Source: Drancourtella massiliensis (lineage in GTDB: Bacteria; Bacillota; Clostridia; Lachnospirales; Lachnospiraceae). Taken from it: a stretch of DNA of 64,000 nt. A program made the translations under genes and the position numbers. The stretch is from NCBI RefSeq assembly GCF_016900655.1, contig NZ_JACJKH010000009.1:1-64000 (forward strand), written 5' to 3'. Below, one piece after another: positions 1 through 64,000 of the stretch (position 1 is its first letter; the number at the start of each line of letters is the position of its first letter). The notes beneath the pieces are model-generated. The model was not told the origin of the DNA, searched no databases, and saw only the letters and a program-made list of their open reading frames with translations.

Positions 1-96
1 TCTGAATAATTCTCATGAATTTTCAGGGATCGTTGTCTATTGTTCAGTTATCAAAGTTCTTTGTTTTCGTTGCCGCTCTCTCGCGACAGCTATATT
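1..96 (-). other. Leader of an rRNA operon lying beyond the left edge
   Basis: No ORF is plausible here. Read leftward, the DNA downstream of the promoter at 97-125 contains a stretch at about 41-60 like the pre-16S leader of many Firmicutes (a GAACTTTGATAACTGAAC-type sequence). I infer that 16S rRNA starts just outside the window. The mature rRNA itself is not visible, so this rests on promoter strength, position and leader resemblance only. Confidence 0.55.
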
Positions 97-125
97 AGAT
101 TATCACATCCGTTCGTTTCTGTCAA
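97..125 (-). promoter_or_regulatory. Proximal promoter of the off-window rRNA operon
   Basis: On the minus strand there is a consensus -35 TTGACA (120-125), a 17-nt spacer and -10 TAATCT (97-102). It lies about 100 nt downstream of a second perfect -35 promoter, giving the tandem arrangement typical of stable RNA operons. Confidence 0.7.
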
Positions 126-206
126 GCACTTTTTTTATTTTTCAACCGTGCTCGTCAGCAAGCTGTTGTGATTCCGCTTTTCTGCATCAGCAGTGTAAGC
201 TTGTTT

Positions 207-235
207 ATTTTACCATCGCAGTTGCGTAATGTCAA
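207..235 (-). promoter_or_regulatory. Distal promoter of the off-window rRNA operon
   Basis: Minus strand: -35 TTGACA (230-235), a 17-nt spacer and -10 TAAAAT (207-212). It sits just downstream of the tRNA-Ser(GGA) gene, so the rRNA operon has its own promoters and does not depend only on tRNA readthrough. Confidence 0.7.
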
Positions 236-266
236 GAGTTTTTTTGACATTTTTATTCCTGCGAAA

Positions 267-355
267 CGGAGAAAGAGGGATTTGAACCCTCGCGCCGCTA
301 TTAACGACCTACTCCCTTTCCAGGGGAGCCCCTTCAGCCTCTTGGGTATTTCTCC
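267..355 (-). tRNA. tRNA-Ser (anticodon GGA)
   Basis: An 89-nt class II tRNA. The acceptor stem pairs GGAGAAA with TTTCTCC, followed by a G discriminator. The anticodon stem CTCCC/GGGAG encloses loop CTGGAAA, so the anticodon is GGA (reads UCC/UCU). A long variable arm and a GGTTCAAAT T-loop follow. The 3' CCA is not encoded. It lies 18 nt downstream of tRNA-Ser(TGA) in the same direction and is probably co-transcribed with it. Confidence 0.95.
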
Positions 356-373
356 AGGACTGTCTGTATAAAG

Positions 374-459
374 CGGAGAGGGTGGGATTCGAACCCACGC
401 GCCCTTGCGGACAAACGGTTTTCAAGACCGCCTCGTTATGACCACTTCGATACCTCTCC
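374..459 (-). tRNA. tRNA-Ser (anticodon TGA)
   Basis: An 86-nt class II tRNA. The acceptor stem is GGAGAGG/CCTCTCC with a G discriminator. The anticodon loop CTTGAAA gives anticodon TGA (reads UCA and other UCN codons). A long variable arm and a canonical GGTTCGAAT T-loop are present. CCA is not encoded. It is the first gene after the promoter at 509-537. Confidence 0.95.
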
Positions 460-508
460 ATACTGCCGTATTTACAAACATTTTCTGTTCGCTCAGCGAA
501 CAATGATT

Positions 509-537
509 ATTCTATCAGAAGTGATTCTCCTTGTCAA
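509..537 (-). promoter_or_regulatory. Promoter of the two tRNA-Ser genes, with palindromic start region
   Basis: Minus strand: -35 TTGACA (532-537), a 17-nt spacer and -10 TAGAAT (509-514). The expected start lies near 502. Immediately there, at 487-501, is a 15-bp perfect palindrome (arms GTTCGCT/AGCGAAC), so the transcript would begin with a hairpin. Confidence 0.75.
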
Positions 538-610
538 CAAATAATTTACATATTTTGCAACTTTCTTTTCCGGCCTGAAAATGTCTTTTTTCTCAGGGCG
601 CAAACACGTT

Positions 611-1315
611 TTATTTTAAAAACACTTTCGCAATTTTCAGATCTTCCGGCGTTGTTATTTTAATATTTTTATAGGATCCTTCCACCATCTTTACAGGGTG
701 CTTCATCACCATTTCCACAGCCATGGCATCATCTGTCACATGACTGTGCGGGACAGCCATCATCCTCCGATATGCTTCTATAATCAGCGGCGCCTTGAAA
801 ACCTGTGGTGTCTGTATCATCCACATCTTTTTTCTGTCAGGTGTTTCTTCTGTTTCCAGATTCTCATTAACAATTTTGATCGTGTCTTTTACCGGCATTC
901 CCGCTACACATGCCCCGCTTCGTCTCACCTCTTCATAGGTACGTTTTAATATAGAATCGTCTACAAGAGGTCTGGCTCCGTCATGGATAAATACATAGCT
1001 CTCTTCCTTATCTTCCATCTTGTCAACTATCTGAAGCGCATTCCAGACAGAATCATACCGTTCTTTTCCGCCTTCTGTAATCTGAGTCACTTTCTGGAAT
1101 CCATAAAAGTCTACAATTGATTCTCTTACCTGGTCTTTTTCTTCTTTTCCTAATACAAGTATGACCTGATCGATCACTTCTGATTCTTCAAACGCCTTCA
1201 ATGTATAATAAAGTACAGGTTTCCCGCATAAATCCATATACTGCTTTTGAATGGTTCCGCCCATTCTTTTTCCCTGTCCTGCCGCAAGCACGACCGCAAT
1301 CCCTTTTGCTTTCAT
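611..1315 (-). CDS. ispD: 2-C-methyl-D-erythritol 4-phosphate cytidylyltransferase
   Basis: Third enzyme of the non-mevalonate (MEP) isoprenoid pathway, making CDP-methylerythritol from CTP and MEP in the cytoplasm. The 234-aa length is typical of IspD. The N-terminal nucleotide-binding signature VVLAAGQGKRMGG lies at residues 8-20. The HDGARPLV block and the TDDAMAVE block near the C-terminus also match the family. It is the last gene of a leftward cluster, 15 nt after tsaD, so it is probably co-transcribed. IspD-like TarI cytidylyltransferases are related, but no tar/tag genes are nearby and the motifs fit IspD well. Confidence 0.9.
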   Translation of the reverse strand: MKAKGIAVVLAAGQGKRMGGTIQKQYMDLCGKPVLYYTLKAFEESEVIDQVILVLGKEEKDQVRESIVDFYGFQKVTQITEGGKERYDSVWNALQIVDKMEDKEESYVFIHDGARPLVDDSILKRTYEEVRRSGACVAGMPVKDTIKIVNENLETEETPDRKKMWMIQTPQVFKAPLIIEAYRRMMAVPHSHVTDDAMAVEMVMKHPVKMVEGSYKNIKITTPEDLKIAKVFLK

Positions 1316-1330
1316 GGCTCCTCCTGCTTT

Positions 1331-2359
1331 CTAACGCTCTCCCAGTTTCAGATTTGGCACTGCATTGAGATCCCATCCGCTTCGAATCCCGTTTTTATAG
1401 TCATAGTATCCTGCTGCCCCGATCATAGCCGCATTATCCGTGCAGAGAATCGGAGAAGGATGGTAAAATTCGATTCCTCTTTCCTGACATGCCTGGCCCA
1501 TAGCTGCGCGCAGAGCAGAATTGGATGCGACGCCGCCTGCAATTGCCAGTTTCTTCAATCCATAGTTTTCGACTCCGATCATGGCATGGTCTACCAGCAC
1601 ATCGGTCACCGCTTTCTGGAAGGATGCCGCAATATCTGCCCGATTATATTCAATCTGTTTCATTTTACACCCATTGATATAATTAAGCACTGCAGATTTT
1701 ACTCCGCTGAAACTGAAGTCGTATACCGAGTCTCCGACATGCGCTCTTGGAAATTCAATAGCATTCGGATCTCCCTCTTTTGCAAGCTTGTCGATTTTCG
1801 GGCCTCCCGGATAGCCAAGATCAATGGCACGGGCTACTTTGTCAAACGCTTCCCCTGCCGCATCATCCTTCGTTTTTCCGAGAATTTTATATTTTCCATA
1901 GTCTTCCACACATACAAGATGTGTATGCCCTCCGGATACCACCAGACACAGAAACGGTGGTTCCAATTCTTTATTCTCAATATAGTTTGCTGAGATATGC
2001 CCTTCAATATGGTGCACTCCGATCAGAGGAAGGTTTCTGGCGTAGGCAATCGCCTTCGCTTCAGCCACTCCCACAAGCAGTGCTCCGACAAGTCCCGGTC
2101 CGTATGTCACCGCTACCGCGTCAATATCATTCAGGGTACACTTTGCTTCAGAAAGTGCCTCTTCGATTACCTGGTTGATTTTCTCTATATGTTTTCTGGA
2201 AGCAATTTCCGGCACAACTCCTCCGTACAGCTTATGCAGGTCAATCTGAGAGGAAATGATGTTGGAAAGAACTTCTCTTCCATTTCGCACAACTGCCGCG
2301 GCTGTCTCATCACAGGAGCTTTCTATTGCAAGTATTGTAATATCTTTTTCTTCGCTCAT
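1331..2359 (-). CDS. tsaD: tRNA N6-adenosine threonylcarbamoyltransferase TsaD
   Basis: Transfers the threonylcarbamoyl group to A37 of ANN-decoding tRNAs (t6A synthesis), working with TsaB and TsaE, which are encoded in the same cluster. The N-terminus [16 protein letters not shown], the metal-binding HHIEGH block and the SGGHT block are ASKHA-fold Kae1/TsaD signatures. I chose the ATG at 2359 (342 aa) because it has a GGAGG site 9 nt upstream. A longer frame reaching 2401 would overlap the end of the RNase Z gene and adds residues unlike the family. It starts 13 nt after rnz and ends 15 nt before ispD. Confidence 0.95.
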
Positions 2360-2372
2360 CTTCCTACCTCCA

Positions 2373-3284
2373 CTACGATTCCGGGAAATCCAGATCCACA
2401 CTCATCCGGTCTTTTCCCGCCTTTGCGTAAGGAAAAATCTTCCGTACTTCGTCCATGTATTCTTCCGGTCTTGTCAGCGACGGGCTGTAATGCGTCAGCC
2501 ACATCTCTTTTACATCTGCCTCCCTGGCAAGTTTCGCCGCCTCGTAAAAGGTCATATGCTTATATTCCACTGCCTTTTTCGCCTTCTCCGGCTCACCGTA
2601 CATTCCCTCGCAGATAAACAGATCCGAGCCTTCGGCATTCTCCCGGATCGACTTTGTCGGCCGTGTATCGGTACAATATGTAAGTTTGATCCCTTTCCGC
2701 GGTGGTCCAAGCACCATGTCCGGTGTGTAAATCCGGTCTCCGTCCTCGATGGTCTCCCCCTTCTGGAGAAAACGCCAGAATTTCTGAGGAATCTCCTGAC
2801 TCGTGGCACGTTCTACATCAAATCTTCCGGCCCTGTCAATCTCGATCGTATAGCCGTAACAGGTCACGTTATGATTCACCCGGAATGCACGGATCCGATA
2901 TCCTTCCATCTCAAACGTCTGCTGCGCCTCTGTGATTTCCATAAAACGCAGCTCAAAAGGTAGTTCCGGTGCAATAATGCGCAGTGCATTCACTACCCGT
3001 TCCAGCCCTTTCGGCCCGATCAAGGTGAGGGGCTCCTGCCTGTCCGCATTCCCCATGGTAAGCAGAAGTCCGGGAAGCCCGCTGATGTGATCTCCATGAA
3101 AATGAGTAAAGCAGATCACATCAATCGGCTTAAAACTCCATCCTTTTTCTTTGATCGCTATCTGTGTTCCCTCTCCGCAGTCGATCAGAATACTGCTTCC
3201 ATTATAGCGCATCATCAGTGACGTCAGCCAGCGATATGGGAGCGGCATCATGCCGCCGGTTCCCAACAAACAAACATCCAGCAT
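2373..3284 (-). CDS. rnz: Ribonuclease Z
   Basis: Metallo-beta-lactamase-fold endonuclease that trims 3' trailers of pre-tRNAs lacking an encoded CCA, as the two tRNA-Ser genes here do. The 303-aa length and the zinc motif [11 protein letters not shown] near residue 60 identify the family. The downstream His and Asp metal ligands ([21 protein letters not shown]) are in the expected order. It lies in a leftward run between a small zinc-finger-like gene and tsaD. The 103-nt gap upstream is larger than elsewhere in the cluster, so a separate promoter is possible. Confidence 0.93.
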
Positions 3285-3387
3285 TTTTTCTCTCCTAACT
3301 GTCCTATCATTGACTTTTCTTCCACAAAAAGAGCAAGTCTTTTATTCTCAGTAAAGAACAGCTGCATACCGAGAGGGGACTGTCTGG

Positions 3388-3627
3388 TCAGACTTCATTT
3401 TCCTTCTCCACCGGAATCACAAACTGCGAAACCATCCTGTCATAGCATTCCTCGCAAAGATCAAAACGGTGCACCTCGTTGTCCTTATTAGAAAAATATC
3501 CCCATCTTTTTTCTACAGAAATAAGCCCTTCCCGTATTACGCCATCCTTTATCTTGATTTCTTTTCCACACCCGTTGCAGAAAATCGTTTCTGTTTCTCT
3601 TCTTTCTTTCATCGTATAGCGGCGCAT
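3388..3627 (-). CDS. Small CxxC-CxxC protein, function unknown
   Basis: A 79-aa protein not recognised as a named family. Two pairs of cysteines (CNGCGKEI near residue 17 and CEECYD near residue 58) suggest a single zinc-ribbon-like or knuckle fold holding one metal ion. The start at 3627 is preceded by GGAGGG at good spacing. A second Met at residue 6 is an alternative. It lies 41 nt after rimI and is probably in the same transcript. The role is unknown; DNA/RNA binding or a metal-dependent structural role would be guesses. Confidence 0.7.
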   Translation of the reverse strand: MRRYTMKERRETETIFCNGCGKEIKIKDGVIREGLISVEKRWGYFSNKDNEVHRFDLCEECYDRMVSQFVIPVEKENEV

Positions 3628-3668
3628 ACAAATCCCTCCACTTTCGTTTCGCTTTTGTTACGCCTTTA

Positions 3669-4142
3669 TTATAGTCTGTCCCGTTCTTCCTGTACACCGG
3701 AAACGGTTTCCAGACTTCTTGTCATCAGAACCGCATCCTCTTTCGGATTATCGTAAAATCCTTTTCGGATTCCGACATCCCGGAACCCCTTCTTTTGATA
3801 GAGGGCGCGTGCTGCCATATTACTTTTCCGGACTTCAAGATGCCATACGGCAGTTCCTTTCAATGCACCTTCTGAAATTACGGTGTCAAGAAGAAAGCCT
3901 CCTGTTCCTCTTTCCCTGAATCCGGCGTCAACGGCAATCCGAACAACTTCACTTTCATCAAGTACTGTATAAATCACAATGTACCCGACAATTGTTTTCC
4001 TATCCTCTGCCACGTAGATTTCCGCCGTTTTCTGGCACATCGTCTCCCGGACTGCATCTTCACTCCACGCATCAGAAAAAACAGCCCGTTCTATCTCTGC
4101 AATCCGGGCTGCATCTTCTTCATTGGCCTTACGGGCAATCAT
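3669..4142 (-). CDS. rimI: [Ribosomal protein S18]-alanine N-acetyltransferase
   Basis: GNAT-fold acetyltransferase expected to acetylate the N-terminal alanine of S18, with acetyl-CoA as donor. The acetyl-CoA loop is in FRERGTGGFLLD, and the C-terminal block ARALYQKKGFRDVG is typical of RimI. I placed the start at 4142 (157 aa, the usual family size), where the protein begins MIARKANEEDAARIAEIE; the upstream frame extension is basic and family-unlike. It overlaps the end of tsaB by 14 nt, which indicates translational coupling. rimI next to tsaB is a common bacterial order. Confidence 0.9.
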   Translation of the reverse strand: MIARKANEEDAARIAEIERAVFSDAWSEDAVRETMCQKTAEIYVAEDRKTIVGYIVIYTVLDESEVVRIAVDAGFRERGTGGFLLDTVISEGALKGTAVWHLEVRKSNMAARALYQKKGFRDVGIRKGFYDNPKEDAVLMTRSLETVSGVQEERDRL

Positions 4143-4848
4143 GTTGTTGTTCCTTTTCTCGTTCCAGTCTCTCCCTCTCCGCCTGGGACATCCTGAGATA
4201 GTCCGGTTTGTGATCCCGCGCATGCTCTGTCTTTCCCTCTTTCGCATAAACCAGTCCAAGCGCGCCGACTGCCGCCGCACTCTGCCTGCACATATGAGGC
4301 GGTGCAAAAACATACGGCACTTTTACTGTCTCCTCAATTTTCTCCCGGTATACAGGCACTCCGTCCCCGAGAAATACAACGCGTTCTCCAAGCTCATTGA
4401 GCATTCCGGCAAGGACGGTAATGTCCTCCGCCAACTGCTCTTTTACTGTTTCAAACTTCTCTTCAAACCGGTAGATTCCTGTGTACACCTGATTTCTTCT
4501 TGCATCCATGATCGGACAGATCAGCCCGCTGCATCCGAACATTCGGTATGCCATGGCATCGACCGTCGGCACATGGATGAGCGGCTTATCAAGTGCAAGT
4601 CCCAGTCCTTTCGCAGTCGCAGAACCGATCCGAAGTCCGGTAAAAGACCCCGGCCCTCCTGCCACAGCAATCGCATCCACCGACCCGAGAGAAAGTCCGG
4701 TCATCCGGACCGCCTCATCAAGCATCGGCAGCAATGTCTGAGAGTGTGTCTTTTTATAATTCATCGTATATTCAAACAGGATCTGTTCGTCTTCCACAAC
4801 AGCCACACTTGCTGTCAGGCCCGAACTGTCCAGTGCCAGTATCCGCAT
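4129..4848 (-). CDS. tsaB: tRNA threonylcarbamoyladenosine biosynthesis protein TsaB
   Basis: An inactive TsaD paralogue that dimerises with TsaD in the t6A complex. The 239-aa protein starts MRILALDSSGLTASVAV and carries the VAGGPGSFTGLRIGSATAKG block that defines the TsaB/YeaZ family. Unlike TsaD, it lacks the HxxxH metal site. It sits 13 nt after trpS and overlaps rimI by 14 nt. With tsaE and tsaD in the same transcript, three of the four t6A functions are together; the TsaC/YwlC enzyme is not in the window. Confidence 0.93.
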   Translation of the reverse strand: MRILALDSSGLTASVAVVEDEQILFEYTMNYKKTHSQTLLPMLDEAVRMTGLSLGSVDAIAVAGGPGSFTGLRIGSATAKGLGLALDKPLIHVPTVDAMAYRMFGCSGLICPIMDARRNQVYTGIYRFEEKFETVKEQLAEDITVLAGMLNELGERVVFLGDGVPVYREKIEETVKVPYVFAPPHMCRQSAAAVGALGLVYAKEGKTEHARDHKPDYLRMSQAERERLEREKEQQHDCP

Positions 4849-4861
4849 AATAACGCCCCTT

Positions 4862-5947
4862 CTATTTCTGGAATCGCTCTGCCTGCTCTCTGATCAGCTC
4901 GGCATCATCGAAATAATTGATCTTCATGGCAGCCTTCACTTCAGAGAGTGTCTTTGCCGCTACTTCTTCCGCTTTCTCGCTTCCCTTTTTCAGGATCTCG
5001 TAGATTGCCGGAATGTCTTTTTCGTATTCTTTTCTCCGTTTTCTAATCGGCTCCAGTTCCTCCTGGATCACTTCATTGAGGAAGCGTTTTACCTTCACAT
5101 CGCCAAGGCCACCGCGTGTATAGTGGGCTTTGAGTTCATCCAGATTTGCATATTCCGGAAGGAATTCTTCAAAATGACGGTCTTTACAGAATGCATCCAG
5201 ATAGATAAATACCGGATTTCCTTCCACTTTTCCAGGGTCAGAAACCTTCAGGTGGTTCGGATCGGTAAACATATTCATAATCTTCTTTTTCACATCGTCC
5301 GCACTGTCGGAAAGGTAAATACAGTTATGCAAAGACTTGCTCATCTTTGCCTTTCCGTCTGTACCCGGAAGTCTCAGACATGCCTGATTGGATGGGAGCA
5401 GAACTTCCGGCTCTACCAGCGTCTCTCCGTAAACGGAATTAAACTTCCGCACGATCTCCTTTGTCTGCTCCAGCATTGGCAGCTGGTCTTCACCGACCGG
5501 AACGGTCGTTGCCTTAAATGCGGTGATATCCGCTGCCTGGCTGATCGGATAGGTGAAAAATCCGACCGGAATGCTCGCCTCAAAGTTTCTCATCTGAATT
5601 TCGGATTTTACCGTTGGATTTCTCTGGAGCCTTGATACGGTTACCAGATTCATATAATAAAAGGAAAGCTCACAAAGCTCCGGAATCTGTGACTGAATCA
5701 GAAGCGTTGCTTTTTCCGGATCCAGTCCGCAGGAAAGGTAATCAAGCGCAACCTCAATAATATTCTGGCGCACCTTCTCCGGATTGTCCGCATTGTCTGT
5801 CAGAGCCTGAGCATCCGCAATCATGATAAACACTTCATCATATTTTCCCGAATTCTGAAGCTCTACTCTCCCTTTCAGAGAACCGACGTAATGTCCGACA
5901 TGAAGCTTTCCAGTCGGTCTGTCCCCTGTTAATATAATCTTTGACAT
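4862..5947 (-). CDS. trpS: Tryptophanyl-tRNA synthetase
   Basis: Class I aminoacyl-tRNA synthetase that charges tRNA-Trp. The HIGH-type signature is HVGH at residues 16-19 and the KMSKS loop is at residues 201-205. The [15 protein letters not shown] opening is characteristic of TrpS. At 361 aa it is slightly longer than the common 325-345, with the extra length toward the C-terminal helical end. Only 2 nt separate it from tsaE and 13 nt from tsaB, so it is embedded in the t6A operon. I saw no T-box leader in front of it, consistent with expression from the upstream operon promoter. Confidence 0.95.
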
Positions 5948-5949
5948 TA

Positions 5950-6381
5950 TTATCCCTCCAGTTTATTGATAGAAATTTTTCTGTAATCAAATCCTTTTTC
6001 CAGATCTTTTTCAATCACGATCCGGATTCTTGTTTCCGGTAGAATCTCCTCAATCAGATTCGCCCACTCAATCAGACATACGCCTTCACCGTGAATGTAA
6101 TCTTCATATCCGATTTCATCCATCTCTTCCACGTCTCCAATCCGGTACACGTCAAAATGATAGAACGGAAGACGCCCGTCTTCGTATTCCTGCACGATCG
6201 TAAAGGTCGGACTTACAACATCCTCACATACTCCAAGTCCGTACGCAAGCCCTTTTGTAAAAATCGTCTTGCCGACGCCAAGATCCCCTTCCAGAGTAAA
6301 GACATCTCCGCTTTGGGCCGATTCGCCGATTTCTTTTCCGAGCTCAAACGTCTCCTGCTCTGAATATGTCTCTCTTACCAT
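5950..6381 (-). CDS. tsaE: tRNA threonylcarbamoyladenosine biosynthesis ATPase TsaE
   Basis: P-loop ATPase that drives turnover of the TsaB-TsaD complex. The 143-aa length is usual. The Walker A GDLGVGKT is at about residues 32-39, and the [13 protein letters not shown] and FYHFDVYRI blocks are family signatures. It lies 12 nt downstream of the YcxB-like gene and 2 nt before trpS, so it is near the start of the operon driven from 6973-7001. Confidence 0.93.
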
Positions 6382-6393
6382 AGTGTCTCCTCC

Positions 6394-6942
6394 CTATTTT
6401 TTCTTTTTCTTCTTTCTTGAAAACAGAAACGGAAGGATCTTACCGGAATTATCCTCAATCAGCTCCTCCGGGAACAATGTCCGCAATGTCTTCTTCAGAG
6501 GATCCATCTGCGGTCCGATATCACTGTTCGGGAAAATAAATGCCGCATACGGTGTCTGATAAATCGCCACCAGATTCGGTGTCATCATAACGCGGTACAT
6601 ATCTTTCCACGGAGTGATTTTATTTTTTCCGGCACGCTCTACTCTGAGCCCGTCTTTTTCCAGCGTATAGCGGATCGGCGTGCTGTAGATTTTACTTTTC
6701 TTTAACTGACTGGCTGCACTGAACTTTAAGATCGATGGTACAACAAACAAAAGAGTTGCAAAAACAAACACAAGCCCCAGCCCCCAGGAAACCCTGCCCA
6801 TCGCAAAACTTATAATCGCACCGATCCAGCAGGCAACTCCCACTACGAGGTATAAAATTCCCTTGATCCCGTGATATGTATGAAACATAAGAAATTCAAA
6901 AAGTGCTTCCTGTGTCATTTTCACTTCAAAACTTGGTTTCAT
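6394..6942 (-). CDS. YcxB-like two-helix membrane protein
   Basis: A 182-aa protein with two adjacent hydrophobic helices (about residues 26-45 and 50-68), then a soluble beta-rich half (YTLEKDGLRVERAGKNKITPWKDMYRVM) and a very basic C-terminal tail of consecutive lysines. This layout resembles the YcxB-like family of Firmicutes, whose function is not established. I chose the ATG at 6942, preceded by GGAGG, over an in-frame ATG 42 nt upstream that overlaps the -10 region of the promoter at 6973-7001. It is the first gene of the tsaE-ispD transcript. Confidence 0.75.
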   Translation of the reverse strand: MKPSFEVKMTQEALFEFLMFHTYHGIKGILYLVVGVACWIGAIISFAMGRVSWGLGLVFVFATLLFVVPSILKFSAASQLKKSKIYSTPIRYTLEKDGLRVERAGKNKITPWKDMYRVMMTPNLVAIYQTPYAAFIFPNSDIGPQMDPLKKTLRTLFPEELIEDNSGKILPFLFSRKKKKKK

Positions 6943-6972
6943 CTGTATTCCTCCATATTTCCGAATATTGAA

Positions 6973-7001
6973 ATTATAACGCATCCTGTCCGCGGTTACA
7001 A
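6973..7001 (-). promoter_or_regulatory. Promoter of the YcxB-like/tsaE-trpS-tsaB-rimI operon
   Basis: Minus strand: -35 TTGTAA (6996-7001), a 17-nt spacer and a perfect -10 TATAAT (6973-6978). The expected start is near 6966, about 24 nt before the chosen ATG at 6942. Confidence 0.75.
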
Positions 7002-7040
7002 CAGCAAGTTTGCGAAGAATCTCCTGATTTTTCCAGGATC

Positions 7041-7069
7041 AGAAAAACCTCTGCGCACAGCAGAGGTTT
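7041..7069 (-). terminator. Intrinsic terminator after ribU
   Basis: A perfect 10-bp stem (AAACCTCTGC/GCAGAGGTTT, loop of 5 nt), followed on the minus strand by TTTTTCT. It lies 25 nt past the ribU stop codon and before the promoter of the next operon. Confidence 0.8.
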
Positions 7070-7093
7070 CGGTTTAGTAATTTTCTGTCATTT

Positions 7094-7729
7094 TTACTCA
7101 TTTACTCTATGGAGGACCGGACTGACTTTCTTATAGATCAAAAGCAGAATTGCCGATACCAGAATACCCTTGATCAGATTAAACGGTGCCACTGCAAGGA
7201 TCACAAAAGTTGCAACTCCGTCAATTGCCGGATTCAATGCATGCCCCATCTGAACAATCGTATCAAGCGGCATTCCAAATGCTGCAGCATAGGTCGGAAG
7301 CAGGATATAGGCATTGAGCACGCATCCGATCAGCGTCATGAATACTGTTCCTGCTGCAAGTCCGATCACCGCTCCCTTTTTTGTGTGCATCTTCTGATAA
7401 ATCAGACCCGCCGGCACACAGAGACTGCATCCGATCAGGAAGTTTGCGATCTCTCCCACACCGCCTGTTGTAGTCCCATTAATCACGAAATTCAGAAGAA
7501 TCTTGATACATTCTGTCATAACTCCCGCCACAGGACCCATCGCAAATGTTCCAAGAAGGACCGGAATTTCACTGATATCCAGTTTGTAAAAGCTCGGTAC
7601 AAAAGGAAGCGGAAATTCAAAAAGCATCAGGACGGTAGCTACCGCTGCAAGCATGCCGACCTGGGCCATCGATCTGACTTTCGTACTGCTTCTTCTTCTT
7701 ATTTGTGTGTTTTTCTGCGTGTTTTCCAT
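7094..7729 (-). CDS. ribU: ECF transporter S component for riboflavin (RibU)
   Basis: Substrate-binding membrane subunit that captures riboflavin and works with a shared EcfA/A'/T energising module, not encoded here. The 211-aa protein has about six hydrophobic segments. After a basic N-terminus it shows the family-typical PLPFVPSFYKLDISEIPVLL and GPVAGVMTECIKILLN blocks. The FMN riboswitch upstream supports the riboflavin assignment strongly. It is monocistronic, bounded by the riboswitch terminator and its own terminator. Confidence 0.92.
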   Translation of the reverse strand: MENTQKNTQIRRRSSTKVRSMAQVGMLAAVATVLMLFEFPLPFVPSFYKLDISEIPVLLGTFAMGPVAGVMTECIKILLNFVINGTTTGGVGEIANFLIGCSLCVPAGLIYQKMHTKKGAVIGLAAGTVFMTLIGCVLNAYILLPTYAAAFGMPLDTIVQMGHALNPAIDGVATFVILAVAPFNLIKGILVSAILLLIYKKVSPVLHRVNE

Positions 7730-7820
7730 GTTTCTTCTCTCCTTTTTTTGAATGATAGACTCAATTCAGAAAAGAAACTCTTCCTGCCATAAAGTTTCCC
7801 TTATGGAAATGGGAATGTAC

Positions 7821-7851
7821 AAAAAAATCCCCGGAACCATATGTTCCGGGG
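7821..7851 (-). terminator. Expression-platform terminator of the FMN riboswitch
   Basis: A perfect 9-bp G+C-rich stem (CCCCGGAAC/GTTCCGGGG, loop 7838-7842), followed on the minus strand by A and seven T residues (7821-7827). It lies between the aptamer and ribU, as expected for FMN-induced premature termination. Confidence 0.9.
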
Positions 7852-7896
7852 TTTGATGCTCTGCTTCAGATACAGATATCTGACGATTCGTACATT

Positions 7897-8006
7897 TCTT
7901 CTCTCATCCAGACTGTACTGTCGGTTCCGGAATTGCACCGGATCAGCTGCCAATGGCAGGTCGCGGACTTTCACCGCCGGTTGGGACTTTCACCCGACCC
8001 CGAAGA
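7897..8006 (-). ncRNA. FMN riboswitch (RFN element)
   Basis: The minus strand carries all the conserved RFN blocks in order: TCTTCGGGG, CGGTGAAAGTCCGCGACC, the ATCCGGTGCAATTCCGG segment, CCGACAGT and the closing GGATGAGAGAAGA. The element is about 110 nt with the two ends pairing as P1. It is followed by an intrinsic terminator and then ribU, so FMN binding should shut off riboflavin uptake. Confidence 0.96.
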
Positions 8007-8026
8007 ATTTTTTCCTGTTAACATTT

Positions 8027-8055
8027 AGTATAGAACAGTCTTTTGGAAAATTCAA
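8027..8055 (-). promoter_or_regulatory. Promoter of the FMN riboswitch/ribU transcript
   Basis: Minus strand: -35 TTGAAT (8050-8055), a 17-nt spacer and -10 TATACT (8027-8032). Transcription would start about 13 nt before the first RFN base. Confidence 0.8.
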
Positions 8056-8094
8056 TACCTTTTTGTCTTTTACATTCTGGGTAAGCAGCATTCT

Positions 8095-10254
8095 TTACCG
8101 GATTCCTTTCATAGTAAGCTGAATCCGTTTTTTCTTGAGGTCCACACTCAGTACTTTAACATCCACGATATCACCCACACTGACCGCTTCCAACGGATGT
8201 TTGATAAACTTTTTGTCGGTGATTTCGGAAATATGTACCAGACCATCCTGATGAACGCCGATATCCACAAACACCCCGAAGTCAATGACATTGCGAACCG
8301 TTCCTTTCAGAACCATCCCTTCTTTTAAGTCTTTCATTTCCAGAACGTCGGTCCTGAGAATCGGTTTCGGCATCTCTTCTCTTGGATCTCTGGCCGGCTT
8401 TTCCAGCTCTTTTACAATATCATGCAGAGTGATCTCACCGATTCCAAGCTCTTCTGCCAGTTTCCGGTAGTCGCGGATGGTGGCCGGAAGGGCTGCAAGA
8501 TTTCCTGCTTTTAAATCCTCTGTTGTGAATCCCTGCTTTTTCAGAAGTTTTTCTGCCGCTTCGTAGGATTCCGGATGGACGCTTGTCCTGTCAAACGGAT
8601 TATCCCCGCCTTCGATCCGCATAAATCCCGCACACTGCTCATATGCCTTCGGTCCAAGTTTCGGCACCTTTAAAAGCTGCTTTCTGTTTGTAAATCTTCC
8701 GTTTTCTTCTCTGTAAGCCACAATATTTTTTGCGATTGTGTTTGAGATACCGGAAATATAGGATAAAAGCGGAGCAGATGCCGTATTCAAATCTACACCG
8801 ACCTTGTTGACACAGTCTTCCACCACGCCATTCAGCGCTTCCGTCAGCTTTTTCTGGTTCATATCATGCTGGTACTGGCCGACCCCGATGGATTTTGGAT
8901 CAATCTTTACAAGTTCTGCAAGCGGATCCTGAAGCCTTCTTGCAATTGACGCGGCACTTCTCTGTCCCACATCAAAATTCGGAAATTCTTCCGATGCCAG
9001 CTTGCTTGCGGAGTACACTGATGCTCCCGCCTCATTTACAATCACATACTGTACGTGCTCTTCCGGGATTTCTTTTAACAGTTCCACAATAAACTGTTCC
9101 GATTCTCTGGATGCTGTTCCGTTTCCAAGAGAAATCAGGCTGATATGATACTTCGGAATAATCTTTTTGAGCAGGTCCTTGGATGCCTTGATTTTGGCAG
9201 GGGTAGTCGGCGCTGTCGGATAAATCACTGTCGTTCCGATCACTTTTCCGGTCGGATCCACAACCGCAAGTTTACATCCGGTCCGGAATGCCGGATCCCA
9301 GCCAAGCACAACCCGTCCTGTAATCGGAGGCTGCATAAGAAGCTGTGTCAGATTTTTCCCGAACACAGCAATGGCCCCGTCCTCCGCCTTTTCCGTAAGT
9401 TCATTGCGGATTTCCCTCTCAATGGCCGGCGCAATCAGACGACTGTAGCTGTCCTTGACCGCCTCTTTTAATACAGGTTCTGTATATGGATTATCCCCAT
9501 GAATAATCTGTTTTTCCAGATAGCGGAGGATTTCTTCTTCCGGCGCTTCCATTCTGACCGTCAGAATTTTTTCTTTTTCTCCCCGGTTCAGAGCCAGAAT
9601 TCTATGACCGGCAATCCTGGATGCTGCTTCCTCAAACTCATAGTACATCTCATAGACCGATTCCTGCTTTTCATCCTTTGCCTCTGAAACAATCTTTCCT
9701 TTCTGGAACGTCATCTTCCGGATTCTCGTCCGGTATTTTGCCTCATCGGAGATCATCTCAGCCAGAATGTCCTGTGCGCCGGCAAGTGCCTCTTCAGGGG
9801 AGGCAACATTCTTTTCCTCCGATACATAGGCTTTGGCCGCCTCAATCGCCGGCTCTTTCAACTTCTGTAAAAGGAGAAGCGCCGCAAGCGGCTCCAGTCC
9901 TTTTTCTTTTGCGATTGTCGCCCTCGTTCTTCTTTTCGGACGGTACGGACGGTACAGATCGTCCACCGCCACCTGGGTCTGCGCCTCCTGAATCTGAGCT
10001 TTCAGTTCTTCGGTAAGCTTTCCCTGCTCCTCGATACTTGAGAGCACCTGCGCTTTCTTCTCCTCCAGATTCCGAAGATAAGTAAGTCTCTCATGGAGTT
10101 TTCTGAGCTGCTCGTCATCCAGTGTTCCAGTTGCTTCTTTTCTGTATCTTGCAATAAACGGGATCGTGTTTCCTTCATCAATCAGTCCGACTGCCGCTTC
10201 GACCTGCCATTTTTTTACATTCAGTTCTGCCGTAATCTTCTGAATAATATCCAT
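8095..10254 (-). CDS. tex: Tex-family S1 RNA-binding transcription accessory protein
   Basis: A 719-aa Tex/YqgF-type protein: N-terminal HTH-like region, YqgF (RNase H-like) core, helix-hairpin-helix segment (KNIVAYREENGRF... LLKVPKLGPKAYEQCAGF) and a C-terminal S1 domain (MVLKGTVRNVIDFGVFVDIG). The family binds nucleic acid and affects transcription and virulence gene expression in several bacteria; its exact role is unsettled. I chose ATG 10254, which has AAAGGAA upstream, over an in-frame TTG at 10272. It is divergent from the TetR gene, sharing a short promoter region. Confidence 0.92.
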   Translation of the reverse strand: MDIIQKITAELNVKKWQVEAAVGLIDEGNTIPFIARYRKEATGTLDDEQLRKLHERLTYLRNLEEKKAQVLSSIEEQGKLTEELKAQIQEAQTQVAVDDLYRPYRPKRRTRATIAKEKGLEPLAALLLLQKLKEPAIEAAKAYVSEEKNVASPEEALAGAQDILAEMISDEAKYRTRIRKMTFQKGKIVSEAKDEKQESVYEMYYEFEEAASRIAGHRILALNRGEKEKILTVRMEAPEEEILRYLEKQIIHGDNPYTEPVLKEAVKDSYSRLIAPAIEREIRNELTEKAEDGAIAVFGKNLTQLLMQPPITGRVVLGWDPAFRTGCKLAVVDPTGKVIGTTVIYPTAPTTPAKIKASKDLLKKIIPKYHISLISLGNGTASRESEQFIVELLKEIPEEHVQYVIVNEAGASVYSASKLASEEFPNFDVGQRSAASIARRLQDPLAELVKIDPKSIGVGQYQHDMNQKKLTEALNGVVEDCVNKVGVDLNTASAPLLSYISGISNTIAKNIVAYREENGRFTNRKQLLKVPKLGPKAYEQCAGFMRIEGGDNPFDRTSVHPESYEAAEKLLKKQGFTTEDLKAGNLAALPATIRDYRKLAEELGIGEITLHDIVKELEKPARDPREEMPKPILRTDVLEMKDLKEGMVLKGTVRNVIDFGVFVDIGVHQDGLVHISEITDKKFIKHPLEAVSVGDIVDVKVLSVDLKKKRIQLTMKGIR

Positions 10255-10289
10255 TTTTTGATTCCTTTCCAAAAAAGTACTTCCCTGTC

Positions 10290-10318
10290 ATTATAGCGGA
10301 AGGTCTTTTTCTGCGCAA
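10290..10318 (-). promoter_or_regulatory. tex promoter
   Basis: Minus strand: -35 TTGCGC (10313-10318), a 17-nt spacer and a perfect -10 TATAAT (10290-10295). The -35 end lies 7 bp from the palindrome at 10325-10348. Confidence 0.7.
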
Positions 10319-10324
10319 CTTCAT

Positions 10325-10348
10325 AAAAACAGAGTTTGCTCTGTTTTT
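10325..10348. promoter_or_regulatory. 24-bp palindrome between divergent tex and tetR promoters (candidate operator)
   Basis: Perfect 10-bp arms AAAAACAGAG and CTCTGTTTTT separated by TTTG. It occupies exactly the space between the tex -35 and the tetR -35 (10350-10355). Size, symmetry and position fit an operator for the adjacent TetR-family regulator. It could in principle form an RNA hairpin, but it lies upstream of both start points, which argues for a DNA site. Confidence 0.55.
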
Positions 10349-10349
10349 C

Positions 10350-10378
10350 TTGAAATCTGACTCTTCCTATGTTATATT
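10350..10378 (+). promoter_or_regulatory. Promoter of the TetR-family gene
   Basis: -35 TTGAAA (10350-10355), a 17-nt spacer and -10 TATATT (10373-10378). It abuts the palindrome at 10325-10348 and is about 19 nt from the ribosome binding site. Confidence 0.65.
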
Positions 10379-10403
10379 TTGGATGATAAGGAGGGCACTG
10401 ATT

Positions 10404-11012
10404 ATGAAAGAAACGAACGGACAGACTCTGTCAAAGCAGCAGCAAAAATCTCTTGAAACGAAAAACCGGATCTTTTCCGCCGCGAAGAGTATTCTTCAGA
10501 GGAAAGGGTACGATGCACTCTCCATCAAAAACATCTGTGAAGAAGCAGGCGTATCCAACGGAAGCTTTTATCATCACTTTAAAACAAAAGATGACCTGCT
10601 TTCCTATTATATAGAAGAACAGCCTACGATCGATCCGGACTGTCTGGAACTCCCGGAAAATGCCGCCGAGGCAAAAAGGGCAATCATTCTTGTCTATCTT
10701 AATTATGTCAGCTACTGCAAAGAGCTCGGTGTCGCTTTTATATCCAACTATTACACGCCAAAAAACCAGGCTCTAAATCCGGCCATCCGCACAAAGCGGC
10801 CTTATCCGATCGTAACAGTAACGGATTACCTGGCTCGTGCACTGGAAGCCGGCACTGTATCTGCCAGCCTGTCCCTGGATGAGATCTCCACCGATATCCG
10901 GATGATTGTCATCGGAAATGTCTTTGAATGGTGTCTGCGGGACGGAAATACAGACTTTGACGGAAATATGGAGCGTTCACTCGGGAAATATCTGGACAGT
11001 GTTCTGAAATAG
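10404..11012 (+). CDS. TetR/AcrR-family transcriptional regulator
   Basis: A 202-aa one-domain HTH regulator. The N-terminal helix-turn-helix is clear (IFSAAKSILQRKGYDALSIKNICEEAGVS, then NGSFYHHFKTKDDLL, about residues 20-66). The C-terminal ligand/dimer domain is divergent and gives no ligand clue. I chose ATG 10404 because AAGGAGGG lies 10 nt upstream; an earlier in-frame ATG at 10350 falls within the -35 box. It is followed by a strong terminator, so it is monocistronic. Likely autoregulated through the palindrome at 10325-10348. Control of the downstream hydrogenase genes is possible but unsupported. Confidence 0.88.
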   Translation: MKETNGQTLSKQQQKSLETKNRIFSAAKSILQRKGYDALSIKNICEEAGVSNGSFYHHFKTKDDLLSYYIEEQPTIDPDCLELPENAAEAKRAIILVYLNYVSYCKELGVAFISNYYTPKNQALNPAIRTKRPYPIVTVTDYLARALEAGTVSASLSLDEISTDIRMIVIGNVFEWCLRDGNTDFDGNMERSLGKYLDSVLK

Positions 11013-11061
11013 TGTGGTTTCGCTTCCCGTCAGGGAACAAAACAGTTTAGAAATGGCAAAA

Positions 11062-11100
11062 ACCTTTCAGATAAGCGTTTCTGAAAGGTCTTTTCATTTT
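11062..11100 (+). terminator. Intrinsic terminator after the TetR gene
   Basis: A perfect 10-bp stem (ACCTTTCAGA/TCTGAAAGGT, loop of 8 nt), followed by CTTTTCATTTT. The rest of 11013-11345 holds no ORF. I see only this terminator and the hydrogenase promoter in it. Confidence 0.8.
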
Positions 11101-11271
11101 AGAAGGGAATTTGTAATTCTTACTTTGGTAACTGTTTACCTTTGATGCTTTTATTATATCCCCGGCCCCCTGCAAAATCAAATCGGTTATCCTGATATAT
11201 TTCTTCATTTATAGGCATTTTCTATGTTTTGTACATTCCTCCCAATTTCATTGTCTATTTTTTAACTTCTA

Positions 11272-11300
11272 TTGTGTATTTTTCTGACATGTTGTAAAAT
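11272..11300 (+). promoter_or_regulatory. Promoter of the hydrogenase operon
   Basis: -35 TTGTGT (11272-11277), a 17-nt spacer and -10 TAAAAT (11295-11300), about 45 nt before the first ATG. The -35 is two bases off consensus. A short TACG-N5-CGTA inverted repeat lies just downstream of the expected start. Confidence 0.5.
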
Positions 11301-11345
11301 AAAAGTATACGTGATTCGTAAAATGAAATTGTGAGGTGAAAAGAT

Positions 11346-13178
11346 ATGAGCAGACTAGAACTCCCTACCCCGAGCAAAGCGCAGCTGGTCGTTGAGGGAT
11401 TATACAAAGATTTAGAGCGGCGGATTGAAGCAAGCCCGCCGGGACTCTGCCCTGTAGATATCTCGAGGGCGTTCCTCGAACTGTGCCATGCTCAGACATG
11501 CGGCAAATGTGTACCATGCCGTATTGGTCTTTTACAGTTGAAACATCTGATCACAGATGTTCTGAATGGAAAGGCTACAATGGAAACCCTTGACCTGATG
11601 GAGCGTACCGCCCGTTCAATTATGGAGACCGCGGACTGTGCCATCGGATATGAAGCTGCCAATATGGTTTATAAAGGCTTGATCGGTTATCGTGAAGACT
11701 ATGAAGAGCATATCCGGAACGGACGTTGTACATGTACCTACAACCAGCCTGTTCCATGTGTTGCACTTTGTCCTGCCCACGTTGACATCCCGGGCTATAT
11801 CGCTCTCGTACGCGAAGGACGCTACGCCGATGCTATCCGGCTGATCCGGAAAGACAATCCGTTCCCGACCACGTGCGGATTTATCTGCGAACATCCGTGT
11901 GAGGCAAGATGCCGCCGTAATATGGTCGATGATGCTGTCAATATTCGCGGTTTGAAGCGGATGGCTGCGGACTATTCCGGAAAGGTACCTCCGCCGGAAT
12001 GCGCTCCTTCCACCGGAAAGACTGTCGCAGTCATCGGAGGCGGCCCTGGAGGATTAAGTGCCGCATACTATCTGCAGCTTATGGGACATCAGGTAACTGT
12101 ATATGAGATGCTTCCGGAACTTGGCGGTATGCTCCGTTATGGTATTCCAAACTACCGTCTTCCGAAAGACCGTCTCAACGAAGACATTCAGGCAATTCTT
12201 GATACCGGCGTCGAAGTAAAATACGGTCTCCGTATCGGGCAGGACATCACCGTACAGGAACTGCGCGCTTCCTACGATGCAGTCCTGATCACTATCGGAG
12301 CCAGCACAGATAAAAAACTCGGCATCGAAGGCGAGGACGCCGAGGGCGTAATGTCCGCAGTCCGTTTCCTCCGTGATGTAGGAAAAGGTATTAACCCGGA
12401 TCTTACCGGACAGGAAGTTGCCATTGTCGGAGGCGGAAATGTGTCCATGGACGCTGTTCGTTCTGCTGTCAGACTTGGTGCGAAAAAAGTCAGCATCCTG
12501 TACCGCCGCCGTACCGCAGACATGACTGCGCTTCCGGCCGAAATTGAAGGTGCCATTGCAGAAGGCGTGGAAATCCGCACATTACGCGCTCCTTCCCGCA
12601 TCGAGACGGATGAAAACGGACATATCCGCGGTATCTATGTGACACCGCAGATGATCAGCCAGATCAAAGGAGGACGCGCAAGTGTCAAACCGTCCGGACT
12701 TCCGGATGAGTTTGTTCCATGTACAACCCTGATCGTTGCCATTGGGCAGAACATTGAAACAGAACATTTTGAAAAAGCCGGGCTTCCTGTAGAAAGAGGA
12801 AAAATCATGGCTGAAAAATTCGGCGGATTCAGCAATCTTCCTGGAGTTTTTGCCGGCGGAGACTGCGCTACCGGTCCTGCTACCGTAATCCGCGCGATCG
12901 CGGCCGCAAAGGTTGTTGCCGCAAATATTGATGAATATCTGGGATACCATCACGAAATCACTTGTGATGTCGAGATTCCGGAGCCGAATCTGGATGACCG
13001 TGTACCGTGCGGACGTGTTGAGCTTCCTGAGCGGGAAGCCTGTGAGCGTATCCACGACTTTGACGGTGTAGAACAATGCATGACCTGTCAGGAAGCACAG
13101 CAGGAGGCAAACCGCTGCCTGCGCTGCGACCACTTTGGTTTTGGAATATTTAAAGGAGGCCGCGAGAAAGTATGGTAA
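11346..13178 (+). CDS. GltD/NfnB-like FAD-NAD(P) oxidoreductase with NuoF-type Fe-S N-terminus, hydrogenase partner
   Basis: A 610-aa iron-sulfur flavoprotein. Residues about 45-100 resemble the NuoF C-terminal 4Fe-4S module (CGKCVPCRIG, later DCAIG). Next is the GltD-type Cys-rich segment (CPAHVDIPGYI, CGFICEHPCEARCRR), an FAD Rossmann motif VIGGGPGGLSAAYYL, an NAD(P) motif VAIVGGGNVSMDA, and a closing FAD block GVFAGGDCATGPATVI. A further Cys cluster (CMTCQEA, RCLRCDHFGFG) ends the protein. It resembles the glutamate-synthase small-chain/NfnB family, but there is no GltB nearby. It overlaps hydA by 7 nt, so the two are translationally coupled. Inferred role: passing electrons between NAD(P)H and the hydrogenase. 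Confidence 0.85.
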   Translation: MSRLELPTPSKAQLVVEGLYKDLERRIEASPPGLCPVDISRAFLELCHAQTCGKCVPCRIGLLQLKHLITDVLNGKATMETLDLMERTARSIMETADCAIGYEAANMVYKGLIGYREDYEEHIRNGRCTCTYNQPVPCVALCPAHVDIPGYIALVREGRYADAIRLIRKDNPFPTTCGFICEHPCEARCRRNMVDDAVNIRGLKRMAADYSGKVPPPECAPSTGKTVAVIGGGPGGLSAAYYLQLMGHQVTVYEMLPELGGMLRYGIPNYRLPKDRLNEDIQAILDTGVEVKYGLRIGQDITVQELRASYDAVLITIGASTDKKLGIEGEDAEGVMSAVRFLRDVGKGINPDLTGQEVAIVGGGNVSMDAVRSAVRLGAKKVSILYRRRTADMTALPAEIEGAIAEGVEIRTLRAPSRIETDENGHIRGIYVTPQMISQIKGGRASVKPSGLPDEFVPCTTLIVAIGQNIETEHFEKAGLPVERGKIMAEKFGGFSNLPGVFAGGDCATGPATVIRAIAAAKVVAANIDEYLGYHHEITCDVEIPEPNLDDRVPCGRVELPEREACERIHDFDGVEQCMTCQEAQQEANRCLRCDHFGFGIFKGGREKVW

Positions 13179-14911
13179 ATCTTAAAATCGACAATAAAGA
13201 AATCTGTGTACCGGAAGGTACCACGATTATGGATGCGGCAGCTCAAAACGGAATCATCATTCCGAAACTCTGTTATCTGAAAGATATCAACGAAATCGCT
13301 GCCTGCCGTGTCTGCGTAGTAGAAATGGAAGGTAAGGACCGCCTGATCACCTCCTGTAACAACACTGTTCAGGAAGGCATGGTTCTTTATACAAACAGCC
13401 CGAAGGTACGTGCGGACCGCCGTAATACCGTGCAGCTCATTCTTTCCCAGCATGACTGCAAATGCGCGACCTGTGTCCGCAGCGGCAACTGTTCTCTTCA
13501 GAAGATTGCCAACGACCTGAATATTCTGGAGCTTCCATTCGGCGAGCGTATCGAACGCCAGCCATGGAACAAGGATTTCCCGCTGATTCGGGATTCCGCA
13601 AAATGTATCAAATGTATGCGCTGTATCCAGATCTGTGACAAGGTTCAGAGCCTGCACATCTGGGATCTGGAAGGAACCGGCTCCCGCTCTACAGTCAATG
13701 TATCAGGCGGCCGTAAGATTGAAGAAGCAGACTGTTCCCTCTGCGGACAGTGTATTACTCATTGTCCGGTTGGTGCTCTGCGCGAGCGCGACGATACAGA
13801 AAAAGTCTGGGATGCAATTGCAGATAAAGACACAATCACAGTAGCACAGATCGCTCCGGCTGTCCGTACTGCATGGGGCGAGGCTCTTGGTCTTTCACGT
13901 GAAGATGCTACAGTCAACAAAATCGCTGATGCTCTTCACAAGATCGGAGTTGACTATGTGTTTGACACCAGCTTCTCCGCCGATCTTACGATCATGGAAG
14001 AGGGAAATGAATTTCTGGAACGTTTTACTAAAGGAGAGACGAAATTACGTCCGATGTTTACATCCTGCTGTCCTGGATGGATCCGTTTCATCAAATCCCA
14101 GTTCCCGCATCTGGTGCCTCAGCTTTCCACAGCCAAATCTCCTCAGCAGATGTTTGGCGCAGTGATGAAGACTTACTTTGCAGATTCCATCAATGTAAGT
14201 CCGGATCGTATTTTTACAATTTCCATCATGCCTTGCGTCGCGAAAAAAGGAGAGCGCAATATGGAGCTTTTCTATGAAGAATACGCCGGTCATGATACCG
14301 ATGTGGTTCTGACCACACGTGAGCTGACGCGCATGATCCGTTCTGCCCACATTCCGCCGCATTCTCTTGAGAATCGGGAATTTGACAGACTGATGAAAGA
14401 ATATACAGGCGCCGGCGTTATCTTTGGTGTAACAGGCGGTGTTATGGAAGCTGCTCTTCGTTCCGCTTACTATCTTGTAACCGGAAGAAATGCGGATCCG
14501 GATGCATTTAAGGCTGTGCGCAATGACGGAAAAGGCGTGAAATCAGCTGAAATCCAGATTGGCGATGCCGTTGTGAAAGCTGCTGTTGTAAGCGGACTTG
14601 GAAATACAAGACGTCTGCTGCAGCAGATCGAACGCGGAGAAGTCCATTATGATTTCGTGGAAGTCATGGCATGCCCTGGCGGCTGTGTAGGCGGAGGCGG
14701 ACAGATCATCCACGATGGCGAAGAACTTGCCTACGAAAGAGGACAGAGCCTCTACTTCCTGGACAAGAATGCACCACTTCGTTTTTCCCACGAAAATCCT
14801 GATGTACAGAAGCTGTATGCGGACTTTATGGGACAGCCGCTGTCTCACCGTGCCCACCAGCTGTTACATACTGATCATCAGGCATGGGCGATGCCTCGTT
14901 CTGACAGATAA
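13172..14911 (+). CDS. hydA: [FeFe] hydrogenase catalytic subunit
   Basis: A 579-aa hydrogenase that makes or consumes H2 at an H-cluster. The N-terminal plant-type [2Fe-2S] domain uses Cys34, 45, 48 and 62. A His-Cys 4Fe-4S site follows around His94-Cys107, then two ferredoxin-type clusters (Cys145/148/151/155 and 188/191/194/198). All three H-cluster signatures are intact: L1 TSCCPGW (297-303), L2 MPCVAKKGE (353-361) and L3 EVMACPGGC (497-505). The order and size match multidomain CpI-like enzymes. Coupling to a GltD-like protein rather than a NuoE/NuoF pair resembles the HydDB group A2 context (from memory). Maturases HydEFG are not in the window. Confidence 0.93.
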   Translation: MVNLKIDNKEICVPEGTTIMDAAAQNGIIIPKLCYLKDINEIAACRVCVVEMEGKDRLITSCNNTVQEGMVLYTNSPKVRADRRNTVQLILSQHDCKCATCVRSGNCSLQKIANDLNILELPFGERIERQPWNKDFPLIRDSAKCIKCMRCIQICDKVQSLHIWDLEGTGSRSTVNVSGGRKIEEADCSLCGQCITHCPVGALRERDDTEKVWDAIADKDTITVAQIAPAVRTAWGEALGLSREDATVNKIADALHKIGVDYVFDTSFSADLTIMEEGNEFLERFTKGETKLRPMFTSCCPGWIRFIKSQFPHLVPQLSTAKSPQQMFGAVMKTYFADSINVSPDRIFTISIMPCVAKKGERNMELFYEEYAGHDTDVVLTTRELTRMIRSAHIPPHSLENREFDRLMKEYTGAGVIFGVTGGVMEAALRSAYYLVTGRNADPDAFKAVRNDGKGVKSAEIQIGDAVVKAAVVSGLGNTRRLLQQIERGEVHYDFVEVMACPGGCVGGGGQIIHDGEELAYERGQSLYFLDKNAPLRFSHENPDVQKLYADFMGQPLSHRAHQLLHTDHQAWAMPRSDR

Positions 14912-14930
14912 TATGCACTGATTTTATTTC

Positions 14931-14979
14931 TGCCTTCGGAGATCCGGCTGTTTCTGCCATTCTCCGAAGGCGGTTTTTA
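14931..14979 (+). terminator. Terminator of the hydrogenase operon
   Basis: A 12-bp stem (TGCCTTCGGAGA/TCTCCGAAGGCG with one end mismatch, 18-nt loop), followed by TTTTTATTT. It lies 19 nt after the hydA stop. Confidence 0.85.
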
Positions 14980-15003
14980 TTTCAGAAAATTTCAGGAGGA
15001 ATT

Positions 15004-15921
15004 ATGTACACTTTTATCATCAATCCGCACTCCCGCTCTGGAAAAGGACTCACAATCTGGCACACCGTTGAGGCTCAGCTAGAACAGCGCCAAATCTGTT
15101 ATACCGCCTTTTTCACAAAATATCAAAGGCAAGCCACCACATATGTCCGGGAGCTTACCTCCGACGGATCTTCCCGTGTTCTTGTGGTTCTCGGCGGAGA
15201 CGGCACTTTGAATGAAGTCATTAACGGGATCTGCTTTCCGGAGCGGGTTACACTCGGTTATATCCCAACCGGCTCCAGCAACGATTTTGCCCGCAGCTTT
15301 GGTATCCCAAATGATCCTCTGCGCGCTCTGGAAATTATCCTGAATCCAGGACAGACCGTACACATGGACGTTGGAACCATGTCATACGAAGGGAAACACC
15401 GGCGTTTTGCAGTCAGTGCCGGCATAGGTTTCGATGCCGCAATCTGCCACGAAGCGGTTGTTTCAAAGTGGAAGCGGATACTGAACCGGATTCATCTCGG
15501 GAAATTTACCTATGCCGTCATTGCGCTTCACCGGCTTTTACTTACATCCACCTGCCCTTTCCATATCGTCCTTGATGATGAAAAAGAGGTGTCCTTTCCA
15601 AAAGGATGGTTTGCTGCAGTGATGAACCACCCTTGTGAAGGCGGCGGATTTTATTTTTGTCCTGATGCCCGGCCGGACGACGGACAACTTGATGTTCTGG
15701 TCGTATCCGGCCTGAAGGCTTCGGCTCTTCTTCTTACTCTTCCATTCGCGCTTTTCGGGAAACATACAAAATTTCACGGTGTCCATTTATTCCGCTGCAA
15801 AAAAGTTTCCATCCATACAGCCAGTGCCCTTCCCGTACATACAGACGGCGAACCTGTTTTTTTACAACGATGTTTTACAGCTTCTATCGAGGCCTGTCCT
15901 TTAAAAGTGATCGTATCTTAA
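15004..15921 (+). CDS. Diacylglycerol/lipid kinase family protein (YegS/DagK-like)
   Basis: A 305-aa cytosolic lipid kinase of the DAGK_cat superfamily. The nucleotide-binding GGDGT motif is at residues 64-68 within VVLGGDGTLNEVINGI, followed by YIPTGSSNDFARSFGIP. The C-terminal LuxE-like beta domain ends with VHTDGEPVFLQ, also typical. The substrate may be diacylglycerol or another lipid alcohol; sequence alone does not decide. The start at 15004 has AGGAGG 6 nt upstream. It follows the hydrogenase terminator directly, with no clear promoter of its own seen. Confidence 0.88.
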   Translation: MYTFIINPHSRSGKGLTIWHTVEAQLEQRQICYTAFFTKYQRQATTYVRELTSDGSSRVLVVLGGDGTLNEVINGICFPERVTLGYIPTGSSNDFARSFGIPNDPLRALEIILNPGQTVHMDVGTMSYEGKHRRFAVSAGIGFDAAICHEAVVSKWKRILNRIHLGKFTYAVIALHRLLLTSTCPFHIVLDDEKEVSFPKGWFAAVMNHPCEGGGFYFCPDARPDDGQLDVLVVSGLKASALLLTLPFALFGKHTKFHGVHLFRCKKVSIHTASALPVHTDGEPVFLQRCFTASIEACPLKVIVS

Positions 15922-16041
15922 AATATTTATAAAATATTCAATCTCTTTTCACAGAATTGTGGTATACTAAGATTTACTGATGGTATAATATAGTGACTGT
16001 CATCAGATGATGGACATACAAATGAAAAGGGGAGAAACGCT

Positions 16042-17394
16042 ATGAAATGTCCGAAATGTGGTAATGAACTGCGGGAAAGCAAAAAAACTCCTGGCTATTT
16101 TTTATGTGATTCCTGCAAAAAGAAATTCAGCCAGGAAACTCTGGACCGGTTTCAGTCTGCCAGACCTGTCCGCAGGAAAAAACCTGCACCGGTAAAGCCG
16201 GAAGAGCCAGATGAAACAACTCAGACAGAAACTAACCAGACAGAAGAAATTCAGGCAGAAGAAGCTCAGACAAGCATGACTCCAGAAGAAACTGTTCCGG
16301 AAGAGCCGGTTCAGGCAGAAGCCGATCAAACAGAAACATCTCCGGAAGAACCTGAAGAAGAAACTGTTTCGGAAGAATCTATTCAGGAAGAATCTGTTCA
16401 GGAAGAATCTTCTGAAACAGAAACGGCAGAACCGGAAGGACAGACCTATTCCAACATCCCTCCGGAAGCGGTAAGGAATGAGCGTGAAAAAGAAATGAAG
16501 GCCAATTATGAGGCCATGCTGAATATAAAAGACGAAACTTCTGATGACTCGGAAGCTGATGATGTAATTCCGGTTTTCGGTGGTTTCCGTGTTCTGATTG
16601 GAATTGTATCGATCCTATGCGCCGCTTTTCTTGCTTACCAGGCTTATGATTCAGGTATCTTTACTACCTTTATACATACGCCGGGACTGACAGGAATTGC
16701 CGGTATGGTACTTGCAGTCTGCTTCCTGATCGGTGGTCTTGTGGTATTAATTACTCACCGCAGGAACAGCGTGCCGGCATTTATTGTACCTTGTATTTTT
16801 TATCTTGGAGGAGCCGTAGGAGGATTCTTTATCCCGGGTTCTGTCATGACTGTACAGATTCTGCTCTTTGTGTCTGCTTTGTTTGGAGCATTTCTGCTCT
16901 TTGCACTTGGCTGTGCCAAAGAGATCCATGTTGCCCTCCGGGTACTTGTTTTCATCGTTGCAGTTGCGGTTGCAGCCGGTGCCTACTATGCGGCTCAGTA
17001 TGTGGTTCCGCAGAGTTCGGCAAGTTCCGGTAAAAATCTACGTCTGACCACGGATGATTTTACCGTCTCATTTGAAAAATCTGATATCGGAACAGATTAT
17101 GAGGGCGAACAGGCTCTTATGGTTTATTACACAATTACAAATAAAGGTTCCGAAACCCTGGTTCCATCTGTTGCCGTTACTTTCAAGGCACTGCAGGATG
17201 ATACCACTCTGGATCCTACGATTGTCTCGGATGAACCACTGTCAGAAAATGAAAGCGCAGAAGTCAGCCAGGGCGACAGCGTGCGTGTGTGCACCTCCTT
17301 TATTCTTCTTGATCAGTCCGATGTGACTCTTCAGCTTTATGAAACTTTCGGTTCAAACAGTAATATAGCTGAGACAACATTGAATCTGGATTAA
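16042..17394 (+). CDS. Zinc-ribbon, Glu-rich membrane protein with C-terminal DUF5067-like domain
   Basis: A 450-aa protein in four parts. Residues 1-30 form a zinc ribbon (CPKC and CDSC pairs at 3/6 and 22/25). Residues 50-145 are a low-complexity acidic linker with tandem EESVQ-type repeats. About five hydrophobic helices span residues 185-325. The last 110 residues (LTTDDFTVSFEKSDIGTD onward) form a beta-rich extracytoplasmic domain that resembles DUF5067. Family function is unknown; the layout suggests a surface-exposed domain tethered by the membrane with a cytosolic ribbon. The acidic repeats are encoded by near-identical gaagaa-rich DNA and may vary in length between strains. Confidence 0.75.
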   Translation: MKCPKCGNELRESKKTPGYFLCDSCKKKFSQETLDRFQSARPVRRKKPAPVKPEEPDETTQTETNQTEEIQAEEAQTSMTPEETVPEEPVQAEADQTETSPEEPEEETVSEESIQEESVQEESSETETAEPEGQTYSNIPPEAVRNEREKEMKANYEAMLNIKDETSDDSEADDVIPVFGGFRVLIGIVSILCAAFLAYQAYDSGIFTTFIHTPGLTGIAGMVLAVCFLIGGLVVLITHRRNSVPAFIVPCIFYLGGAVGGFFIPGSVMTVQILLFVSALFGAFLLFALGCAKEIHVALRVLVFIVAVAVAAGAYYAAQYVVPQSSASSGKNLRLTTDDFTVSFEKSDIGTDYEGEQALMVYYTITNKGSETLVPSVAVTFKALQDDTTLDPTIVSDEPLSENESAEVSQGDSVRVCTSFILLDQSDVTLQLYETFGSNSNIAETTLNLD

Positions 17395-17440
17395 TCCGGT
17401 TCACTTACTTTCATCATTTTCGTTAAAAGGAGAAATCCGA

Positions 17441-18139
17441 ATGTTTTCAAGAAGTAAATGCAAAGCTTTGATTTACCGATATAAACATGCCTGGGTATTT
17501 TTGTATATTTTTCTTTATTTACCCTGGTTTTACTATCTTGAGCAACACGTAACAGCAAATTCCGATTTTCACGTGATTCACGCAGCGGTCGATGACTATA
17601 TTCCTTTTATAGAGTATTTTATCGTCCCGTATCTTTTGTGGTTTGCGTTTATTGCGGTCACTTTTCTCTGGTTCTTCTTTCACGATGTATCCGGATTTTA
17701 CAAAATGGCCGCTTTCCTTTTTACCGGAATGACCATATTTTTAATTATTTCGACCCTCTATCCAAACGGTCTTGATCTTCGCCCGGTTCAATTCGAGCGG
17801 GACAATATTTTTGTGGATATGGTTAAAACGCTGTACAAGGCAGACACTCCGACAAATGTTCTTCCAAGTATTCACGTATTTAACTCTATCGGTGTCTGCA
17901 TTGCCATCTCACACAACAAAACACTTTCGAGCCGCAAGGTGATCCATTACGGATCTCTGGTTCTCGGAATATCCATCATCCTTGCCACGATGTTTTTAAA
18001 GCAGCATTCCGTAATCGATGTGACACTGGCAGGCTGCATGGCAACTCTGCTTTATCCGGTCGTATACGTCAGAGAATCCAGAAAGGTATTCCGCCCGAAA
18101 GTCACAAAGCATTCTGTTAAAAAAGCCATGGGTGATTAA
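17441..18139 (+). CDS. PAP2-family membrane phosphatase
   Basis: A 232-aa integral membrane protein with about six helices. It contains the PAP2 motifs PSIHVF (C2, with the catalytic His) and KQHSVIDV (C3, with the nucleophilic His and its Asp partner). The C1 motif is weak. Family members dephosphorylate lipid phosphates, including undecaprenyl pyrophosphate and phosphatidic acid; the substrate is not determined here. It lies 46 nt after the DUF5067-like gene with its own AAAGGAG site, and ends convergently with the DCCP gene. Confidence 0.83.
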   Translation: MFSRSKCKALIYRYKHAWVFLYIFLYLPWFYYLEQHVTANSDFHVIHAAVDDYIPFIEYFIVPYLLWFAFIAVTFLWFFFHDVSGFYKMAAFLFTGMTIFLIISTLYPNGLDLRPVQFERDNIFVDMVKTLYKADTPTNVLPSIHVFNSIGVCIAISHNKTLSSRKVIHYGSLVLGISIILATMFLKQHSVIDVTLAGCMATLLYPVVYVRESRKVFRPKVTKHSVKKAMGD

Positions 18140-18149
18140 TAAACCCGAA

Positions 18150-18204
18150 ATAAAAATATCCCCTTTGGAGTCCATGCGGTAAGGCACGGATCCTGAAGGG
18201 GATA
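18150..18204 (-). terminator. Terminator between convergent PAP2 and DCCP genes
   Basis: Outer stem TATCCCCTT (18157-18165)/AAGGGGATA (18196-18204), with inner GGA/TCC pairing, followed on the minus strand by TTTTTATTT. Best as the terminator of the leftward DCCP gene; it may also slow rightward transcripts. Confidence 0.75.
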
Positions 18205-18235
18205 CTTTATATGCGGTCTCTTTCCGATTCCTGTT

Positions 18236-19387
18236 TTAAAGCATTTCAATAAACGCAGCGATACGCGTGTTGAGCTGTCCGATGTCTGCCTGAGAATAGT
18301 CTGTCTCAACGCTGATGTACGGTTTTCCTTTTTCCTCATTTACGAATCTGCGGATTCCAAGACTCTCTACATTGTATGTATGGCATGCCTGAAGAATCAT
18401 CTCTACCACTCCGTCTACCTGATACTCGTCCATCAGTCTTCCAAGGAGTTCCAGACGGTTCGGGTTCGGTGTCATGACAGAGCATCCGATGCTTAAATAT
18501 CTCTCAGCGATTGCCTGATAGATATCGTCTGTATCTTCATCCACAAGCTTGTCAATGGATTTTGCTCCGGAACAGTTTTCAAAAGTAACAACGATTCCGC
18601 CGTTGTCCTCGATGGCTTTGATCACTTTCTCTGTCGCTCCGCCGATCGGGCATCCTGTCACAAGAATACGAGGCTTCTTTTCTTCCATCTTTCCTTCTGC
18701 GTATTCCTTTTCGATCTTGTCAGCGATCGCATTCACTTCTGCCGGAATCTTGGATCTGTCCGGTTTGAATGTACTTCCGTATAACACTTTAAACAGATCC
18801 TGTCCTTTCATCGGAGCCGGGTCCAGTTTCATCAGCTCATACAGACGCTTCAGTGCCACTCTTCCTTCATTCTGCACTCTGACAGCATCTCTGATCTGCT
18901 CTTCCGTGATTGTCACTTCAAACTTCTGCTCCAGATATTCTTTGAAGCGGATGATTTCATTTTTCCAGAGCTGAAGTCCGTCCTCTGTCTGTCGGTTCGG
19001 AAGCTCCATTGTGAAGACATCCTTGAACTGACTTAAGTATTCGTACATCTTCTTTTTCCCGTCACAGGTTGTCTCTCCTACAACCAGATCGGAAAAATAG
19101 AAAAACGGGCACTTCTTTGTTGCCGCAAAGCCGTAGCTGGATTTGATCAGCGGGCACAGGTTCTTTGGCAGATCCTTCTCAGCCGCCGGAATCGTCTCGT
19201 CGGATGTGGAGCAAAGACTCACTGTAGCTGCTCCCATTGCCATCGCGATTTCCTGTGGAAAATATGTACAGAATGTGCCTACAATCGGCACGCCCTTGTC
19301 TTTTAACTCCTTAATGCCCAGAAATGACTGTTGTCTCTGTTCAGCAAATTCTTCAAATACATCTGGTAATTCTTTAATCAGTTCCAT
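18236..19387 (-). CDS. Double-cubane-cluster protein (2-hydroxyacyl-CoA dehydratase-like, YjiM family)
   Basis: A 383-aa protein very similar in layout to E. coli YjiM and other double-cubane-cluster proteins. Family-typical blocks include GTFCTYFPQEIAMAMGA, LCSTSDETI, LCPLIKSSYGF, CPFFYFSDLVVGETTCDGKK, TGCPIGG, FENCSGAK and ILQACHTYNVES. The many conserved cysteines would hold [4Fe-4S] or double-cubane [8Fe-9S] clusters. Such proteins take low-potential electrons from an ATP-dependent activator (HgdC/YjiL type) to reduce small molecules; the physiological substrate is unknown. No activator gene is adjacent, unlike E. coli yjiML. It appears monocistronic, bounded by a terminator. Confidence 0.88.
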   Translation of the reverse strand: MELIKELPDVFEEFAEQRQQSFLGIKELKDKGVPIVGTFCTYFPQEIAMAMGAATVSLCSTSDETIPAAEKDLPKNLCPLIKSSYGFAATKKCPFFYFSDLVVGETTCDGKKKMYEYLSQFKDVFTMELPNRQTEDGLQLWKNEIIRFKEYLEQKFEVTITEEQIRDAVRVQNEGRVALKRLYELMKLDPAPMKGQDLFKVLYGSTFKPDRSKIPAEVNAIADKIEKEYAEGKMEEKKPRILVTGCPIGGATEKVIKAIEDNGGIVVTFENCSGAKSIDKLVDEDTDDIYQAIAERYLSIGCSVMTPNPNRLELLGRLMDEYQVDGVVEMILQACHTYNVESLGIRRFVNEEKGKPYISVETDYSQADIGQLNTRIAAFIEML

Positions 19388-19490
19388 TTTTTTCCTCCTG
19401 TCTTTGCCTATCTACCTTATATGGTAACATTTTCTGACAGGATGGGGCTAATTGATATTTGTCATGTATCTATAGTTTTATTATGTTTTT

Positions 19491-21296
19491 CTATAGGTTT
19501 CCCTGCTCATATTTTTCCTGCCCGATCAGAATGCCGATCTGATCTGTATAGGCTTCAAATGCTGCCGGAACAGGGTATTCTTTCTGAATTTCTTCCGGAT
19601 GCGCAAAAACCAGATTCTTTGCGGATATTTTCTCCAGCTCGTCCACTCTCACCGCATATCCGGTCATGTGCCACTCCACATGGCTGAAAATATGTTTTGC
19701 CTCTCCAATGTTTTGAATCCGAAGCGGTGAAAGTCCAAGCTCCGCAATATGATGGATTGCTTCCTCCTGAGTCAGTTTTCCTTTTACATTCGGGAACTCA
19801 TAGAGTCCTGCCAGCAGGCCGGATGACGGACGTTTATGAAGAGCAATGTTCTCCCCGTCTTTTAGTATAAAGACGGTTTTCTCCTCAATCCTTCTTGCTT
19901 TCGCCTTTTTCTTAACCGGGTAGGAAAGCTCTGCTCCTCTCTGATGCGCCAGACAGAACTCCTCTACCGGACATTTACTGCATTTCGGCTCCCCGTTCGG
20001 GACACAGACGATGGCACCCAGCTCAATCAGGCCCTGGTTAAAATCGCTTGCCGCATCTGCGGGAATAATTTCTTCCAGCATTCCTTCCATCCGCTTTTTG
20101 ACGGAGGCTTTCATAATATCCTCTCCATCCGCCAGAATCCTGGTCAGGACACGGAGGACATTTCCGTCTACCGCAGGCTTTGGAATTCCATATGCGATGG
20201 AACTGATGGCTCCTGCCGTATAGCTGCCGATTCCGGAAAGAGAAAGAATCTGGTCATAATCTGCCGGCATTTCCCCTTCATAGAGCTCCACAATCTGTCT
20301 GGCCGCTTTCTGCATATTACGCACACGGTTGTAATACCCAAGTCCTTCCCACAGTTTCAGAAGCTTCTCCTCCGGCGCGTCCGCCAGATCCTGTATGGTC
20401 GGCAATGCGTCAAGGAAACGGGCATAAAACGGCTTTACTGCCTCTACCCTCGTCTGCTGCAGCATGATTTCAGATACCCACACATGGTAGGCTGTCGCAT
20501 CCTTTCTCCACGGCAGATCCCGCTGCTCCTTCCGAAACCATGCAGTCAACGGCTCCGGCAGATGTTTTAGACGCTCCTGCGGTTTCTCTTCTTCCATCTC
20601 CTCCGGGAACCGGACCGGGATCTCCTGATCGATCCGGATCTCATCTTCTGTGACAATGCAGTCCCTTGCAATCAGGTGCACGCCCTTTTCCCTCGCTTTC
20701 CACAGTGCCCGTGCAAATTCCGGATGAGTATCCACATTCGGCAGGATCTCTTTCACACCTTTCATCTGAATCACGAAAAAAACATAAGCATCCCATCCTT
20801 CATCCACAGCACGCATCAGTTCTTCCAAATGCTTCACCGCCCGTTCGCTTGGCGCATCCGGGAATTTCGCTGTCTCTCCCTCTTTCAGGGTGACTCCTTT
20901 GACTTCAATCAGGATCTTCTTCTCTCTGGTCTCCACGCAGAAATCAATTCTGGAATTTCCATACTGATATTCCGGCTTGATCCGCACCATATCCGCGAAA
21001 AGGTTTCCTTCCCGGATCCACTCTCCCGCTGCCTTGTTCGGCACCTGAGAGTCCATGTTGATGATCTGACCGTCCTTTTTCACCGCGATCAGATCCCATT
21101 TCGTCTTCCGGTTCGGATTGTCCGAATGCTGCACGTACACTTCCGTATTCGGAAGCAGCAGCTCCCGGCACCGTCCTGTATTTTTGACGTGAACTGTCTC
21201 TGTCACTTCCTCCTGTCCCCTGATGCCGTTGACATAGGCAATAAACCGGTTCGGCCTCTCAAGAAAGACCGCCTTTTCTATCCCTGTATATTTCAT
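19491..21296 (-). CDS. SfsA-MutY fusion: sugar fermentation stimulation-type nuclease plus A/G-specific adenine glycosylase
   Basis: One 601-aa reading frame with two complete domains. Residues 1-230 are SfsA (HVKNTGRCRELLLP, SRIDFC, ILIEVKGVTL with D118, E131 and K133 in a PD-(D/E)XK pattern). From 243 to the end it is MutY: WRKDATAYHVWVSEIMLQQTRV with catalytic E276, HhH LSGIGSYTAGAI, the key Asp377 in VDGNV, and an FeS loop with C431, C439, C442 and C448 (7 residues between the first two). A NUDIX-like 8-oxoG-recognition domain follows from about 465. No stop or frameshift lies between. MutY removes A opposite 8-oxoG; SfsA proteins are described as DNA/RNA nucleases. The start overlaps the DUF3783-like stop by ATGA. 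Confidence 0.9.
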   Translation of the reverse strand: MKYTGIEKAVFLERPNRFIAYVNGIRGQEEVTETVHVKNTGRCRELLLPNTEVYVQHSDNPNRKTKWDLIAVKKDGQIINMDSQVPNKAAGEWIREGNLFADMVRIKPEYQYGNSRIDFCVETREKKILIEVKGVTLKEGETAKFPDAPSERAVKHLEELMRAVDEGWDAYVFFVIQMKGVKEILPNVDTHPEFARALWKAREKGVHLIARDCIVTEDEIRIDQEIPVRFPEEMEEEKPQERLKHLPEPLTAWFRKEQRDLPWRKDATAYHVWVSEIMLQQTRVEAVKPFYARFLDALPTIQDLADAPEEKLLKLWEGLGYYNRVRNMQKAARQIVELYEGEMPADYDQILSLSGIGSYTAGAISSIAYGIPKPAVDGNVLRVLTRILADGEDIMKASVKKRMEGMLEEIIPADAASDFNQGLIELGAIVCVPNGEPKCSKCPVEEFCLAHQRGAELSYPVKKKAKARRIEEKTVFILKDGENIALHKRPSSGLLAGLYEFPNVKGKLTQEEAIHHIAELGLSPLRIQNIGEAKHIFSHVEWHMTGYAVRVDELEKISAKNLVFAHPEEIQKEYPVPAAFEAYTDQIGILIGQEKYEQGNL

Positions 21297-21709
21297 GCGT
21301 TCTCCTCCGGACTGCTGCCTTCGTGAGCCTGCTGTCCTTTCTTGATCGCCTGATGCTCCTTGTCCAGCTCCTCATACAGTTCGATTGTGTTCCAGTGTAC
21401 ATTCGTCGGTGTCAGAATCGCCTTGTGATCCACCTTTTTGATACCGTTTTTACGCATCTCAGCCAGCATCCTCTGAAGCTTCGCATCCGGCACGCCGGCA
21501 AACACCAGAATCTCATGCTCCGGAGCTTCTCCCTGAAATACTTCGTCTGACGGTTCAATTCCTTCCACTCCCGCCAGATATCCGAGCGGCTGAAGGAAAT
21601 CCTTCTCTTCTACCATCCGGATTTTCAATTTCAACAGAAAGGCCGTCATCTGAATCCCTTTCAGCTGTTTTTTATCTTTGAAATTCATTAATAAAATCGA
21701 TTCTCTCAT
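21293..21709 (-). CDS. DUF3783-like small protein
   Basis: A 138-aa protein with no membrane segment or signal. The C-terminal half (HEILVFAGVPDAKLQRMLAEMRKNGI followed by KKVDHKAILTPTNVHW) matches the DUF3783 pattern as I recall it. The function is unknown. The ATG at 21709 is preceded by GAAGGAG at ideal spacing, so I reject a 20-residue upstream extension. Its stop overlaps the SfsA-MutY start by 4 nt (ATGA). The two are certainly co-translated, which hints at a DNA-repair-related or regulatory link that remains speculative. Confidence 0.75.
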   Translation of the reverse strand: MRESILLMNFKDKKQLKGIQMTAFLLKLKIRMVEEKDFLQPLGYLAGVEGIEPSDEVFQGEAPEHEILVFAGVPDAKLQRMLAEMRKNGIKKVDHKAILTPTNVHWNTIELYEELDKEHQAIKKGQQAHEGSSPEENA

Positions 21710-21815
21710 TATGATCTCCTTCTTTTTTTCTGTCCCTCTTACAGTAACACGAATCGGAAAAAGAAACAAGAAGCAGCCGCTTCCATCTATAGAAACGACT
21801 GCCTCTCCTTTTCAT

Positions 21816-23288
21816 TTAAGATACAATCTTACGAAAGACCGGTTTCAATGCAGGGTAAATTTTCCGGAATTTCTGATAACATTCCTCATACTTCTCTGTC
21901 AGATCCTCATCCGGCTCCACGGTTTCCACCACTTTTACGAGTTTCGCGGCCGCTTCCTCAACACTTTCAAACTCACCGCATCCGACTGCCGCCAGAATTG
22001 CTCCTCCAAGCGCCGGCCCCTCCTCGCTTTCAATCACATCCACTTTCAGATTCATGATGTTGGCTACCATCTTTTTCCAGAGCAGGCTTTTTGCCCCGCC
22101 TCCGCAGATTTTCGTCCGTTCAATCTGAATTCCAAGATTTCTCGCCACTTCCAGAGAATCCCGCAGTCCGAATACAACACCTTCCAGTACCGCCTGCGTC
22201 ATCTCTTCTCTCGTCGTGTCCATCGTCATCCCTGTAAATGTTGCCCGTGCCATCGGGTCATTGTGCGGGGAACGCTCTCCCATGAGATACGGAAGATAGA
22301 ACACCTGATTTTCTCCCAGCTTTACGATCTTTTCCTGCTCTTTTGTAAACTCCGATGTTCCAAGAATATCTTGCATCCACCATTTATTACAGGATGCTGC
22401 GCTGAGCATGCAGCCCATCAGATGATAGTATCCATCCGCATGGGCAAAGGAGTGAAGCGCATTATACCGGTCTACCTGAAACTTCCGGCTGGAAATAAAG
22501 ATGGTACCGCTCGTTCCGAGGGAAATATTGCACATTCCCTCGCCGACAGTTCCGGTTCCCACAGCCGCAGCCGCATTATCCCCGGCTCCCGCAATGATTT
22601 TCACGCTCTCCGGCAGTCCGAGTTTTTTAGCCTCCTCCTTTTTCAAAGTGCCGACCACCTCATAGCTTTCATAAAGATCCGGCAGCTGCTCCCTGCTGAT
22701 TCCGCAGATTTCCATCATCTCTTTGGACCAGCACTTGTTCTTCACATCCATCAGAAGCATACCGGACGCATCCGAATAGTCGCTGCAAAACGTCCCGGAC
22801 AGCCGGTACGCAAGGTAATCTTTCGGAAGCATGATTTTCCTGATCCGCGCAAACTTCTCCGGCTCATTTTCTTTCATCCAGAGAATTTTAGGCGCTGTAA
22901 ATCCCGTAAACGCAATGTTGGCCGTATATGCAGACAGCTTTTCCCGTCCGATCACTTCATTTAAATAATCCGTCTCCTTTGTCGAACGGCCGTCATTCCA
23001 GAGGATCGCCGGACGGATTACCTCATCCTTCTCATCCAGCACGACCAGACCATGCATCTGTCCGCCAAAACTGATCCCTGCCACTTCCGACCTGTCCACA
23101 TCTTTAGTCAGCTCCCGGATTCCCTCAATACTCTTCTCGTACCAGTCTTCTGGATTCTGCTCCGACCAGCCCGGATGCGGAAAGGAAATCGGGTATTCTC
23201 TGGAAACAATCTTCCGGATCTCTCCCTGTCCGTCCATCAGCAAAAGCTTCACCGCCGATGTTCCAAGATCCACACCAAGATATAACAT
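21816..23288 (-). CDS. xylB: Xylulokinase (FGGY family)
   Basis: A 490-aa FGGY carbohydrate kinase. It opens with the phosphate-1 motif YLGVDLGTSAVKLLLMD and carries GISFGGQMHGLVVLD, an LWNDGRST block and GGGAKSLLWKKM near the C-terminus, all strongly xylulokinase-like. It would phosphorylate D-xylulose (or D-ribulose in some members) to the 5-phosphate for the pentose phosphate pathway. It is downstream of a fucose-isomerase-like gene with a hairpin element between them (23325-23358), and that pair is preceded by an AraC regulator. No xylose isomerase (XylA) is nearby, so the ketopentose may come from the neighbouring isomerase. Confidence 0.85.
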   Translation of the reverse strand: MLYLGVDLGTSAVKLLLMDGQGEIRKIVSREYPISFPHPGWSEQNPEDWYEKSIEGIRELTKDVDRSEVAGISFGGQMHGLVVLDEKDEVIRPAILWNDGRSTKETDYLNEVIGREKLSAYTANIAFTGFTAPKILWMKENEPEKFARIRKIMLPKDYLAYRLSGTFCSDYSDASGMLLMDVKNKCWSKEMMEICGISREQLPDLYESYEVVGTLKKEEAKKLGLPESVKIIAGAGDNAAAAVGTGTVGEGMCNISLGTSGTIFISSRKFQVDRYNALHSFAHADGYYHLMGCMLSAASCNKWWMQDILGTSEFTKEQEKIVKLGENQVFYLPYLMGERSPHNDPMARATFTGMTMDTTREEMTQAVLEGVVFGLRDSLEVARNLGIQIERTKICGGGAKSLLWKKMVANIMNLKVDVIESEEGPALGGAILAAVGCGEFESVEEAAAKLVKVVETVEPDEDLTEKYEECYQKFRKIYPALKPVFRKIVS

Positions 23289-23324
23289 AGGCTCTGCCCT
23301 CCTTTTTCTCTTCCTATTTTCATT

Positions 23325-23358
23325 GGGGACGTGTTCCGGTGCATCGGAACACGTCCCC
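23325..23358. repeat. 14-bp perfect inverted repeat (REP-like or hairpin) between isomerase and kinase genes
   Basis: Arms GGGGACGTGTTCCG (23325-23338) and CGGAACACGTCCCC (23345-23358), with a GTGCAT loop. There is no T-run on either side, so it is not a classic terminator. Such GGGGACG... hairpins resemble dispersed palindromic elements seen in clostridial genomes (from memory). Only this one copy was seen in the window. In the transcript it may act as an mRNA processing or stabilising stem. Confidence 0.7.
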
Positions 23359-23373
23359 GTTAAACAAAAATGT

Positions 23374-24867
23374 TTAAGCGAATGGGTTTTCTGTTCTGTA
23401 TCTTACGCCTTTTGGCTGGTTGTAGCCTATTTCGTCAACGTCGACACCGATGTATTTGAATACTTCGTACAGTTCTTTTCCGTAGTGTCCGAATGCGACT
23501 GCGCCGTGGTGCGGGTAGTTGCCTTCGATGAGAACGTGGCGGTAGAACCTTCCCATTTCCGGAATTGCGAAGATTCCAATGGATCCGAAGGATCTGGTTG
23601 CCACCGGAAGAACTTCTCCCTGAGCAATGTATGCACGCAGTTTGTTGTCTGCGGTGCTCTGGAGGCGGTAGAATGTAATGTCTCCAGGTACGATGTCTCC
23701 TTCGAGTGTTCCCTGTGTCACCTCTTCCGGAAGGGTTCTTGCCATAATCATCTGATATTTCATCTCGCAGGAGGTGAGTTTTCCGGATGCGGTGTTGCCG
23801 CAGTGGAATCCCATGAATGTATCTTTCAGTGTATAGTCGTATTTTCCTTTGATGTCTGCTTCGTACAGATCTTTTGGTACGGTGTTGTTGATGTCAAGCA
23901 GCGTTACGGCATCCTGGCTTACAACGGTTCCGATGAATTCGCTGAGTGCTCCGTAAATATCAACTTCACATGATACCGGGATGCCCTGTGCGGTCAGACG
24001 GCTGTTGACGTAGCATGGCACAAAACCGAACTGTGTCTGGAATGCCGGCCAGCATTTTCCTGCGATGGTCACGTATTTTCTGTATCCTTTGTGATCCCGG
24101 ATCCAGTCTTTTAATGTCAGTTCATACTGTGCAAGTCTGGTGAGGATTTCCGGTTTCTTGTTGCCTGCTCCGAGTTCTTCTTCCATTTCTTTTACAATGG
24201 CCGGAATCCGTTCGTCTCCCTCATGTTTGTTGAATGCTTCAAAAAGATCCAGTTCGGAGTTTTCCTCGATCTCCACACCGAGGTTATAAAGCTGTTTGAT
24301 CGGCGCGTTGCATGCAAGGAAATTTAACGGGCGTGGTCCAAAGCTGATGATCTTCAGATCCTGAAGGGCAATCACAGCTCTTGCGATCGGCAGGAATTCG
24401 TGGATCATATCCGCGCAGTCCTCTGCATCGCCTACCGGGTACTCCGGAATATAGGCTTTGATATTGCGAAGTGCCAGGTTATAGCTTGCATTCAGCATTC
24501 CGCAATATGCATCTCCTCTTCCCTGGCAGAGATCGTCTCCTGTTTCCTCTGCTGCCGCCACGAACATTTTCGGTCCATCGAAATGTTTTGCAAGAAGGGT
24601 CTCGGAGATTTCCGGTCCAAAGTTTCCAAGGTATACGCAAAGCGCATTGCATCCTGCTTTTTTAATATCCTCCAGTGCCTGTACCATATGGATTTCACTT
24701 TCCACGATGCACACCGGGCATTCATAAATATCTTCCGCATCATATTTTGCCGAGTAGGCTTTTACAAGGTTTTCCCTTCTTGTCACGGAAAGGCTCTCCG
24801 GAAAGCAGTCTCTGCTCACCGCAACGATTCCTAATTTTACTTTTGGCATATTCATTTCCAGACTCAT
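23374..24867 (-). CDS. L-fucose/L-arabinose isomerase superfamily protein
   Basis: A 497-aa protein of the FucI/AraA fold: an N-terminal region KLGIVAVSRDCFPESLSV, a long alpha/beta middle, and a C-terminal metal/substrate region rich in Glu and His (GFHCGNTASGKL, IEGNYPHHGAVAFGHYG). It should interconvert an aldose and ketose with a divalent metal. Whether the sugar is fucose, arabinose or a related aldopentose cannot be settled. Its partner is a xylulokinase rather than a fuculokinase, and no aldolase is adjacent. ATG 24867 is preceded by AGGAGG. The stretch 24904-24912 holds an extended -10. Confidence 0.75.
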   Translation of the reverse strand: MSLEMNMPKVKLGIVAVSRDCFPESLSVTRRENLVKAYSAKYDAEDIYECPVCIVESEIHMVQALEDIKKAGCNALCVYLGNFGPEISETLLAKHFDGPKMFVAAAEETGDDLCQGRGDAYCGMLNASYNLALRNIKAYIPEYPVGDAEDCADMIHEFLPIARAVIALQDLKIISFGPRPLNFLACNAPIKQLYNLGVEIEENSELDLFEAFNKHEGDERIPAIVKEMEEELGAGNKKPEILTRLAQYELTLKDWIRDHKGYRKYVTIAGKCWPAFQTQFGFVPCYVNSRLTAQGIPVSCEVDIYGALSEFIGTVVSQDAVTLLDINNTVPKDLYEADIKGKYDYTLKDTFMGFHCGNTASGKLTSCEMKYQMIMARTLPEEVTQGTLEGDIVPGDITFYRLQSTADNKLRAYIAQGEVLPVATRSFGSIGIFAIPEMGRFYRHVLIEGNYPHHGAVAFGHYGKELYEVFKYIGVDVDEIGYNQPKGVRYRTENPFA

Positions 24868-24903
24868 CTTTTCTTCCTCCTGAATTTCGGCTCTGTTAAA
24901 ATG

Positions 24904-24912
24904 ATTATAGCA
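24904..24912 (-). promoter_or_regulatory. Extended -10 element upstream of the isomerase gene
   Basis: Minus strand TGCTATAAT, a perfect extended -10, about 30 nt before the ATG. No good -35 is visible, which fits a promoter needing an activator such as the AraC-type protein encoded just upstream. Confidence 0.5.
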
Positions 24913-24945
24913 GTTCTTTTTTGTCCTTATCCACCAATAATTTAG

Positions 24946-25779
24946 CTAATCCATGGCACTTTTTTGTCTTTTTCGGTATTCGCTCGGAAGAATCCCGTAC
25001 TTCTTCCTGAATTCCCTTGTAAATGCCTTCTGATTCGGGAAGCCGTGATTCATGGCGATCTCCCCGATGGTGTGATCCGTGTTGGCAAGTTCCTGAAAAC
25101 CGTACTCTACCCGGACATCCTGGAGGAAAGTCTTATAATTTGTCCTGGCATATTTCTGGAACATGCGGGAAAGGTAGGACGGCGAGTAGCCGAAAATCTC
25201 TGCCACCGTCTCCAGGGACAGATCTTTTGTATAATTATCCCGGATATATCCGGTAATCATGGAAAGCCGGTTCAGCTTCCGGTAATGCCGGATCTCCTCC
25301 GGAAGAATCTCCTGTTTCCGGTACTTTGTGACCAGCAGATAAATCAGCATGAAAAAATCGCTCTGCACCTTCCACTCGTATCCGGTCTCTTTTATCTGAA
25401 TGTCCCGGTACATGCTCTCCATCAGCTCCATAATCTTCTGATCCTGCCTTCTCGGACTGTGTGTAAAAAGAATCATTCCATCCTGAGCATAATAATTCCG
25501 AAATACATTCATGGGAATCTGCAGAACAATCGTATGATTTGGAAGGGGTGATACAACTGAATGAATCTCATTGGAATTCAGAAGAATAAATTCTCCCGGT
25601 TTCAGCGGATACTTCTCCTCATTGATAAAAAAGGTCAGCGTCCCTTCAAACACTGCAAAAATCTCGATGGAGCGGTGCCAGTGTTTCTCCCGCACATAAT
25701 GTCCGTCTTTCCCTTCAAACCGGAACAGTTTAAACGGAAAGCCTTCATTTGGAATAATCAGTTCATGCTCATATCCCAT
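24946..25779 (-). CDS. AraC-family transcriptional regulator
   Basis: A 277-aa regulator with an N-terminal cupin sensor (HWHRSIEIFAVFEGTLTFFINEE, PGEFILLNSNEIHSV) and a C-terminal double HTH (residues about 175-275: LSLETVAEIFGYSPSYLSRMF and TIGEIAMNHGFPNQKAFTREF). The cupin-type sensor is usual for sugar-responsive activators. It lies 78 nt upstream of the isomerase-kinase pair in the same direction and is the natural candidate for its regulator. The promoter in front of it was not resolved. Confidence 0.88.
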   Translation of the reverse strand: MGYEHELIIPNEGFPFKLFRFEGKDGHYVREKHWHRSIEIFAVFEGTLTFFINEEKYPLKPGEFILLNSNEIHSVVSPLPNHTIVLQIPMNVFRNYYAQDGMILFTHSPRRQDQKIMELMESMYRDIQIKETGYEWKVQSDFFMLIYLLVTKYRKQEILPEEIRHYRKLNRLSMITGYIRDNYTKDLSLETVAEIFGYSPSYLSRMFQKYARTNYKTFLQDVRVEYGFQELANTDHTIGEIAMNHGFPNQKAFTREFRKKYGILPSEYRKRQKSAMD

Positions 25780-25823
25780 AAAGTTTCTTCTCCCTTTCTC
25801 TCCATGTATCCTGTCAAAACTAC

Positions 25824-25862
25824 GAAAGTGGATTCCATGCCCGGCGCATCAAATCCACTTTC
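25824..25862 (-). terminator. Hairpin after uppP (probable terminator)
   Basis: A perfect 11-bp stem (GAAAGTGGATT/AATCCACTTTC, 17-nt loop) beginning 20 nt past the uppP stop. The following minus-strand GTAGTTTTGAC is only weakly T-rich, so termination may be partial. Confidence 0.55.
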
Positions 25863-25881
25863 TCCGTCTCGCATTATGATT

Positions 25882-26694
25882 TTAAGTAAAAATCAGGAAA
25901 TATCCCAGCACAACGACACCCAGAATAATCCGGTAGTATCCGAACACGGTAAAGTCGTGCTTCTTAATGTATCCCATGAGGAATTTGATCGCAAAGACTG
26001 AAACGAGGAACGATACGACACATCCTGTCAGCAGAACCGCAATCTCATGTCCCGTATAATTGAATCCGAATTTGATCAGTTTCAGTCCGCTTGCCGCTAC
26101 CATGGTCGGAATCGCAAGAAAGAAGGTAAACTCCGCTGCCACCGGTCTTGCCACACCGATCAAAAGGGCTCCCACGATTGTCGCACCGGAACGTGACGTA
26201 CCCGGAACCATCGCAAGTACCTGGAAACATCCGATTCCAAATGCGGTCCAGTAGGTGAGCTCTTTCAGCTTTGTCACTCCCGGTTTCCTGTGTTTGTTCC
26301 ACTTTTCAATAACGATAAAAAGTACACCGTAGATAATAAGCATCAGGGAAATCACAACATAGTTGGACAGCTTTTCATCCACAATGTCATCGATGAACAG
26401 TCCAACTGCTGACGGAATGCACGCAACCGCCACCTTCATCCAAAGCTCTATCGTGTTCCACCGCTGTTTCGGCGTCTTCCGTGATGAAAACGGATTCAGT
26501 TTGTGAAAATACAAAACAATGACTGCAATCACCGACGCAAGCTGAATCACCACTTTAAACATATTTACAAATTCATTGCTGACACTCATATGCAGAAACT
26601 CTTCTGCCAGAAGCAAATGTCCGGTACTGCTGATCGGCAGCCACTCGGTAATTCCCTGTATGATTCCAAGTATAATCGAAATAATAATGTCCAA
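25882..26694 (-). CDS. uppP: Undecaprenyl-diphosphatase (UppP/BacA)
   Basis: A 270-aa integral membrane enzyme that recycles undecaprenyl pyrophosphate to the monophosphate for peptidoglycan and other envelope polymers. The N-terminal (E/Q)-rich motif GITEWLPISSTGHLLL and the second motif VPGTSRSGATIV are diagnostic, with about eight helices. It is the last gene of a three-gene leftward operon (DUF1444-like, HAD, uppP; 14-nt spacing to the HAD gene). Confidence 0.95.
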   Translation of the reverse strand: MDIIISIILGIIQGITEWLPISSTGHLLLAEEFLHMSVSNEFVNMFKVVIQLASVIAVIVLYFHKLNPFSSRKTPKQRWNTIELWMKVAVACIPSAVGLFIDDIVDEKLSNYVVISLMLIIYGVLFIVIEKWNKHRKPGVTKLKELTYWTAFGIGCFQVLAMVPGTSRSGATIVGALLIGVARPVAAEFTFFLAIPTMVAASGLKLIKFGFNYTGHEIAVLLTGCVVSFLVSVFAIKFLMGYIKKHDFTVFGYYRIILGVVVLGYFLIFT

Positions 26695-26708
26695 TCTCTG
26701 AACCTCCC

Positions 26709-27539
26709 CTACCTCAGTACAAACTTCTCTATTGCCTTTGCCACGCCGTTCTCTTCGTTGGTAAGCGTAATATAATCCGCATGCTTTTTGACTTCCTCAT
26801 GGCCGTTTGCCATGGCAACGCCGAATCCCACTGTCTGAAGCATCACCAGGTCATTGAGTCCGTCCCCGCAGGCCATAATCTCATCTTTTGTAATTCCAAG
26901 AAGCTTTCCAAGCTCCAGAAGCCCGTTTCCTTTATTGACACCTGCCGCATTGACTTCGACATTATTGACCAAAGCTCCGGTAACAGCAAGATTTGTCGTC
27001 TCTTTCAGCCGTCTCATTGCCTCTTTTCTCTCATCCAGATCTGCAAACACAGCCTGGATCTTATCCATTCCAAAGGAAAACTCCTTCATCTTGTCCCTGA
27101 CATTGTCCACCCGTTTTCTCGTCTTCCTGATGTACTCACGCATGCCCGGCTCGGGATAATATTTTTCCACCTGTTCAATCGCGGCACGATTCGCGTACCC
27201 GACTCCGTCATAATAGACATCTCTCAGTGTGTCGTATTCTTCAAATATGTCCAACACTCTAGATGCATCTTCGTTGGACAAAAGATGCGAAAAAAGAAGC
27301 TTCTCTCCATCTTTTCTGTCATAGATTCTAGCTCCGTTTGCAGTCAGAATATACCGCATCCCCGGAAACTCTCTCATAAACTCCGGCACTCCGGACAGTG
27401 GCCGTCCGGTTGCCACAAGGACCGTTACTCCCTGACGGATCGCCTCTTTGAGTACTTCTTCTGAATATTTCGTCACCTTTTTCTCACTGTTGAGCAGCGT
27501 ACCGTCCAGATCCAGCCCGATCATCTTAATCTCTCTCAT
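26709..27539 (-). CDS. HAD-superfamily Cof-type phosphatase
   Basis: A 276-aa HAD hydrolase, class IIB (Cof/YwpJ-like). Motif I is GLDLDGTLLNSE (residues about 7-18), motif II VLVATGRPLSG, motif III the conserved Lys region with NKGNGLLELGKLLGI, and motif IV ACGDGLNDLVMLQTVG. Family members act on sugar phosphates, FMN and nucleotides; the substrate cannot be predicted. It overlaps the upstream DUF1444-like gene by 14 nt and precedes uppP by 14 nt. Confidence 0.88.
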   Translation of the reverse strand: MREIKMIGLDLDGTLLNSEKKVTKYSEEVLKEAIRQGVTVLVATGRPLSGVPEFMREFPGMRYILTANGARIYDRKDGEKLLFSHLLSNEDASRVLDIFEEYDTLRDVYYDGVGYANRAAIEQVEKYYPEPGMREYIRKTRKRVDNVRDKMKEFSFGMDKIQAVFADLDERKEAMRRLKETTNLAVTGALVNNVEVNAAGVNKGNGLLELGKLLGITKDEIMACGDGLNDLVMLQTVGFGVAMANGHEEVKKHADYITLTNEENGVAKAIEKFVLR

Positions 27540-28107
27540 AACCTGTCAGTTCCTTTCTTTCTCTGGAATATTGATACAGCCGCTTTGTCAGCCTGTGCTC
27601 ACTCTGCAGCCATCCCTGCTCCCCAAACTGAATCATGGACTGCACGGTCTTTCTATCCGACTTTGGCGCAAATAAAAGCAGATCCCTGGAAGGTGCCATG
27701 ATCACCACATCGTCCTGCAGCTTTTCCGTACAGACTTCCCAGACGTGACGCAGACACAGCGCACTTGCCTCGTGTACTCCGTCCGCAATCACGCCGAATC
27801 CTCCAAACAGGGTATTGGAAAAGACAAACTCCACATCCCTTGCCAGATTCTCGCAGGCAGTCCGGTAAATCTCTTCCGGTGTCATCCCTTCCGGGAGCAT
27901 CGAATCTTTCAAAATTTCAAAAACCTCTTCTTCTTTCTGTATTACAAATACCGTCATCAGACCGTCCACAAAAGACAGAAGCGGGGTGTCTTCCGGCGAA
28001 CAGCCCTCTTTCTCCCATCCGGCCGCATCCCCCGGGATTTCCCGCACCCATGGATAAATCCGGAGCCTGTATTCTTCAAACTCTGCTTCTTTTGTCCTGC
28101 TTCCCAT
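27526..28107 (-). CDS. DUF1444/YtpQ-like protein
   Basis: A 193-aa soluble protein. The segment TPEEIYRTACENLARDVEF, the later GVHEASALCLRH and the DDVVIMAPSRDLLLFAPKSD segment recall the DUF1444 (YtpQ) family, whose role is unknown. It is acidic, with no signal or membrane segment. It is first in the operon with the HAD gene (14-nt overlap) and uppP, and divergent from the cell-wall hydrolase gene. Confidence 0.65.
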   Translation of the reverse strand: MGSRTKEAEFEEYRLRIYPWVREIPGDAAGWEKEGCSPEDTPLLSFVDGLMTVFVIQKEEEVFEILKDSMLPEGMTPEEIYRTACENLARDVEFVFSNTLFGGFGVIADGVHEASALCLRHVWEVCTEKLQDDVVIMAPSRDLLLFAPKSDRKTVQSMIQFGEQGWLQSEHRLTKRLYQYSRERKELTGYERD

Positions 28108-28157
28108 TTTCGTTATCCTTTCTTCATAAATGACTCTTGGCCTACATAATTATTTAT

Positions 28158-28186
28158 ATTCTATCAAAATTTGATTAATTCCGCAA
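28158..28186 (-). promoter_or_regulatory. Promoter of the DUF1444-like/HAD/uppP operon
   Basis: Minus strand: -35 TTGCGG (28181-28186), a 17-nt spacer and -10 TAGAAT (28158-28163). It overlaps the rightward promoter at 28171-28199 face to face, so RNA polymerase binding should be mutually exclusive. Confidence 0.6.
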
Positions 28187-28199
28187 TTTATAGTATACT
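28171..28199 (+). promoter_or_regulatory. Promoter of the cell-wall hydrolase gene
   Basis: -35 TTGATT (28171-28176), a 17-nt spacer and -10 TATACT (28194-28199), about 34 nt before the ATG. It overlaps the opposing promoter at 28158-28186. Confidence 0.7.
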
Positions 28200-28232
28200 C
28201 TATCTGTATTTAATTTTACGAAAGGATTCGGT

Positions 28233-29492
28233 ATGATGAAAGCAAAACTTAAACCTTTACTGCGTGCATGTACTGCTTTTACCTGTGCCGCCGTTCTGAT
28301 GGCTTCCCCTGTTCTTGTATATGCAGAGGATTCCGTAGCTGATCTGGAAAAGGAAACACAGGATCTCCAGTCCGAATTACAGGATTTGAATGAGCAGCTT
28401 TCTTCTATCAGCGGGGAAATCACCTCCCTTGCCGCGAAGATTGAAAGCACGAATAAAGAAGCCGAGCAGACAGAGCTTGATCTGGCTGCCGCACAGGTGA
28501 ATGAAGATCTGCAGTATCAGTCGATGAAGAAACGTATTCAGTACATATATGAAAGCGGGAATGTTTCTTTTCTCGAAATTCTTCTTACTTCAGACAGCAT
28601 GGGCGAATTTCTGAACCGTGTGGACTTTGTATCAAGCGTTACGGAATACGACCGTAAAATGCTCAAGCAGCTGCAGGATCTGCGTCAGGATATCGATCAA
28701 AAAGAGAAAAATCTGAAGAAACAAAAAGAAGAACTGGATGCCATGAAACAGCAGATGACATCCAAGCAGGCTGAATTGAATTCCCGGATTGAATCAACCA
28801 ACGGACAGCTTACTGCTTCTTCCCAGGCACTTGCTGCTGCAAAGGCCGCTGAAGAAGCTGCAAAAAAAGCACTGGAAACGACAACAGACTCTTACAATGC
28901 AGCCGGTACGAGCGAACTCGAATCAGATACTTCTTCTGACAAAGACTCCGGCAAAAGCGAATCATCTTCTGACAATAAGCAGGAGGCATCTGCTCAGAAA
29001 CCTGCGGATACCCAGAAGCCTTCCGGCGGAAATTCCTCCGGCAGCTCAAATAACAGCAGCAATAACAATAATAACAATACGTCTAATTCAGGAAATCAGA
29101 AGCCGCCGGCCGATAATTCAACTACCCAGAAACCTTCTGCTCCTGCCGAAACAAGCGACCTCGTTCTGTTTGCGGCAATTCTGGAATGCGAGGCAGGCGG
29201 AGGCGGATACGACGGGCTTCTCGCTGTTGCTACCGTCATTATGAACCGTGTAGAGAGTCCAAGATATCCTAATACATTAAAAGGCGTCATTTACCAGAGC
29301 GGACAGTTTTCCCCGACCTGGAACGGAAGTCTCAGTAAAGTTCTGAACCGGGGACCAAGCTCCATCTGTTATCAGGTAGCAAGAGATGCCCTCAACGGCA
29401 AACGGCTTGCATCTGTCAGCGGATGTTATCAGTTCCGCGCCGCATCTACCGGTCACAGTGGAACTGTCGTAGGAGGAAATGTATTTTTCTAA
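28233..29492 (+). CDS. Secreted cell-wall hydrolase: PcsB-like coiled coil plus SleB-type domain
   Basis: A 419-aa exported protein. The signal peptide (residues 1-30) ends near VLVYAEDS. A long coiled coil (about 33-220) follows, like the N-terminal region of PcsB/CwlO-type hydrolases. Next is a low-complexity Ser/Asn/Gln/Pro/Lys linker (235-305). The C-terminal 110 residues (ILECEAGGGGYDGLLAVATVIMNRV, GVIYQSGQFSP, GCYQFRA) are a SleB/Hydrolase_2-type glycan-cleaving domain. The conserved Glu in ILECEAG is the likely catalytic acid. The coiled coil probably regulates activity or mediates docking, as in PcsB with FtsEX (inference). It is monocistronic. Confidence 0.88.
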   Translation: MMKAKLKPLLRACTAFTCAAVLMASPVLVYAEDSVADLEKETQDLQSELQDLNEQLSSISGEITSLAAKIESTNKEAEQTELDLAAAQVNEDLQYQSMKKRIQYIYESGNVSFLEILLTSDSMGEFLNRVDFVSSVTEYDRKMLKQLQDLRQDIDQKEKNLKKQKEELDAMKQQMTSKQAELNSRIESTNGQLTASSQALAAAKAAEEAAKKALETTTDSYNAAGTSELESDTSSDKDSGKSESSSDNKQEASAQKPADTQKPSGGNSSGSSNNSSNNNNNNTSNSGNQKPPADNSTTQKPSAPAETSDLVLFAAILECEAGGGGYDGLLAVATVIMNRVESPRYPNTLKGVIYQSGQFSPTWNGSLSKVLNRGPSSICYQVARDALNGKRLASVSGCYQFRAASTGHSGTVVGGNVFF

Positions 29493-29521
29493 TAAGTTTC
29501 TGACAACACATCCTTGCTGAC

Positions 29522-29545
29522 CCGGCATTACGCCGGCGGATTTTT
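29522..29545 (+). terminator. Short terminator-like hairpin after the hydrolase gene
   Basis: CCGGC/GCCGG stem with a 5-nt loop, then CGGATTTTT, 30 nt past the stop. It is shorter than the second hairpin at 29562-29618. Confidence 0.5.
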
Positions 29546-29561
29546 AATAATTTGCATATGA

Positions 29562-29618
29562 AAACGCTATGCAGATCAGGATCTCTCCCGATTTCTGCAT
29601 AGCGTTTCTTTTTTTCTT
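29562..29618 (+). terminator. Strong intrinsic terminator between the hydrolase and ftsH genes
   Basis: A perfect 14-bp stem (AAACGCTATGCAGA/TCTGCATAGCGTTT, loop 29576-29593), followed by CTTTTTTTCTTT. It lies at the convergent junction with ftsH, whose stop codon is inside the T-run. Confidence 0.88.
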
Positions 29619-31462
29619 TATTCCTGCACCGGACCTCCTGCCTGTTCCGGTCTGCGATTCAGTATTTCCATAAACTCATCGCCGGTGATGGTTTCGTGTT
29701 CATAGAGATATTTTGCAATATCATGAAGCTTCATGATATTCTCCTCCAGAATTCTTCTTGCTTTCTCATGCTGTGTCCGTACAAGTTCAACTACCTTTTT
29801 ATCAATGTAGGATGCTGTCTCATCGGAGCAGGCAAGGGATGCGTCTCCACCCAGATACTGGTTGCTGATATGCTGAAGAGCCACCATATCAAACTCATCT
29901 GACATACCATACTGAGTAATCATTGCTCTTGCAAGCTTTGTCGCCTGTTCAATATCATTGGACGCTCCTGTGGAGCTGGAGTGGAAAATCAGCTCTTCCG
30001 CCGCACGTCCTCCTGTGAAGGTTGCGATTTTATTTTCCAGTTCCTCTTTTGACATCAGGAAATGCTCTTTCTCATCCACCTGCATCGTATATCCAAGTGC
30101 GCCGCTTGTCCTTGGAATAATCGTGATCTTCTGAACCGGCGCGGAATGGGTCTGCAACGCGGCCACCAGGGCATGTCCTACCTCGTGGTATGCCACCTGC
30201 AGCTTCTCCTTGTTGGACAGCACACGGGTCTTCTTCTCATATCCTGCGATAACTACTTCCACGCTCTCTTCCATGTCGGCCTGGGTCGCAAATTTCCTGT
30301 GCTCTCTTACCGCCTTTAAAGCAGCCTCATTGACAATATTGGCAAGCTCCGCACCGGAAGCACCTGCTGTCATCTTGGCAATCTCGTTAAAGTCCACATT
30401 ATCAGCGATCTTGATCTTCTTTGCATGGACTCTCAGAATATCCGCTCTTCCCTGCATATCCGGAAGCTCAACCGGAATCCTTCGGTCAAAACGCCCCGGT
30501 CTTAACAGCGCCGGGTCCAGAGAATCCGGACGGTTCGTTGCCGCCAGAATCACAACACCTTTGGAACCGTCAAAACCATCCATCTCTGTCAGAAGCTGGT
30601 TCAGCGTCTGTTCCCGTTCGTCATTGCCGCCAATCTGTCCGTCCCTCTTTTTACCGATGGTATCGATCTCATCAATGAAGACGATACACGGCGCCTTCTC
30701 GTTCGCCTGTTTGAAGAGGTCACGCACTTTGGCAGCGCCCATTCCGACAAACATCTCTACGAACTCCGATCCGGAAATGGAGAAGAACGGAACATTTGCC
30801 TCTCCGGCTACTGCCTTGGCAAGCAGCGTCTTACCGGTACCAGGAGGGCCTACGAGAAGGGCTCCTTTCGGCATGGAAGCACCGATCTCTCTGTATCTTG
30901 CCGGATTATGAAGGAAATCAACGATCTCACTTAAAAGCTCCTTGGCTTCCTCCTCACCTGCCACATCCGAAAAGTGAATTCCGGAGTCGGACTGAACATA
31001 AATCTTGGCATTGCTCTTTCCCATTCCGAACGCCATGGAATTCGGCCCGCCCATCTTGCTTGCCATTTTTTTCGAAAGCCAGTTCCCGATAAACAGAAAG
31101 ATGGCAATCGGAATAACGTAGGAAAGCAGCAGGCTCATCCATACCGGCATCTGCTCTTCGATATTCTGGGAGAATTTCGCTCCCGCATCATGAAGACGCT
31201 CCACCAGTCCGGGATCATTCATCACACCGGTCTTGTAGACATGTTCCTGATTCTTGTCCGTAAAAACGATTTCTGTATCCTGAACCTCCACAAGTCCAAT
31301 CTCTTTATTTTCTGTCATCGTCATAAATGTACCGTAATCGACTTCTTCTGTCCTCTGCTCCAGTATGTTCGGGAACAACAGCCCGTTCAGCAGAAGGATG
31401 ACTACCGCAACCACGAGCGCATATATGATAAAAGGTTTTCTAGGTGATTTAACTTCTTTCAT
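29618..31462 (-). CDS. ftsH: ATP-dependent zinc metalloprotease FtsH
   Basis: A 614-aa membrane AAA+ protease that degrades unneeded or damaged membrane and regulatory proteins. Two N-terminal helices (about 11-30 and 107-128) flank a periplasmic-type loop. Walker A GPPGTGKT is at 205-212, Walker [10 protein letters not shown] follows, then the second region of homology ([20 protein letters not shown]). The zinc HEVGH site is at 426-430. Length and order are standard. It appears monocistronic, with an extended -10 (31491-31499) upstream. Confidence 0.96.
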
Positions 31463-31490
31463 TGCGTATCTCCCTTCATTTTCTTGTTTT

Positions 31491-31499
31491 AGTATAGCA
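31491..31499 (-). promoter_or_regulatory. ftsH promoter (extended -10)
   Basis: Minus strand TGCTATACT about 28 nt before the start codon. The matching -35 region (TGGTTT at 17-nt spacing) is poor, so the call rests on the extended -10. Confidence 0.5.
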
Positions 31500-31569
31500 T
31501 GGCGTCTGTGTAGAAACCATGGAAGAAATCTAAAGCTTTTCTAAAAAAAGTATATACTTTCTTACCACT

Positions 31570-32079
31570 TTATAACAACTTTTCATAGGCATAGCGCAGA
31601 TCTCCGGTTACAAGCCAGATCCATCCACAGTAGGAAAAACCGTTCTTTTTCAACCAGTTCTGCATGATCCGGTTGTCCGGATGCGTATCAATCCGAATAC
31701 TCCCGGCTCCATGTTCTCTGCCCAGATCCTCGGCTTTTTTCAAAAAACTGCCGGCTGTTCCGCGCCTTTTGTAATCTCTGTGTGTCGCGATTCTGTGAAT
31801 GACGACATAGTCCGCATCCGGTCCCGTCAGCCATTCTCCTTTCTCTATCTTTTCATATGTACTCTCTCTTTCAGGAGAAAGCACCGCTGTACCGATCAGT
31901 CTCCCCTCTTCTTCTGCCACGTAGCTCTGTCTCTTCCGGATATCTCCCAGAAGGACTTCTTTGTTTGGATAGCCATCCTGCCACTGATTGATCCCGCTCT
32001 CTTTAAAAAGCTTCTGGGCCATCCTGATAATTTCCATGACCTGTTTCAGATCCTCCTTTTTTGTTTCTCTGATTACCAT
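31570..32079 (-). CDS. GNAT-family N-acetyltransferase
   Basis: A 169-aa acetyltransferase. The acetyl-CoA-binding region is IATHRDYKRRGTAGSFLKKAED, followed by RIDTHPDNRIMQNWLKKNGFSYCG, a typical GNAT C-terminal half. The substrate is unknown. I chose ATG 32079 with AAGGGGG upstream; an upstream extension of 76 residues has no family similarity. It stands alone between ftsH and the APH-like gene. Confidence 0.8.
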   Translation of the reverse strand: MVIRETKKEDLKQVMEIIRMAQKLFKESGINQWQDGYPNKEVLLGDIRKRQSYVAEEEGRLIGTAVLSPERESTYEKIEKGEWLTGPDADYVVIHRIATHRDYKRRGTAGSFLKKAEDLGREHGAGSIRIDTHPDNRIMQNWLKKNGFSYCGWIWLVTGDLRYAYEKLL

Positions 32080-32160
32080 ATTTCGTCCCCCTTTTATGTC
32101 TTTCCATTTTATCACGTTTTTCCTCCGGATAAAACCAGTCTTTCTAAAGGTCCCGGCCGA

Positions 32161-32192
32161 AATAAATACGCCGGACCCGCAAGGTCCGGCGT
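32161..32192 (-). terminator. Terminator after the APH-like gene
   Basis: A perfect 10-bp G+C-rich stem (ACGCCGGACC/GGTCCGGCGT, loop CGCAA on the plus strand), followed on the minus strand by ATTTATT. It lies 19 nt past the stop. Confidence 0.75.
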
Positions 32193-32210
32193 GTGTAAAT
32201 TCATAATCAT

Positions 32211-32963
32211 TTACTGATAATCGAAGATATCGATCCATTTCATAAGGAAATCTTGTTCCATCGTATGTTTCTTTGTAAGCTGTGCTGCCGCAACGATCGG
32301 AAGCCACTGCTGTACGTACTGTTTTGCCGTATCGCTCTTCCTGCAGAACAGATCCATGTATTTATCAGCGAGCTTCTGATCCTTCAGTGCAAACAGAAGG
32401 TAGGTCATGGCTGCATCCGCACTTGCGTTTCCCTGTGTGGCATGAGCCCAGTCAACCACATAGAGGGATCCGTCTTCTCCTACGATCACGTTGCTTGGAT
32501 TAAAATCACCATGACATACTTTGTGATGCTTTGGCATGCTGTCCAGTCTTGTCAGGAGTTCATATCTGGTCGTAGCATCCACCACATCTTTCAGACTGTT
32601 GATCTGGCGGTTCAGTTTGTCTTTGAGTTTTCCTAAAAGCGGTGCTGTCTTGCTGTGAATCTCAAGCTGAAGATCCACAAACTGCTCCATGTACTCGTCC
32701 ATCTTATCCGGATTTTCCTGCATCAGCTCTTCGAGTGTCTTTCCCTCTTTATAATCAATGACAAGTGCCCATTTTCCATCAATTTCATTTACACTTTTTA
32801 CCTTTGGAATATTTAACCCTGTTGCCTCGACTCTTGCCTGATTGAGCGCTTCATTAAATACATCTTCCTTTGGATGAGATGGTTCAAAAACTTTCGCGAT
32901 CCCCTCGTCGCAACGGTATACTTTTTTGTATGGGCGTTCTACGATTACATTTTCCAGTTTCAT
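32211..32963 (-). CDS. Aminoglycoside phosphotransferase-fold kinase, substrate unknown
   Basis: A 250-aa protein-kinase-like fold member. The Brenner motif HGDFNPSNVIVGEDG, with a following VVDWAHATQG, holds the catalytic Asp and the metal-binding Asp. The N-lobe ends with VKSVNEIDGKWALVIDYKEG. It belongs to the APH/choline kinase/fructosamine kinase superfamily, and nothing in the context points to antibiotic resistance. Single gene with its own promoter (33008-33037) and terminator. Confidence 0.82.
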   Translation of the reverse strand: MKLENVIVERPYKKVYRCDEGIAKVFEPSHPKEDVFNEALNQARVEATGLNIPKVKSVNEIDGKWALVIDYKEGKTLEELMQENPDKMDEYMEQFVDLQLEIHSKTAPLLGKLKDKLNRQINSLKDVVDATTRYELLTRLDSMPKHHKVCHGDFNPSNVIVGEDGSLYVVDWAHATQGNASADAAMTYLLFALKDQKLADKYMDLFCRKSDTAKQYVQQWLPIVAAAQLTKKHTMEQDFLMKWIDIFDYQ

Positions 32964-33007
32964 AAGATTACCTCCTGTCTGTCAAAACTGATCTTCGATT
33001 TATCCTT

Positions 33008-33037
33008 ATTATACCATAACATTCTTATATTGGTAAA
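33008..33037 (-). promoter_or_regulatory. Promoter of the APH-like gene
   Basis: Minus strand: -35 TTTACC (33032-33037), an 18-nt spacer and a perfect -10 TATAAT (33008-33013), about 45 nt before the start codon. Confidence 0.6.
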
Positions 33038-33101
33038 TTTTTTAACAAACTTTTCGTTATTTTATATATTGACTGCACATTTTATACGATTTTTTTACAA
33101 A

Positions 33102-33139
33102 ATATGCAAGGTGCGCAATTCCTGCCACACCTTGCATAT
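33102..33139 (-). terminator. Hairpin after adhE
   Basis: A perfect 12-bp stem (ATATGCAAGGTG/CACCTTGCATAT, 14-nt loop) 16 nt past the adhE stop. The downstream minus-strand TTTTGT run is short, so termination efficiency is uncertain. Confidence 0.65.
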
Positions 33140-33155
33140 GAAGTACGAATATCAT

Positions 33156-35768
33156 TTAGTTGCCGTAGTAGGATTTCAGGTAAAGCTCTTTGATTTCGCT
33201 CATCAGCGGGTATCTCGGGTTTGCTCCTGTACACTGATCATTGAATGCCTGTTCTACCATTTCGTCCAGTGTAGCGAGGAAGTCTTCTTCCTTGATTCCC
33301 CATTCTTTGATCGTTTTCGGAATTCCGATTGCTTTCTTTAATTCTTCCAGTTTTTCACAGAATAATTCTACTGTCTCAGCATCATCCTTGCCGCAGATTC
33401 CTGCAAATCTTGCTGCCTCAGCATATCTTGCCTGAGCGTGCGGATACTGGTACTGTGAGAATGTTCCCATCTTAACCGGTACTTCTGCAGCATTGTAGCG
33501 GATTACGTTTGTCAGAAGCAGCGCATTTGCCACACCGTGCGGAATGTGGTGGAACGCACCAAGTTTGTGAGCCATGGAGTGGTTCAGTCCAAGGAATGCG
33601 TTGGCGAATGCCATACCTGCCATACAGGAAGCGTTTGCCATCTTCTCTCTCGCAATCGGGTCTGCCGCTCCCTTTTCGTAAGCTGCCGGAAGGTAATCAA
33701 ATACTGTCTTGATTGCCTTTAATGCAAGACCATCTGTATATTCTGTAGCCATGATGGATACATAAGCCTCGATCGCATGTGTCATAACGTCAATACCGGA
33801 TGCACTCGTCAGTCCTTTCGGCTGTGTCATCATGTTGTCAACATCAACGATCGCCATGTTTGGAAGTAATTCGTAGTCAGCCAGAGGCCATTTTACACCT
33901 GTGTCAGCGTCTGTGATGATCGCAAACGGTGTCACCTCGGAACCTGTACCTGAAGAAGTCGGGATTGCTACAAAGTAAGCTTTCTCTCCCATCTTAGGGA
34001 ATTTGTAAACTCTCTTCCGGATATCCATGAAGTCCATAGCCATGTCTTCAAAGTTTGCTTCCGGATGTTCATACATTACCCACATGATCTTTGCTGCGTC
34101 CATTGCGGATCCACCGCCAAGAGCGATGATTGTATCCGGCTCGAATGCTCTCATCTGGTCTGTACCTTTGAGTGCGCACTGTAAAGTCGGGTCCGGTGCC
34201 ACTTCGTAGAAGCATGTATGCTGAATTCCCATCTCATCGAGTTTTTCTTCGATCGGTTTTACATAACCATTCTTGTATAAGAATGTATCAGTAACGATGA
34301 ATGCTTTCTTTTTGTGCATCTCTGTTCCGAGCTCGTCGAGAGCCACCGGCATACATCCTTTTTTAAAGTAAACTTTTTCAGGTGTTCTGAACCAAAGCAT
34401 ATTCTCTCTCCTCTCGGCAACTGTCTTAATGTTGATCAGATGTTTCACTCCTACGTTTTCGGATACGGAGTTGCCTCCCCAGGATCCACATCCAAGTGTC
34501 AGAGATGGAGCAAGTTTGAAGTTGTATAAATCACCGATACCACCCTGGGAAGAAGGTGTGTTGATCAGGATACGGCAGGTCTTCATTGCTGCAGCATGTT
34601 TAGCCATTTTTTCTTTCTCTGCTGTATTGATGTACAGGGAAGAAGTATGTCCATATCCACCGTCTGCAACAAGCTGCTCTGCCTTTGCGATAGCCTCGTC
34701 AAATGTCTTCGCTTTATACATTGCAAGTACCGGAGAAAGTTTCTCATGAGCAAATTCTTCAGAGATATCTACGGATTCTACTTCACCGATCAGGATCTTT
34801 GTATTTTCAGGAACGTCTACTCCTGCAAGTTTTGCAATTGTGTATGCGCTCTGTCCTACGATCTTCGCATTCAGGGCACCGTTGATAATGATCGTTTTTC
34901 TTACTTTTTCGATCTCATCCTTCTTTAAGAAGTAGCATCCGCGATAAGCGAATTCTTTCTTTACTTCTTCGTATACACTCTCCAGAACAGTTACGGACTG
35001 TTCAGAAGCACAGATCATACCGTTATCAAACGTTTTAGAATGAATGATGGAGTTTACAGCAAGTTTGATGTCTGCTGTCTCATCAATAATTGCCGGTGTA
35101 TTTCCTGCACCTACTCCAAGTGCCGGTTTTCCGGAGGAGTATGCAGCTTTTACCATTCCAGGGCCGCCTGTAGCGAGGATAATATCAGCATCTCTCATGA
35201 CTTCATTTGTCAGTTCCAGAGACGGAACATCGATCCATCCGATAATGCCTTCCGGAGCACCTGCTTTGACAGCTGCGTCAAGCACAACTTTGGCTGCCGC
35301 AATCGTACATGCTTTTGCACGTGGATGCGGGCTGATAATGATTGCATTTCTTGTCTTTAACGCAATCAGTGTCTTGAAGATTGCTGTAGATGTCGGGTTT
35401 GTCGTAGGAATAACAGCGGCAATCAGACCGATTGGCTCTGCAATCTTTTTGATTCCGTATGCTGTGTCTTCTTCGATCACACCGCATGTCTTTGTATTTT
35501 TATATGCATTGTAAATATATTCAGCCGCATAGTGATTTTTAATAATCTTATCTTCGACAACGCCCATTCCGGTTTCTTCCACTGCCATCTTTGCCAGCGG
35601 GATACGAGCCTTGTTAGCTGCCATTGCTGCTTCAAAAAAGATCTTATCGACCTGTTCCTGTGTAAAAGTAGCAAATACCTTCTGAGCTTCTTTCATTGCT
35701 TTGATTTTTTCAATAAGAGCTTCCACATTGTCAATAATTGCTGGTGCTTCTTTTTTCTTTGTCGCCAT
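33156..35768 (-). CDS. adhE: Bifunctional acetaldehyde-CoA/alcohol dehydrogenase
   Basis: An 870-aa fusion enzyme that reduces acetyl-CoA to acetaldehyde and then to ethanol, oxidising two NADH. The aldehyde dehydrogenase half (about 1-440) has catalytic Cys253 in DNGMICASEQ. The iron-dependent alcohol dehydrogenase half (about 450-870) has GGGSAMDAAK, TSSGTGSEVTPFA and the metal-binding run HSMAHKLGAFHHIPHG. Length and domain order are standard, and such proteins form spirosomes. It is a major NADH sink in fermentation. Two Rex-like sites overlap the promoter, implying NADH/NAD+ control. Confidence 0.96.
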   Translation of the reverse strand: MATKKKEAPAIIDNVEALIEKIKAMKEAQKVFATFTQEQVDKIFFEAAMAANKARIPLAKMAVEETGMGVVEDKIIKNHYAAEYIYNAYKNTKTCGVIEEDTAYGIKKIAEPIGLIAAVIPTTNPTSTAIFKTLIALKTRNAIIISPHPRAKACTIAAAKVVLDAAVKAGAPEGIIGWIDVPSLELTNEVMRDADIILATGGPGMVKAAYSSGKPALGVGAGNTPAIIDETADIKLAVNSIIHSKTFDNGMICASEQSVTVLESVYEEVKKEFAYRGCYFLKKDEIEKVRKTIIINGALNAKIVGQSAYTIAKLAGVDVPENTKILIGEVESVDISEEFAHEKLSPVLAMYKAKTFDEAIAKAEQLVADGGYGHTSSLYINTAEKEKMAKHAAAMKTCRILINTPSSQGGIGDLYNFKLAPSLTLGCGSWGGNSVSENVGVKHLINIKTVAERRENMLWFRTPEKVYFKKGCMPVALDELGTEMHKKKAFIVTDTFLYKNGYVKPIEEKLDEMGIQHTCFYEVAPDPTLQCALKGTDQMRAFEPDTIIALGGGSAMDAAKIMWVMYEHPEANFEDMAMDFMDIRKRVYKFPKMGEKAYFVAIPTSSGTGSEVTPFAIITDADTGVKWPLADYELLPNMAIVDVDNMMTQPKGLTSASGIDVMTHAIEAYVSIMATEYTDGLALKAIKTVFDYLPAAYEKGAADPIAREKMANASCMAGMAFANAFLGLNHSMAHKLGAFHHIPHGVANALLLTNVIRYNAAEVPVKMGTFSQYQYPHAQARYAEAARFAGICGKDDAETVELFCEKLEELKKAIGIPKTIKEWGIKEEDFLATLDEMVEQAFNDQCTGANPRYPLMSEIKELYLKSYYGN

Positions 35769-35818
35769 GCTTATCTTCCTCCTAAACTCTAAAACGTTTT
35801 TATCGTTTCACTGTGCTT

Positions 35819-35847
35819 AGTATAGTTCATCGTTAATTATTTGTCAA
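35819..35847 (-). promoter_or_regulatory. adhE promoter
   Basis: Minus strand: perfect -35 TTGACA (35842-35847), a 17-nt spacer and -10 TATACT (35819-35824). Leader of about 45 nt before the ATG, with AGGAGG. Confidence 0.82.
35830..35847 (-). promoter_or_regulatory. Rex-like operator covering the adhE -35
   Basis: Minus strand TTGACAA-N4-TTAACGA matches the clostridial Rex consensus TTGTTAA-N4-TTAACAA at 11 of 14 positions. It starts at the -35 hexamer and extends into the spacer, so a bound Rex would block RNA polymerase. Confidence 0.5.
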
Positions 35848-35854
35848 TTCATTT

Positions 35855-35872
35855 TTGATAATTTTTTAACGA
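35855..35872 (-). promoter_or_regulatory. Second Rex-like operator upstream of adhE
   Basis: Minus strand TCGTTAA-N4-TTATCAA matches the Rex consensus at 12 of 14 positions. It ends 7 bp upstream of the -35, in the position of a second repressor site. Confidence 0.5.
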
Positions 35873-35969
35873 AGAAAACTCTTTCTACTTTTTGCATAAA
35901 CGAATGCCTGATTTTATGATTGTCTTCGTCATTTTTCCGATTACTTTATGACTGTAACTCATTTCTAAA

Positions 35970-36006
35970 ACATAAAAAACGGCTTTCCATAAAAGGAAAA
36001 CCGTTT
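35970..36006 (-). terminator. Terminator of the S10-spc-alpha superoperon
   Basis: A 12-bp stem with one G-T mismatch (AAACGGCTTTCC/GGAAAACCGTTT, loop of 6 nt), followed on the minus strand by TTTATG. It lies 12 nt after the rplQ stop. Confidence 0.8.
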
Positions 36007-36018
36007 ATGTTCTCAATA

Positions 36019-36546
36019 TTAAACTAACTCGATGAATACTTCCATCGCAGCGTCACCTTTACGCTGTCCAATCTTTACGATTCTTGTGTAACCACCGTTA
36101 CGTCCTTCGTATTTCGGAGCGATCTCTGTGAATAATTTTTCAACAAGATCTACTTCCTTCGGAGCTTTCTTCTTTCCGTCTACAACTTCTTTAACCGGAA
36201 CGAGAACTTTCAGCATCTGGCGGCGTGCATGCAGTCTGGATGGAAGATCTTTTTTGATCTTCTTCTCAACTTCATCGTAAACGGTTACTTTCTTTCCGTC
36301 TACAACTTCTTTCACGCGCTTTCCGTCAGCATCTTTACGTGCAACTTTTGCTGTTACAGTTACTTCTTCGAAGTTATCTTTTTCTTTTACAGCCATTGCA
36401 ATCAGACCTTCAGCGATTTTGCGGATTTCTTTCGCTTTCGCTTCTGTTGTTCTGATTCTTCCATGATTTAAAAGAGCTGTAACCTGATTTCTTAACAGAG
36501 CCTTTCTTAAATCACTTCTTCTTCCAAGCTTTCTATACTTTGCCAT
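36019..36546 (-). CDS. rplQ: Ribosomal protein L17, with long internal insertion
   Basis: Large-subunit protein near the peptide exit region. The ends match L17 closely (RKLGRRSDLRKALLRNQVTALL; GGYTRIVKIGQRKGDAAMEVFIEL). The protein is 175 aa, against about 115-130 in most bacteria. The extra residues lie between about 56 and 130, are Lys/Glu/Val-rich, and contain the segment VKEVVDGKK twice. The DNA encoding these copies is near-identical. Last gene of the ribosomal superoperon, followed by a terminator. Confidence 0.93.
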   Translation of the reverse strand: MAKYRKLGRRSDLRKALLRNQVTALLNHGRIRTTEAKAKEIRKIAEGLIAMAVKEKDNFEEVTVTAKVARKDADGKRVKEVVDGKKVTVYDEVEKKIKKDLPSRLHARRQMLKVLVPVKEVVDGKKKAPKEVDLVEKLFTEIAPKYEGRNGGYTRIVKIGQRKGDAAMEVFIELV

Positions 36547-36585
36547 TGTTCTTTTCCTCCATTATTTACATCTGATTATGCATCT

Positions 36586-36636
36586 TCGGGCTTACTAGTC
36601 AAATGCCCTGCCGCGCACATCGGGCTTACCGGCAGG
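36586..36636 (-). repeat. Direct repeat and hairpin in the rpoA-rplQ spacer
   Basis: TCGGGCTTAC occurs at 36586-36595 and again at 36620-36629. The second copy sits in the loop of a 7-bp hairpin (CCTGCCG 36607-36613/CGGCAGG 36630-36636). There is no T-run, so it is not an intrinsic terminator. Confidence 0.6.
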
Positions 36637-36651
36637 AAATTATCTTATTCT

Positions 36652-37611
36652 CTATTCCTCTCCCTGGCTGAGTTCGAGGCCGAGTTCTTTCAATTTTGCT
36701 AACACTTCTTCTAAAGACTTACGTCCCAGATTACGTACTTTCATCATATCCTCAGGAGTTCTGTTTGTCAGCTCTTCTACGGTATTGATTCCAGCTCTCT
36801 TCAGGCAGTTGTAAGAACGAACAGAAAGTTCCAGCTCATCGATACTCATCTCAAGAACTTTTTCTTTCTCATCATCTTCTTTTTCGATCATCACTTCAGC
36901 AGCCTGAGCCACTTCGGAGAGATCAATAAAGAGCTTCAGATGTTCGTTTAACACTTTTGCCGCAAGGCTGACTGCCTCATCCGGAAGCAGGGTACCGTTT
37001 GTATATACATCCAGCGTCAGCTTATCATAGTCTGTAATCTGTCCGACACGAGTATTCTGTACAGTCAGATTTACACGCTCTACAGGAGTGTAGATAGAAT
37101 CAATCGGGATCACGCCGATCGGAAGATCTTCCTTCTTGTTCTTATCCGAGCTTACATAACCTCTTCCTTTTGTGATGGTCAGCTCCATGTAAAGCTTGCT
37201 GTCTGCTCCACCGTTCAGCGTAGCAATGACAACATCCGGATTCATGATTTCAATATCAGAATCCACCTGAATATCAGCGCCTGTTACAACGCCTTCTCCT
37301 TCAAATTCGATATAAGCTGTTTTTGGTTCGTCTGTTTCTGAAGTGTTTTTAATCGCCAATGTCTTCAGATTCATGATAATCTCAGTAACGTCTTCCTTCA
37401 CTCCCGGAATGGAACTGAATTCATGAAGTACACCATCGATCTTTACCTGGCTAATTGCAGCTCCAGGCAGAGAGGACAGCATAATTCTTCTCAGACTGTT
37501 TCCGAGTGTTGTTCCGTAGCCTCTTTCCAGCGGCTCCACAACAAATCTGCCGTATCTTTTATCTTCTGACATTTCTGTGATTTCGATATTCGGTTTATTA
37601 AAATCAAACAC
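36652..37611 (-). CDS. rpoA: RNA polymerase alpha subunit
   Basis: A 319-aa alpha subunit with the N-terminal assembly domain ([25 protein letters not shown]) and the C-terminal DNA-binding domain with helix-hairpin-helix ([34 protein letters not shown]). Standard length. Lies between rpsD (39-nt gap) and rplQ (105-nt gap containing a hairpin), as in the alpha operon. Confidence 0.97.
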
Positions 37612-37650
37612 TATAAGTTCCCTCCTGCTATCAGCACGTTTTACGGGTTA

Positions 37651-38244
37651 TTATTTAGAATATAATTCGACGATCAGCATTTCATCAACCGGTACATCGA
37701 TCTCATCGCGTGTCGGAAGTTCCTTTACTGTTCCTTTTAAGCTTTCTGCATCTACATCTAACCATGCCGGTACAAGACGTCCTGCTGTTACCTCAAGGAT
37801 ATCTTTATATCTCTGAGAACCTTTGCATTTCTCTTTGATTTCGATTACATCACCGGCCTTTACAAGGTAGGACGGAATATTCACCTGCTTGCCGTTTACG
37901 AGTACGTGCTTGTGATCAACGATCTGTCTTGCTTCGCGTCTTGTTCTGGCAAATCCCATACGGAAGATGATGTTGTCAAGACGTGTTTCAAGAAGGATCA
38001 TCAGGTTTGTACCTGTCATACCGTTCATCTGTTTTGCTCTCTTGTAGTAGTTACGGAACGGTTTTTCTAATACGCCGTAGATGAATTTTGCTTTCTGCTT
38101 TTCACGTAACTGAAGTGCATACTCGCTCATTTTTCTATTAGATCTTTTTAACTGTCTTTTGGACTTTTTATCAATTCCTAAATAAATCGGATCCATTCCG
38201 AGGGAACGGCATCTTTTCAGAACCGGAACTCTATTTACTGCCAT
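37651..38244 (-). CDS. rpsD: Ribosomal protein S4
   Basis: A 197-aa primary 16S-binding protein. The S4 RNA-binding domain is evident (LLETRLDNIIFRMGFARTRREARQIVDHKHVLVNG). It lacks the N-terminal four-Cys zinc site found in many S4 proteins, so it is the zinc-free form. In other bacteria S4 represses its own operon through a leader; whether that occurs here is not known. Confidence 0.97.
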   Translation of the reverse strand: MAVNRVPVLKRCRSLGMDPIYLGIDKKSKRQLKRSNRKMSEYALQLREKQKAKFIYGVLEKPFRNYYKRAKQMNGMTGTNLMILLETRLDNIIFRMGFARTRREARQIVDHKHVLVNGKQVNIPSYLVKAGDVIEIKEKCKGSQRYKDILEVTAGRLVPAWLDVDAESLKGTVKELPTRDEIDVPVDEMLIVELYSK

Positions 38245-38260
38245 GCTCTTTTCCTCCTAA

Positions 38261-38656
<396 letters not shown>

Positions 38657-38688
38657 TTAAACTAACCTACTTTCTTGAATATTGTGTA

Positions 38689-39057
38689 CTATTTCTTCTT
38701 ATTTGCTACTGTTCTCTTCGGACCTTTTCTTGTTCTGGCATTTGTCTTTGTCTTCTGTCCACGAACCGGAAGTCCTTTTCTATGACGGATTCCTCTGTAG
38801 CATCCGATTTCCTGTAATCTCTTGATGTTCATAGCGATCTCTCTTCTAAGATCACCTTCAACAACCTGAGTTTCATCGATAACAGAGCTGATTCTCTTAA
38901 CTTCTTCGTCTGTCAGATCTCTGCATCTTGTGTCAGGATTTACTCCTGCTTCTGTTAAGATACGGTTGGAACTTACTCTTCCGATTCCGTAGATGTAAGT
39001 CAGACCGATTTCTACACGTTTGTCTCTTGGTAAGTCAACACCTGCAATACGAGCCAT
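38689..39057 (-). CDS. rpsM: Ribosomal protein S13
   Basis: A 122-aa head protein contacting 16S rRNA and the large subunit. Signature blocks: [26 protein letters not shown] and [25 protein letters not shown]. It follows rpmJ after an unusually long spacer of 274 nt (39058-39331) that is full of hairpins. Confidence 0.97.
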
Positions 39058-39107
39058 ACTTGTTTTCCTCCATTTTTACATGTTTTGTTTCATATTGTCT
39101 TTAACTG

Positions 39108-39279
39108 GGGCATACCGTATTTGACGGAATACTGATGTGCCCAGGCATATCCGGTATGTTAAATATGCCCTTTCCGGCAACCTTTGGGTTCATGACTGCC
39201 GGTATTAGAAGCAATATACAATGGCCCATCCTGCGGTGCCTTGTATATTTAAAATAGCGCTACACACCGCCTGGCGTGT
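39108..39279 (-). repeat. Array of five consecutive hairpins in the rpmJ-rpsM spacer
   Basis: In the 274-nt non-coding spacer I can pair: (1) 39108-39113 with 39137-39142, with inner GTATT/AATAC; (2) GGCATAT/ATATGCC at 39144-39169; (3) CCGGCA/TGCCGG at 39174-39202; (4) ATATACAA/TTGTATAT at 39214-39248, with inner GGC/GCC; (5) ACACCGCC/GGCGTGT with a bulge, ending near 39279. No T-runs follow, so these are not terminators. The spacer has no ORF. It may be a structured regulatory or processing region, or an inserted non-coding element. Confidence 0.65.
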
Positions 39280-39331
39280 CACACTATCAGCCGCCTAATT
39301 CATGTTCCAAATCACTGCTTTGTCAGCCTGA

Positions 39332-39445
39332 TTAGCCCTGACGCTGTTTGTGCTTCGGATTTTCGCAGATAATTCTGATACTGCCTTTTCTCTTGATAAC
39401 TTTGCATTTTTCGCAAATCGGTTTTACTGATGATCTAACCTTCAT
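39332..39445 (-). CDS. rpmJ: Ribosomal protein L36 (zinc form)
   Basis: A 37-aa protein read directly from the sequence: [16 protein letters not shown]... ending HKQRQG. It has the zinc ligands Cys11, Cys14, Cys27 and His32 of the C+ form. ATG 39445 is preceded by AAGGAGG. It lies between infA and rpsM, its usual place. Confidence 0.96.
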
Positions 39446-39560
39446 GTCAAATCCTCCTTTCATACCTTGTAAACCTACTGTTGCTGCCGTTTGTGCGGAC
39501 TTCGCCCACGAACGGCATCTAATATTATAGTTTTTCTCTCTTCAAAAGTCAATACTTTTT

Positions 39561-39779
39561 TTATTTATCTCTCCAGATAATTCTTCCTTTAGATAAATCA
39601 TACGGTGAAAGTTCCAGAGTTACTTTGTCACCCGGTAAGATTTTGATAAAATTCATGCGGAGCTTTCCACTGATGTGTGCAAGCACCTGGTGTCCGTTTT
39701 CCAGTTCTACCTGGAACATTGCGTTTGGCAGTTTCTCAACAACAGTTCCTTCAATTTCGATTACGTCAGCCTTTGACAT
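39561..39779 (-). CDS. infA: Translation initiation factor IF-1
   Basis: A 72-aa S1/OB-fold factor that occupies the ribosomal A site during initiation. Sequence blocks: [26 protein letters not shown] and [27 protein letters not shown]. Standard size, in standard place after map and the KOW gene. Confidence 0.97.
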
Positions 39780-39804
39780 GCTGTTCCTCCTTTTTGAATC
39801 CCTT

Positions 39805-40053
39805 TTACATGTGTTCTTTCTGATATTTTTTTATGAATGAACGGATGGAAATATCCGTCATTTCCTTCTCTTCCAGCTTTTCTTTGATCAGCTGGACATG
39901 CATGACTTTTTTTGCTTTCGGCCTCTCCATAGTCCGGATCTTCCCGTCCGAAAGCAGAAGCATCTGATCTCTTTCTTCTATTATAATATAAAGCTTTCCT
40001 TTGTCATGCCCTGCAAGTGATCTCACAAGCATTCCCGGTTCATAACTTAACAT
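39805..40053 (-). CDS. KOW-domain RNA-binding protein
   Basis: An 82-aa small basic protein beginning with a KOW-like segment ([23 protein letters not shown]). It resembles the L14e/KOW-domain proteins commonly found between map and infA in clostridia; its function is not established. Its start follows the map stop directly. Confidence 0.85.
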
Positions 40054-40830
40054 CTAAGTCTCCTCTTTGCCCTCTTCCTCCGACAATGTCAAAATTTTCG
40101 GTTCTCCCTCTGTAATCAGAATGGTATTTTCATAGTGTGCGGAAGGTTTCCTGTCTTTTGTCACCACAGTCCAGCCATCCCTCATCCATTTGACATCCGC
40201 TGTCCCAAGATTAATCATCGGTTCAACCGCAAGGGTCATTCCTGCCTTCAGCCTCAGTCCTCTGCGCGGCATTGCGAAGTTTGGAATCTGGGGATCTTCA
40301 TGCAGCTTCGTTCCGATCCCATGGCCGCAAAGTTCCCTGACAACTCCATACCCGAAATATCCGGCATATGTTCCGATTGCGCGGGAAATATCATATAAAT
40401 GATAACCCTCTTTTGCATATTTCATACCTTCAAAGAAACTTTGCCTCGTCACTTCCACGAGTTTTCTGACTTCTTCTCCCGCATCTCCCAGTATGTGCGT
40501 CCTGGCAGCATCGGAATGATAGCCTTTGTAAATAACCCCTGCATCCAGAGAAACGATATCTCCTTCTCTTATGATTCTGTGCCGGTCCGGAATTCCATGT
40601 ACGACTTCCTCATTGACAGATACACAGATCGAAGCCGGATATCCATTATAACCGAGGAAGGAGGGAGTGCATCCGTAACTTCGGATGATCTCCTCCCCCA
40701 GATGATCAATATCAGCGGTTGACATCCCCGGCCGGATTCCCCTTCCAAGCTCCCTGTGAACTTCTCCAAGAATTCTTCCGGCTTCCGTCATCAACTCTAT
40801 CTCGCGGGCTGATTTGATTTTCACGGACAT
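40054..40830 (-). CDS. map: Methionine aminopeptidase, type I
   Basis: A 258-aa metalloprotease that removes the N-terminal Met from nascent proteins. The metal-binding residues appear in order: VSLDAGVIYKGYHSDAARTH (two Asp), ELCGHGIGTKLHEDPQIPNF (His), AVEPMINLG (Glu) and YENTILITEGEP (Glu). Adjacent to adk with a 2-nt gap. Confidence 0.96.
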   Translation of the reverse strand: MSVKIKSAREIELMTEAGRILGEVHRELGRGIRPGMSTADIDHLGEEIIRSYGCTPSFLGYNGYPASICVSVNEEVVHGIPDRHRIIREGDIVSLDAGVIYKGYHSDAARTHILGDAGEEVRKLVEVTRQSFFEGMKYAKEGYHLYDISRAIGTYAGYFGYGVVRELCGHGIGTKLHEDPQIPNFAMPRRGLRLKAGMTLAVEPMINLGTADVKWMRDGWTVVTKDRKPSAHYENTILITEGEPKILTLSEEEGKEET

Positions 40831-40832
40831 TT

Positions 40833-41477
40833 TTATTCTCCAAGAATTTTTACAATTGCTGCGAATACGTCGTCAATGTCGACTGTTCCGTCTACTTCAC
40901 GCAGAATACCTGCATTGTTGTAGTAGTCAATCAGCGGCTGTGTCTGCTCATGGTATACGTTCAAGCGCTTCTGAACTGTTTCCGGTTTGTCGTCATCTCT
41001 CAAAATCAGCTCTTTACCGCAAACATCGCAGATATTCTCCTGTTTCGGCGCAGCATAGACAATATGGTATGTAGCTCCACATCCGACACACGCTCTTCTT
41101 CCGCCCATACGGTTTACAATATTCTCATCCGGAACATCTACATCAATTGCATAATCCATTTTTTCACCAAGTGCGGCAAGTGCCTTGTCAAGAGCCTCTG
41201 CCTGCGGAATTGTACGCGGAAATCCGTCGAGTACATATCCGTTTTTGCAGTCATCCTGTTTTACACGGTCAATTACAAGATCTACTGTCAGTTCGTCCGG
41301 CACAAGAAGTCCCTGATCCATGTATTCTTTTGCTTTTTTTCCAAGTTCTGTTCCCTCTTTAATATTTGCCCGGAAAATGTCTCCCGTGGAAATGTGAGGA
41401 ATCTGGTATTTTGCCGCGATCTTCTTTGCCTGGGTTCCTTTACCTGCCCCCGGTGCACCTAACATAATTACTTTCAT
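40833..41477 (-). CDS. adk: Adenylate kinase (zinc form)
   Basis: A 214-aa enzyme that interconverts ATP + AMP and 2 ADP. Walker A is GAPGAGKGT near the N-terminus. The long LID contains four cysteines (CVGC... and CDVC) that bind zinc. I chose ATG 41477, which has GGAGG at correct spacing, over an in-frame ATG 15 nt upstream. Located between secY and map in the spc operon, as in most Firmicutes. Confidence 0.96.
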
Positions 41478-41547
41478 ACTGCGTACCTCCATATTATCTC
41501 TTTATAGAACTTTAACTCGCGAAAAAATCTTCCGCGAGCTAAAATCA

Positions 41548-42864
41548 TCAGGTATTTAAAAATCCTTTGTAATTACGAACAAGCATCATGGATTCGACTT
41601 TCTTGATTGTTTCCAGAACGACACCTACGATAATAATCATGGATGTTCCTCCGAAAGAAACATTTGCACCGAATACTCCGTTGAAGAAGAACGGAATAAT
41701 CTGTACAATTACAAGACCGCACGCTCCGATGAAAATGATATAATTCAGGATCTTTGTCAAATATTCGACCGTCGGTTTTCCTGGTCTGATACCAAGGATA
41801 AAACCTCCGCTTTTTTTCATATTGTTTGCAATTTCCATCGGATTGAATGTAATACTCGTATAGAAATATGCAAAAAATACTGTCAGGAGGATATATACGA
41901 TTAATCCCCATGAATACTGAAGATTTGATGGATCACACCAGTTGTTTGAATTCAGGCCTCTCAGTATTTCACTTCCGATACCGTCCCCGTCTCCTTTTCC
42001 AAGGAAAGAAGCGATAACAATAGGGAACTGCATCAGAGAAGATGCGAAGATAACCGGGATTACTCCTGCTGTGTTAACCTTCAGTGGAATATTGGTAGAC
42101 TGCCCGCCTATTGTTTTTCTTCCGACAACCTTCTGAGAATACTGTACCGGAATCTTCCGAACCGCATCCTGCAGAATGATAACAAAAACAATCACTACAA
42201 GCAGAATCAACAGGATAATAACAGCCGCGAGAGCTGCATTAGCAAGACTTTTACCGCTCATAAACTGACTGTATAACGTCACGAAGTCCTGTGGAATTCT
42301 GGAGAGAATGTTGATCAGAAGTACGATGGAAATACCGTTTCCAACACCTTTTTCTGTAATACGTTCACCAATCCACATCAACAAAGTAGAACCGGCTGTC
42401 AGTGTCATGATGACAACAGCTGCATTCACAAAATTAAACTCTACAAGAAGACCCTGACGTCCAAATCCGATTGCCATTGCAGCAGACTCGATTAATGCGA
42501 GCGCAACTGTAAGATAACGCGTAATCGCCGTCATCTTCTTTCTTCCTTCTTCTCCTTCTTTCTGGAGCTCTTCCAACTTCGGAATCGCAATTGTAAGAAG
42601 CTGAACGATAATTGAGGAAGTGATGTACGGCGTAATGCTCAACGCAAAAACGGACATCTGGGTAAAGGAACCTCCGGTAAATGCATCAAAAAAGTTAAAT
42701 GCATCTCCGGTCTGGCTCGCAAAAAAGTTCTGGATGTATGTCGGATCCACCCCCGGTGTCGGGAGTTCGGATCCGAGTCTTACAACAATCAGCATCAAAA
42801 ATGTGAAGAACAGTCTCTGTCTGATCTCTTCAACCTGAAATGCCCTACGGACTGTCTGAAGCAA
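41548..42864 (-). CDS. secY: Preprotein translocase subunit SecY
   Basis: A 438-aa, ten-helix channel of the Sec translocon. Family blocks: MSVFALSITPYITSSIIVQLL, SQKVVGRKTIGGQSTNIPLKVN and GGFILGIRPGKPT. Overlaps nothing; its start directly follows the rplO stop. Standard length. Confidence 0.97.
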   Translation of the reverse strand: MLQTVRRAFQVEEIRQRLFFTFLMLIVVRLGSELPTPGVDPTYIQNFFASQTGDAFNFFDAFTGGSFTQMSVFALSITPYITSSIIVQLLTIAIPKLEELQKEGEEGRKKMTAITRYLTVALALIESAAMAIGFGRQGLLVEFNFVNAAVVIMTLTAGSTLLMWIGERITEKGVGNGISIVLLINILSRIPQDFVTLYSQFMSGKSLANAALAAVIILLILLVVIVFVIILQDAVRKIPVQYSQKVVGRKTIGGQSTNIPLKVNTAGVIPVIFASSLMQFPIVIASFLGKGDGDGIGSEILRGLNSNNWCDPSNLQYSWGLIVYILLTVFFAYFYTSITFNPMEIANNMKKSGGFILGIRPGKPTVEYLTKILNYIIFIGACGLVIVQIIPFFFNGVFGANVSFGGTSMIIIVGVVLETIKKVESMMLVRNYKGFLNT

Positions 42865-43305
42865 TTAGATCACCTCTGCTTTTCCACCAAGAGCCTCAAT
42901 TTTAGCTTTTGCGCCTTCGCTGAAAGCATTAGCCTGAACTGTAAGCTTTTTGGTTAACTCTCCATTTCCAAGAATCTTAACGCCGTCTTTCGGGTTCTTA
43001 ATGATTCCTTTTTCGATTAAAGCTGCTACTGAAACAACTGCATCATTTTCAAATGCTTCTAATGCGCTTACATTGATACCAACGATTTCCTTTGTATTTC
43101 TGTTTGTGAAACCTCTCTTCGGAATACGTCTGTATAATGGCATCTGTCCACCTTCAAATCCCGGTCTTGTTGCTCCGGAACGTGCTTTCTGACCTTTGTG
43201 TCCTTTTCCGGCTGTCTTACCATTTCCAGATCCGTGTCCACGGCCTCTTCTGAAATTATCGCTGTGTTTTGAACCATCAGCTGGTCTTAAATTTGATAAG
43301 TCCAT
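42865..43305 (-). CDS. rplO: Ribosomal protein L15
   Basis: A 146-aa protein with the Gly/Lys-rich N-terminal tail ([20 protein letters not shown]) typical of L15, followed by the globular C-terminal domain. Between rpmD and secY. Confidence 0.97.
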
Positions 43306-43327
43306 TATGACACCTCCTTATCTGATA

Positions 43328-43510
43328 TTAAGCTTCTTCTTCCACTTTTACTAAATGTCTTACCTGCTGTACCATACCTCTTGTTGCAGCATTGTCCGGA
43401 AGTACAACTGTTTTGTGCATCTTCTTTAAACCTAATGCTTCAACTGTTTTTTTATGCTTCGGAATGGCACCGATTGTTGATTTCACTAATGTGATTTTCA
43501 AATTTGCCAT
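43328..43510 (-). CDS. rpmD: Ribosomal protein L30
   Basis: A 60-aa bacterial L30: [25 protein letters not shown] is the signature. Standard length and location between rpsE and rplO. Confidence 0.97.
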
Positions 43511-43524
43511 GTTAACCGTCCTCC

Positions 43525-44034
43525 TTAGCCTACGATCTCTTCAATAGATTTGCCGCGAAGTCTTGCAACGTCCTCCGGTGTCTTTACATTCTTCAGGCCG
43601 TTCAGAGTAGCGAGTACTACGTTCTGTTTGTTGTTGGAACCTAAAGATTTTGTACGGATATTCTTGATTCCTGCCATCTCGATCACGGCACGGGCCGGAC
43701 CGCCGGCAATAACTCCGGTACCTTCCGGAGCGTTTTTCAGAAGTACTGTTGCGCTTCCGAATTTTCCATACATATCATGAGTGATACTTTCTTCATCATT
43801 CAGTGCAACTGTGATGATGTTTTTCATTGCGTCTTCTTTTCCTTTGCGGATTGCTTCCGGAATTTCTGCCGCTTTACCTAAACCTGCACCAACATGGCCT
43901 TTTCCATCGCCGACAACTACTAAAGCTGTGAATCTGAAGTGACGGCCACCTTTAACAACTTTGGTTACACGTTTAATTGATACTACTTTTTCATTTAACT
44001 CTAACTGACTAGCATCAATGTGATTACGTCTCAT
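43525..44034 (-). CDS. rpsE: Ribosomal protein S5
   Basis: A 169-aa decoding-fidelity protein, with the double-stranded RNA-binding-like domain [26 protein letters not shown] place the start at ATG 44034, 10 nt after GAGGAGG, rather than an in-frame TTG at 44052 that lies over the ribosome binding site. Confidence 0.96.
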
Positions 44035-44055
44035 CTGTGTTTTCCTCCTCAACTT

Positions 44056-44424
44056 CTAGAATTCCAGTCCAGCTTCTCTAGCTGCGTCTGCTAATGCTTT
44101 GACTTTTCCCTGATATATAAAGCCGCCTCTGTCAAAGACAACTTCCTTGATTCCCTTTTCCAGAGCTTTCTTAGCAATAACCGTTCCAAGATATGCTGCT
44201 GCTTCTACATTGTTGGTTTTTTCCAGTTCTGCTTTCACGTCCTTCTGAAGAGTGGAAGCTGATACCAGAGTGTTTCCAACTGTATCATCGATGATCTGAG
44301 CATACATATGATTGTTGCTTCTGAATACAGCAAGACGTGGTCTTTCAGCTGTACCGCTGAAACGGTTGCGTAACTTTCTATGCTTGTTTAAACGAACTTC
44401 GCTTCTTGATTTTTTGCTAACCAT
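44056..44424 (-). CDS. rplR: Ribosomal protein L18
   Basis: A 122-aa 5S rRNA-binding protein. Signature: [34 protein letters not shown]-type segment and the C-terminal [28 protein letters not shown] 44424 is preceded by AAGGAGA; an in-frame GTG 6 nt upstream is less likely. Confidence 0.96.
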
Positions 44425-44441
44425 TTTCACACTCTCCTTAC

Positions 44442-44984
44442 TTATTTCTTACCAGTTTTACCAACTTTACGTCTGATAACTTCATCAGCATACTTGATAC
44501 CTTTGCCCTTGTAAGGTTCCGGTCTTCTCTTGTCTCTGATTTCAGCTGCGTATTGGCCAACTTTTTCTTTGCTGATACCTTTAACAATGATTTTGTTCTG
44601 TCCTTCAAGTACAGTTTCAATTCCTTCCGGATCTTCCATCTCTACCGGATGAGAGTATCCAAGGCTTAATGTAAGTTTCTTTCCGGCTTTTGCCGCTCTG
44701 TAACCAACACCGTTTACTTCAAGAACTTTCTGGTATCCTTCAGTTACACCGATCACCATGTTGTTGATCAGCGTTCTTGTAAGACCATGTAAAGATTTCA
44801 TTTTCTTTAAGTCGTTCGGTCTTGTAACCACGATTGTATTGTCTTCTTTTTTGATTTCCATTTCAACTGGAAGTTCTCTTACGAGAGTTCCTTTTGGACC
44901 TGTTACAGTCACTTTATTGTTCTCTGCAATTTCTACAGTTACTCCTTCCGGGATTGCAACCGGAAGTCTTCCGATACGTGACAT
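44442..44984 (-). CDS. rplF: Ribosomal protein L6
   Basis: A 180-aa protein of the factor-binding region, with two L6 repeats and the C-terminal signature [22 protein letters not shown]. 17 nt before rplR. It is separated from upstream rpsH by an expanded 207-nt spacer. Confidence 0.97.
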
Positions 44985-45191
44985 AACGTATACCTCCTAC
45001 ACTTAAATTTTCGGAACGGACCTGATCCGCTCTGTTTTCAGTTTCATGGGGATCATATCCCTATATACATGCCTCGCTCCGTGCGCCTAAGCTCAAACTT
45101 CGCCTGCGGCTCGTTTTCGCTGACGCTTGGGAGCAGCCTTCACACTAACCTCGCACTGCGCTTGCGCTTGTGCTCGCCAAGTGTTCAGTGC
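44985..45191 (-). repeat. Expanded G+C-rich spacer with repeated GCGA-type motifs between rpsH and rplF
   Basis: This 207-nt stretch interrupts an otherwise tight operon. On the minus strand it contains several related words (GGCGAGCACAAGCGC, CAGTGCGAGG, GCGTCAGCGAAAACG, GCAGGCGAAG, GGAGCGAGGC) that look like a degenerate tandem or dispersed repeat. No plausible ORF. The last 20 nt include the rplF ribosome binding site. Confidence 0.5.
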
Positions 45192-45593
45192 TTACCATAC
45201 GAAGCAGAGTACTTCTCCGCCAACACCGAGTTTTCTTGCTTCTTTGTCTGTTACTACACCCTGGTTTGTGGAGATGATTGCTGTTCCAAGTCCACCAAGT
45301 ACTTTCGGGAGCTCTTCCTTGCCTGCGTATACACGAAGACCCGGTTTAGAGATTCTCTTTAATCCTGTAATAACTTTTTCGTTCTTATCAGCGCCGTATT
45401 TTAATGTAATTCTGATTGTTTTGAAGCTTCCTTCATCAATCAGATCATATTTTGTAATATATCCTTCGTTTACAAGGATGTCTGCGATAGCGACTTTCAT
45501 TTTGGAAGCCGGTACATCTACTGTATCATGTTTTGCAGTGTTTGCGTTACGAATTCTTGTAAGCATATCTGCGATTGGATCACTCATAGTCAT
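45192..45593 (-). CDS. rpsH: Ribosomal protein S8
   Basis: A 133-aa primary 16S-binding protein. Begins [20 protein letters not shown] and ends [11 protein letters not shown] (family-like). I placed the start at 45593, where AAGGAGG precedes it; the frame remains open another 36 codons upstream but these residues are not S8-like. Confidence 0.96.
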
Positions 45594-45644
45594 TTTCAAT
45601 TTCCTCCTTATGGAATGGTTCATTTTGTTTCCTGACTGCGGATA

Positions 45645-45712
45645 TCCTTTTTCAAGGAGTTCTCCGGAACATGCCGGAGAGCAGCCTTTCGCCCCGCACA
45701 TCCCGGTCAGGG
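45645..45712 (-). repeat. Hairpins in the rpsH-rpsN spacer
   Basis: Within the 143-nt spacer, TCTCCGG/CCGGAGA (45662-45681) and CATCCC/GGGATG (about 45698-45714) can form two hairpins. Neither has a T-run. Similar in style to the other expanded spacers of this operon. Confidence 0.45.
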
Positions 45713-45736
45713 ATGAGCGTAAAGCAGTTAACGGGC

Positions 45737-45922
45737 CTACCAGCTTGCTTTCTTTACTCCCGGAATTTCTCCTTTGTAAGCTAATTCACGGAAGCAGATA
45801 CGGCAAATACCATATTTTCTTAAATATGCATGCGGACGGCCGCAGATTTTACAGCGATTGTATTCTCTTGTGGAGAATTTCTGTTTGCGCTGCTGTTTGA
45901 TTTTCATTGCTGTCTTTGCCAT
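45737..45922 (-). CDS. rpsN: Ribosomal protein S14, type Z (zinc)
   Basis: A 61-aa zinc-binding S14 with [20 protein letters not shown] (two CxxC pairs). Zinc form in standard spc location between rplE and rpsH. Confidence 0.96.
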
Positions 45923-45937
45923 GATTTTCCTCCTTTA

Positions 45938-46477
45938 CTACTTTGCGAATGGCATGTTGAACTGTTTCAGTAATTCACGAGCTTCTTCGTCTGTCTTTGC
46001 AGTTGTTACGAAGATTACGTCCATACCGCGAACTTTGTCAACCTTATCGTATTCGATTTCCGGGAAAATCAGCTGTTCTTTGATTCCAAGGGCATAATTT
46101 CCTCTTCCGTCAAATGCGTTCGGATTTACACCTCTGAAGTCACGTACACGAGGAAGTGCAAGGTTGATCAGACGATCAACGAACTCGTACATTTTTTCAC
46201 CTCTTAATGTAACTTTACATCCGATCGGCATACCCTCTCTGATTTTGAAGTTAGCCACGGACTTTTTAGCCTTTGTTGTAACTGCTTTCTGACCTGTGAT
46301 TGTCTCCATGTCAGCAATAGCAGATTCCAGAAGTTTGTGGTTTTCTTTAGCTTCACCTACGCCCATGTTGATAACAACTTTGTCGAGCTTCGGTACTTCC
46401 ATAATGTTTTTATATCCAAATTTCTTGATCAGAGCGTCTACGATCTCGTTCTGATACTGTTCTTTTAATCTACTCAA
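45938..46477 (-). CDS. rplE: Ribosomal protein L5
   Basis: A 179-aa 5S rRNA-binding protein. Blocks: [41 protein letters not shown] and [23 protein letters not shown]. Between rplX and rpsN. Confidence 0.97.
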
Positions 46478-46500
46478 AGCGCTAGACCTCCTTTCTCGAA

Positions 46501-46812
46501 TTAATCAATCACTTCGCCTGTTGATTTAGCGTAACGTACTTTCTTGTCTCCGTCCATCTTGAAACCTACTCTTGTAGCTTTTCCCTTGTGAACGTACATT
46601 ACGTTAGATGCATCAATAGGTCCTTCCTGATGGATGATGCCGCCTTCCTGATTAGAAGCACTTGGTTTTGTGTGCTTTGTCAGCATGTTGACACCCTCTA
46701 CCAGAACTCTTCCGTTCTTTCTGTCAACGGAAATTACTTTGCCTTCTTTGTCTTTATCTTTTCCAGCGATAACTTTAACAGTGTCGCCTTTTTTAATTTT
46801 CATAGTTGACAT
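46501..46812 (-). CDS. rplX: Ribosomal protein L24
   Basis: A 103-aa assembly-initiator protein with an N-terminal KOW motif ([20 protein letters not shown]). Start ATG 46812 has AGGAGG; a second ATG three codons in is possible. Confidence 0.96.
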
Positions 46813-46826
46813 TCTCAGGTACCTCC

Positions 46827-47195
46827 TTATAATACTTCCGGAGCCAGAGATACGATCTTCATGAACTGTTTCTCACGAAGTTCTCTCGCAACTGGTCCAA
46901 AAATACGAGTTCCTCTTGGGTTCTTGTCGTCTCTGATAATAACAGCAGCATTTTCATCGAATTTGATGTAGGAACCATCTTTACGACGTGCGCCTTTTAC
47001 TGTACGAACAACGACAGCCTTTACAACGTCACCTTTTTTAACAACGCCGCCTGGTGTTGCGTCTTTAACAGAAGCAACGATCACATCTCCGATATTTGCA
47101 TATCTTCTTGTAGAACCGCCCATAACACGGATACAAAGTAATTCTTTAGCACCTGTGTTATCTGCTACTTTTAATCTGCTTTCTTGCTGAATCAT
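46827..47195 (-). CDS. rplN: Ribosomal protein L14
   Basis: A 122-aa protein of the subunit interface. Begins [24 protein letters not shown] and ends [12 protein letters not shown]; both are universal L14 blocks. 14 nt before rplX. Confidence 0.97.
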
Positions 47196-47231
47196 GCAGG
47201 TAACCTCCTTATATTCTGCTCCATCGTGAAA

Positions 47232-47492
47232 TTATTTCACTTTTTCCATTATTTCCACAAGTCTCCATCTCTTGTCCTTGGACAGCGGTCTTGTTTCCAT
47301 AACTTTTACTTTATCTCCAATGTTGCATTCGTTGTTTTCGTCATGTGCTTTTAATTTGTAAGTTCTCTTCACGATTTTGTTGTAAAGCGGGTGTTTCACA
47401 TGGTCTTCAACTGCAACTACGATTGTTTTGTCCATTTTGTCGCTGACAACCTTACCAACTCTTGTTTTTCTCAGGTTTCTTTCCACGTTCAT
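47232..47492 (-). CDS. rpsQ: Ribosomal protein S17
   Basis: An 86-aa OB-fold 16S-binding protein: [20 protein letters not shown] and the [20 protein letters not shown]-terminus. 7 nt after rpmC. Confidence 0.97.
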
Positions 47493-47499
47493 TCCCTCC

Positions 47500-47706
47500 T
47501 TACTCAGCCTTTGCCATCTCAGTCATCACTGTCTGGATTCTGGCAATATTCTTTCTTACTTCTTTGATCCTGCTTGTATTTTCAAGCTGATTCGTTGCGT
47601 TCTGGAATCTCAGGTTGAAGAGTTCCTTTTTAGCAGCTACTAATTCTTCATTCAATTCTGAAACTGATTTTTTTCTTAAATCTTCTACAAATGCATTAAT
47701 TTTCAC
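47500..47706 (-). CDS. rpmC: Ribosomal protein L29
   Basis: A 68-aa helical protein at the exit tunnel. Signature: [31 protein letters not shown] place the start at GTG 47706 (protein begins [13 protein letters not shown]) because AGAAGGCGG lies 8 nt upstream and this matches the usual N-terminus. It overlaps the rplP end by 11 nt. Confidence 0.93.
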
Positions 47707-48133
47707 TGTTATCACCGCCTTCTAAGTCTGCGCGAGAAACGATTTTACATTTACAAGGTAATTTGTGCATTGCAAGACGCAGCGCTTCACGTGCAACTTC
47801 TTCCGGTACTCCGGAAAGTTCGAACATAACACGTCCTGGTTTTACAACTGCTACCCAGTATTCAAGAGTACCTTTTCCGGAACCCATACGCGTTTCAGCT
47901 GGTTTCGTAGTTACAGGTTTATCTGGGAAAATCTTGATCCAGACTTTACCACCACGTTTGATATAACGAGTCATAGCAACACGGGCAGCTTCAATCTGGT
48001 TGGAACGGATCCAGCAAGGTTCCATTGCCACAAGACCATATTCACCGTTAGTAATCTTATTTCCGCGTAAAGCCTTACCTCTCATGGAGCCACGGAACTG
48101 TTTACGACGTTTTACTCTTTTTGGCATTAACAT
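47696..48133 (-). CDS. rplP: Ribosomal protein L16
   Basis: A 145-aa protein near the A-site tRNA and 5S rRNA. Begins [19 protein letters not shown] and includes [20 protein letters not shown], both universal. Its ATG shares one base with the rpsC stop (TAATG), so translation is coupled. Confidence 0.97.
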
Positions 48134-48789
48134 TATTTATCGCTCCCTTCCTGATTAGCCTTTGTTGGAAGAACTTCGCCTTTGTATACCCAGACTTTCA
48201 CACCTACTTTTCCGTAAGTTGTGTCTGCCTCAGCGAATCCATAGTCAATGTCTGCACGAAGTGTCTGAAGCGGAATTGTTCCTTCGCTGTAGAACTCTGT
48301 ACGAGCCATATCAGCTCCGCCAAGACGTCCGGAAACGGATGTTTTCACACCAAGCGCTCCTGCCTTCATTGTCCTGCTCATGCAGGACTTCATAGCACGT
48401 CTGAAAGAAATACGGTTTTCAAGCTGAAGTGCGATGTTTTCAGCAACGAGCTGAGCGTCTCTGTCCGGTTTCTTTACTTCTTTGATGTCAACGATAACTT
48501 TCTTATCTGTCATCTTCTGAAGTTCTGCTTTCACTTTCTCGATTTCAGAACCGCCTTTACCGATTACCACACCCGGTTTTGCTGTGTAAACGATGATTTT
48601 TACACGGTCAGATGCTCTTTCGATCTCGATCTTTGCGATTCCGGCACTGTATAATTTATTTTTAAGAAATTTTCTGATTTTGTGGTCTTCAACCAGATTG
48701 TCGCCGAAGTCTTTTTCTGCATACCATCTGGAATCCCAGTCTTTGATGATACCGACTCTCAATCCGTGTGGATTAACCTTCTGTCCCAT
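48133..48789 (-). CDS. rpsC: Ribosomal protein S3
   Basis: A 218-aa head protein at the mRNA entry. Begins [25 protein letters not shown]-like family start; KH domain with [13 protein letters not shown] (GxxG loop). 11 nt after rplV. Confidence 0.97.
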
Positions 48790-48800
48790 GATTGCCCTCC

Positions 48801-49187
48801 TTATCTTTCATCTAACACAAGTGTAATGTGGCTCATTCTCTTTTCGATTCTGTAAGCTCTACCCTGTGCTCTTGGTCTGATACGTTTCATTGTAGGTCCT
48901 TTGTTCGCATAGCATTCTGCGATGTAAAGGTTTTCTGGTGACATACCGTTATTGTTTTCAGCGTTTGCGATTGCTGATTCTAATAATTTCTTAATCAAGC
49001 TGGAAGCATATCTTGGGTTGTATGTTAAAATTCCAAGTGCTGTTGTTACATCCTTACCTCTGATGGCATCTAATACGAAGCATGCTTTCTGAACAGAGAC
49101 TCTTGCGTAGGATAACTTAGCTGATGGTCTTGTGTCTTTGTTCGCATTTCTTTCTCTTTTAATCTGAGATCTATGTCCCTTAGCCAT
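48801..49187 (-). CDS. rplV: Ribosomal protein L22
   Basis: A 128-aa exit-tunnel protein; C-terminal tunnel loop includes [22 protein letters not shown]. The N-terminus [14 protein letters not shown] is slightly extended, as in related clostridia. Confidence 0.97.
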
Positions 49188-49217
49188 GGATGAACCCTCC
49201 TTTCGAATACACGTTTA

Positions 49218-49499
49218 TTATCTTACTCTGGATTTCTTTTCGTCTTTTCCATGTCCTCTGTATGTTCTTGTTGCAACAAACTCTCCAAGTTTGTGTCCAA
49301 CCATATCTTCTGTGATATATACCGGGACATGTTTTCTTCCGTCATGAACGGCGATTGTATGACCGATCATCATCGGGAAAATTGTAGAACGGCGGGACCA
49401 TGTCTTGATAACAGACTTGTCTCCGGATTCGTTCATAGCTTCTACTTTTTTCAGTAAACTCGCATCTGCGAATGGTCCTTTTTTAAGTGAACGAGCCAT
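49218..49499 (-). CDS. rpsS: Ribosomal protein S19
   Basis: A 93-aa head protein. Signature: [18 protein letters not shown] and [22 protein letters not shown]. 25 nt after rplB. Confidence 0.97.
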
Positions 49500-49524
49500 T
49501 AGGTTTAACCTCCTTCAAAACTGT

Positions 49525-50367
49525 TTATTTGATAGCTTTTCCGTCACGTCTTCTTACGATCAGCTTATTAGACGCTTTGTTTTTCTTTCTTGTCTTAAGA
49601 CCAAGTGCCGGTTTGCCCCAAGGTGTAGACGGGCCTGGACGTCCAATACCAGTCTTACCTTCACCACCACCGTGCGGATGGTCATTCGGGTTCATAACAG
49701 AACCACGAACTGTAGGTCTGATGCCCATATGGCGTTTACGTCCTGCTTTACCGATGTTGATCAGGTTGTGTTCGCCGTTTCCAACAACACCAACTGATGC
49801 ACGGCATACAAGCGGTACCATTCTCATTTCGCCTGAAGGAAGACGAAGTGTAGCGTATTTTCCTTCTTTAGCCATTAACTGAGCGCTGTTACCAGCGGAA
49901 CGAACGAGCTGTCCGCCTCTTCCTGGATAAAGCTCAATGTTGTGAATCTGTGTACCAACCGGGATTTCAGAGAGCGGCAGGCAGTTTCCTACTCTTACTT
50001 CCGCTTCCGGTCCATTCATAACTGTCATTCCGTCTGTCAGTCCCTGCGGTGCAAGGATGTAAGCTTTTTCGCCGTCTGCGTAGCAGATCAGAGCGATGTT
50101 GGCTGTTCTGTTCGGATCGTACTCGATACCGATTACCTTTGCCGGAATTCCATCTTTATTTCTCTTAAAATCGATAATTCTGTATTTTCTCTTAGCTCCG
50201 CCTCCGCGGTGTCTTACTGTAATTTTACCCTGAGCGTTACGACCAGCTGTTTTGCTCTTGGATGCAAGCAGAGATTTCTCTGGAGTTGTCTTTGTGATCT
50301 CAGCAAAATCAGATCCGGTCATCTGTCTTCTGGAAGGTGTATATGGGCTGTATGTTTTAATTCCCAT
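49525..50367 (-). CDS. rplB: Ribosomal protein L2
   Basis: A 280-aa protein near the peptidyl transferase centre. Contains the invariant [15 protein letters not shown] block with its key His and the [20 protein letters not shown] region. Follows rplW after 67 nt. Confidence 0.97.
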
Positions 50368-50434
50368 TACTGTATCTCCTTTCGTTATCTAATTATTGGT
50401 TTCACGGATTTGCACCGTTTATTTTCTCTATATC

Positions 50435-50734
50435 CTAGAGTCCCTGGAAGATTTCGATCTCTGCGCTTTCTTCTGTAAGAGCTACGATCGCTTTCTTCGT
50501 CTTAGCAGTTTTTCCGTATGTCATGCCACGGCGTTTTGTCTTTCCGTCCTGGTTCATTGTATTGACACTCTTTACTTTTGTTCCAGCGAACATTTTTTCA
50601 ACTGCTTCTTTGATCTGAGTCTTGTTAGCTTCCGGATGAACAAGGAATGTGTATTTCTTGTCAGCCATAAGCCCCATGCTTTTTTCTGTAATCACCGGTT
50701 TCAGGATTACGTCATAATACTGAATGTTTGCCAT
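50435..50734 (-). CDS. rplW: Ribosomal protein L23
   Basis: A 99-aa exit-site protein and docking point for SRP/trigger factor. Signature: [23 protein letters not shown]. Its ATG overlaps the rplD stop by one base. Confidence 0.97.
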
Positions 50735-51354
50735 TATGCGTACACCTCCTCGATCGCCTCTACAGCTGCTTTTGTAGCAATCACTGTATTGTATTTCAGG
50801 ATATCATACACATTGATTGTATTAGTGCGTGCAGTCTTAACATCGGCAATGTTTCTTGCAGAAAGCTCAGCCTTTGTGTTGCCGTCTTCTAATACCACTA
50901 ATGCTTTGGATACGTTTAAGTTGCTTAATACATTCTGGAATTTCTTTGTTTTGATTTCATCGAAATTCATTTCATCTACTACGATGAACTTGTTCTCTTC
51001 TACTCTGGATGTCAGAGCGGATTTCAGAGCTGCTCTCTTTTCTTTCTTGTTTAATTTGAAAGAGTAGTCTCTCGGTGTCGGAGCAAATACCACTCCACCG
51101 CCTGTCCACTGCGGAGCTCTTGTTGATCCCTGTCTTGCGTGACCTGTTCCTTTCTGTCTCCACGGTTTTCTTCCGCCGCCGGATACTTCAGAACGAGTCT
51201 TTGCTTTCTGTGTTCCCTGACGTTTATTTGCAAGCTGCTGTACAACTGCCATGTGCACAAGGTGTTCGTTAACTTCAACACCGAAAATAGCATCATTTAA
51301 GTCAATCGTACCAACTTCTTTACCTTCGATATTGTAAACAGCTACGTTTGCCAT
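50734..51354 (-). CDS. rplD: Ribosomal protein L4
   Basis: A 206-aa tunnel protein. Loop block: [21 protein letters not shown] and [22 protein letters not shown]. In E. coli L4 autoregulates the S10 operon; no evidence for that mechanism here beyond the structured leader. Confidence 0.97.
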
Positions 51355-51383
51355 TACTATGTTCCTCCTTTCCTCTCAAAAAC

Positions 51384-52064
51384 CTAAATACTCTTTACTG
51401 TTTCTTTGATTGTTACTAAAGATTTTTTAGGTCCTGGTACGGAACCTTTTACTAAGAGCAGATTGTTTTCTGCATCAACTCTTACTACTTCAAGATTCTG
51501 AATTGTGATCTTCTTGCTTCCCATGTGTCCCGGCATTTTCTTTCCTTTGAATACCTTGCTCGGATCGGAAGCCGCACCGTTGGAACCTGCGTGACGGTGG
51601 AATTTGGAACCGTGTGTCATAGGTCCTCTGTGCTGATTATGTCTCTTGATTGCACCCTGGAATCCTTTACCTTTGGAGATTGCTGTTGCATCTACCTTAT
51701 CTCCTACCGCGAAGATATCAGCTTTGATTTCCTGTGCAAGTGCATATTCTTCTGCATTGTCAAATTTGAATTCTTTTACGAATCTCTTTCCGGATACTCC
51801 AGCTTTGTCGAAGTGTCCTTTCTCAGCTTTTGTCACACCATTTCTGTGGACAATTTCTTTCTTGCCACTCTTGTCAACATTGACAATCTTTTCTTTCTTG
51901 TCAACGAATCCAACCTGAACAGCTTTGTAACCATCGTTCTCAACTGTCTTGATCTGTGTTACAACACAAGGACCAGCCTGAAGAACAGTTACCGGAGTTA
52001 ATACTCCATCTTCGTTGAAGATTTGAGTCATTCCGACTTTTGTTGCTAAAATAGCTTTCTTCAT
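51384..52064 (-). CDS. rplC: Ribosomal protein L3
   Basis: A 226-aa protein. Begins [21 protein letters not shown]; the central block [17 protein letters not shown]-type loop (residues about 140-160) is present. Slightly longer than E. coli L3. Second gene of the operon. Confidence 0.97.
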
Positions 52065-52138
52065 TATGTTTACCTCCTGTGATTTACAGCGGAACGGACA
52101 TGCATCCGTTCATCCTAAATTTTAGGAATACTGCTTTC

Positions 52139-52456
52139 TTATTTTTGTTTCATTTTGATATCGATGTACACACCTGCCGGCATTTCCAGTCTGGATAATG
52201 CATCAACTGTCTTCTGTGTTGGTGTGATGATATCAATCAGTCTTTTATGAGTTCTCTGCTCGAACTGCTCTCTGGAATCTTTGTATTTGTGAACAGCTCT
52301 CAGGATTGTAACTACTTCCTTCTTTGTCGGAAGCGGTACCGGTCCGCTCACCTTTGCTCCATTTTTCTTTACAGTTTCGATAATTTTCTTGGCAGATGCA
52401 TCAACCAGCTGATGATCATATGCCTTCAGTGTGATTCTCATTACTTGACTTGCCAT
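52139..52456 (-). CDS. rpsJ: Ribosomal protein S10
   Basis: A 105-aa S10 (also the NusE transcription factor). Signature: [30 protein letters not shown] and [19 protein letters not shown] 52456 has AGGAGG. First gene of the S10 superoperon. Confidence 0.97.
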
Positions 52457-52683
52457 AAAAAAAGTCGCCTCCTTTTCGTACTTTCAAACTCAGTACGACA
52501 AGCGGTGACTGTACACTCTCCCGTGCGTGTCCACATCGACTCACACGTTGTTACCATGTTTCAATGGATGTTATTGATTCGTACAGTGACTTGTCGCCAG
52601 TTTCCTAACTTGACATTCGCTCCGCGGAAAAACCTGCCATTTCCAGGCAGCAACCTCACGTTTCATCGCTATCATGTCACAGC
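52457..52683 (-). other. Structured 5' leader of the S10 operon
   Basis: A ~227-nt non-coding leader from the start near 52683 to rpsJ. Two elements are visible. A candidate attenuator near the 5' end pairs CTGCC/GGCAG (52634-52650) and is followed by GTTTTT. A long-range stem pairs 52581-52596 with 52496-52514 (CGACAAG/CTTGTCG and ACTGTAC/GTACAGT, with a small internal loop). A third short stem, CGTACT/AGTACG, precedes the rpsJ ribosome binding site. Together they suggest leader-mediated control of ribosomal protein synthesis; the ligand is unknown. Confidence 0.6.
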
Positions 52684-52689
52684 TTTTTC

Positions 52690-52718
52690 AGTATATATGA
52701 AACAATATAAATTTGCAA
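52690..52718 (-). promoter_or_regulatory. Promoter of the S10-spc-alpha superoperon
   Basis: Minus strand: -35 TTGCAA (52713-52718), a 17-nt spacer and -10 TATACT (52690-52695). It is the best promoter upstream of rpsJ and predicts the ~227-nt leader. Confidence 0.78.
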
Positions 52719-52856
52719 GCCCTTTTTACATTTTTTTGTATTTTTTTTGATACACGCAGCACGGAACTGAAGCGCGTCTGTGCGACGAGCGCGCATGCGG
52801 GCGGCGGTTCGGCGCGAACAGCAACAATACTTTTTTTACTTTTTTCCGTTAAACTC

Positions 52857-52886
52857 TTGACAGTTTCCTTTTGTTCATGGTATAGT
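52857..52886 (+). promoter_or_regulatory. Strong promoter of the small-RNA candidate
   Basis: -35 TTGACA (52857-52862), an 18-nt spacer and -10 TATAGT (52881-52886). It faces away from the S10 promoter, with about 140 bp between them. The only feature downstream before the terminator at 53071 is the structured unit at 52893-53105. Confidence 0.75.
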
Positions 52887-52892
52887 GATAGC

Positions 52893-53105
52893 GTGTTAGT
52901 ACATTAAAGTACTAAACGATTACATTGTAGTGTCCCTGATATTCCCCCAAAGTATCAGCGACGTCTCCAATTCTTATATACATCCTCTATTTAAGAGATT
53001 CCCCAGTTTTGTATATGTAGAAACTACAATGTAATCAGGAAAACCTCTCAATGACATACCAAAATGAAAGGGCGGATGCGATCGCGTATCCGCCTTTTCA
53101 TTTTC
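52893..53105 (+). ncRNA. Candidate structured small RNA (~205 nt), class undetermined
   Basis: Bounded by a near-consensus promoter and a strong terminator, with no plausible ORF. A 5' hairpin pairs TTAGTAC/GTACTAA (52896-52915). A 14-bp perfect closing stem pairs GATTACATTGTAGT (52918-52931) with ACTACAATGTAATC (53023-53036). Inside it are a CTGATA/TATCAG hairpin and an ATATACA/TGTATAT stem holding CTCT/AGAG. The rod with a large interrupted interior is reminiscent of 6S RNA, but I cannot assign a class from sequence alone. It does not match tmRNA, RNase P, SRP RNA or T-box patterns that I know. Confidence 0.6.
53071..53105. terminator. Bidirectional terminator between the small-RNA candidate and the HExxH gene
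   Basis: GGCGGAT/ATCCGCC stem (53071-53094) enclosing GCGATCGCGT, followed on the plus strand by TTTTCATTTTC. It is flanked on the other side by a run that reads CTTTCATTTTGG on the minus strand, so it can terminate the leftward gene ending at 53113 as well. Confidence 0.85.
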
Positions 53106-53112
53106 TTCTATA

Positions 53113-53958
53113 TTATGCAGGTAACTCTTTCCCCGCAAACCGGGTGTACTTTTCCAACAGTTCCGCGGCCCCCATCGCTGCGATCTCCCGGAGATCATTC
53201 TCTTTCATCATCCATCTCACGAACCGGCATCCCAGATAATAGCCTACATCCGAATAGCCGCAGAAATCGCACCAGTCTCCAAAGAAATCCTGCGTACTTT
53301 CCTCCTGCTCCAGGCGTCTCCCGTATTCCTCCTTAATCATCGGCTCCTGCTCCTGACACCATGCAAGCCATCCATTCTCATCCTGATGGTAATACCTCTC
53401 ATCTTTGCTTAAGATCTGCTCGCATACCATGGCAATTCCCTCCTGCCAGAGCTGGAGCATCGACTGCCTGCTCTGTGTATGCGCCGGGAACTCCAGGTTC
53501 CCGTATATCTCATGCCAGATATGTCCGATCTCATGGTACAAAAGTGCCTTCAGCTTCTCCTCGCTGTCCCAGTTCAGTTCCAGAACCTTTTCCACGCCCA
53601 GCAGAACGACCTTCTTCCCTCCAAGGAACGTCACCCATCCCGCCGCATTGCAAAGTCCCAGATATAAAACAACCGTCACTTCACATTCCTTTTCAAACAG
53701 GACCGGAAGGCGCTCCTGAAGCTCCGCCACAACACGCTCAAACCTGCTGCCAAGATGCCGGATCCGCTCTGGTTCCCCCAGTACTGTCTCAATTACCGGG
53801 AGGACATCCTTTTCAAACTCATACTTTGCCGTATCTTCTTCACAGAGTTTAGGAAGTTCCGGATGGATTGCTCCTGCATAGTCCCGCCATCTTTGCTTGT
53901 CAAAATGAGAATCCGGAAATGTAGAAAGAATCTCCGGAACAGTATTGACTGTTTTCAT
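53113..53958 (-). CDS. Putative zinc metalloprotease (HExxH), function unknown
   Basis: A 281-aa soluble protein. The motif LYHEIGHIWHE (about residue 140-150) is a zincin signature with an additional His, and a Glu-containing helix follows (WQEGIAMVCEQ), which may give the third ligand. It resembles DUF2268-type predicted Zn-dependent proteases in arrangement, but the family is not certain. No signal peptide or membrane segment, so it is probably cytoplasmic. Standing alone between the small-RNA terminator and the S41 gene. Confidence 0.7.
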   Translation of the reverse strand: MKTVNTVPEILSTFPDSHFDKQRWRDYAGAIHPELPKLCEEDTAKYEFEKDVLPVIETVLGEPERIRHLGSRFERVVAELQERLPVLFEKECEVTVVLYLGLCNAAGWVTFLGGKKVVLLGVEKVLELNWDSEEKLKALLYHEIGHIWHEIYGNLEFPAHTQSRQSMLQLWQEGIAMVCEQILSKDERYYHQDENGWLAWCQEQEPMIKEEYGRRLEQEESTQDFFGDWCDFCGYSDVGYYLGCRFVRWMMKENDLREIAAMGAAELLEKYTRFAGKELPA

Positions 53959-54053
53959 ATGCTCCGCCTCCTGTCTTTCATCAAACAGAACGATCTGTTT
54001 CTTCTATTATAATATAGCAAACGGACAGGCGAGGGAGTGCAAGTGGTTTCCGT

Positions 54054-55334
54054 TTATTGCCGGTTCAATAATTCTACTGCTTTATCATACGCATCCTCTG
54101 ATGATGTCTGGACATCCGGCACAAGCATGTCTTCGTTGTTGGAACTGTCGGGGCGTGTAAACTTTTTGTATGAAACCGACATAACTAAACCCGAATTTTC
54201 TAATTGAAACATCAAAATATCACCATAGGAATTCGGCTTATTAGTGCTTGGTTCTCCGACAATTTTTCCCAATTTTCCGTCTCTCACCCAAACACAAAGC
54301 ATCGTTGCCGAACTAAATGTGATATGATCAGACAGGACAATCAACTGAACATCCTCATTCGCTTTAGCCATGAGTGTCGATCCCTTTGTTTCAATTATTC
54401 CGTGATCTATTGGAACTCCTCCCTGTTCTTTCGCTTCTTTGGAAAATCTGATAACACTTCCATAGTAAGGCTCCCTCATTCCCATTGCTTCCAAAATCCT
54501 TAAGCAAGCATTCGAGTCCCCTCCCATATTCCCCCGTACATCAATAATGACTTTCGTACATCCATTTTCCACTGCTTCTTCCAGTTTTACCGCAATTTCT
54601 TCCAGTGTCTGATCAACTTCACAGGTATTGAAATCTACCACAAAAATATCACCTTCAGTAAAACAATTGTTTGTCACTTCTTCGGTGGATCTACCAACTT
54701 CCATAAAGGAGTAGATCCGTTTTGTGCCATCCGAGAATTCTACCTCTACCTGATCATTCTTCGATACCGCTCCACAGAATTTTAGAATCGTGTTCACTGC
54801 AAGATACTTTTCTCTGTTCTGTTCTTCTGCTGCTGCATTCTCCGCCACGATCATTTTATCGATTTTTTCGTATATTTTCTCTACATCCACTCCTCCAACT
54901 TTTTCTACATAAAGCCCGGTCCTTTTCCCATTTTCCCACAGATATGATTTTCCGTTTTCATAAGAAGCAGGTATGTCTAATACTTTTATTTCTCCAGGAT
55001 CCTGAATCCTTGTATGTGCATCGCGAAGAGAACTCATGTACTCTGCCGTTGCTCCCCAGAATTCCCAGACAGTCATACCCGACTGTGTCTGACTGATGTA
55101 TGCTTTTTTCGCTTCCTTATATTCCGACTGATCTTCCTCCAATTCAAAGAACGGATGTACATCTTCCACATATTGAATCGCCTGTTTCCTGTCTTCCTCC
55201 ACCTGTGTTTTAGTCAGCAGACCTCCTTCTTCCGATATTGCCGTCCCCTGCCATGCACATCCTGCAAGCACTGCCGTCATCGCAAAAGCCAGTACCGCCT
55301 CAATCCACTTCTTTTTAAATCTCCAAAATTTCAT
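54054..55334 (-). CDS. S41-family peptidase, lipoprotein
   Basis: A 426-aa protein with an N-terminal hydrophobic segment ending in the lipobox LAGC (Cys about residue 26), so it is probably tethered to the outer face of the membrane. The C-terminal half shows the S41 tail-specific protease core: KVIIDVRGNMGGDSNACLRIL, IVLSDHITFSSATM (with the likely catalytic Ser) and KIVGEPSTNKPNSYGD. I chose ATG 55334 with AGGAGG. A PDZ domain is not obvious. Its neighbour upstream (55364-56464) is another lipoprotein, 29 nt away, so the two are probably co-transcribed. Confidence 0.83.
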   Translation of the reverse strand: MKFWRFKKKWIEAVLAFAMTAVLAGCAWQGTAISEEGGLLTKTQVEEDRKQAIQYVEDVHPFFELEEDQSEYKEAKKAYISQTQSGMTVWEFWGATAEYMSSLRDAHTRIQDPGEIKVLDIPASYENGKSYLWENGKRTGLYVEKVGGVDVEKIYEKIDKMIVAENAAAEEQNREKYLAVNTILKFCGAVSKNDQVEVEFSDGTKRIYSFMEVGRSTEEVTNNCFTEGDIFVVDFNTCEVDQTLEEIAVKLEEAVENGCTKVIIDVRGNMGGDSNACLRILEAMGMREPYYGSVIRFSKEAKEQGGVPIDHGIIETKGSTLMAKANEDVQLIVLSDHITFSSATMLCVWVRDGKLGKIVGEPSTNKPNSYGDILMFQLENSGLVMSVSYKKFTRPDSSNNEDMLVPDVQTSSEDAYDKAVELLNRQ

Positions 55335-55363
55335 AGACAATTTCCTCCTGCCAGCACTTCCAC

Positions 55364-56464
55364 TTAATCAACAACAAGTTCTTTCACATACCCCATTTTC
55401 TCAAACGAATTCTGATCCGTCCGGAAATATTTCCGCTCCACCGTACCATCCTCTTTGATCAATTCCAGCATGTAGACCTGCTTTGCCTTTAATTTCATCG
55501 GGAAGCAATCTTCGCTCAATATTTCACTGCCAGGCGAAGCCTCTTTAAAGTCCTGATATGCATTTTCCAGCCGCCAATAATCTACATACTCATATTCGTC
55601 ACCAACAAACGAAGCGCCGAATCTTCCAAAATAAGACGCCTGATATTTTTTCCCCTGCGCTTCCATCTCTTCTGTAATAATCGGATCCTTTTCCTCCCCA
55701 TAATCGGAATATCCGCTCAGATCCGTAGTATGGAGGCGATCCCCATATTCTTCATGCAGCTGGTTTGCCATGCATGGCACAGTCTGTGTCAGCTCATCCA
55801 TTCCCTCAATATCCGTGTGTGCTCCTCCATAAATTCCCATAATTGGCGCTTCATCCATTGTTTCATATTCTTCTATGAAATTCTCTGCCATTTTATTTTC
55901 ACGATAGACCGGATCTGCCGAATGGTCATAATAGTATTTTCCTTGCTCCATATTCTCCTGAGTTTTTTGATAATCCTCGGAGTCTTTTTGGTCATGCTCT
56001 TCCAGATAATCGAGATACCACTGCCCTGATGTCTTATAATCATGCCCAATATCGGTACCATGAAATACAGTCTCAGGGTACTTCTCTTTTATGCTTTTGA
56101 AAAAATTGTATGTTTCAATTTCTCCACCATACGTTCCACTCCAGTTTTTCCACAGCATATAAAGAATTTCGTCATCTTCCGCCTGCATCCACGTATTCAG
56201 AAGCTTAGCATCATAATATGGATATTCCCCGAAAAGATCTCTCATTCCCTCTTTATAAAAGTCACCCCATATTTCCAGTTCTCGTTTTTGGATATATTCA
56301 TTAGAATGCGTTTCTCCGTATAGATAGATGCCGTCTGGTTTTTGCTCCTCCTGTTTTTCTTCTGCCCCCACACCTGTTTCATGCCCGCACCCGAAACACG
56401 CAGCAGCCATGACAATCACTAAAATCGCAACAAATACTCGCTTGTTCCAACCTTTTTTCTTCAT
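55364..56464 (-). CDS. Lipoprotein with GxxH and GGxH motifs (Tiki/ChaN/erythromycin-esterase-like fold)
   Basis: A 366-aa lipoprotein (lipobox AACFGC, Cys about 26). The motif YLYGETHSNEY after the signal and the later MGIYGGAHTDIEGM match the conserved GxxH and GGxH pair of the Tiki/TraB/ChaN/EreA superfamily. These proteins use Glu/His pairs for metal-dependent or esterase-like hydrolysis. No closer family could be named and the substrate is unknown. It is 29 nt upstream of the S41 lipoprotein gene. Confidence 0.65.
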   Translation of the reverse strand: MKKKGWNKRVFVAILVIVMAAACFGCGHETGVGAEEKQEEQKPDGIYLYGETHSNEYIQKRELEIWGDFYKEGMRDLFGEYPYYDAKLLNTWMQAEDDEILYMLWKNWSGTYGGEIETYNFFKSIKEKYPETVFHGTDIGHDYKTSGQWYLDYLEEHDQKDSEDYQKTQENMEQGKYYYDHSADPVYRENKMAENFIEEYETMDEAPIMGIYGGAHTDIEGMDELTQTVPCMANQLHEEYGDRLHTTDLSGYSDYGEEKDPIITEEMEAQGKKYQASYFGRFGASFVGDEYEYVDYWRLENAYQDFKEASPGSEILSEDCFPMKLKAKQVYMLELIKEDGTVERKYFRTDQNSFEKMGYVKELVVD

Positions 56465-56813
56465 TTACACTTTCCTCCCGTTCTATTGCTAAAATACCAA
56501 CTGCAATTCTATTTTGAATGTTCCAGCGTAACGTTATAAAATCTCTATAAGTATTTTACCTTGCGATCTGTAGTTCGGGCATTACACACACTTCTTCGCT
56601 TTATCGCTTTATACTTTTTTGTTCCACACCTTTTATTATACTGTAATCCCTCTCTATTCCCAGAAAAGAGCTCTTGCATCTTTGTAAAACACAAAATTTT
56701 TACCTGGCAACCATTGCTTGCATCGGAAACTGATACTTTCTTTCTCTTATTTACGCTCTATGCTATAATAATGAAGTCGAAAATTATCAGGGAATAATAG
56801 AAAGGAATCTCAG
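56465..56813. other. 349-bp intergenic region between divergent genes
   Basis: No ORF or RNA seen. It holds the ribosome binding site of the leftward lipoprotein gene and an extended -10 (56761-56769, TGCTATAAT) for the rightward gene at 56814. No clear promoter for the leftward gene and no strong inverted repeat. Confidence 0.6.
56761..56769 (+). promoter_or_regulatory. Extended -10 promoter of the degenerate CPBP gene
   Basis: TGCTATAAT with a perfect TATAAT hexamer, about 45 nt before the ATG. No convincing -35, as is common for extended -10 promoters. Confidence 0.55.
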
Positions 56814-57485
56814 ATGGATCAAAAAGAAAAAAAGAAATGGATGGCATTTTTTATTATCGGAATCACTTATTCATGTATACTTTATATTTTCAACATGTAT
56901 CATGTTTTATCTAAACCCGCTCCATCCTGGATCACCATGCTGTTGGATCACTGGTGGATTATTTATCTGCTCGAGTTCTTTCTCCCAGTATTTTTGATCC
57001 GCTTTTTCCTGCATGAACCATTAAACAGATATGGATTTCATTTTAGTCAGATTATTTCTCAGATACTTTTTGCTGTTTTCCTGATATTCCTTCTGATTTT
57101 TCTTGGTAATCCAAGTCGTTTCATCTCTCATCTTTTAGAAGTATGGAACATCTGCCTGATCCATATGAGATATCATTATCTACACACCTTTTTACCAGGA
57201 GCTGATTTTTTCCTGGCATTATTAGGCCAAAACATGCTTTATCATGGATTTTTGCTGACCTTTTTTCAGGATATCTTTCGCAATAAACTGGCTGGTGTTT
57301 TACTGGTCGGTCTGTTGTATGCATTATCTTCCGATATTTCTGCACTTAATCTTTTTTCATTTTGTCTCAGCTTTTTCTATGCTGTTTTATATGCTTCTAT
57401 CAGAACATTTGCTCCTGGGAAATGCACGATTTTTTCACTCACGTTCGCACAATATTTATCAGAATTTTACTGGGGCATTTACTAA
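56814..57485 (+). CDS. CPBP/Abi-like membrane protein lacking the catalytic glutamates
   Basis: A 223-aa protein with about seven hydrophobic helices. The segment QNMLYHGFLLTFFQDIFRNK and the following VLLVGLLYALSS align in pattern with the CPBP motifs EExxxRGFLL and FxxxH. Here EE is QN, the Arg is His, and the later His is Ser, so the usual glutamate-dependent protease site is absent. It may be a pseudo-enzyme with a scaffold or immunity role, or not a CPBP member at all. 106 nt upstream of the XRE gene, which has its own promoter. Confidence 0.5.
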   Translation: MDQKEKKKWMAFFIIGITYSCILYIFNMYHVLSKPAPSWITMLLDHWWIIYLLEFFLPVFLIRFFLHEPLNRYGFHFSQIISQILFAVFLIFLLIFLGNPSRFISHLLEVWNICLIHMRYHYLHTFLPGADFFLALLGQNMLYHGFLLTFFQDIFRNKLAGVLLVGLLYALSSDISALNLFSFCLSFFYAVLYASIRTFAPGKCTIFSLTFAQYLSEFYWGIY

Positions 57486-57513
57486 TCATCCAATATAAGG
57501 CATTTGACACTTA

Positions 57514-57542
57514 TTGTAATTTTCTGGAATTTATGTTAATAT
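57514..57542 (+). promoter_or_regulatory. Promoter of the XRE gene
   Basis: -35 TTGTAA (57514-57519), a 17-nt spacer and -10 TAATAT (57537-57542), about 49 nt before the ATG, with AAAGGAGG. Confidence 0.65.
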
Positions 57543-57591
57543 TATATCAGTTTCAGGCAATATTGATTTTGCTGAAAGGAGGAAGATAGTT

Positions 57592-58110
57592 ATGCAGATC
57601 GGAAGTTACTTAAAAGAGCATCGTAAAAGCCGGCATTTCACGCAAGAGCAAGTGGCAAATGAATTGCATATCAGCCGCCAGGCCATTTCCGCCTGGGAGA
57701 ATAATGCATCCTTCCCGGATCTGGAAAATCTTGTCCTCCTGAGTCAGCTTTATCAGACGAGCGTTGACAGTCTGATCGGCAATGTTACACCAGAGAATAC
57801 ACTCGATATACAAGAGCAAACGGCAGATCTCCAAGAAGTACTACCCTCTGCCGAGCCGGCCGTTACAGAGGCAACTTCCGGCGAAACTCCTGTTTCCAGT
57901 GCAGAAGATGCAGTAAATTCCAAATTGGAGAGCATTTTTCTCATTGTGCTCGCCATTGCCGCATTTGAGCTTCCTTTTTTGGGCGTTTTTCTTTTGATCT
58001 ATGTTATTAAAACAGTAAAATCCCGCCCATACTTTAAAGGAATTGTCCTTTTCATCTGTGTGGCATGTATCATTCACGATTTGATTTATTACGCCCAGTT
58101 TTTTTCATAA
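57592..58110 (+). CDS. XRE-family regulator with C-terminal membrane helices
   Basis: A 172-aa protein. Residues 1-62 are an HTH_3 domain (FTQEQVANELHISRQAISAWENNASFPDLENL). A Glu/Ala/Thr-rich linker (65-105) is followed by two membrane helices (about 112-134 and 143-165). The arrangement points to a membrane-tethered DNA-binding protein that may sense the envelope or the neighbouring membrane protein. It is 106 nt downstream of the CPBP-like gene, ended by the terminator at 58129-58168. Confidence 0.82.
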   Translation: MQIGSYLKEHRKSRHFTQEQVANELHISRQAISAWENNASFPDLENLVLLSQLYQTSVDSLIGNVTPENTLDIQEQTADLQEVLPSAEPAVTEATSGETPVSSAEDAVNSKLESIFLIVLAIAAFELPFLGVFLLIYVIKTVKSRPYFKGIVLFICVACIIHDLIYYAQFFS

Positions 58111-58128
58111 AACTACTATCAAAAAAGC

Positions 58129-58168
58129 AAACCCGAAACTGCTCTGTCTGATCCCGTTTCGGGTTTTT
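58129..58168 (+). terminator. Terminator after the XRE gene
   Basis: A perfect 11-bp stem (AAACCCGAAAC/GTTTCGGGTTT, 16-nt loop), followed by TTCA. The T-run overlaps the stem's final Ts. The rest of 58169-58401 shows no gene; a 9-bp inverted repeat ATACAGATA/TATCTGTAT lies at 58318-58358 near the end of the Rpn gene. Confidence 0.75.
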
Positions 58169-58401
58169 CATATCCCATTCTTCTCCTCTTAAAGAACAGT
58201 AGTTATCCGCTTCTAAGATCCAGCCAAAAAGAAAAAACACATTTGATAATAGAATTCCTCTGCTTTTCATTGAAATTCTGTCGAAATGACAGCGATTGAT
58301 GTGTACCATAGACAGTAATACAGATACAACAAAACATCCGTTTCTGTCATATCTGTATCCTATAATCAGCTTTTATAATAATTTAAATAGACCGATGCAT
58401 C

Positions 58402-59256
58402 TTACTCTTTGATTTTCTGCTCAAATTCCTCAACGGAACCGCATTCCAGAGCTATTTGGAACCATTGATCCAGCATTCCCGAATTAGTTTCCTTAGTAAT
58501 TCTTTCATTGAGTGATTCCGGGACTTTTCCGTACGCCGAAAGCACCTTTAAGACAAATTCAGCTTTACCTTCGACTCTTCCCCGGCTTCTTTCATCTCTC
58601 AGCATTTCTTCCAGCACCATGAATCTTTCCTCCATTTCCCGGCTCTGCTTCACATACGAAATAAACTCCTGAAGCTTCTGGACATAGGGATCTCCAAAAT
58701 CCTGTTGGCTCTCCTTTAGTCCTGCTCTGACAAATCTCAGAAATGTTACCAGTTTGCCCGGAACTTCTGCGTCATTCTTCCCGCGGGTATTCAGAAATAA
58801 AATCTTCCGTCCGTCTTCCAACGATGCTTCCTCTGTTTCCTGACAGACCGACTGAAAGGTATAGCGGTATTTTCCTGCTCCAAAAGGATCGAAATCGCAC
58901 AAAAAGATCACATAGGTATTGGGAAGTTCCGTGTAGTCCTCCCCGCTCATCAGAAGTTCCATATCCATCTGGCTCTGATAATAGCGGCTCCTTTTTCCTA
59001 AAACCGGCTTTTTCTCTGCCTGCATCTCAATATTGTAGTGTGTATGCTCCTCATCTCTGGCATAAACATCCAGGCGGACGCCCTTATATTCCAGATGGTA
59101 AACGATGCTCTTTTCCTTACTGACCTTAACCTGGTCGATCTCAATTTCCAGCACCATTTCCAGAAATTCCTTACAATTTTCTTCGTTTACCATAACGGCG
59201 CCAAAGAGAAAGTTATCCTTGATTGTCAGTTCCTGTAGTGTTTTTCTTTTTTTCAT
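58402..59256 (-). CDS. Rpn/PD-(D/E)XK-family nuclease-like protein
   Basis: A 284-aa member of the Rpn recombination-promoting nuclease/PD-(D/E)XK transposase-like family, widespread and multi-copy in clostridia. Family block: TIKDNFLFGAVM near the N-terminus, then RLDVYARDEEHTHYNIEMQ, with the nuclease-type Asp and Glu-x-Gln. A C-terminal helical tail (residues 205-284) is Glu/Lys-rich. I chose ATG 59256 (GGAGG upstream). Not an active IS as such; no inverted repeats found. It directly follows the proline reductase operon in the same direction, but has its own -10 TATAAT at 59293-59298. Confidence 0.8.
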   Translation of the reverse strand: MKKRKTLQELTIKDNFLFGAVMVNEENCKEFLEMVLEIEIDQVKVSKEKSIVYHLEYKGVRLDVYARDEEHTHYNIEMQAEKKPVLGKRSRYYQSQMDMELLMSGEDYTELPNTYVIFLCDFDPFGAGKYRYTFQSVCQETEEASLEDGRKILFLNTRGKNDAEVPGKLVTFLRFVRAGLKESQQDFGDPYVQKLQEFISYVKQSREMEERFMVLEEMLRDERSRGRVEGKAEFVLKVLSAYGKVPESLNERITKETNSGMLDQWFQIALECGSVEEFEQKIKE

Positions 59257-59302
59257 ATGAATCCTCCATGCGCAGAGGAATCCTATGCCTTTATTATACG
59301 AC

Positions 59303-59341
59303 GAAAGCAGGAAGAATTCCACCCGCAATCTCCCTGCTTTC
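59303..59341 (-). terminator. Hairpin after prdE
   Basis: Stem GAAAGCAGG (59303-59311)/CCTGCTTTC (59333-59341), loop of 21 nt, 29 nt downstream of the prdE stop. There is no following T-run on the minus strand, so it may stabilise the transcript end rather than terminate efficiently. Confidence 0.4.
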
Positions 59342-59369
59342 CTGTATTTTTCAACACATTTTCAATTTT

Positions 59370-59834
59370 CTATCGTTTTCGCATTTTCAGTTTCAGCATT
59401 GCCGTTGCTTTTCGTGCATCCATGGTGTCTACCGCATTTTCGCCGACCACGTCGGTCTCTACGCCCTTTGGATTTTTATTCATATCAACAATCGTATCCA
59501 TATACGGATTGGTCACCACGAACTGTCCGGCCGTTCCGGAAAAGTGGATTCCCACCACCGGAATGTCGCGTTTTCCGAGCTGTTCGATTGTATTGGCATA
59601 ATCGACATCGCTGTTTCCCCATCCGTCTGCAGAGATGATCACGCCGTCCGCGCGCATTCCTTCCGCCCAGACTGCCGCCCTGGTTCCCACCAGCACTTTG
59701 TCCTGCTGATCCTGTGGTGTTCCTACGATAAGAATTCCCATCAGATCCAGATCCTCATCGACTGACACTACATCCAGAAGCGGATCACGGAAGTTGTGAA
59801 GTGTTGTTTCTTTTGTCGAAGGTCCGATTCCCAT
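59370..59834 (-). CDS. prdE: Proline reductase cluster protein PrdE (PrdA C-terminal-like)
   Basis: A 154-aa protein that aligns with the PrdA segment just after its processing site: PrdE begins MGIGPSTKET where PrdA has CIGPASKEM after Thr414. Shared blocks include LDLMGILIVGTPQ (PrdA LDLCGVLFVGSPQ), GWGNSDVDYA and QLGKRDIPVVGIHF. It lacks the Cys that becomes the pyruvoyl group. The exact role is unknown; it may be a structural partner of PrdD. 27 nt after prdD, with AAGGGG as ribosome binding site. Confidence 0.9.
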   Translation of the reverse strand: MGIGPSTKETTLHNFRDPLLDVVSVDEDLDLMGILIVGTPQDQQDKVLVGTRAAVWAEGMRADGVIISADGWGNSDVDYANTIEQLGKRDIPVVGIHFSGTAGQFVVTNPYMDTIVDMNKNPKGVETDVVGENAVDTMDARKATAMLKLKMRKR

Positions 59835-59861
59835 TCTTTGTCACCCCTTTTCGTTCTTTTT

Positions 59862-60632
59862 CTACTGCATGGACCGCAGAATACCGTCCCGGTATTCGTT
59901 TGGTGTTACAAGGACCGGCATATTTCCCATATCAATGATGGAGCGTCCTCCTTCCACGCCTGATGGTTCTTTTGCGAAGAGATGCATGTCATACATAGCT
60001 CCCTGCCCGGCCACCTGTTTGATAATGAGTACTTTTTTCTTTCCCGGACGTACCACATCGTAATATTCGTGACGTTCTGTGCAGCGGTCCCCATGAAATT
60101 TCTTCAGCTGTTCCCGGAGTTCCTGGACAAATTCATCACATGCGCTGTGTGCCGCCGTTACCCCTGCCCGGATCTGACCCATTCCTTCCTGAAGCGTCAC
60201 ATCAAAGGCAATCATGATATCTCCTTCTCCTGGCGTCCCGGCTCTTCCGTAACAGATCTGCTCCTTCAGGTTTCCTTCCGAGGATCCGAATTCATGTGTC
60301 TGCTTTCCTACAGTATCCACGCCTGTCAGGATCACATAGACACCTGTCAGCGTATGAGTAATTCCTTCCCCGATATTTCCAAGTACTTTCGCTGAAATCG
60401 GGATAATGTCCATAATCGTATTGGTATACTGATCACGTTCTTCCGGTTTGATAATCCGGAAAGAAATATCTGATATATAGTCTTCTTTTCCACGTTTGTA
60501 GCGGTCTGCGCTCTCTTTATTCACAGTCAGCACGCCGCTTTCCTCCACCTTGTTCTCCTCGCCCCACATAGCTTCCCGTATGTGGTAGGCTTTAATCACA
60601 AGCCGGCGGAGCTGTTTTGTCTCTTCTCCCAT
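59862..60632 (-). CDS. prdD: Proline reductase cluster protein PrdD (PrdA N-terminal-like)
   Basis: A 256-aa protein that aligns with the middle of PrdA (about residues 168-413): shared blocks are TNTIMDIIPISAKVLGNIGEGIT, GVDTVGKQTHEFGSSEGNL, HPGKKK-type PGKKKVLIIKQVAGQGAM and NMPVLVTPNEYRDG. It ends at the residue just before the PrdA processing Cys. I chose ATG 60632 because AAAGGAA is at usable spacing; an in-frame ATG 45 nt upstream is alternative. Probably forms a PrdA-like complex with PrdE without pyruvoyl chemistry (inference). Confidence 0.9.
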   Translation of the reverse strand: MGEETKQLRRLVIKAYHIREAMWGEENKVEESGVLTVNKESADRYKRGKEDYISDISFRIIKPEERDQYTNTIMDIIPISAKVLGNIGEGITHTLTGVYVILTGVDTVGKQTHEFGSSEGNLKEQICYGRAGTPGEGDIMIAFDVTLQEGMGQIRAGVTAAHSACDEFVQELREQLKKFHGDRCTERHEYYDVVRPGKKKVLIIKQVAGQGAMYDMHLFAKEPSGVEGGRSIIDMGNMPVLVTPNEYRDGILRSMQ

Positions 60633-60703
60633 GGCATTTGATTCCTTTCCTGTTGATCCTTTTTTATCATAACACACTTTGCACTTTCAGAAAATGATAT
60701 TTG

Positions 60704-60747
60704 ATTTTCAAATGAAAATAGGGATCTGTACACTCTGTACAGATCCC
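60704..60747 (-). terminator. Terminator-like double hairpin between prdB and prdD
   Basis: An 11-bp perfect stem (GGGATCTGTAC 60721-60731/GTACAGATCCC 60737-60747, 5-nt loop), followed on the minus strand by TATTTTCATTTG. A second small stem (ATTTTC/GAAAAT, 60704-60719) comes next. It lies 14 nt past the prdB stop and would reduce readthrough into prdD. Confidence 0.7.
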
Positions 60748-60760
60748 ATAATGATTTGCA

Positions 60761-61486
60761 TCAAACTTTTGCAATGTATTCAAATGGAAGCGGAACTACC
60801 TTTCCTGGAGTATCGATTGCAACGAGCTGCTCCAGAGTTGCTTTTACAATCTCTGTCTGCATTTCTACGTTGTTCGGTTCTCCGGCATTTGCTCCCATTG
60901 GTACGAGCGGTGCTACCGCACGTGGTGTACCTGCCTGACGAACAACAGGTGGAAGGGCTGCGATGATAATTGTAGGAATACCAGCCTCTTCAATCGCTCT
61001 CTGCACCAGTACTGCAGAGCGGTGGCAGGTACCTCATCCAGCTGTGAGGATGACTGCGTCGACATCCTCTTCTTTAAACATCTGTGCGATGGCCGGACCA
61101 GTTTCATGTTTGAATTTCTCCTGATTTCCACCGCCGCCCATGAATCCTGCGTGTACCGGAGCACATGCTCTGATAAATCCTTCTTTTGCAAGTTCATGGA
61201 TTCTGTCGATCGGGAACATACAGTTGATGTCTTTGTTTACATCACCGTTATCATATCCACCATGTGAAACCATCAGTTCACTGGATGGAGTTGTATTTTC
61301 AATCTTTCTCCATGTGAAGTCTCCGGCAAGATTAAATCTTTCCTGGCTTTTCTTATGGACACCTGCTGCAGTAGCAAGAGCAATAGACATATCTTTAATC
61401 TCTTTTGTTACTGGAGTCCATACTGCCGGCGGAGTAATCGGAACATAAATTTCAGATTGTAAACCTTTCACAACCGTTAAGCTCAT
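60761..61486 (-). CDS. prdB: D-proline reductase subunit PrdB, selenocysteine-containing
   Basis: A 241-aa catalytic subunit of D-proline reductase (about 26 kDa). The frame is interrupted by one in-frame UGA at 61034-61036, which I read as Sec151, in the motif G-U-G-T-C-H (UxxC). The frame continues without any other stop to 60761, and the downstream residues (VQRAIEEAGIPTIIIAALPPV) are PrdB-like. A SECIS-like hairpin follows the UGA (60999-61019). The enzyme reduces D-proline to 5-aminovalerate with the PrdA pyruvoyl group. ATG overlaps the stop of the upstream gene (ATGA). Confidence 0.95.
60999..61019 (-). promoter_or_regulatory. Bacterial SECIS-like hairpin of prdB
   Basis: On the mRNA, a perfect 7-bp stem CTCUGCA/UGCAGAG encloses the 7-nt loop GUACUGG. 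The stem begins 14 nt after the UGA and the loop is about 21-27 nt downstream, inside the range used by bacterial SelB. The loop carries a G-U start, as in known bacterial SECIS elements. Confidence 0.75.
61034..61036 (-). other. In-frame UGA read as selenocysteine (Sec151 of PrdB)
   Basis: Codon 151 of prdB. On the plus strand it reads tca at 61034-61036. The context Gly-Sec-Gly-Thr-Cys gives a UxxC redox pair matching the known active site of PrdB. Confidence 0.93.
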
Positions 61487-61779
61487 TTTGAAACCTCCTC
61501 ATGATTTTCATTCAATTCGCGCATCTCTTTCTGACGCCTCTTGTAGATATCAAGGTTGCTGACGTACTTCTCATTGATCTCCGGCCCCATCTGCTCTACG
61601 AAGCTCATGTTCCATGCCACTTCCTGTCCGACTTTGACCGGATAATCTGTGATCAGCATCCGCATCGGAATCTTCAGATAGCCGAGCCTTCCTTTCAGGT
61701 CAACTCCTACGCATCCGTCATGTACCTCGACGATGACGCCTTCCATTCTTATGATTTTATCTCCATATTTCAGTTCCAT
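61483..61779 (-). CDS. Small conserved protein between prdA and prdB (CBO2463/CD3243-like)
   Basis: A 98-aa protein encoded between prdA and prdB in the same place as the small ORF of other clostridial prd operons. It begins MELKYGDKIIRMEGVIVEVHDGCVGVDLKGRLG, a beta-rich OB/SH3-like segment, with a charged helical C-terminus. The function is not established; its fixed location suggests assembly or regulation of the reductase. It overlaps prdB by 4 nt (ATGA) and follows prdA by 16 nt. Confidence 0.82.
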   Translation of the reverse strand: MELKYGDKIIRMEGVIVEVHDGCVGVDLKGRLGYLKIPMRMLITDYPVKVGQEVAWNMSFVEQMGPEINEKYVSNLDIYKRRQKEMRELNENHEEVSK

Positions 61780-61795
61780 ACGTCATTACCATCTA

Positions 61796-63646
61796 TTAAT
61801 CGTATTTTTCTTTTCTCTTCTGGCTCATCGGGAGAGACTGCTCATTTGCAACGAGATCAATCTTTGTTCCTGTTGCCTTTTCGATCATCTCGATGTTGTT
61901 TGCCTTGACATTCGGATTCCATTTCTTTTCTGCCGGTTTTACTTCCTCGCCTGCCATTGCTGCTTTCAGCATTGCGATTGCACGTACTGCTTCTTCTTTA
62001 CACAGTGTGTTGCATGCAAGAACTTCATTTTCGATACCGGATTCAGATTTATTGTTGTCAACCATGTTTGTCATATACGGATTTCCAACAACGAGTGCAC
62101 CCTGTACAGCACAGAAAGATAATCCAACTACCGGGATTCCTCTCTTTCCGATCTGCTCATGATGACTTGCAAAATCAATGTGGTTATTTCCAAAGCCTTC
62201 TGTTGTGATAAATGCACCGTCAACATCCAGAGCTTCTACTGTCTGTCCGACACGTTTGGATACATAGAACTTCTCTGCGTTGATCTGCGGGCTTCCTACG
62301 AAAAGAACGCCGCAGAGGTCAAGCTCTTCGTCATGGAGTGCTTCCAGTACGAGAGGCTCTCTCCAGTAGTGTCTGGACATCTCTTTGGATGCAGGTCCGA
62401 TACATGTCAGTGCATGGATACATCCATCAAGCACTTCCAGCGGAGATGTCATAACCGGAACGTTTCCAAGGTCTACATTTGGTTTCGCTCCAAGTACTCC
62501 TACCGGCTCCATTGGAAGGATCAGGTTATCATGCATAGCGCCCTGTCCCATGATCTCTTTTACGATGACTACTTTTTTCTTTCCAGGATGTCTGAGATGT
62601 TCAAACTCCTCTGTATCAACAACAAGTGAGTCGTCCAGTTTCTTAAGGGCTTCACGGATCTCCTGTGTGATCACGTCTGTCGCTGTATGTGCAGCGAGCG
62701 GGCCCGGACGCTCCATGTTTGTTCCTTCTTTGATGATCACTTCTGTCTTGATGAAGATCTCACCCTTATCCGGTGCTCCCGGACGTCCCCACATGATGTT
62801 CTCATCCAGGTATCCTTCGGAAGAACCGAACTCACCGATCTGAACGCCGTTTGCATCTGTACCTGTTACCATCATAACAACGCCGTCAAGTACACGTGTT
62901 ACACCATTTCCGATTTCAGCTTCGCCTTCTTTTGTGGCAATCGGCTGTACGTCCATGATTGTGTTGGAGTATGTGTGGTACATCTCCGGTGTGATAATAT
63001 CAATCTTTAAGCTGTTTACCAGTTCCTGGCCTGCAGCTGCTTCTTCTTCGATTCCTTCACGGATGTAAAGCACTGTTCCGTCGATCTTTGTCTCCGGTCC
63101 TCTCTTTACTTCAGTGATTTTGAAATGCTTTCTTGTGAGTGTTCCCATCACTCTTGCTTCTTTTTCTTCTGCTGCCGGTGCCGCTGCTACTGCCACCGGA
63201 GCCGGTGCTGCTGCTACTGCAGAGCCTCCCATGATGCCAACCGGGATTTCCAGATTGATATCTTTTCCTTCTCCGATATGGAGTTTAAATACTCCACCCG
63301 GTACTGCTGCCGGTGCCGGAGCCGGCACTTCCGGCTGAACTGCCGGTGCTTCTTCTTCAGCTGTTTCTTCTTTTACCGGTTCTTCCGCAGAAGCTTCTTT
63401 GTATCCTTCTACGACATCCGGTGTAAGTGCTGTAAGTGAATCACATGTTTTTTTCAGTTTTGCACCAAGAACCTGTTCAATCGTAAGGACGCCTTCCAGA
63501 TTCAGAAGTCCTGAATCTACCAGATCATCAAAGATCGCCGGATCCTCAAGATTTGCAGCTTCGATTGTGATGCCCTCTTCCGCCCTGCAGCAAAGCACGG
63601 CCGGATCTTTTGCATGAGCTTTCGCTGTTTCAGCTGTAATTGACAT
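61796..63646 (-). CDS. prdA: D-proline reductase proprotein PrdA
   Basis: A 616-aa proprotein. The enzyme reductively opens D-proline to 5-aminovalerate as the Stickland electron acceptor. The N-terminal 80 residues (PAVLCCRAEEGITIEAANLEDPAIFDDL-type start, GAKLKKTCDSLTALTP) are followed by an Ala/Pro/Glu-rich linker (about 85-165) and then the conserved body. Self-cleavage occurs at Thr414-Cys415 in ALTCIGPASKE, by analogy with Clostridium sticklandii, giving the pyruvoyl-bearing chain. The ribosome binding site is AAGGAGGG. First gene of the visible operon. Confidence 0.95.
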   Translation of the reverse strand: MSITAETAKAHAKDPAVLCCRAEEGITIEAANLEDPAIFDDLVDSGLLNLEGVLTIEQVLGAKLKKTCDSLTALTPDVVEGYKEASAEEPVKEETAEEEAPAVQPEVPAPAPAAVPGGVFKLHIGEGKDINLEIPVGIMGGSAVAAAPAPVAVAAAPAAEEKEARVMGTLTRKHFKITEVKRGPETKIDGTVLYIREGIEEEAAAGQELVNSLKIDIITPEMYHTYSNTIMDVQPIATKEGEAEIGNGVTRVLDGVVMMVTGTDANGVQIGEFGSSEGYLDENIMWGRPGAPDKGEIFIKTEVIIKEGTNMERPGPLAAHTATDVITQEIREALKKLDDSLVVDTEEFEHLRHPGKKKVVIVKEIMGQGAMHDNLILPMEPVGVLGAKPNVDLGNVPVMTSPLEVLDGCIHALTCIGPASKEMSRHYWREPLVLEALHDEELDLCGVLFVGSPQINAEKFYVSKRVGQTVEALDVDGAFITTEGFGNNHIDFASHHEQIGKRGIPVVGLSFCAVQGALVVGNPYMTNMVDNNKSESGIENEVLACNTLCKEEAVRAIAMLKAAMAGEEVKPAEKKWNPNVKANNIEMIEKATGTKIDLVANEQSLPMSQKRKEKYD

Positions 63647-63757
63647 GTTTCATTCCCTCCTTGATTTTCTCCTTCGGCTCTTCGCCGTTTTCTATATATA
63701 CAACCACACCGCATGGTGACGCAGAATGTGATGTACTTTTATGCCATACCGTTTCTT

Positions 63758-64000
63758 TTATTTCCCGTCTGGAAACTGTTCTACATGCTTGGAAACTCTC
63801 AGATATCTGTATAATGGATGTCCGATTGTTCTCATGACATGGTCTGTCTGATGGAATACTTTCAGTTTCATCTTCGGAGCAGATCCCATAACTGTGTTGG
63901 AACAGTCGGAGCAGTTACCGATAATGATGTATTCACATCCGTCTTTTTTAAACTGGATGTTATTCTTTGCCTGTCCCGGGCAGTTACCCGGTCTTTCACA
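63758..64000 (-). CDS. Partial Cys-rich protein upstream of prdA (C-terminal 80 residues)
   Basis: The right edge cuts this leftward gene; only its last 80 codons are present, ending at the TAA at 63758-63760. Visible residues include CERPGNCPGQ, GNCSDCSN and HPLYRYLRVSKHVEQFPDG. The Cys pairs suggest an iron-sulfur or zinc site. Position just upstream of prdA (111-nt gap) hints at a proline-reductase-associated electron transfer protein such as PrdC, but I could not confirm this from the tail alone. Confidence 0.6.
   Translation of the reverse strand, partial: CERPGNCPGQAKNNIQFKKDGCEYIIIGNCSDCSNTVMGSAPKMKLKVFHQTDHVMRTIGHPLYRYLRVSKHVEQFPDGK

Follow-up and report, generated by a model that had tools for sequence, protein, structure and literature searches.

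A conserved, structured small RNA encoded beside the S10 and proline reductase operons of Lachnospiraceae

The window, by which we mean the whole 64,000-nucleotide stretch of Drancourtella massiliensis DNA that was analysed, carries on its plus strand a gene for a structured and conserved small RNA, beside the S10 ribosomal operon and the operon of proline reductase (prd). The features of this region are the following.

52139-52456, minus strand: rpsJ of the S10 operon, with its start at 52456
52591-52674, strand opposite to the small RNA: S10-Clostridia leader (RF03136), from Rfam
52857-52886, plus strand: promoter TTGACA-18-TATAGT with an extended -10 (TG), 11 of 12 consensus matches
52893-53105, plus strand: predicted small RNA transcript, its start taken from the promoter and its end from the terminator
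52896-52915, plus strand: small 5' hairpin TTAGTAC-ATTAAA-GTACTAA, from the fold; also in Sellimonas caecigallum (L093)
52918-52931, plus strand: 5' arm of the closing stem P1, 14 bp and perfect, from sequence and fold, with covariation in the family
52932-52962, plus strand: hairpin P2 with loop L2 (CCCCCAA, 52944-52950), from the fold, with covariation in the family
52963-52970, plus strand: single-stranded linker J23, GTCTCCAA, from the fold; family consensus ACTCCAATT
52971-53022, plus strand: P3 arm (TATATAC/GTATATG) with a small inner hairpin and the single-stranded L3b, ATTCCCCAGTTT, at 52998-53009, from the fold and the family alignment
53023-53036, plus strand: 3' arm of P1, from sequence and fold
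53042-53062, plus strand: 3' box, AACCTCTCAATGACATACCAA, of which the inner 18 nt recur unchanged in all 31 covariance-model genomes
53061-53104, plus strand: stem of an intrinsic terminator, from a terminator scan
59376-60818, strand not given: PrdD/E, by profile match
61037-61486, minus strand: prdB ORF, with an in-frame stop after 150 aa and about 90 open codons beyond
61799-63646, minus strand: prdA (D-proline reductase proprotein), a candidate target with the ribosome-binding site AAGGAGGGAATG; TIGR04480, 997.3 bits at 61883-63637

The in-frame stop of prdB is presumably the selenocysteine codon expected of PrdB. Between the RNA and the prd genes, 53113-55340 encodes a 281-aa protein without a Pfam match and an S41 peptidase. 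Elsewhere in the window, Rfam places an FMN riboswitch at 7892-8011, an S4-Clostridia leader at 39100-39174 and two tRNA genes at 267-459, all on the minus strand.

A first-pass annotation, made from the letters of the window, had read this unit as a well-delimited candidate for a small RNA gene, divergent from the S10 operon and bounded by a near-consensus promoter and a strong terminator. Each of these elements was confirmed, with rpsJ on the opposite strand, and the gene itself is now strongly supported by conservation and covariation as well as by promoter and terminator. The promoter stands out from its surroundings: the other five promoter-like sites within 51000-55000 have nine matches each, and shuffled sequences average 7.0 sites with at least nine. 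The accompanying claim that the unit lacks ORFs has to be reworded. Overlapping ORFs do exist, but those found, such as 53051-53239 (plus strand), continue through the terminator, and the frame opened by the ATG of the 3' box is anywhere from 4 to 318 codons long across 61 related loci; hence nothing in the unit looks coding, and a peptide starting at this ATG was rejected on the same frame lengths. A promoter and a terminator of its own, without coding sequence, are features of trans-acting base-pairing small RNAs.

The RNA is predicted to fold far more stably than expected from its composition (-73.3 kcal/mol, against -33.6 +/- 4.4 in shuffles; z = -9.06), and none of 200 dinucleotide shuffles was as stable. 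The perfect 14-bp closing stem noticed at first reading pairs 52918-52931 with 53023-53036. The rod-like shape with a large interrupted interior that was described along with it holds as regards the stem, but the interior consists of the hairpins P2 and P3, with C-rich loops, inside P1, and not of a bubble of the 6S type. Many relatives have a longer leader in place of the small 5' hairpin. Of the 40 bases of 52918-53042 left unpaired in the predicted fold, 15 are C, 12 T, 11 A and 2 G; conservation within the family is among the highest at the loops UUUCCCCCAAGA, ACUCCAAUU and CAUUCCCCAGCUUU and in the 3' box. Accessible C-rich single strands, present here in the predicted fold and with conserved loops, are likewise a feature of trans-acting base-pairing RNAs.

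Covariation strongly supports the stem P1 and the hairpin P2, which carry nearly all of it. In an alignment of 67 matches (59 distinct sequences) to the covariance model, paired cells amounted to 94.7%, against 89.0% in shuffles, two-sided changes occurred in 21 of 36 pairs, against 10.4, and the covariation score was 0.256, against 0.150; none of 500 shuffles came as high on any of five measures, although the alignment, being fitted to the model, leans towards it, and near-copy relatives make shuffle tests that ignore relatedness lenient. Versions of the structure slid along the alignment scored 0.040-0.069 and reached none of the five measures, and an unfitted alignment of 18 sequences (MAFFT and RNAalifold) gave nine pairs with two-sided changes. 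Both sides changed in 6 of the 14 pairs of P1 and in 14 of the 15 of P2. In P3, which varies little and which two relatives of one genus lack, this was so for one pair of seven. It had been proposed to judge the gene by its covariation and synteny across Lachnospiraceae, and both were found.

The family to which this RNA belongs is almost certainly real. A DNA search recovered it in 4 of 61 genomes, the window's included, and in none of 24 genomes from other families of the order. Among 397 genomes of the window's family, the 18-nt box occurs with at most two mismatches in 47 and exactly, once each, in 31. A covariance model (R1), built from 18 sequences (A3) and trained without the window, finds a single copy in each of the same 31 genomes and gives the window 98.3 bits; the agreement between model and box is partly built in, because the training sequences of R1 carried the box. 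When a collection of 84,980 species genomes was scanned for exact copies of the 21-nt box, 61 loci came up, of which 50 are Lachnospiraceae by their NCBI names (Dorea, Faecalicatena, Coprococcus comes, Hespellia, Sellimonas, Muricomes and others), seven are named for other families (Ruminococcus 3, Mordavella 2, Clostridium 1, Eubacterium 1) and four have no family. Three of these last eleven (L045, L067 and L073) match genomes placed in the window's own family (G354, G378 and G239), and outdated labels may thus account for the odd names. An order-wide draw found the RNA in 2 of 295 genomes, both of the window's genus, and says little of other families, because the missing genomes that appear in its list, 20 in number, all come from the window's family. 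Among viral contigs, none carried the 21-nt box.

The family is new, as is its tie to the interval between S10 and prd. A search with Infernal against Rfam 15, RF00013 included, had been suggested at the outset; it placed no family on the RNA stretch at the gathering score. Up to E = 10, 52700-53200 gave eight weak matches to seven families; two of these families, the L20 leader and SurA, were set aside, as their alignments rest on the terminator stem. On the loci of 12 relatives, Rfam recognized three S10 leaders alone and no family on the RNA, and for the RNA of one relative it returned nothing at E < 5. RsaE/RoxS, considered as a sequence family, was rejected, with no Rfam family at the gathering score in the window stretch or the 12 relatives' loci. 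Strings of the RNA sequence occur in the main text of no paper searched (bioRxiv preprints, figures and supplements lay outside the search), and none of the titles returned by our literature searches on this subject concerns small RNAs of Lachnospiraceae. The passages of PMC8040213 at hand do not mention the RNA, which its supplementary tables may list.

The promoter is kept along with the RNA. A match of the window's type lies upstream in 60 of the 61 exact-scan loci; the remaining locus has just 47 nt ahead of the box, and the L084 match, 364 nt upstream, is doubtful. In these 60 loci the -35 element reads TTGACA (48) or TTGACG (10) and the -10 element TATATT (40) or TATAGT (17), the spacer is 17 nt in 58 and 18 in two, and TG precedes the -10 element in all. 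A promoter score of 11.2 was reached by 53 of the 57 loci with enough upstream DNA for this control, against 7 of 1140 shuffled upstream stretches. At the other end, 59 of the 61 relatives have a terminator-like hairpin. The leader between promoter and P1 is more variable (below 35 nt in 15 of 57 loci, 35-69 nt in 12 and at least 70 nt in 30). In 20 of 60 relatives it contains a hairpin followed by a T-run, often GGCGGTTTCC...GGAAACTGCC, which looks as if synthesis of the RNA were gated by attenuation there; the short leader of the window has none. L089, L049 (by eye), L073 and L043 are examples of such a hairpin and T-run between the promoter and the RNA core.

To describe the neighbourhood, we took up to 20 kb of DNA surrounding the RNA gene from each of the 31 genomes. 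Genes of the S10 operon lie near it in 25 and prd genes in 26 (within about 10 kb), both in 20, and a TauE-type permease gene in 17; of the six loci that lack S10, two extend less than 1.4 kb on that side. The box has prdE or prdD within 1 kb in 18 of the 31. Relative to the RNA, S10 is divergent in 18 cases and co-directional in 7, and prd is convergent in 22 and co-directional upstream in 4. That the RNA faces either way with respect to both operons argues against a UTR or leader, and a cis-acting element of this kind, for which a fixed orientation was expected, was rejected. Of the 397 genomes, 42 have a PrdA above its cut-off, among them 27 of the 31 that bear the RNA. In the other four (G061, G163, G216 and G235) the RNA is still within 4 kb of S10 genes; G235 is 68% complete, and G163 and G216 are nearly complete. 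Since two nearly complete genomes thus keep the RNA without prdA, prdA cannot be its sole target. The RNA was also sought near prd in stretches from nine of the 15 prd genomes without a model match, with nothing convincing beyond a two-mismatch relic of the 3' box beside prdE in G166 (L008, 1488-1520; E = 0.13); a tenth stretch (L143) came from G002, which does not count as a prd genome at the cut-off.

We compared the pairing of five C-rich segments with that of 60 shuffled segments each, in 602 ribosome-binding regions drawn from the 31 loci. Already for the 416 unassigned genes, J23, L3a and the box pair more strongly than most of their shuffled versions, because C-rich segments match any Shine-Dalgarno sequence. 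Among 45 segment comparisons with named genes, the real segment was surpassed by one shuffle of 60 for PrdA with L2, TauE with J23 and PrdD with L3a, and by none for PrdC with the box. The sequence that sets some sites apart lies outside the core: the motif GGAGGGA, picked post hoc after the loci had been viewed, is present in the ribosome-binding region of 16 of 23 PrdA and 11 of 20 TauE genes, against 15 of 416 unassigned genes and 1 of 143 other named genes together. When the 57 ribosome-binding regions of the window are ranked, prdA ties with 47235-47492 as the best for L2 (-12.0 kcal/mol) and comes 31st for J23, 33rd for L3a, 24th for L3b and 30th for the box. The prdB ORF is the best of the 57 for the 3' box, but with five segments and five prd genes one first place is no surprise.

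The contrast between genomes with and without the RNA is suggestive for prdA. GGAGGGA precedes prdA in 20 of 27 RNA-bearing genomes and in none of 15 prd genomes that lack the RNA (Fisher p = 2e-6, relatedness ignored). The seven RNA-bearing exceptions depend on a scripted choice of start; in G001, which has two prdA-like starts, the first was used and lacks the motif, and the second has it. The PrdA tree contains three to four supported independent pairs, three of them within the near clade, of which about three agree with the contrast and none opposes it (median p = 0.25), so that the contrast is not significant once relatedness is allowed for. With a motif chosen post hoc and this median p, the prdA contrast is therefore a lead, not proof.

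The TauE-type permease, often located on the other side, is a second candidate target in relatives; in the window's genome no homologue of it reaches E <= 1e-20. Its ribosome-binding site contains CTGGAGG in 10 of 20 genes, against 1 of 416 unassigned genes, and TTGGAG in 5 of 20, against 2 of 416. Near prd this site is unusually conserved, close to AATCTGGAGGGATG in several species (for example L149, L150, L167 and L172). The match does not follow the RNA everywhere: the TauE site of G210, which lacks the RNA, would pair well with L2 (-15.1), that of the RNA-less G166 is kept as CTGGAGGGATG, and in G321 (L014, L164) the linker J23 is mismatched to the genome's own TauE site.

We favour, with somewhat more belief than doubt, a trans-acting small regulatory RNA of a family absent from Rfam 15 that pairs with ribosome-binding sites; this is the likeliest reading of the locus. 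A strong promoter of the housekeeping type would direct the synthesis of an RNA of about 210 nt, in which P1 and the two hairpins would hold C-rich, nearly G-free segments single-stranded: the loop UUCCCCC in P2, the linker CUCCAAUU, CAUUCCCCAG in P3 and the 21-nt 3' box with ACCUCUCAAUGACAUACC. The RNA probably acts by pairing of these segments with G-rich ribosome-binding sites, which would lower, or retune, translation. The best candidate message is prdA, of the Stickland electron-sink operon of proline reductase; that it is a direct target is a tentative proposal, about which we are more doubtful than confident. If the pairing reading is right, targets other than prdA must exist, because some genomes keep the RNA without prdA.

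Other explanations share part of this evidence. The resemblance to 6S RNA noted in the first-pass annotation was not upheld. A closing stem, a size of about 200 nt, a strong promoter and a single copy per genome would suit an RNA polymerase-binding 6S RNA, be it divergent or a second one, but 52700-53200 contains no 6S match up to E = 10, the genome's sole 6S match over the Rfam cut-off of 46.4 lies on another contig (C14:45783-45965, 51.9 bits), P1 encloses two hairpins where a 6S RNA would have a large central single-stranded bubble, and the C-rich loops are conserved, all of which makes this highly improbable. An element acting locally, by interference of a divergent promoter or convergent transcript with S10 or prd, or as an antisense 3' RNA of prd, would account for the retention of S10 in 25 and of prd in 26 of the 31 genomes within about 10 kb. 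Yet the orientation varies against both operons, prd lies about 6 kb from the RNA in the window and more than 9 kb in G331, the RNA persists in four genomes without prdA, and conservation extends to the loops rather than to the promoter alone; we hold such local action to be improbable, if less so than a 6S RNA.

The more serious rival, doubtful but possible in our view, is an RNA that binds or sequesters a protein, in which the repeated UUCCCC loops and the invariant 3' box would be recognized by an RNA-binding protein, making it a sponge or a scaffold of a ribonucleoprotein. All 31 genomes found by the model, itself trained on box-bearing sequences, carry the 18-nt box without a change; this is stiffer than pairing with several messages requires, and no conserved near-perfect partner of the box is apparent in the 397 family genomes. 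A near-perfect antisense target of the box was accordingly rejected: besides the 31 RNA genes there are just 20 scattered places with one or two mismatches, and a reversed control pattern also finds matches. Against protein binding, the neighbouring prdA and TauE genes are enriched for matching sites, and loops rich in C and poor in G usually signal that an RNA pairs with ribosome-binding sites, as in small RNAs of the RoxS/RsaE type.

Lachnospiraceae rank with the commonest commensals of the gut, proline reductase serves as an electron sink, and commensals are thought to compete with Clostridioides difficile over proline fermentation. At its boldest, the pairing reading would make this RNA the first riboregulator dedicated to proline reduction in the Stickland pathway: highly expressed in gut Lachnospiraceae, it would adjust translation of the selenoprotein-dependent proline reductase and of the permease next to it to the growth state that the ribosomal operon alongside reports, and in relatives its synthesis would be gated by the leader terminator. 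We regard this full scheme as unlikely. The family is strongly conserved, single-copy and syntenic, yields a covariance model that can be used for annotation, and points to a testable link between a small RNA and proline fermentation.

Several known systems resemble this RNA in part. The raiA-motif/ModT RNA, as presented in the available part of PMC11706538, is also a conserved, structured non-coding RNA of Clostridia; the RNA of the window differs from it in matching no Rfam family. The S10-Clostridia leader (RF03136) adjoins the small RNA gene but lies on the other strand, as a cis element of the S10 operon, and the small RNA is outside it. 6S RNA (RF00013) shares its size class, closing stem and single copy per genome, and differs by its central bubble and by a covariance model that the RNA of the window does not match. 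RsaE and RoxS of the Bacilli differ in size and fold, and the targets here are candidates and the window RNA has no Rfam match; they are nevertheless alike in being stand-alone RNAs with single-stranded C-rich motifs, set in a context of redox and energy metabolism.
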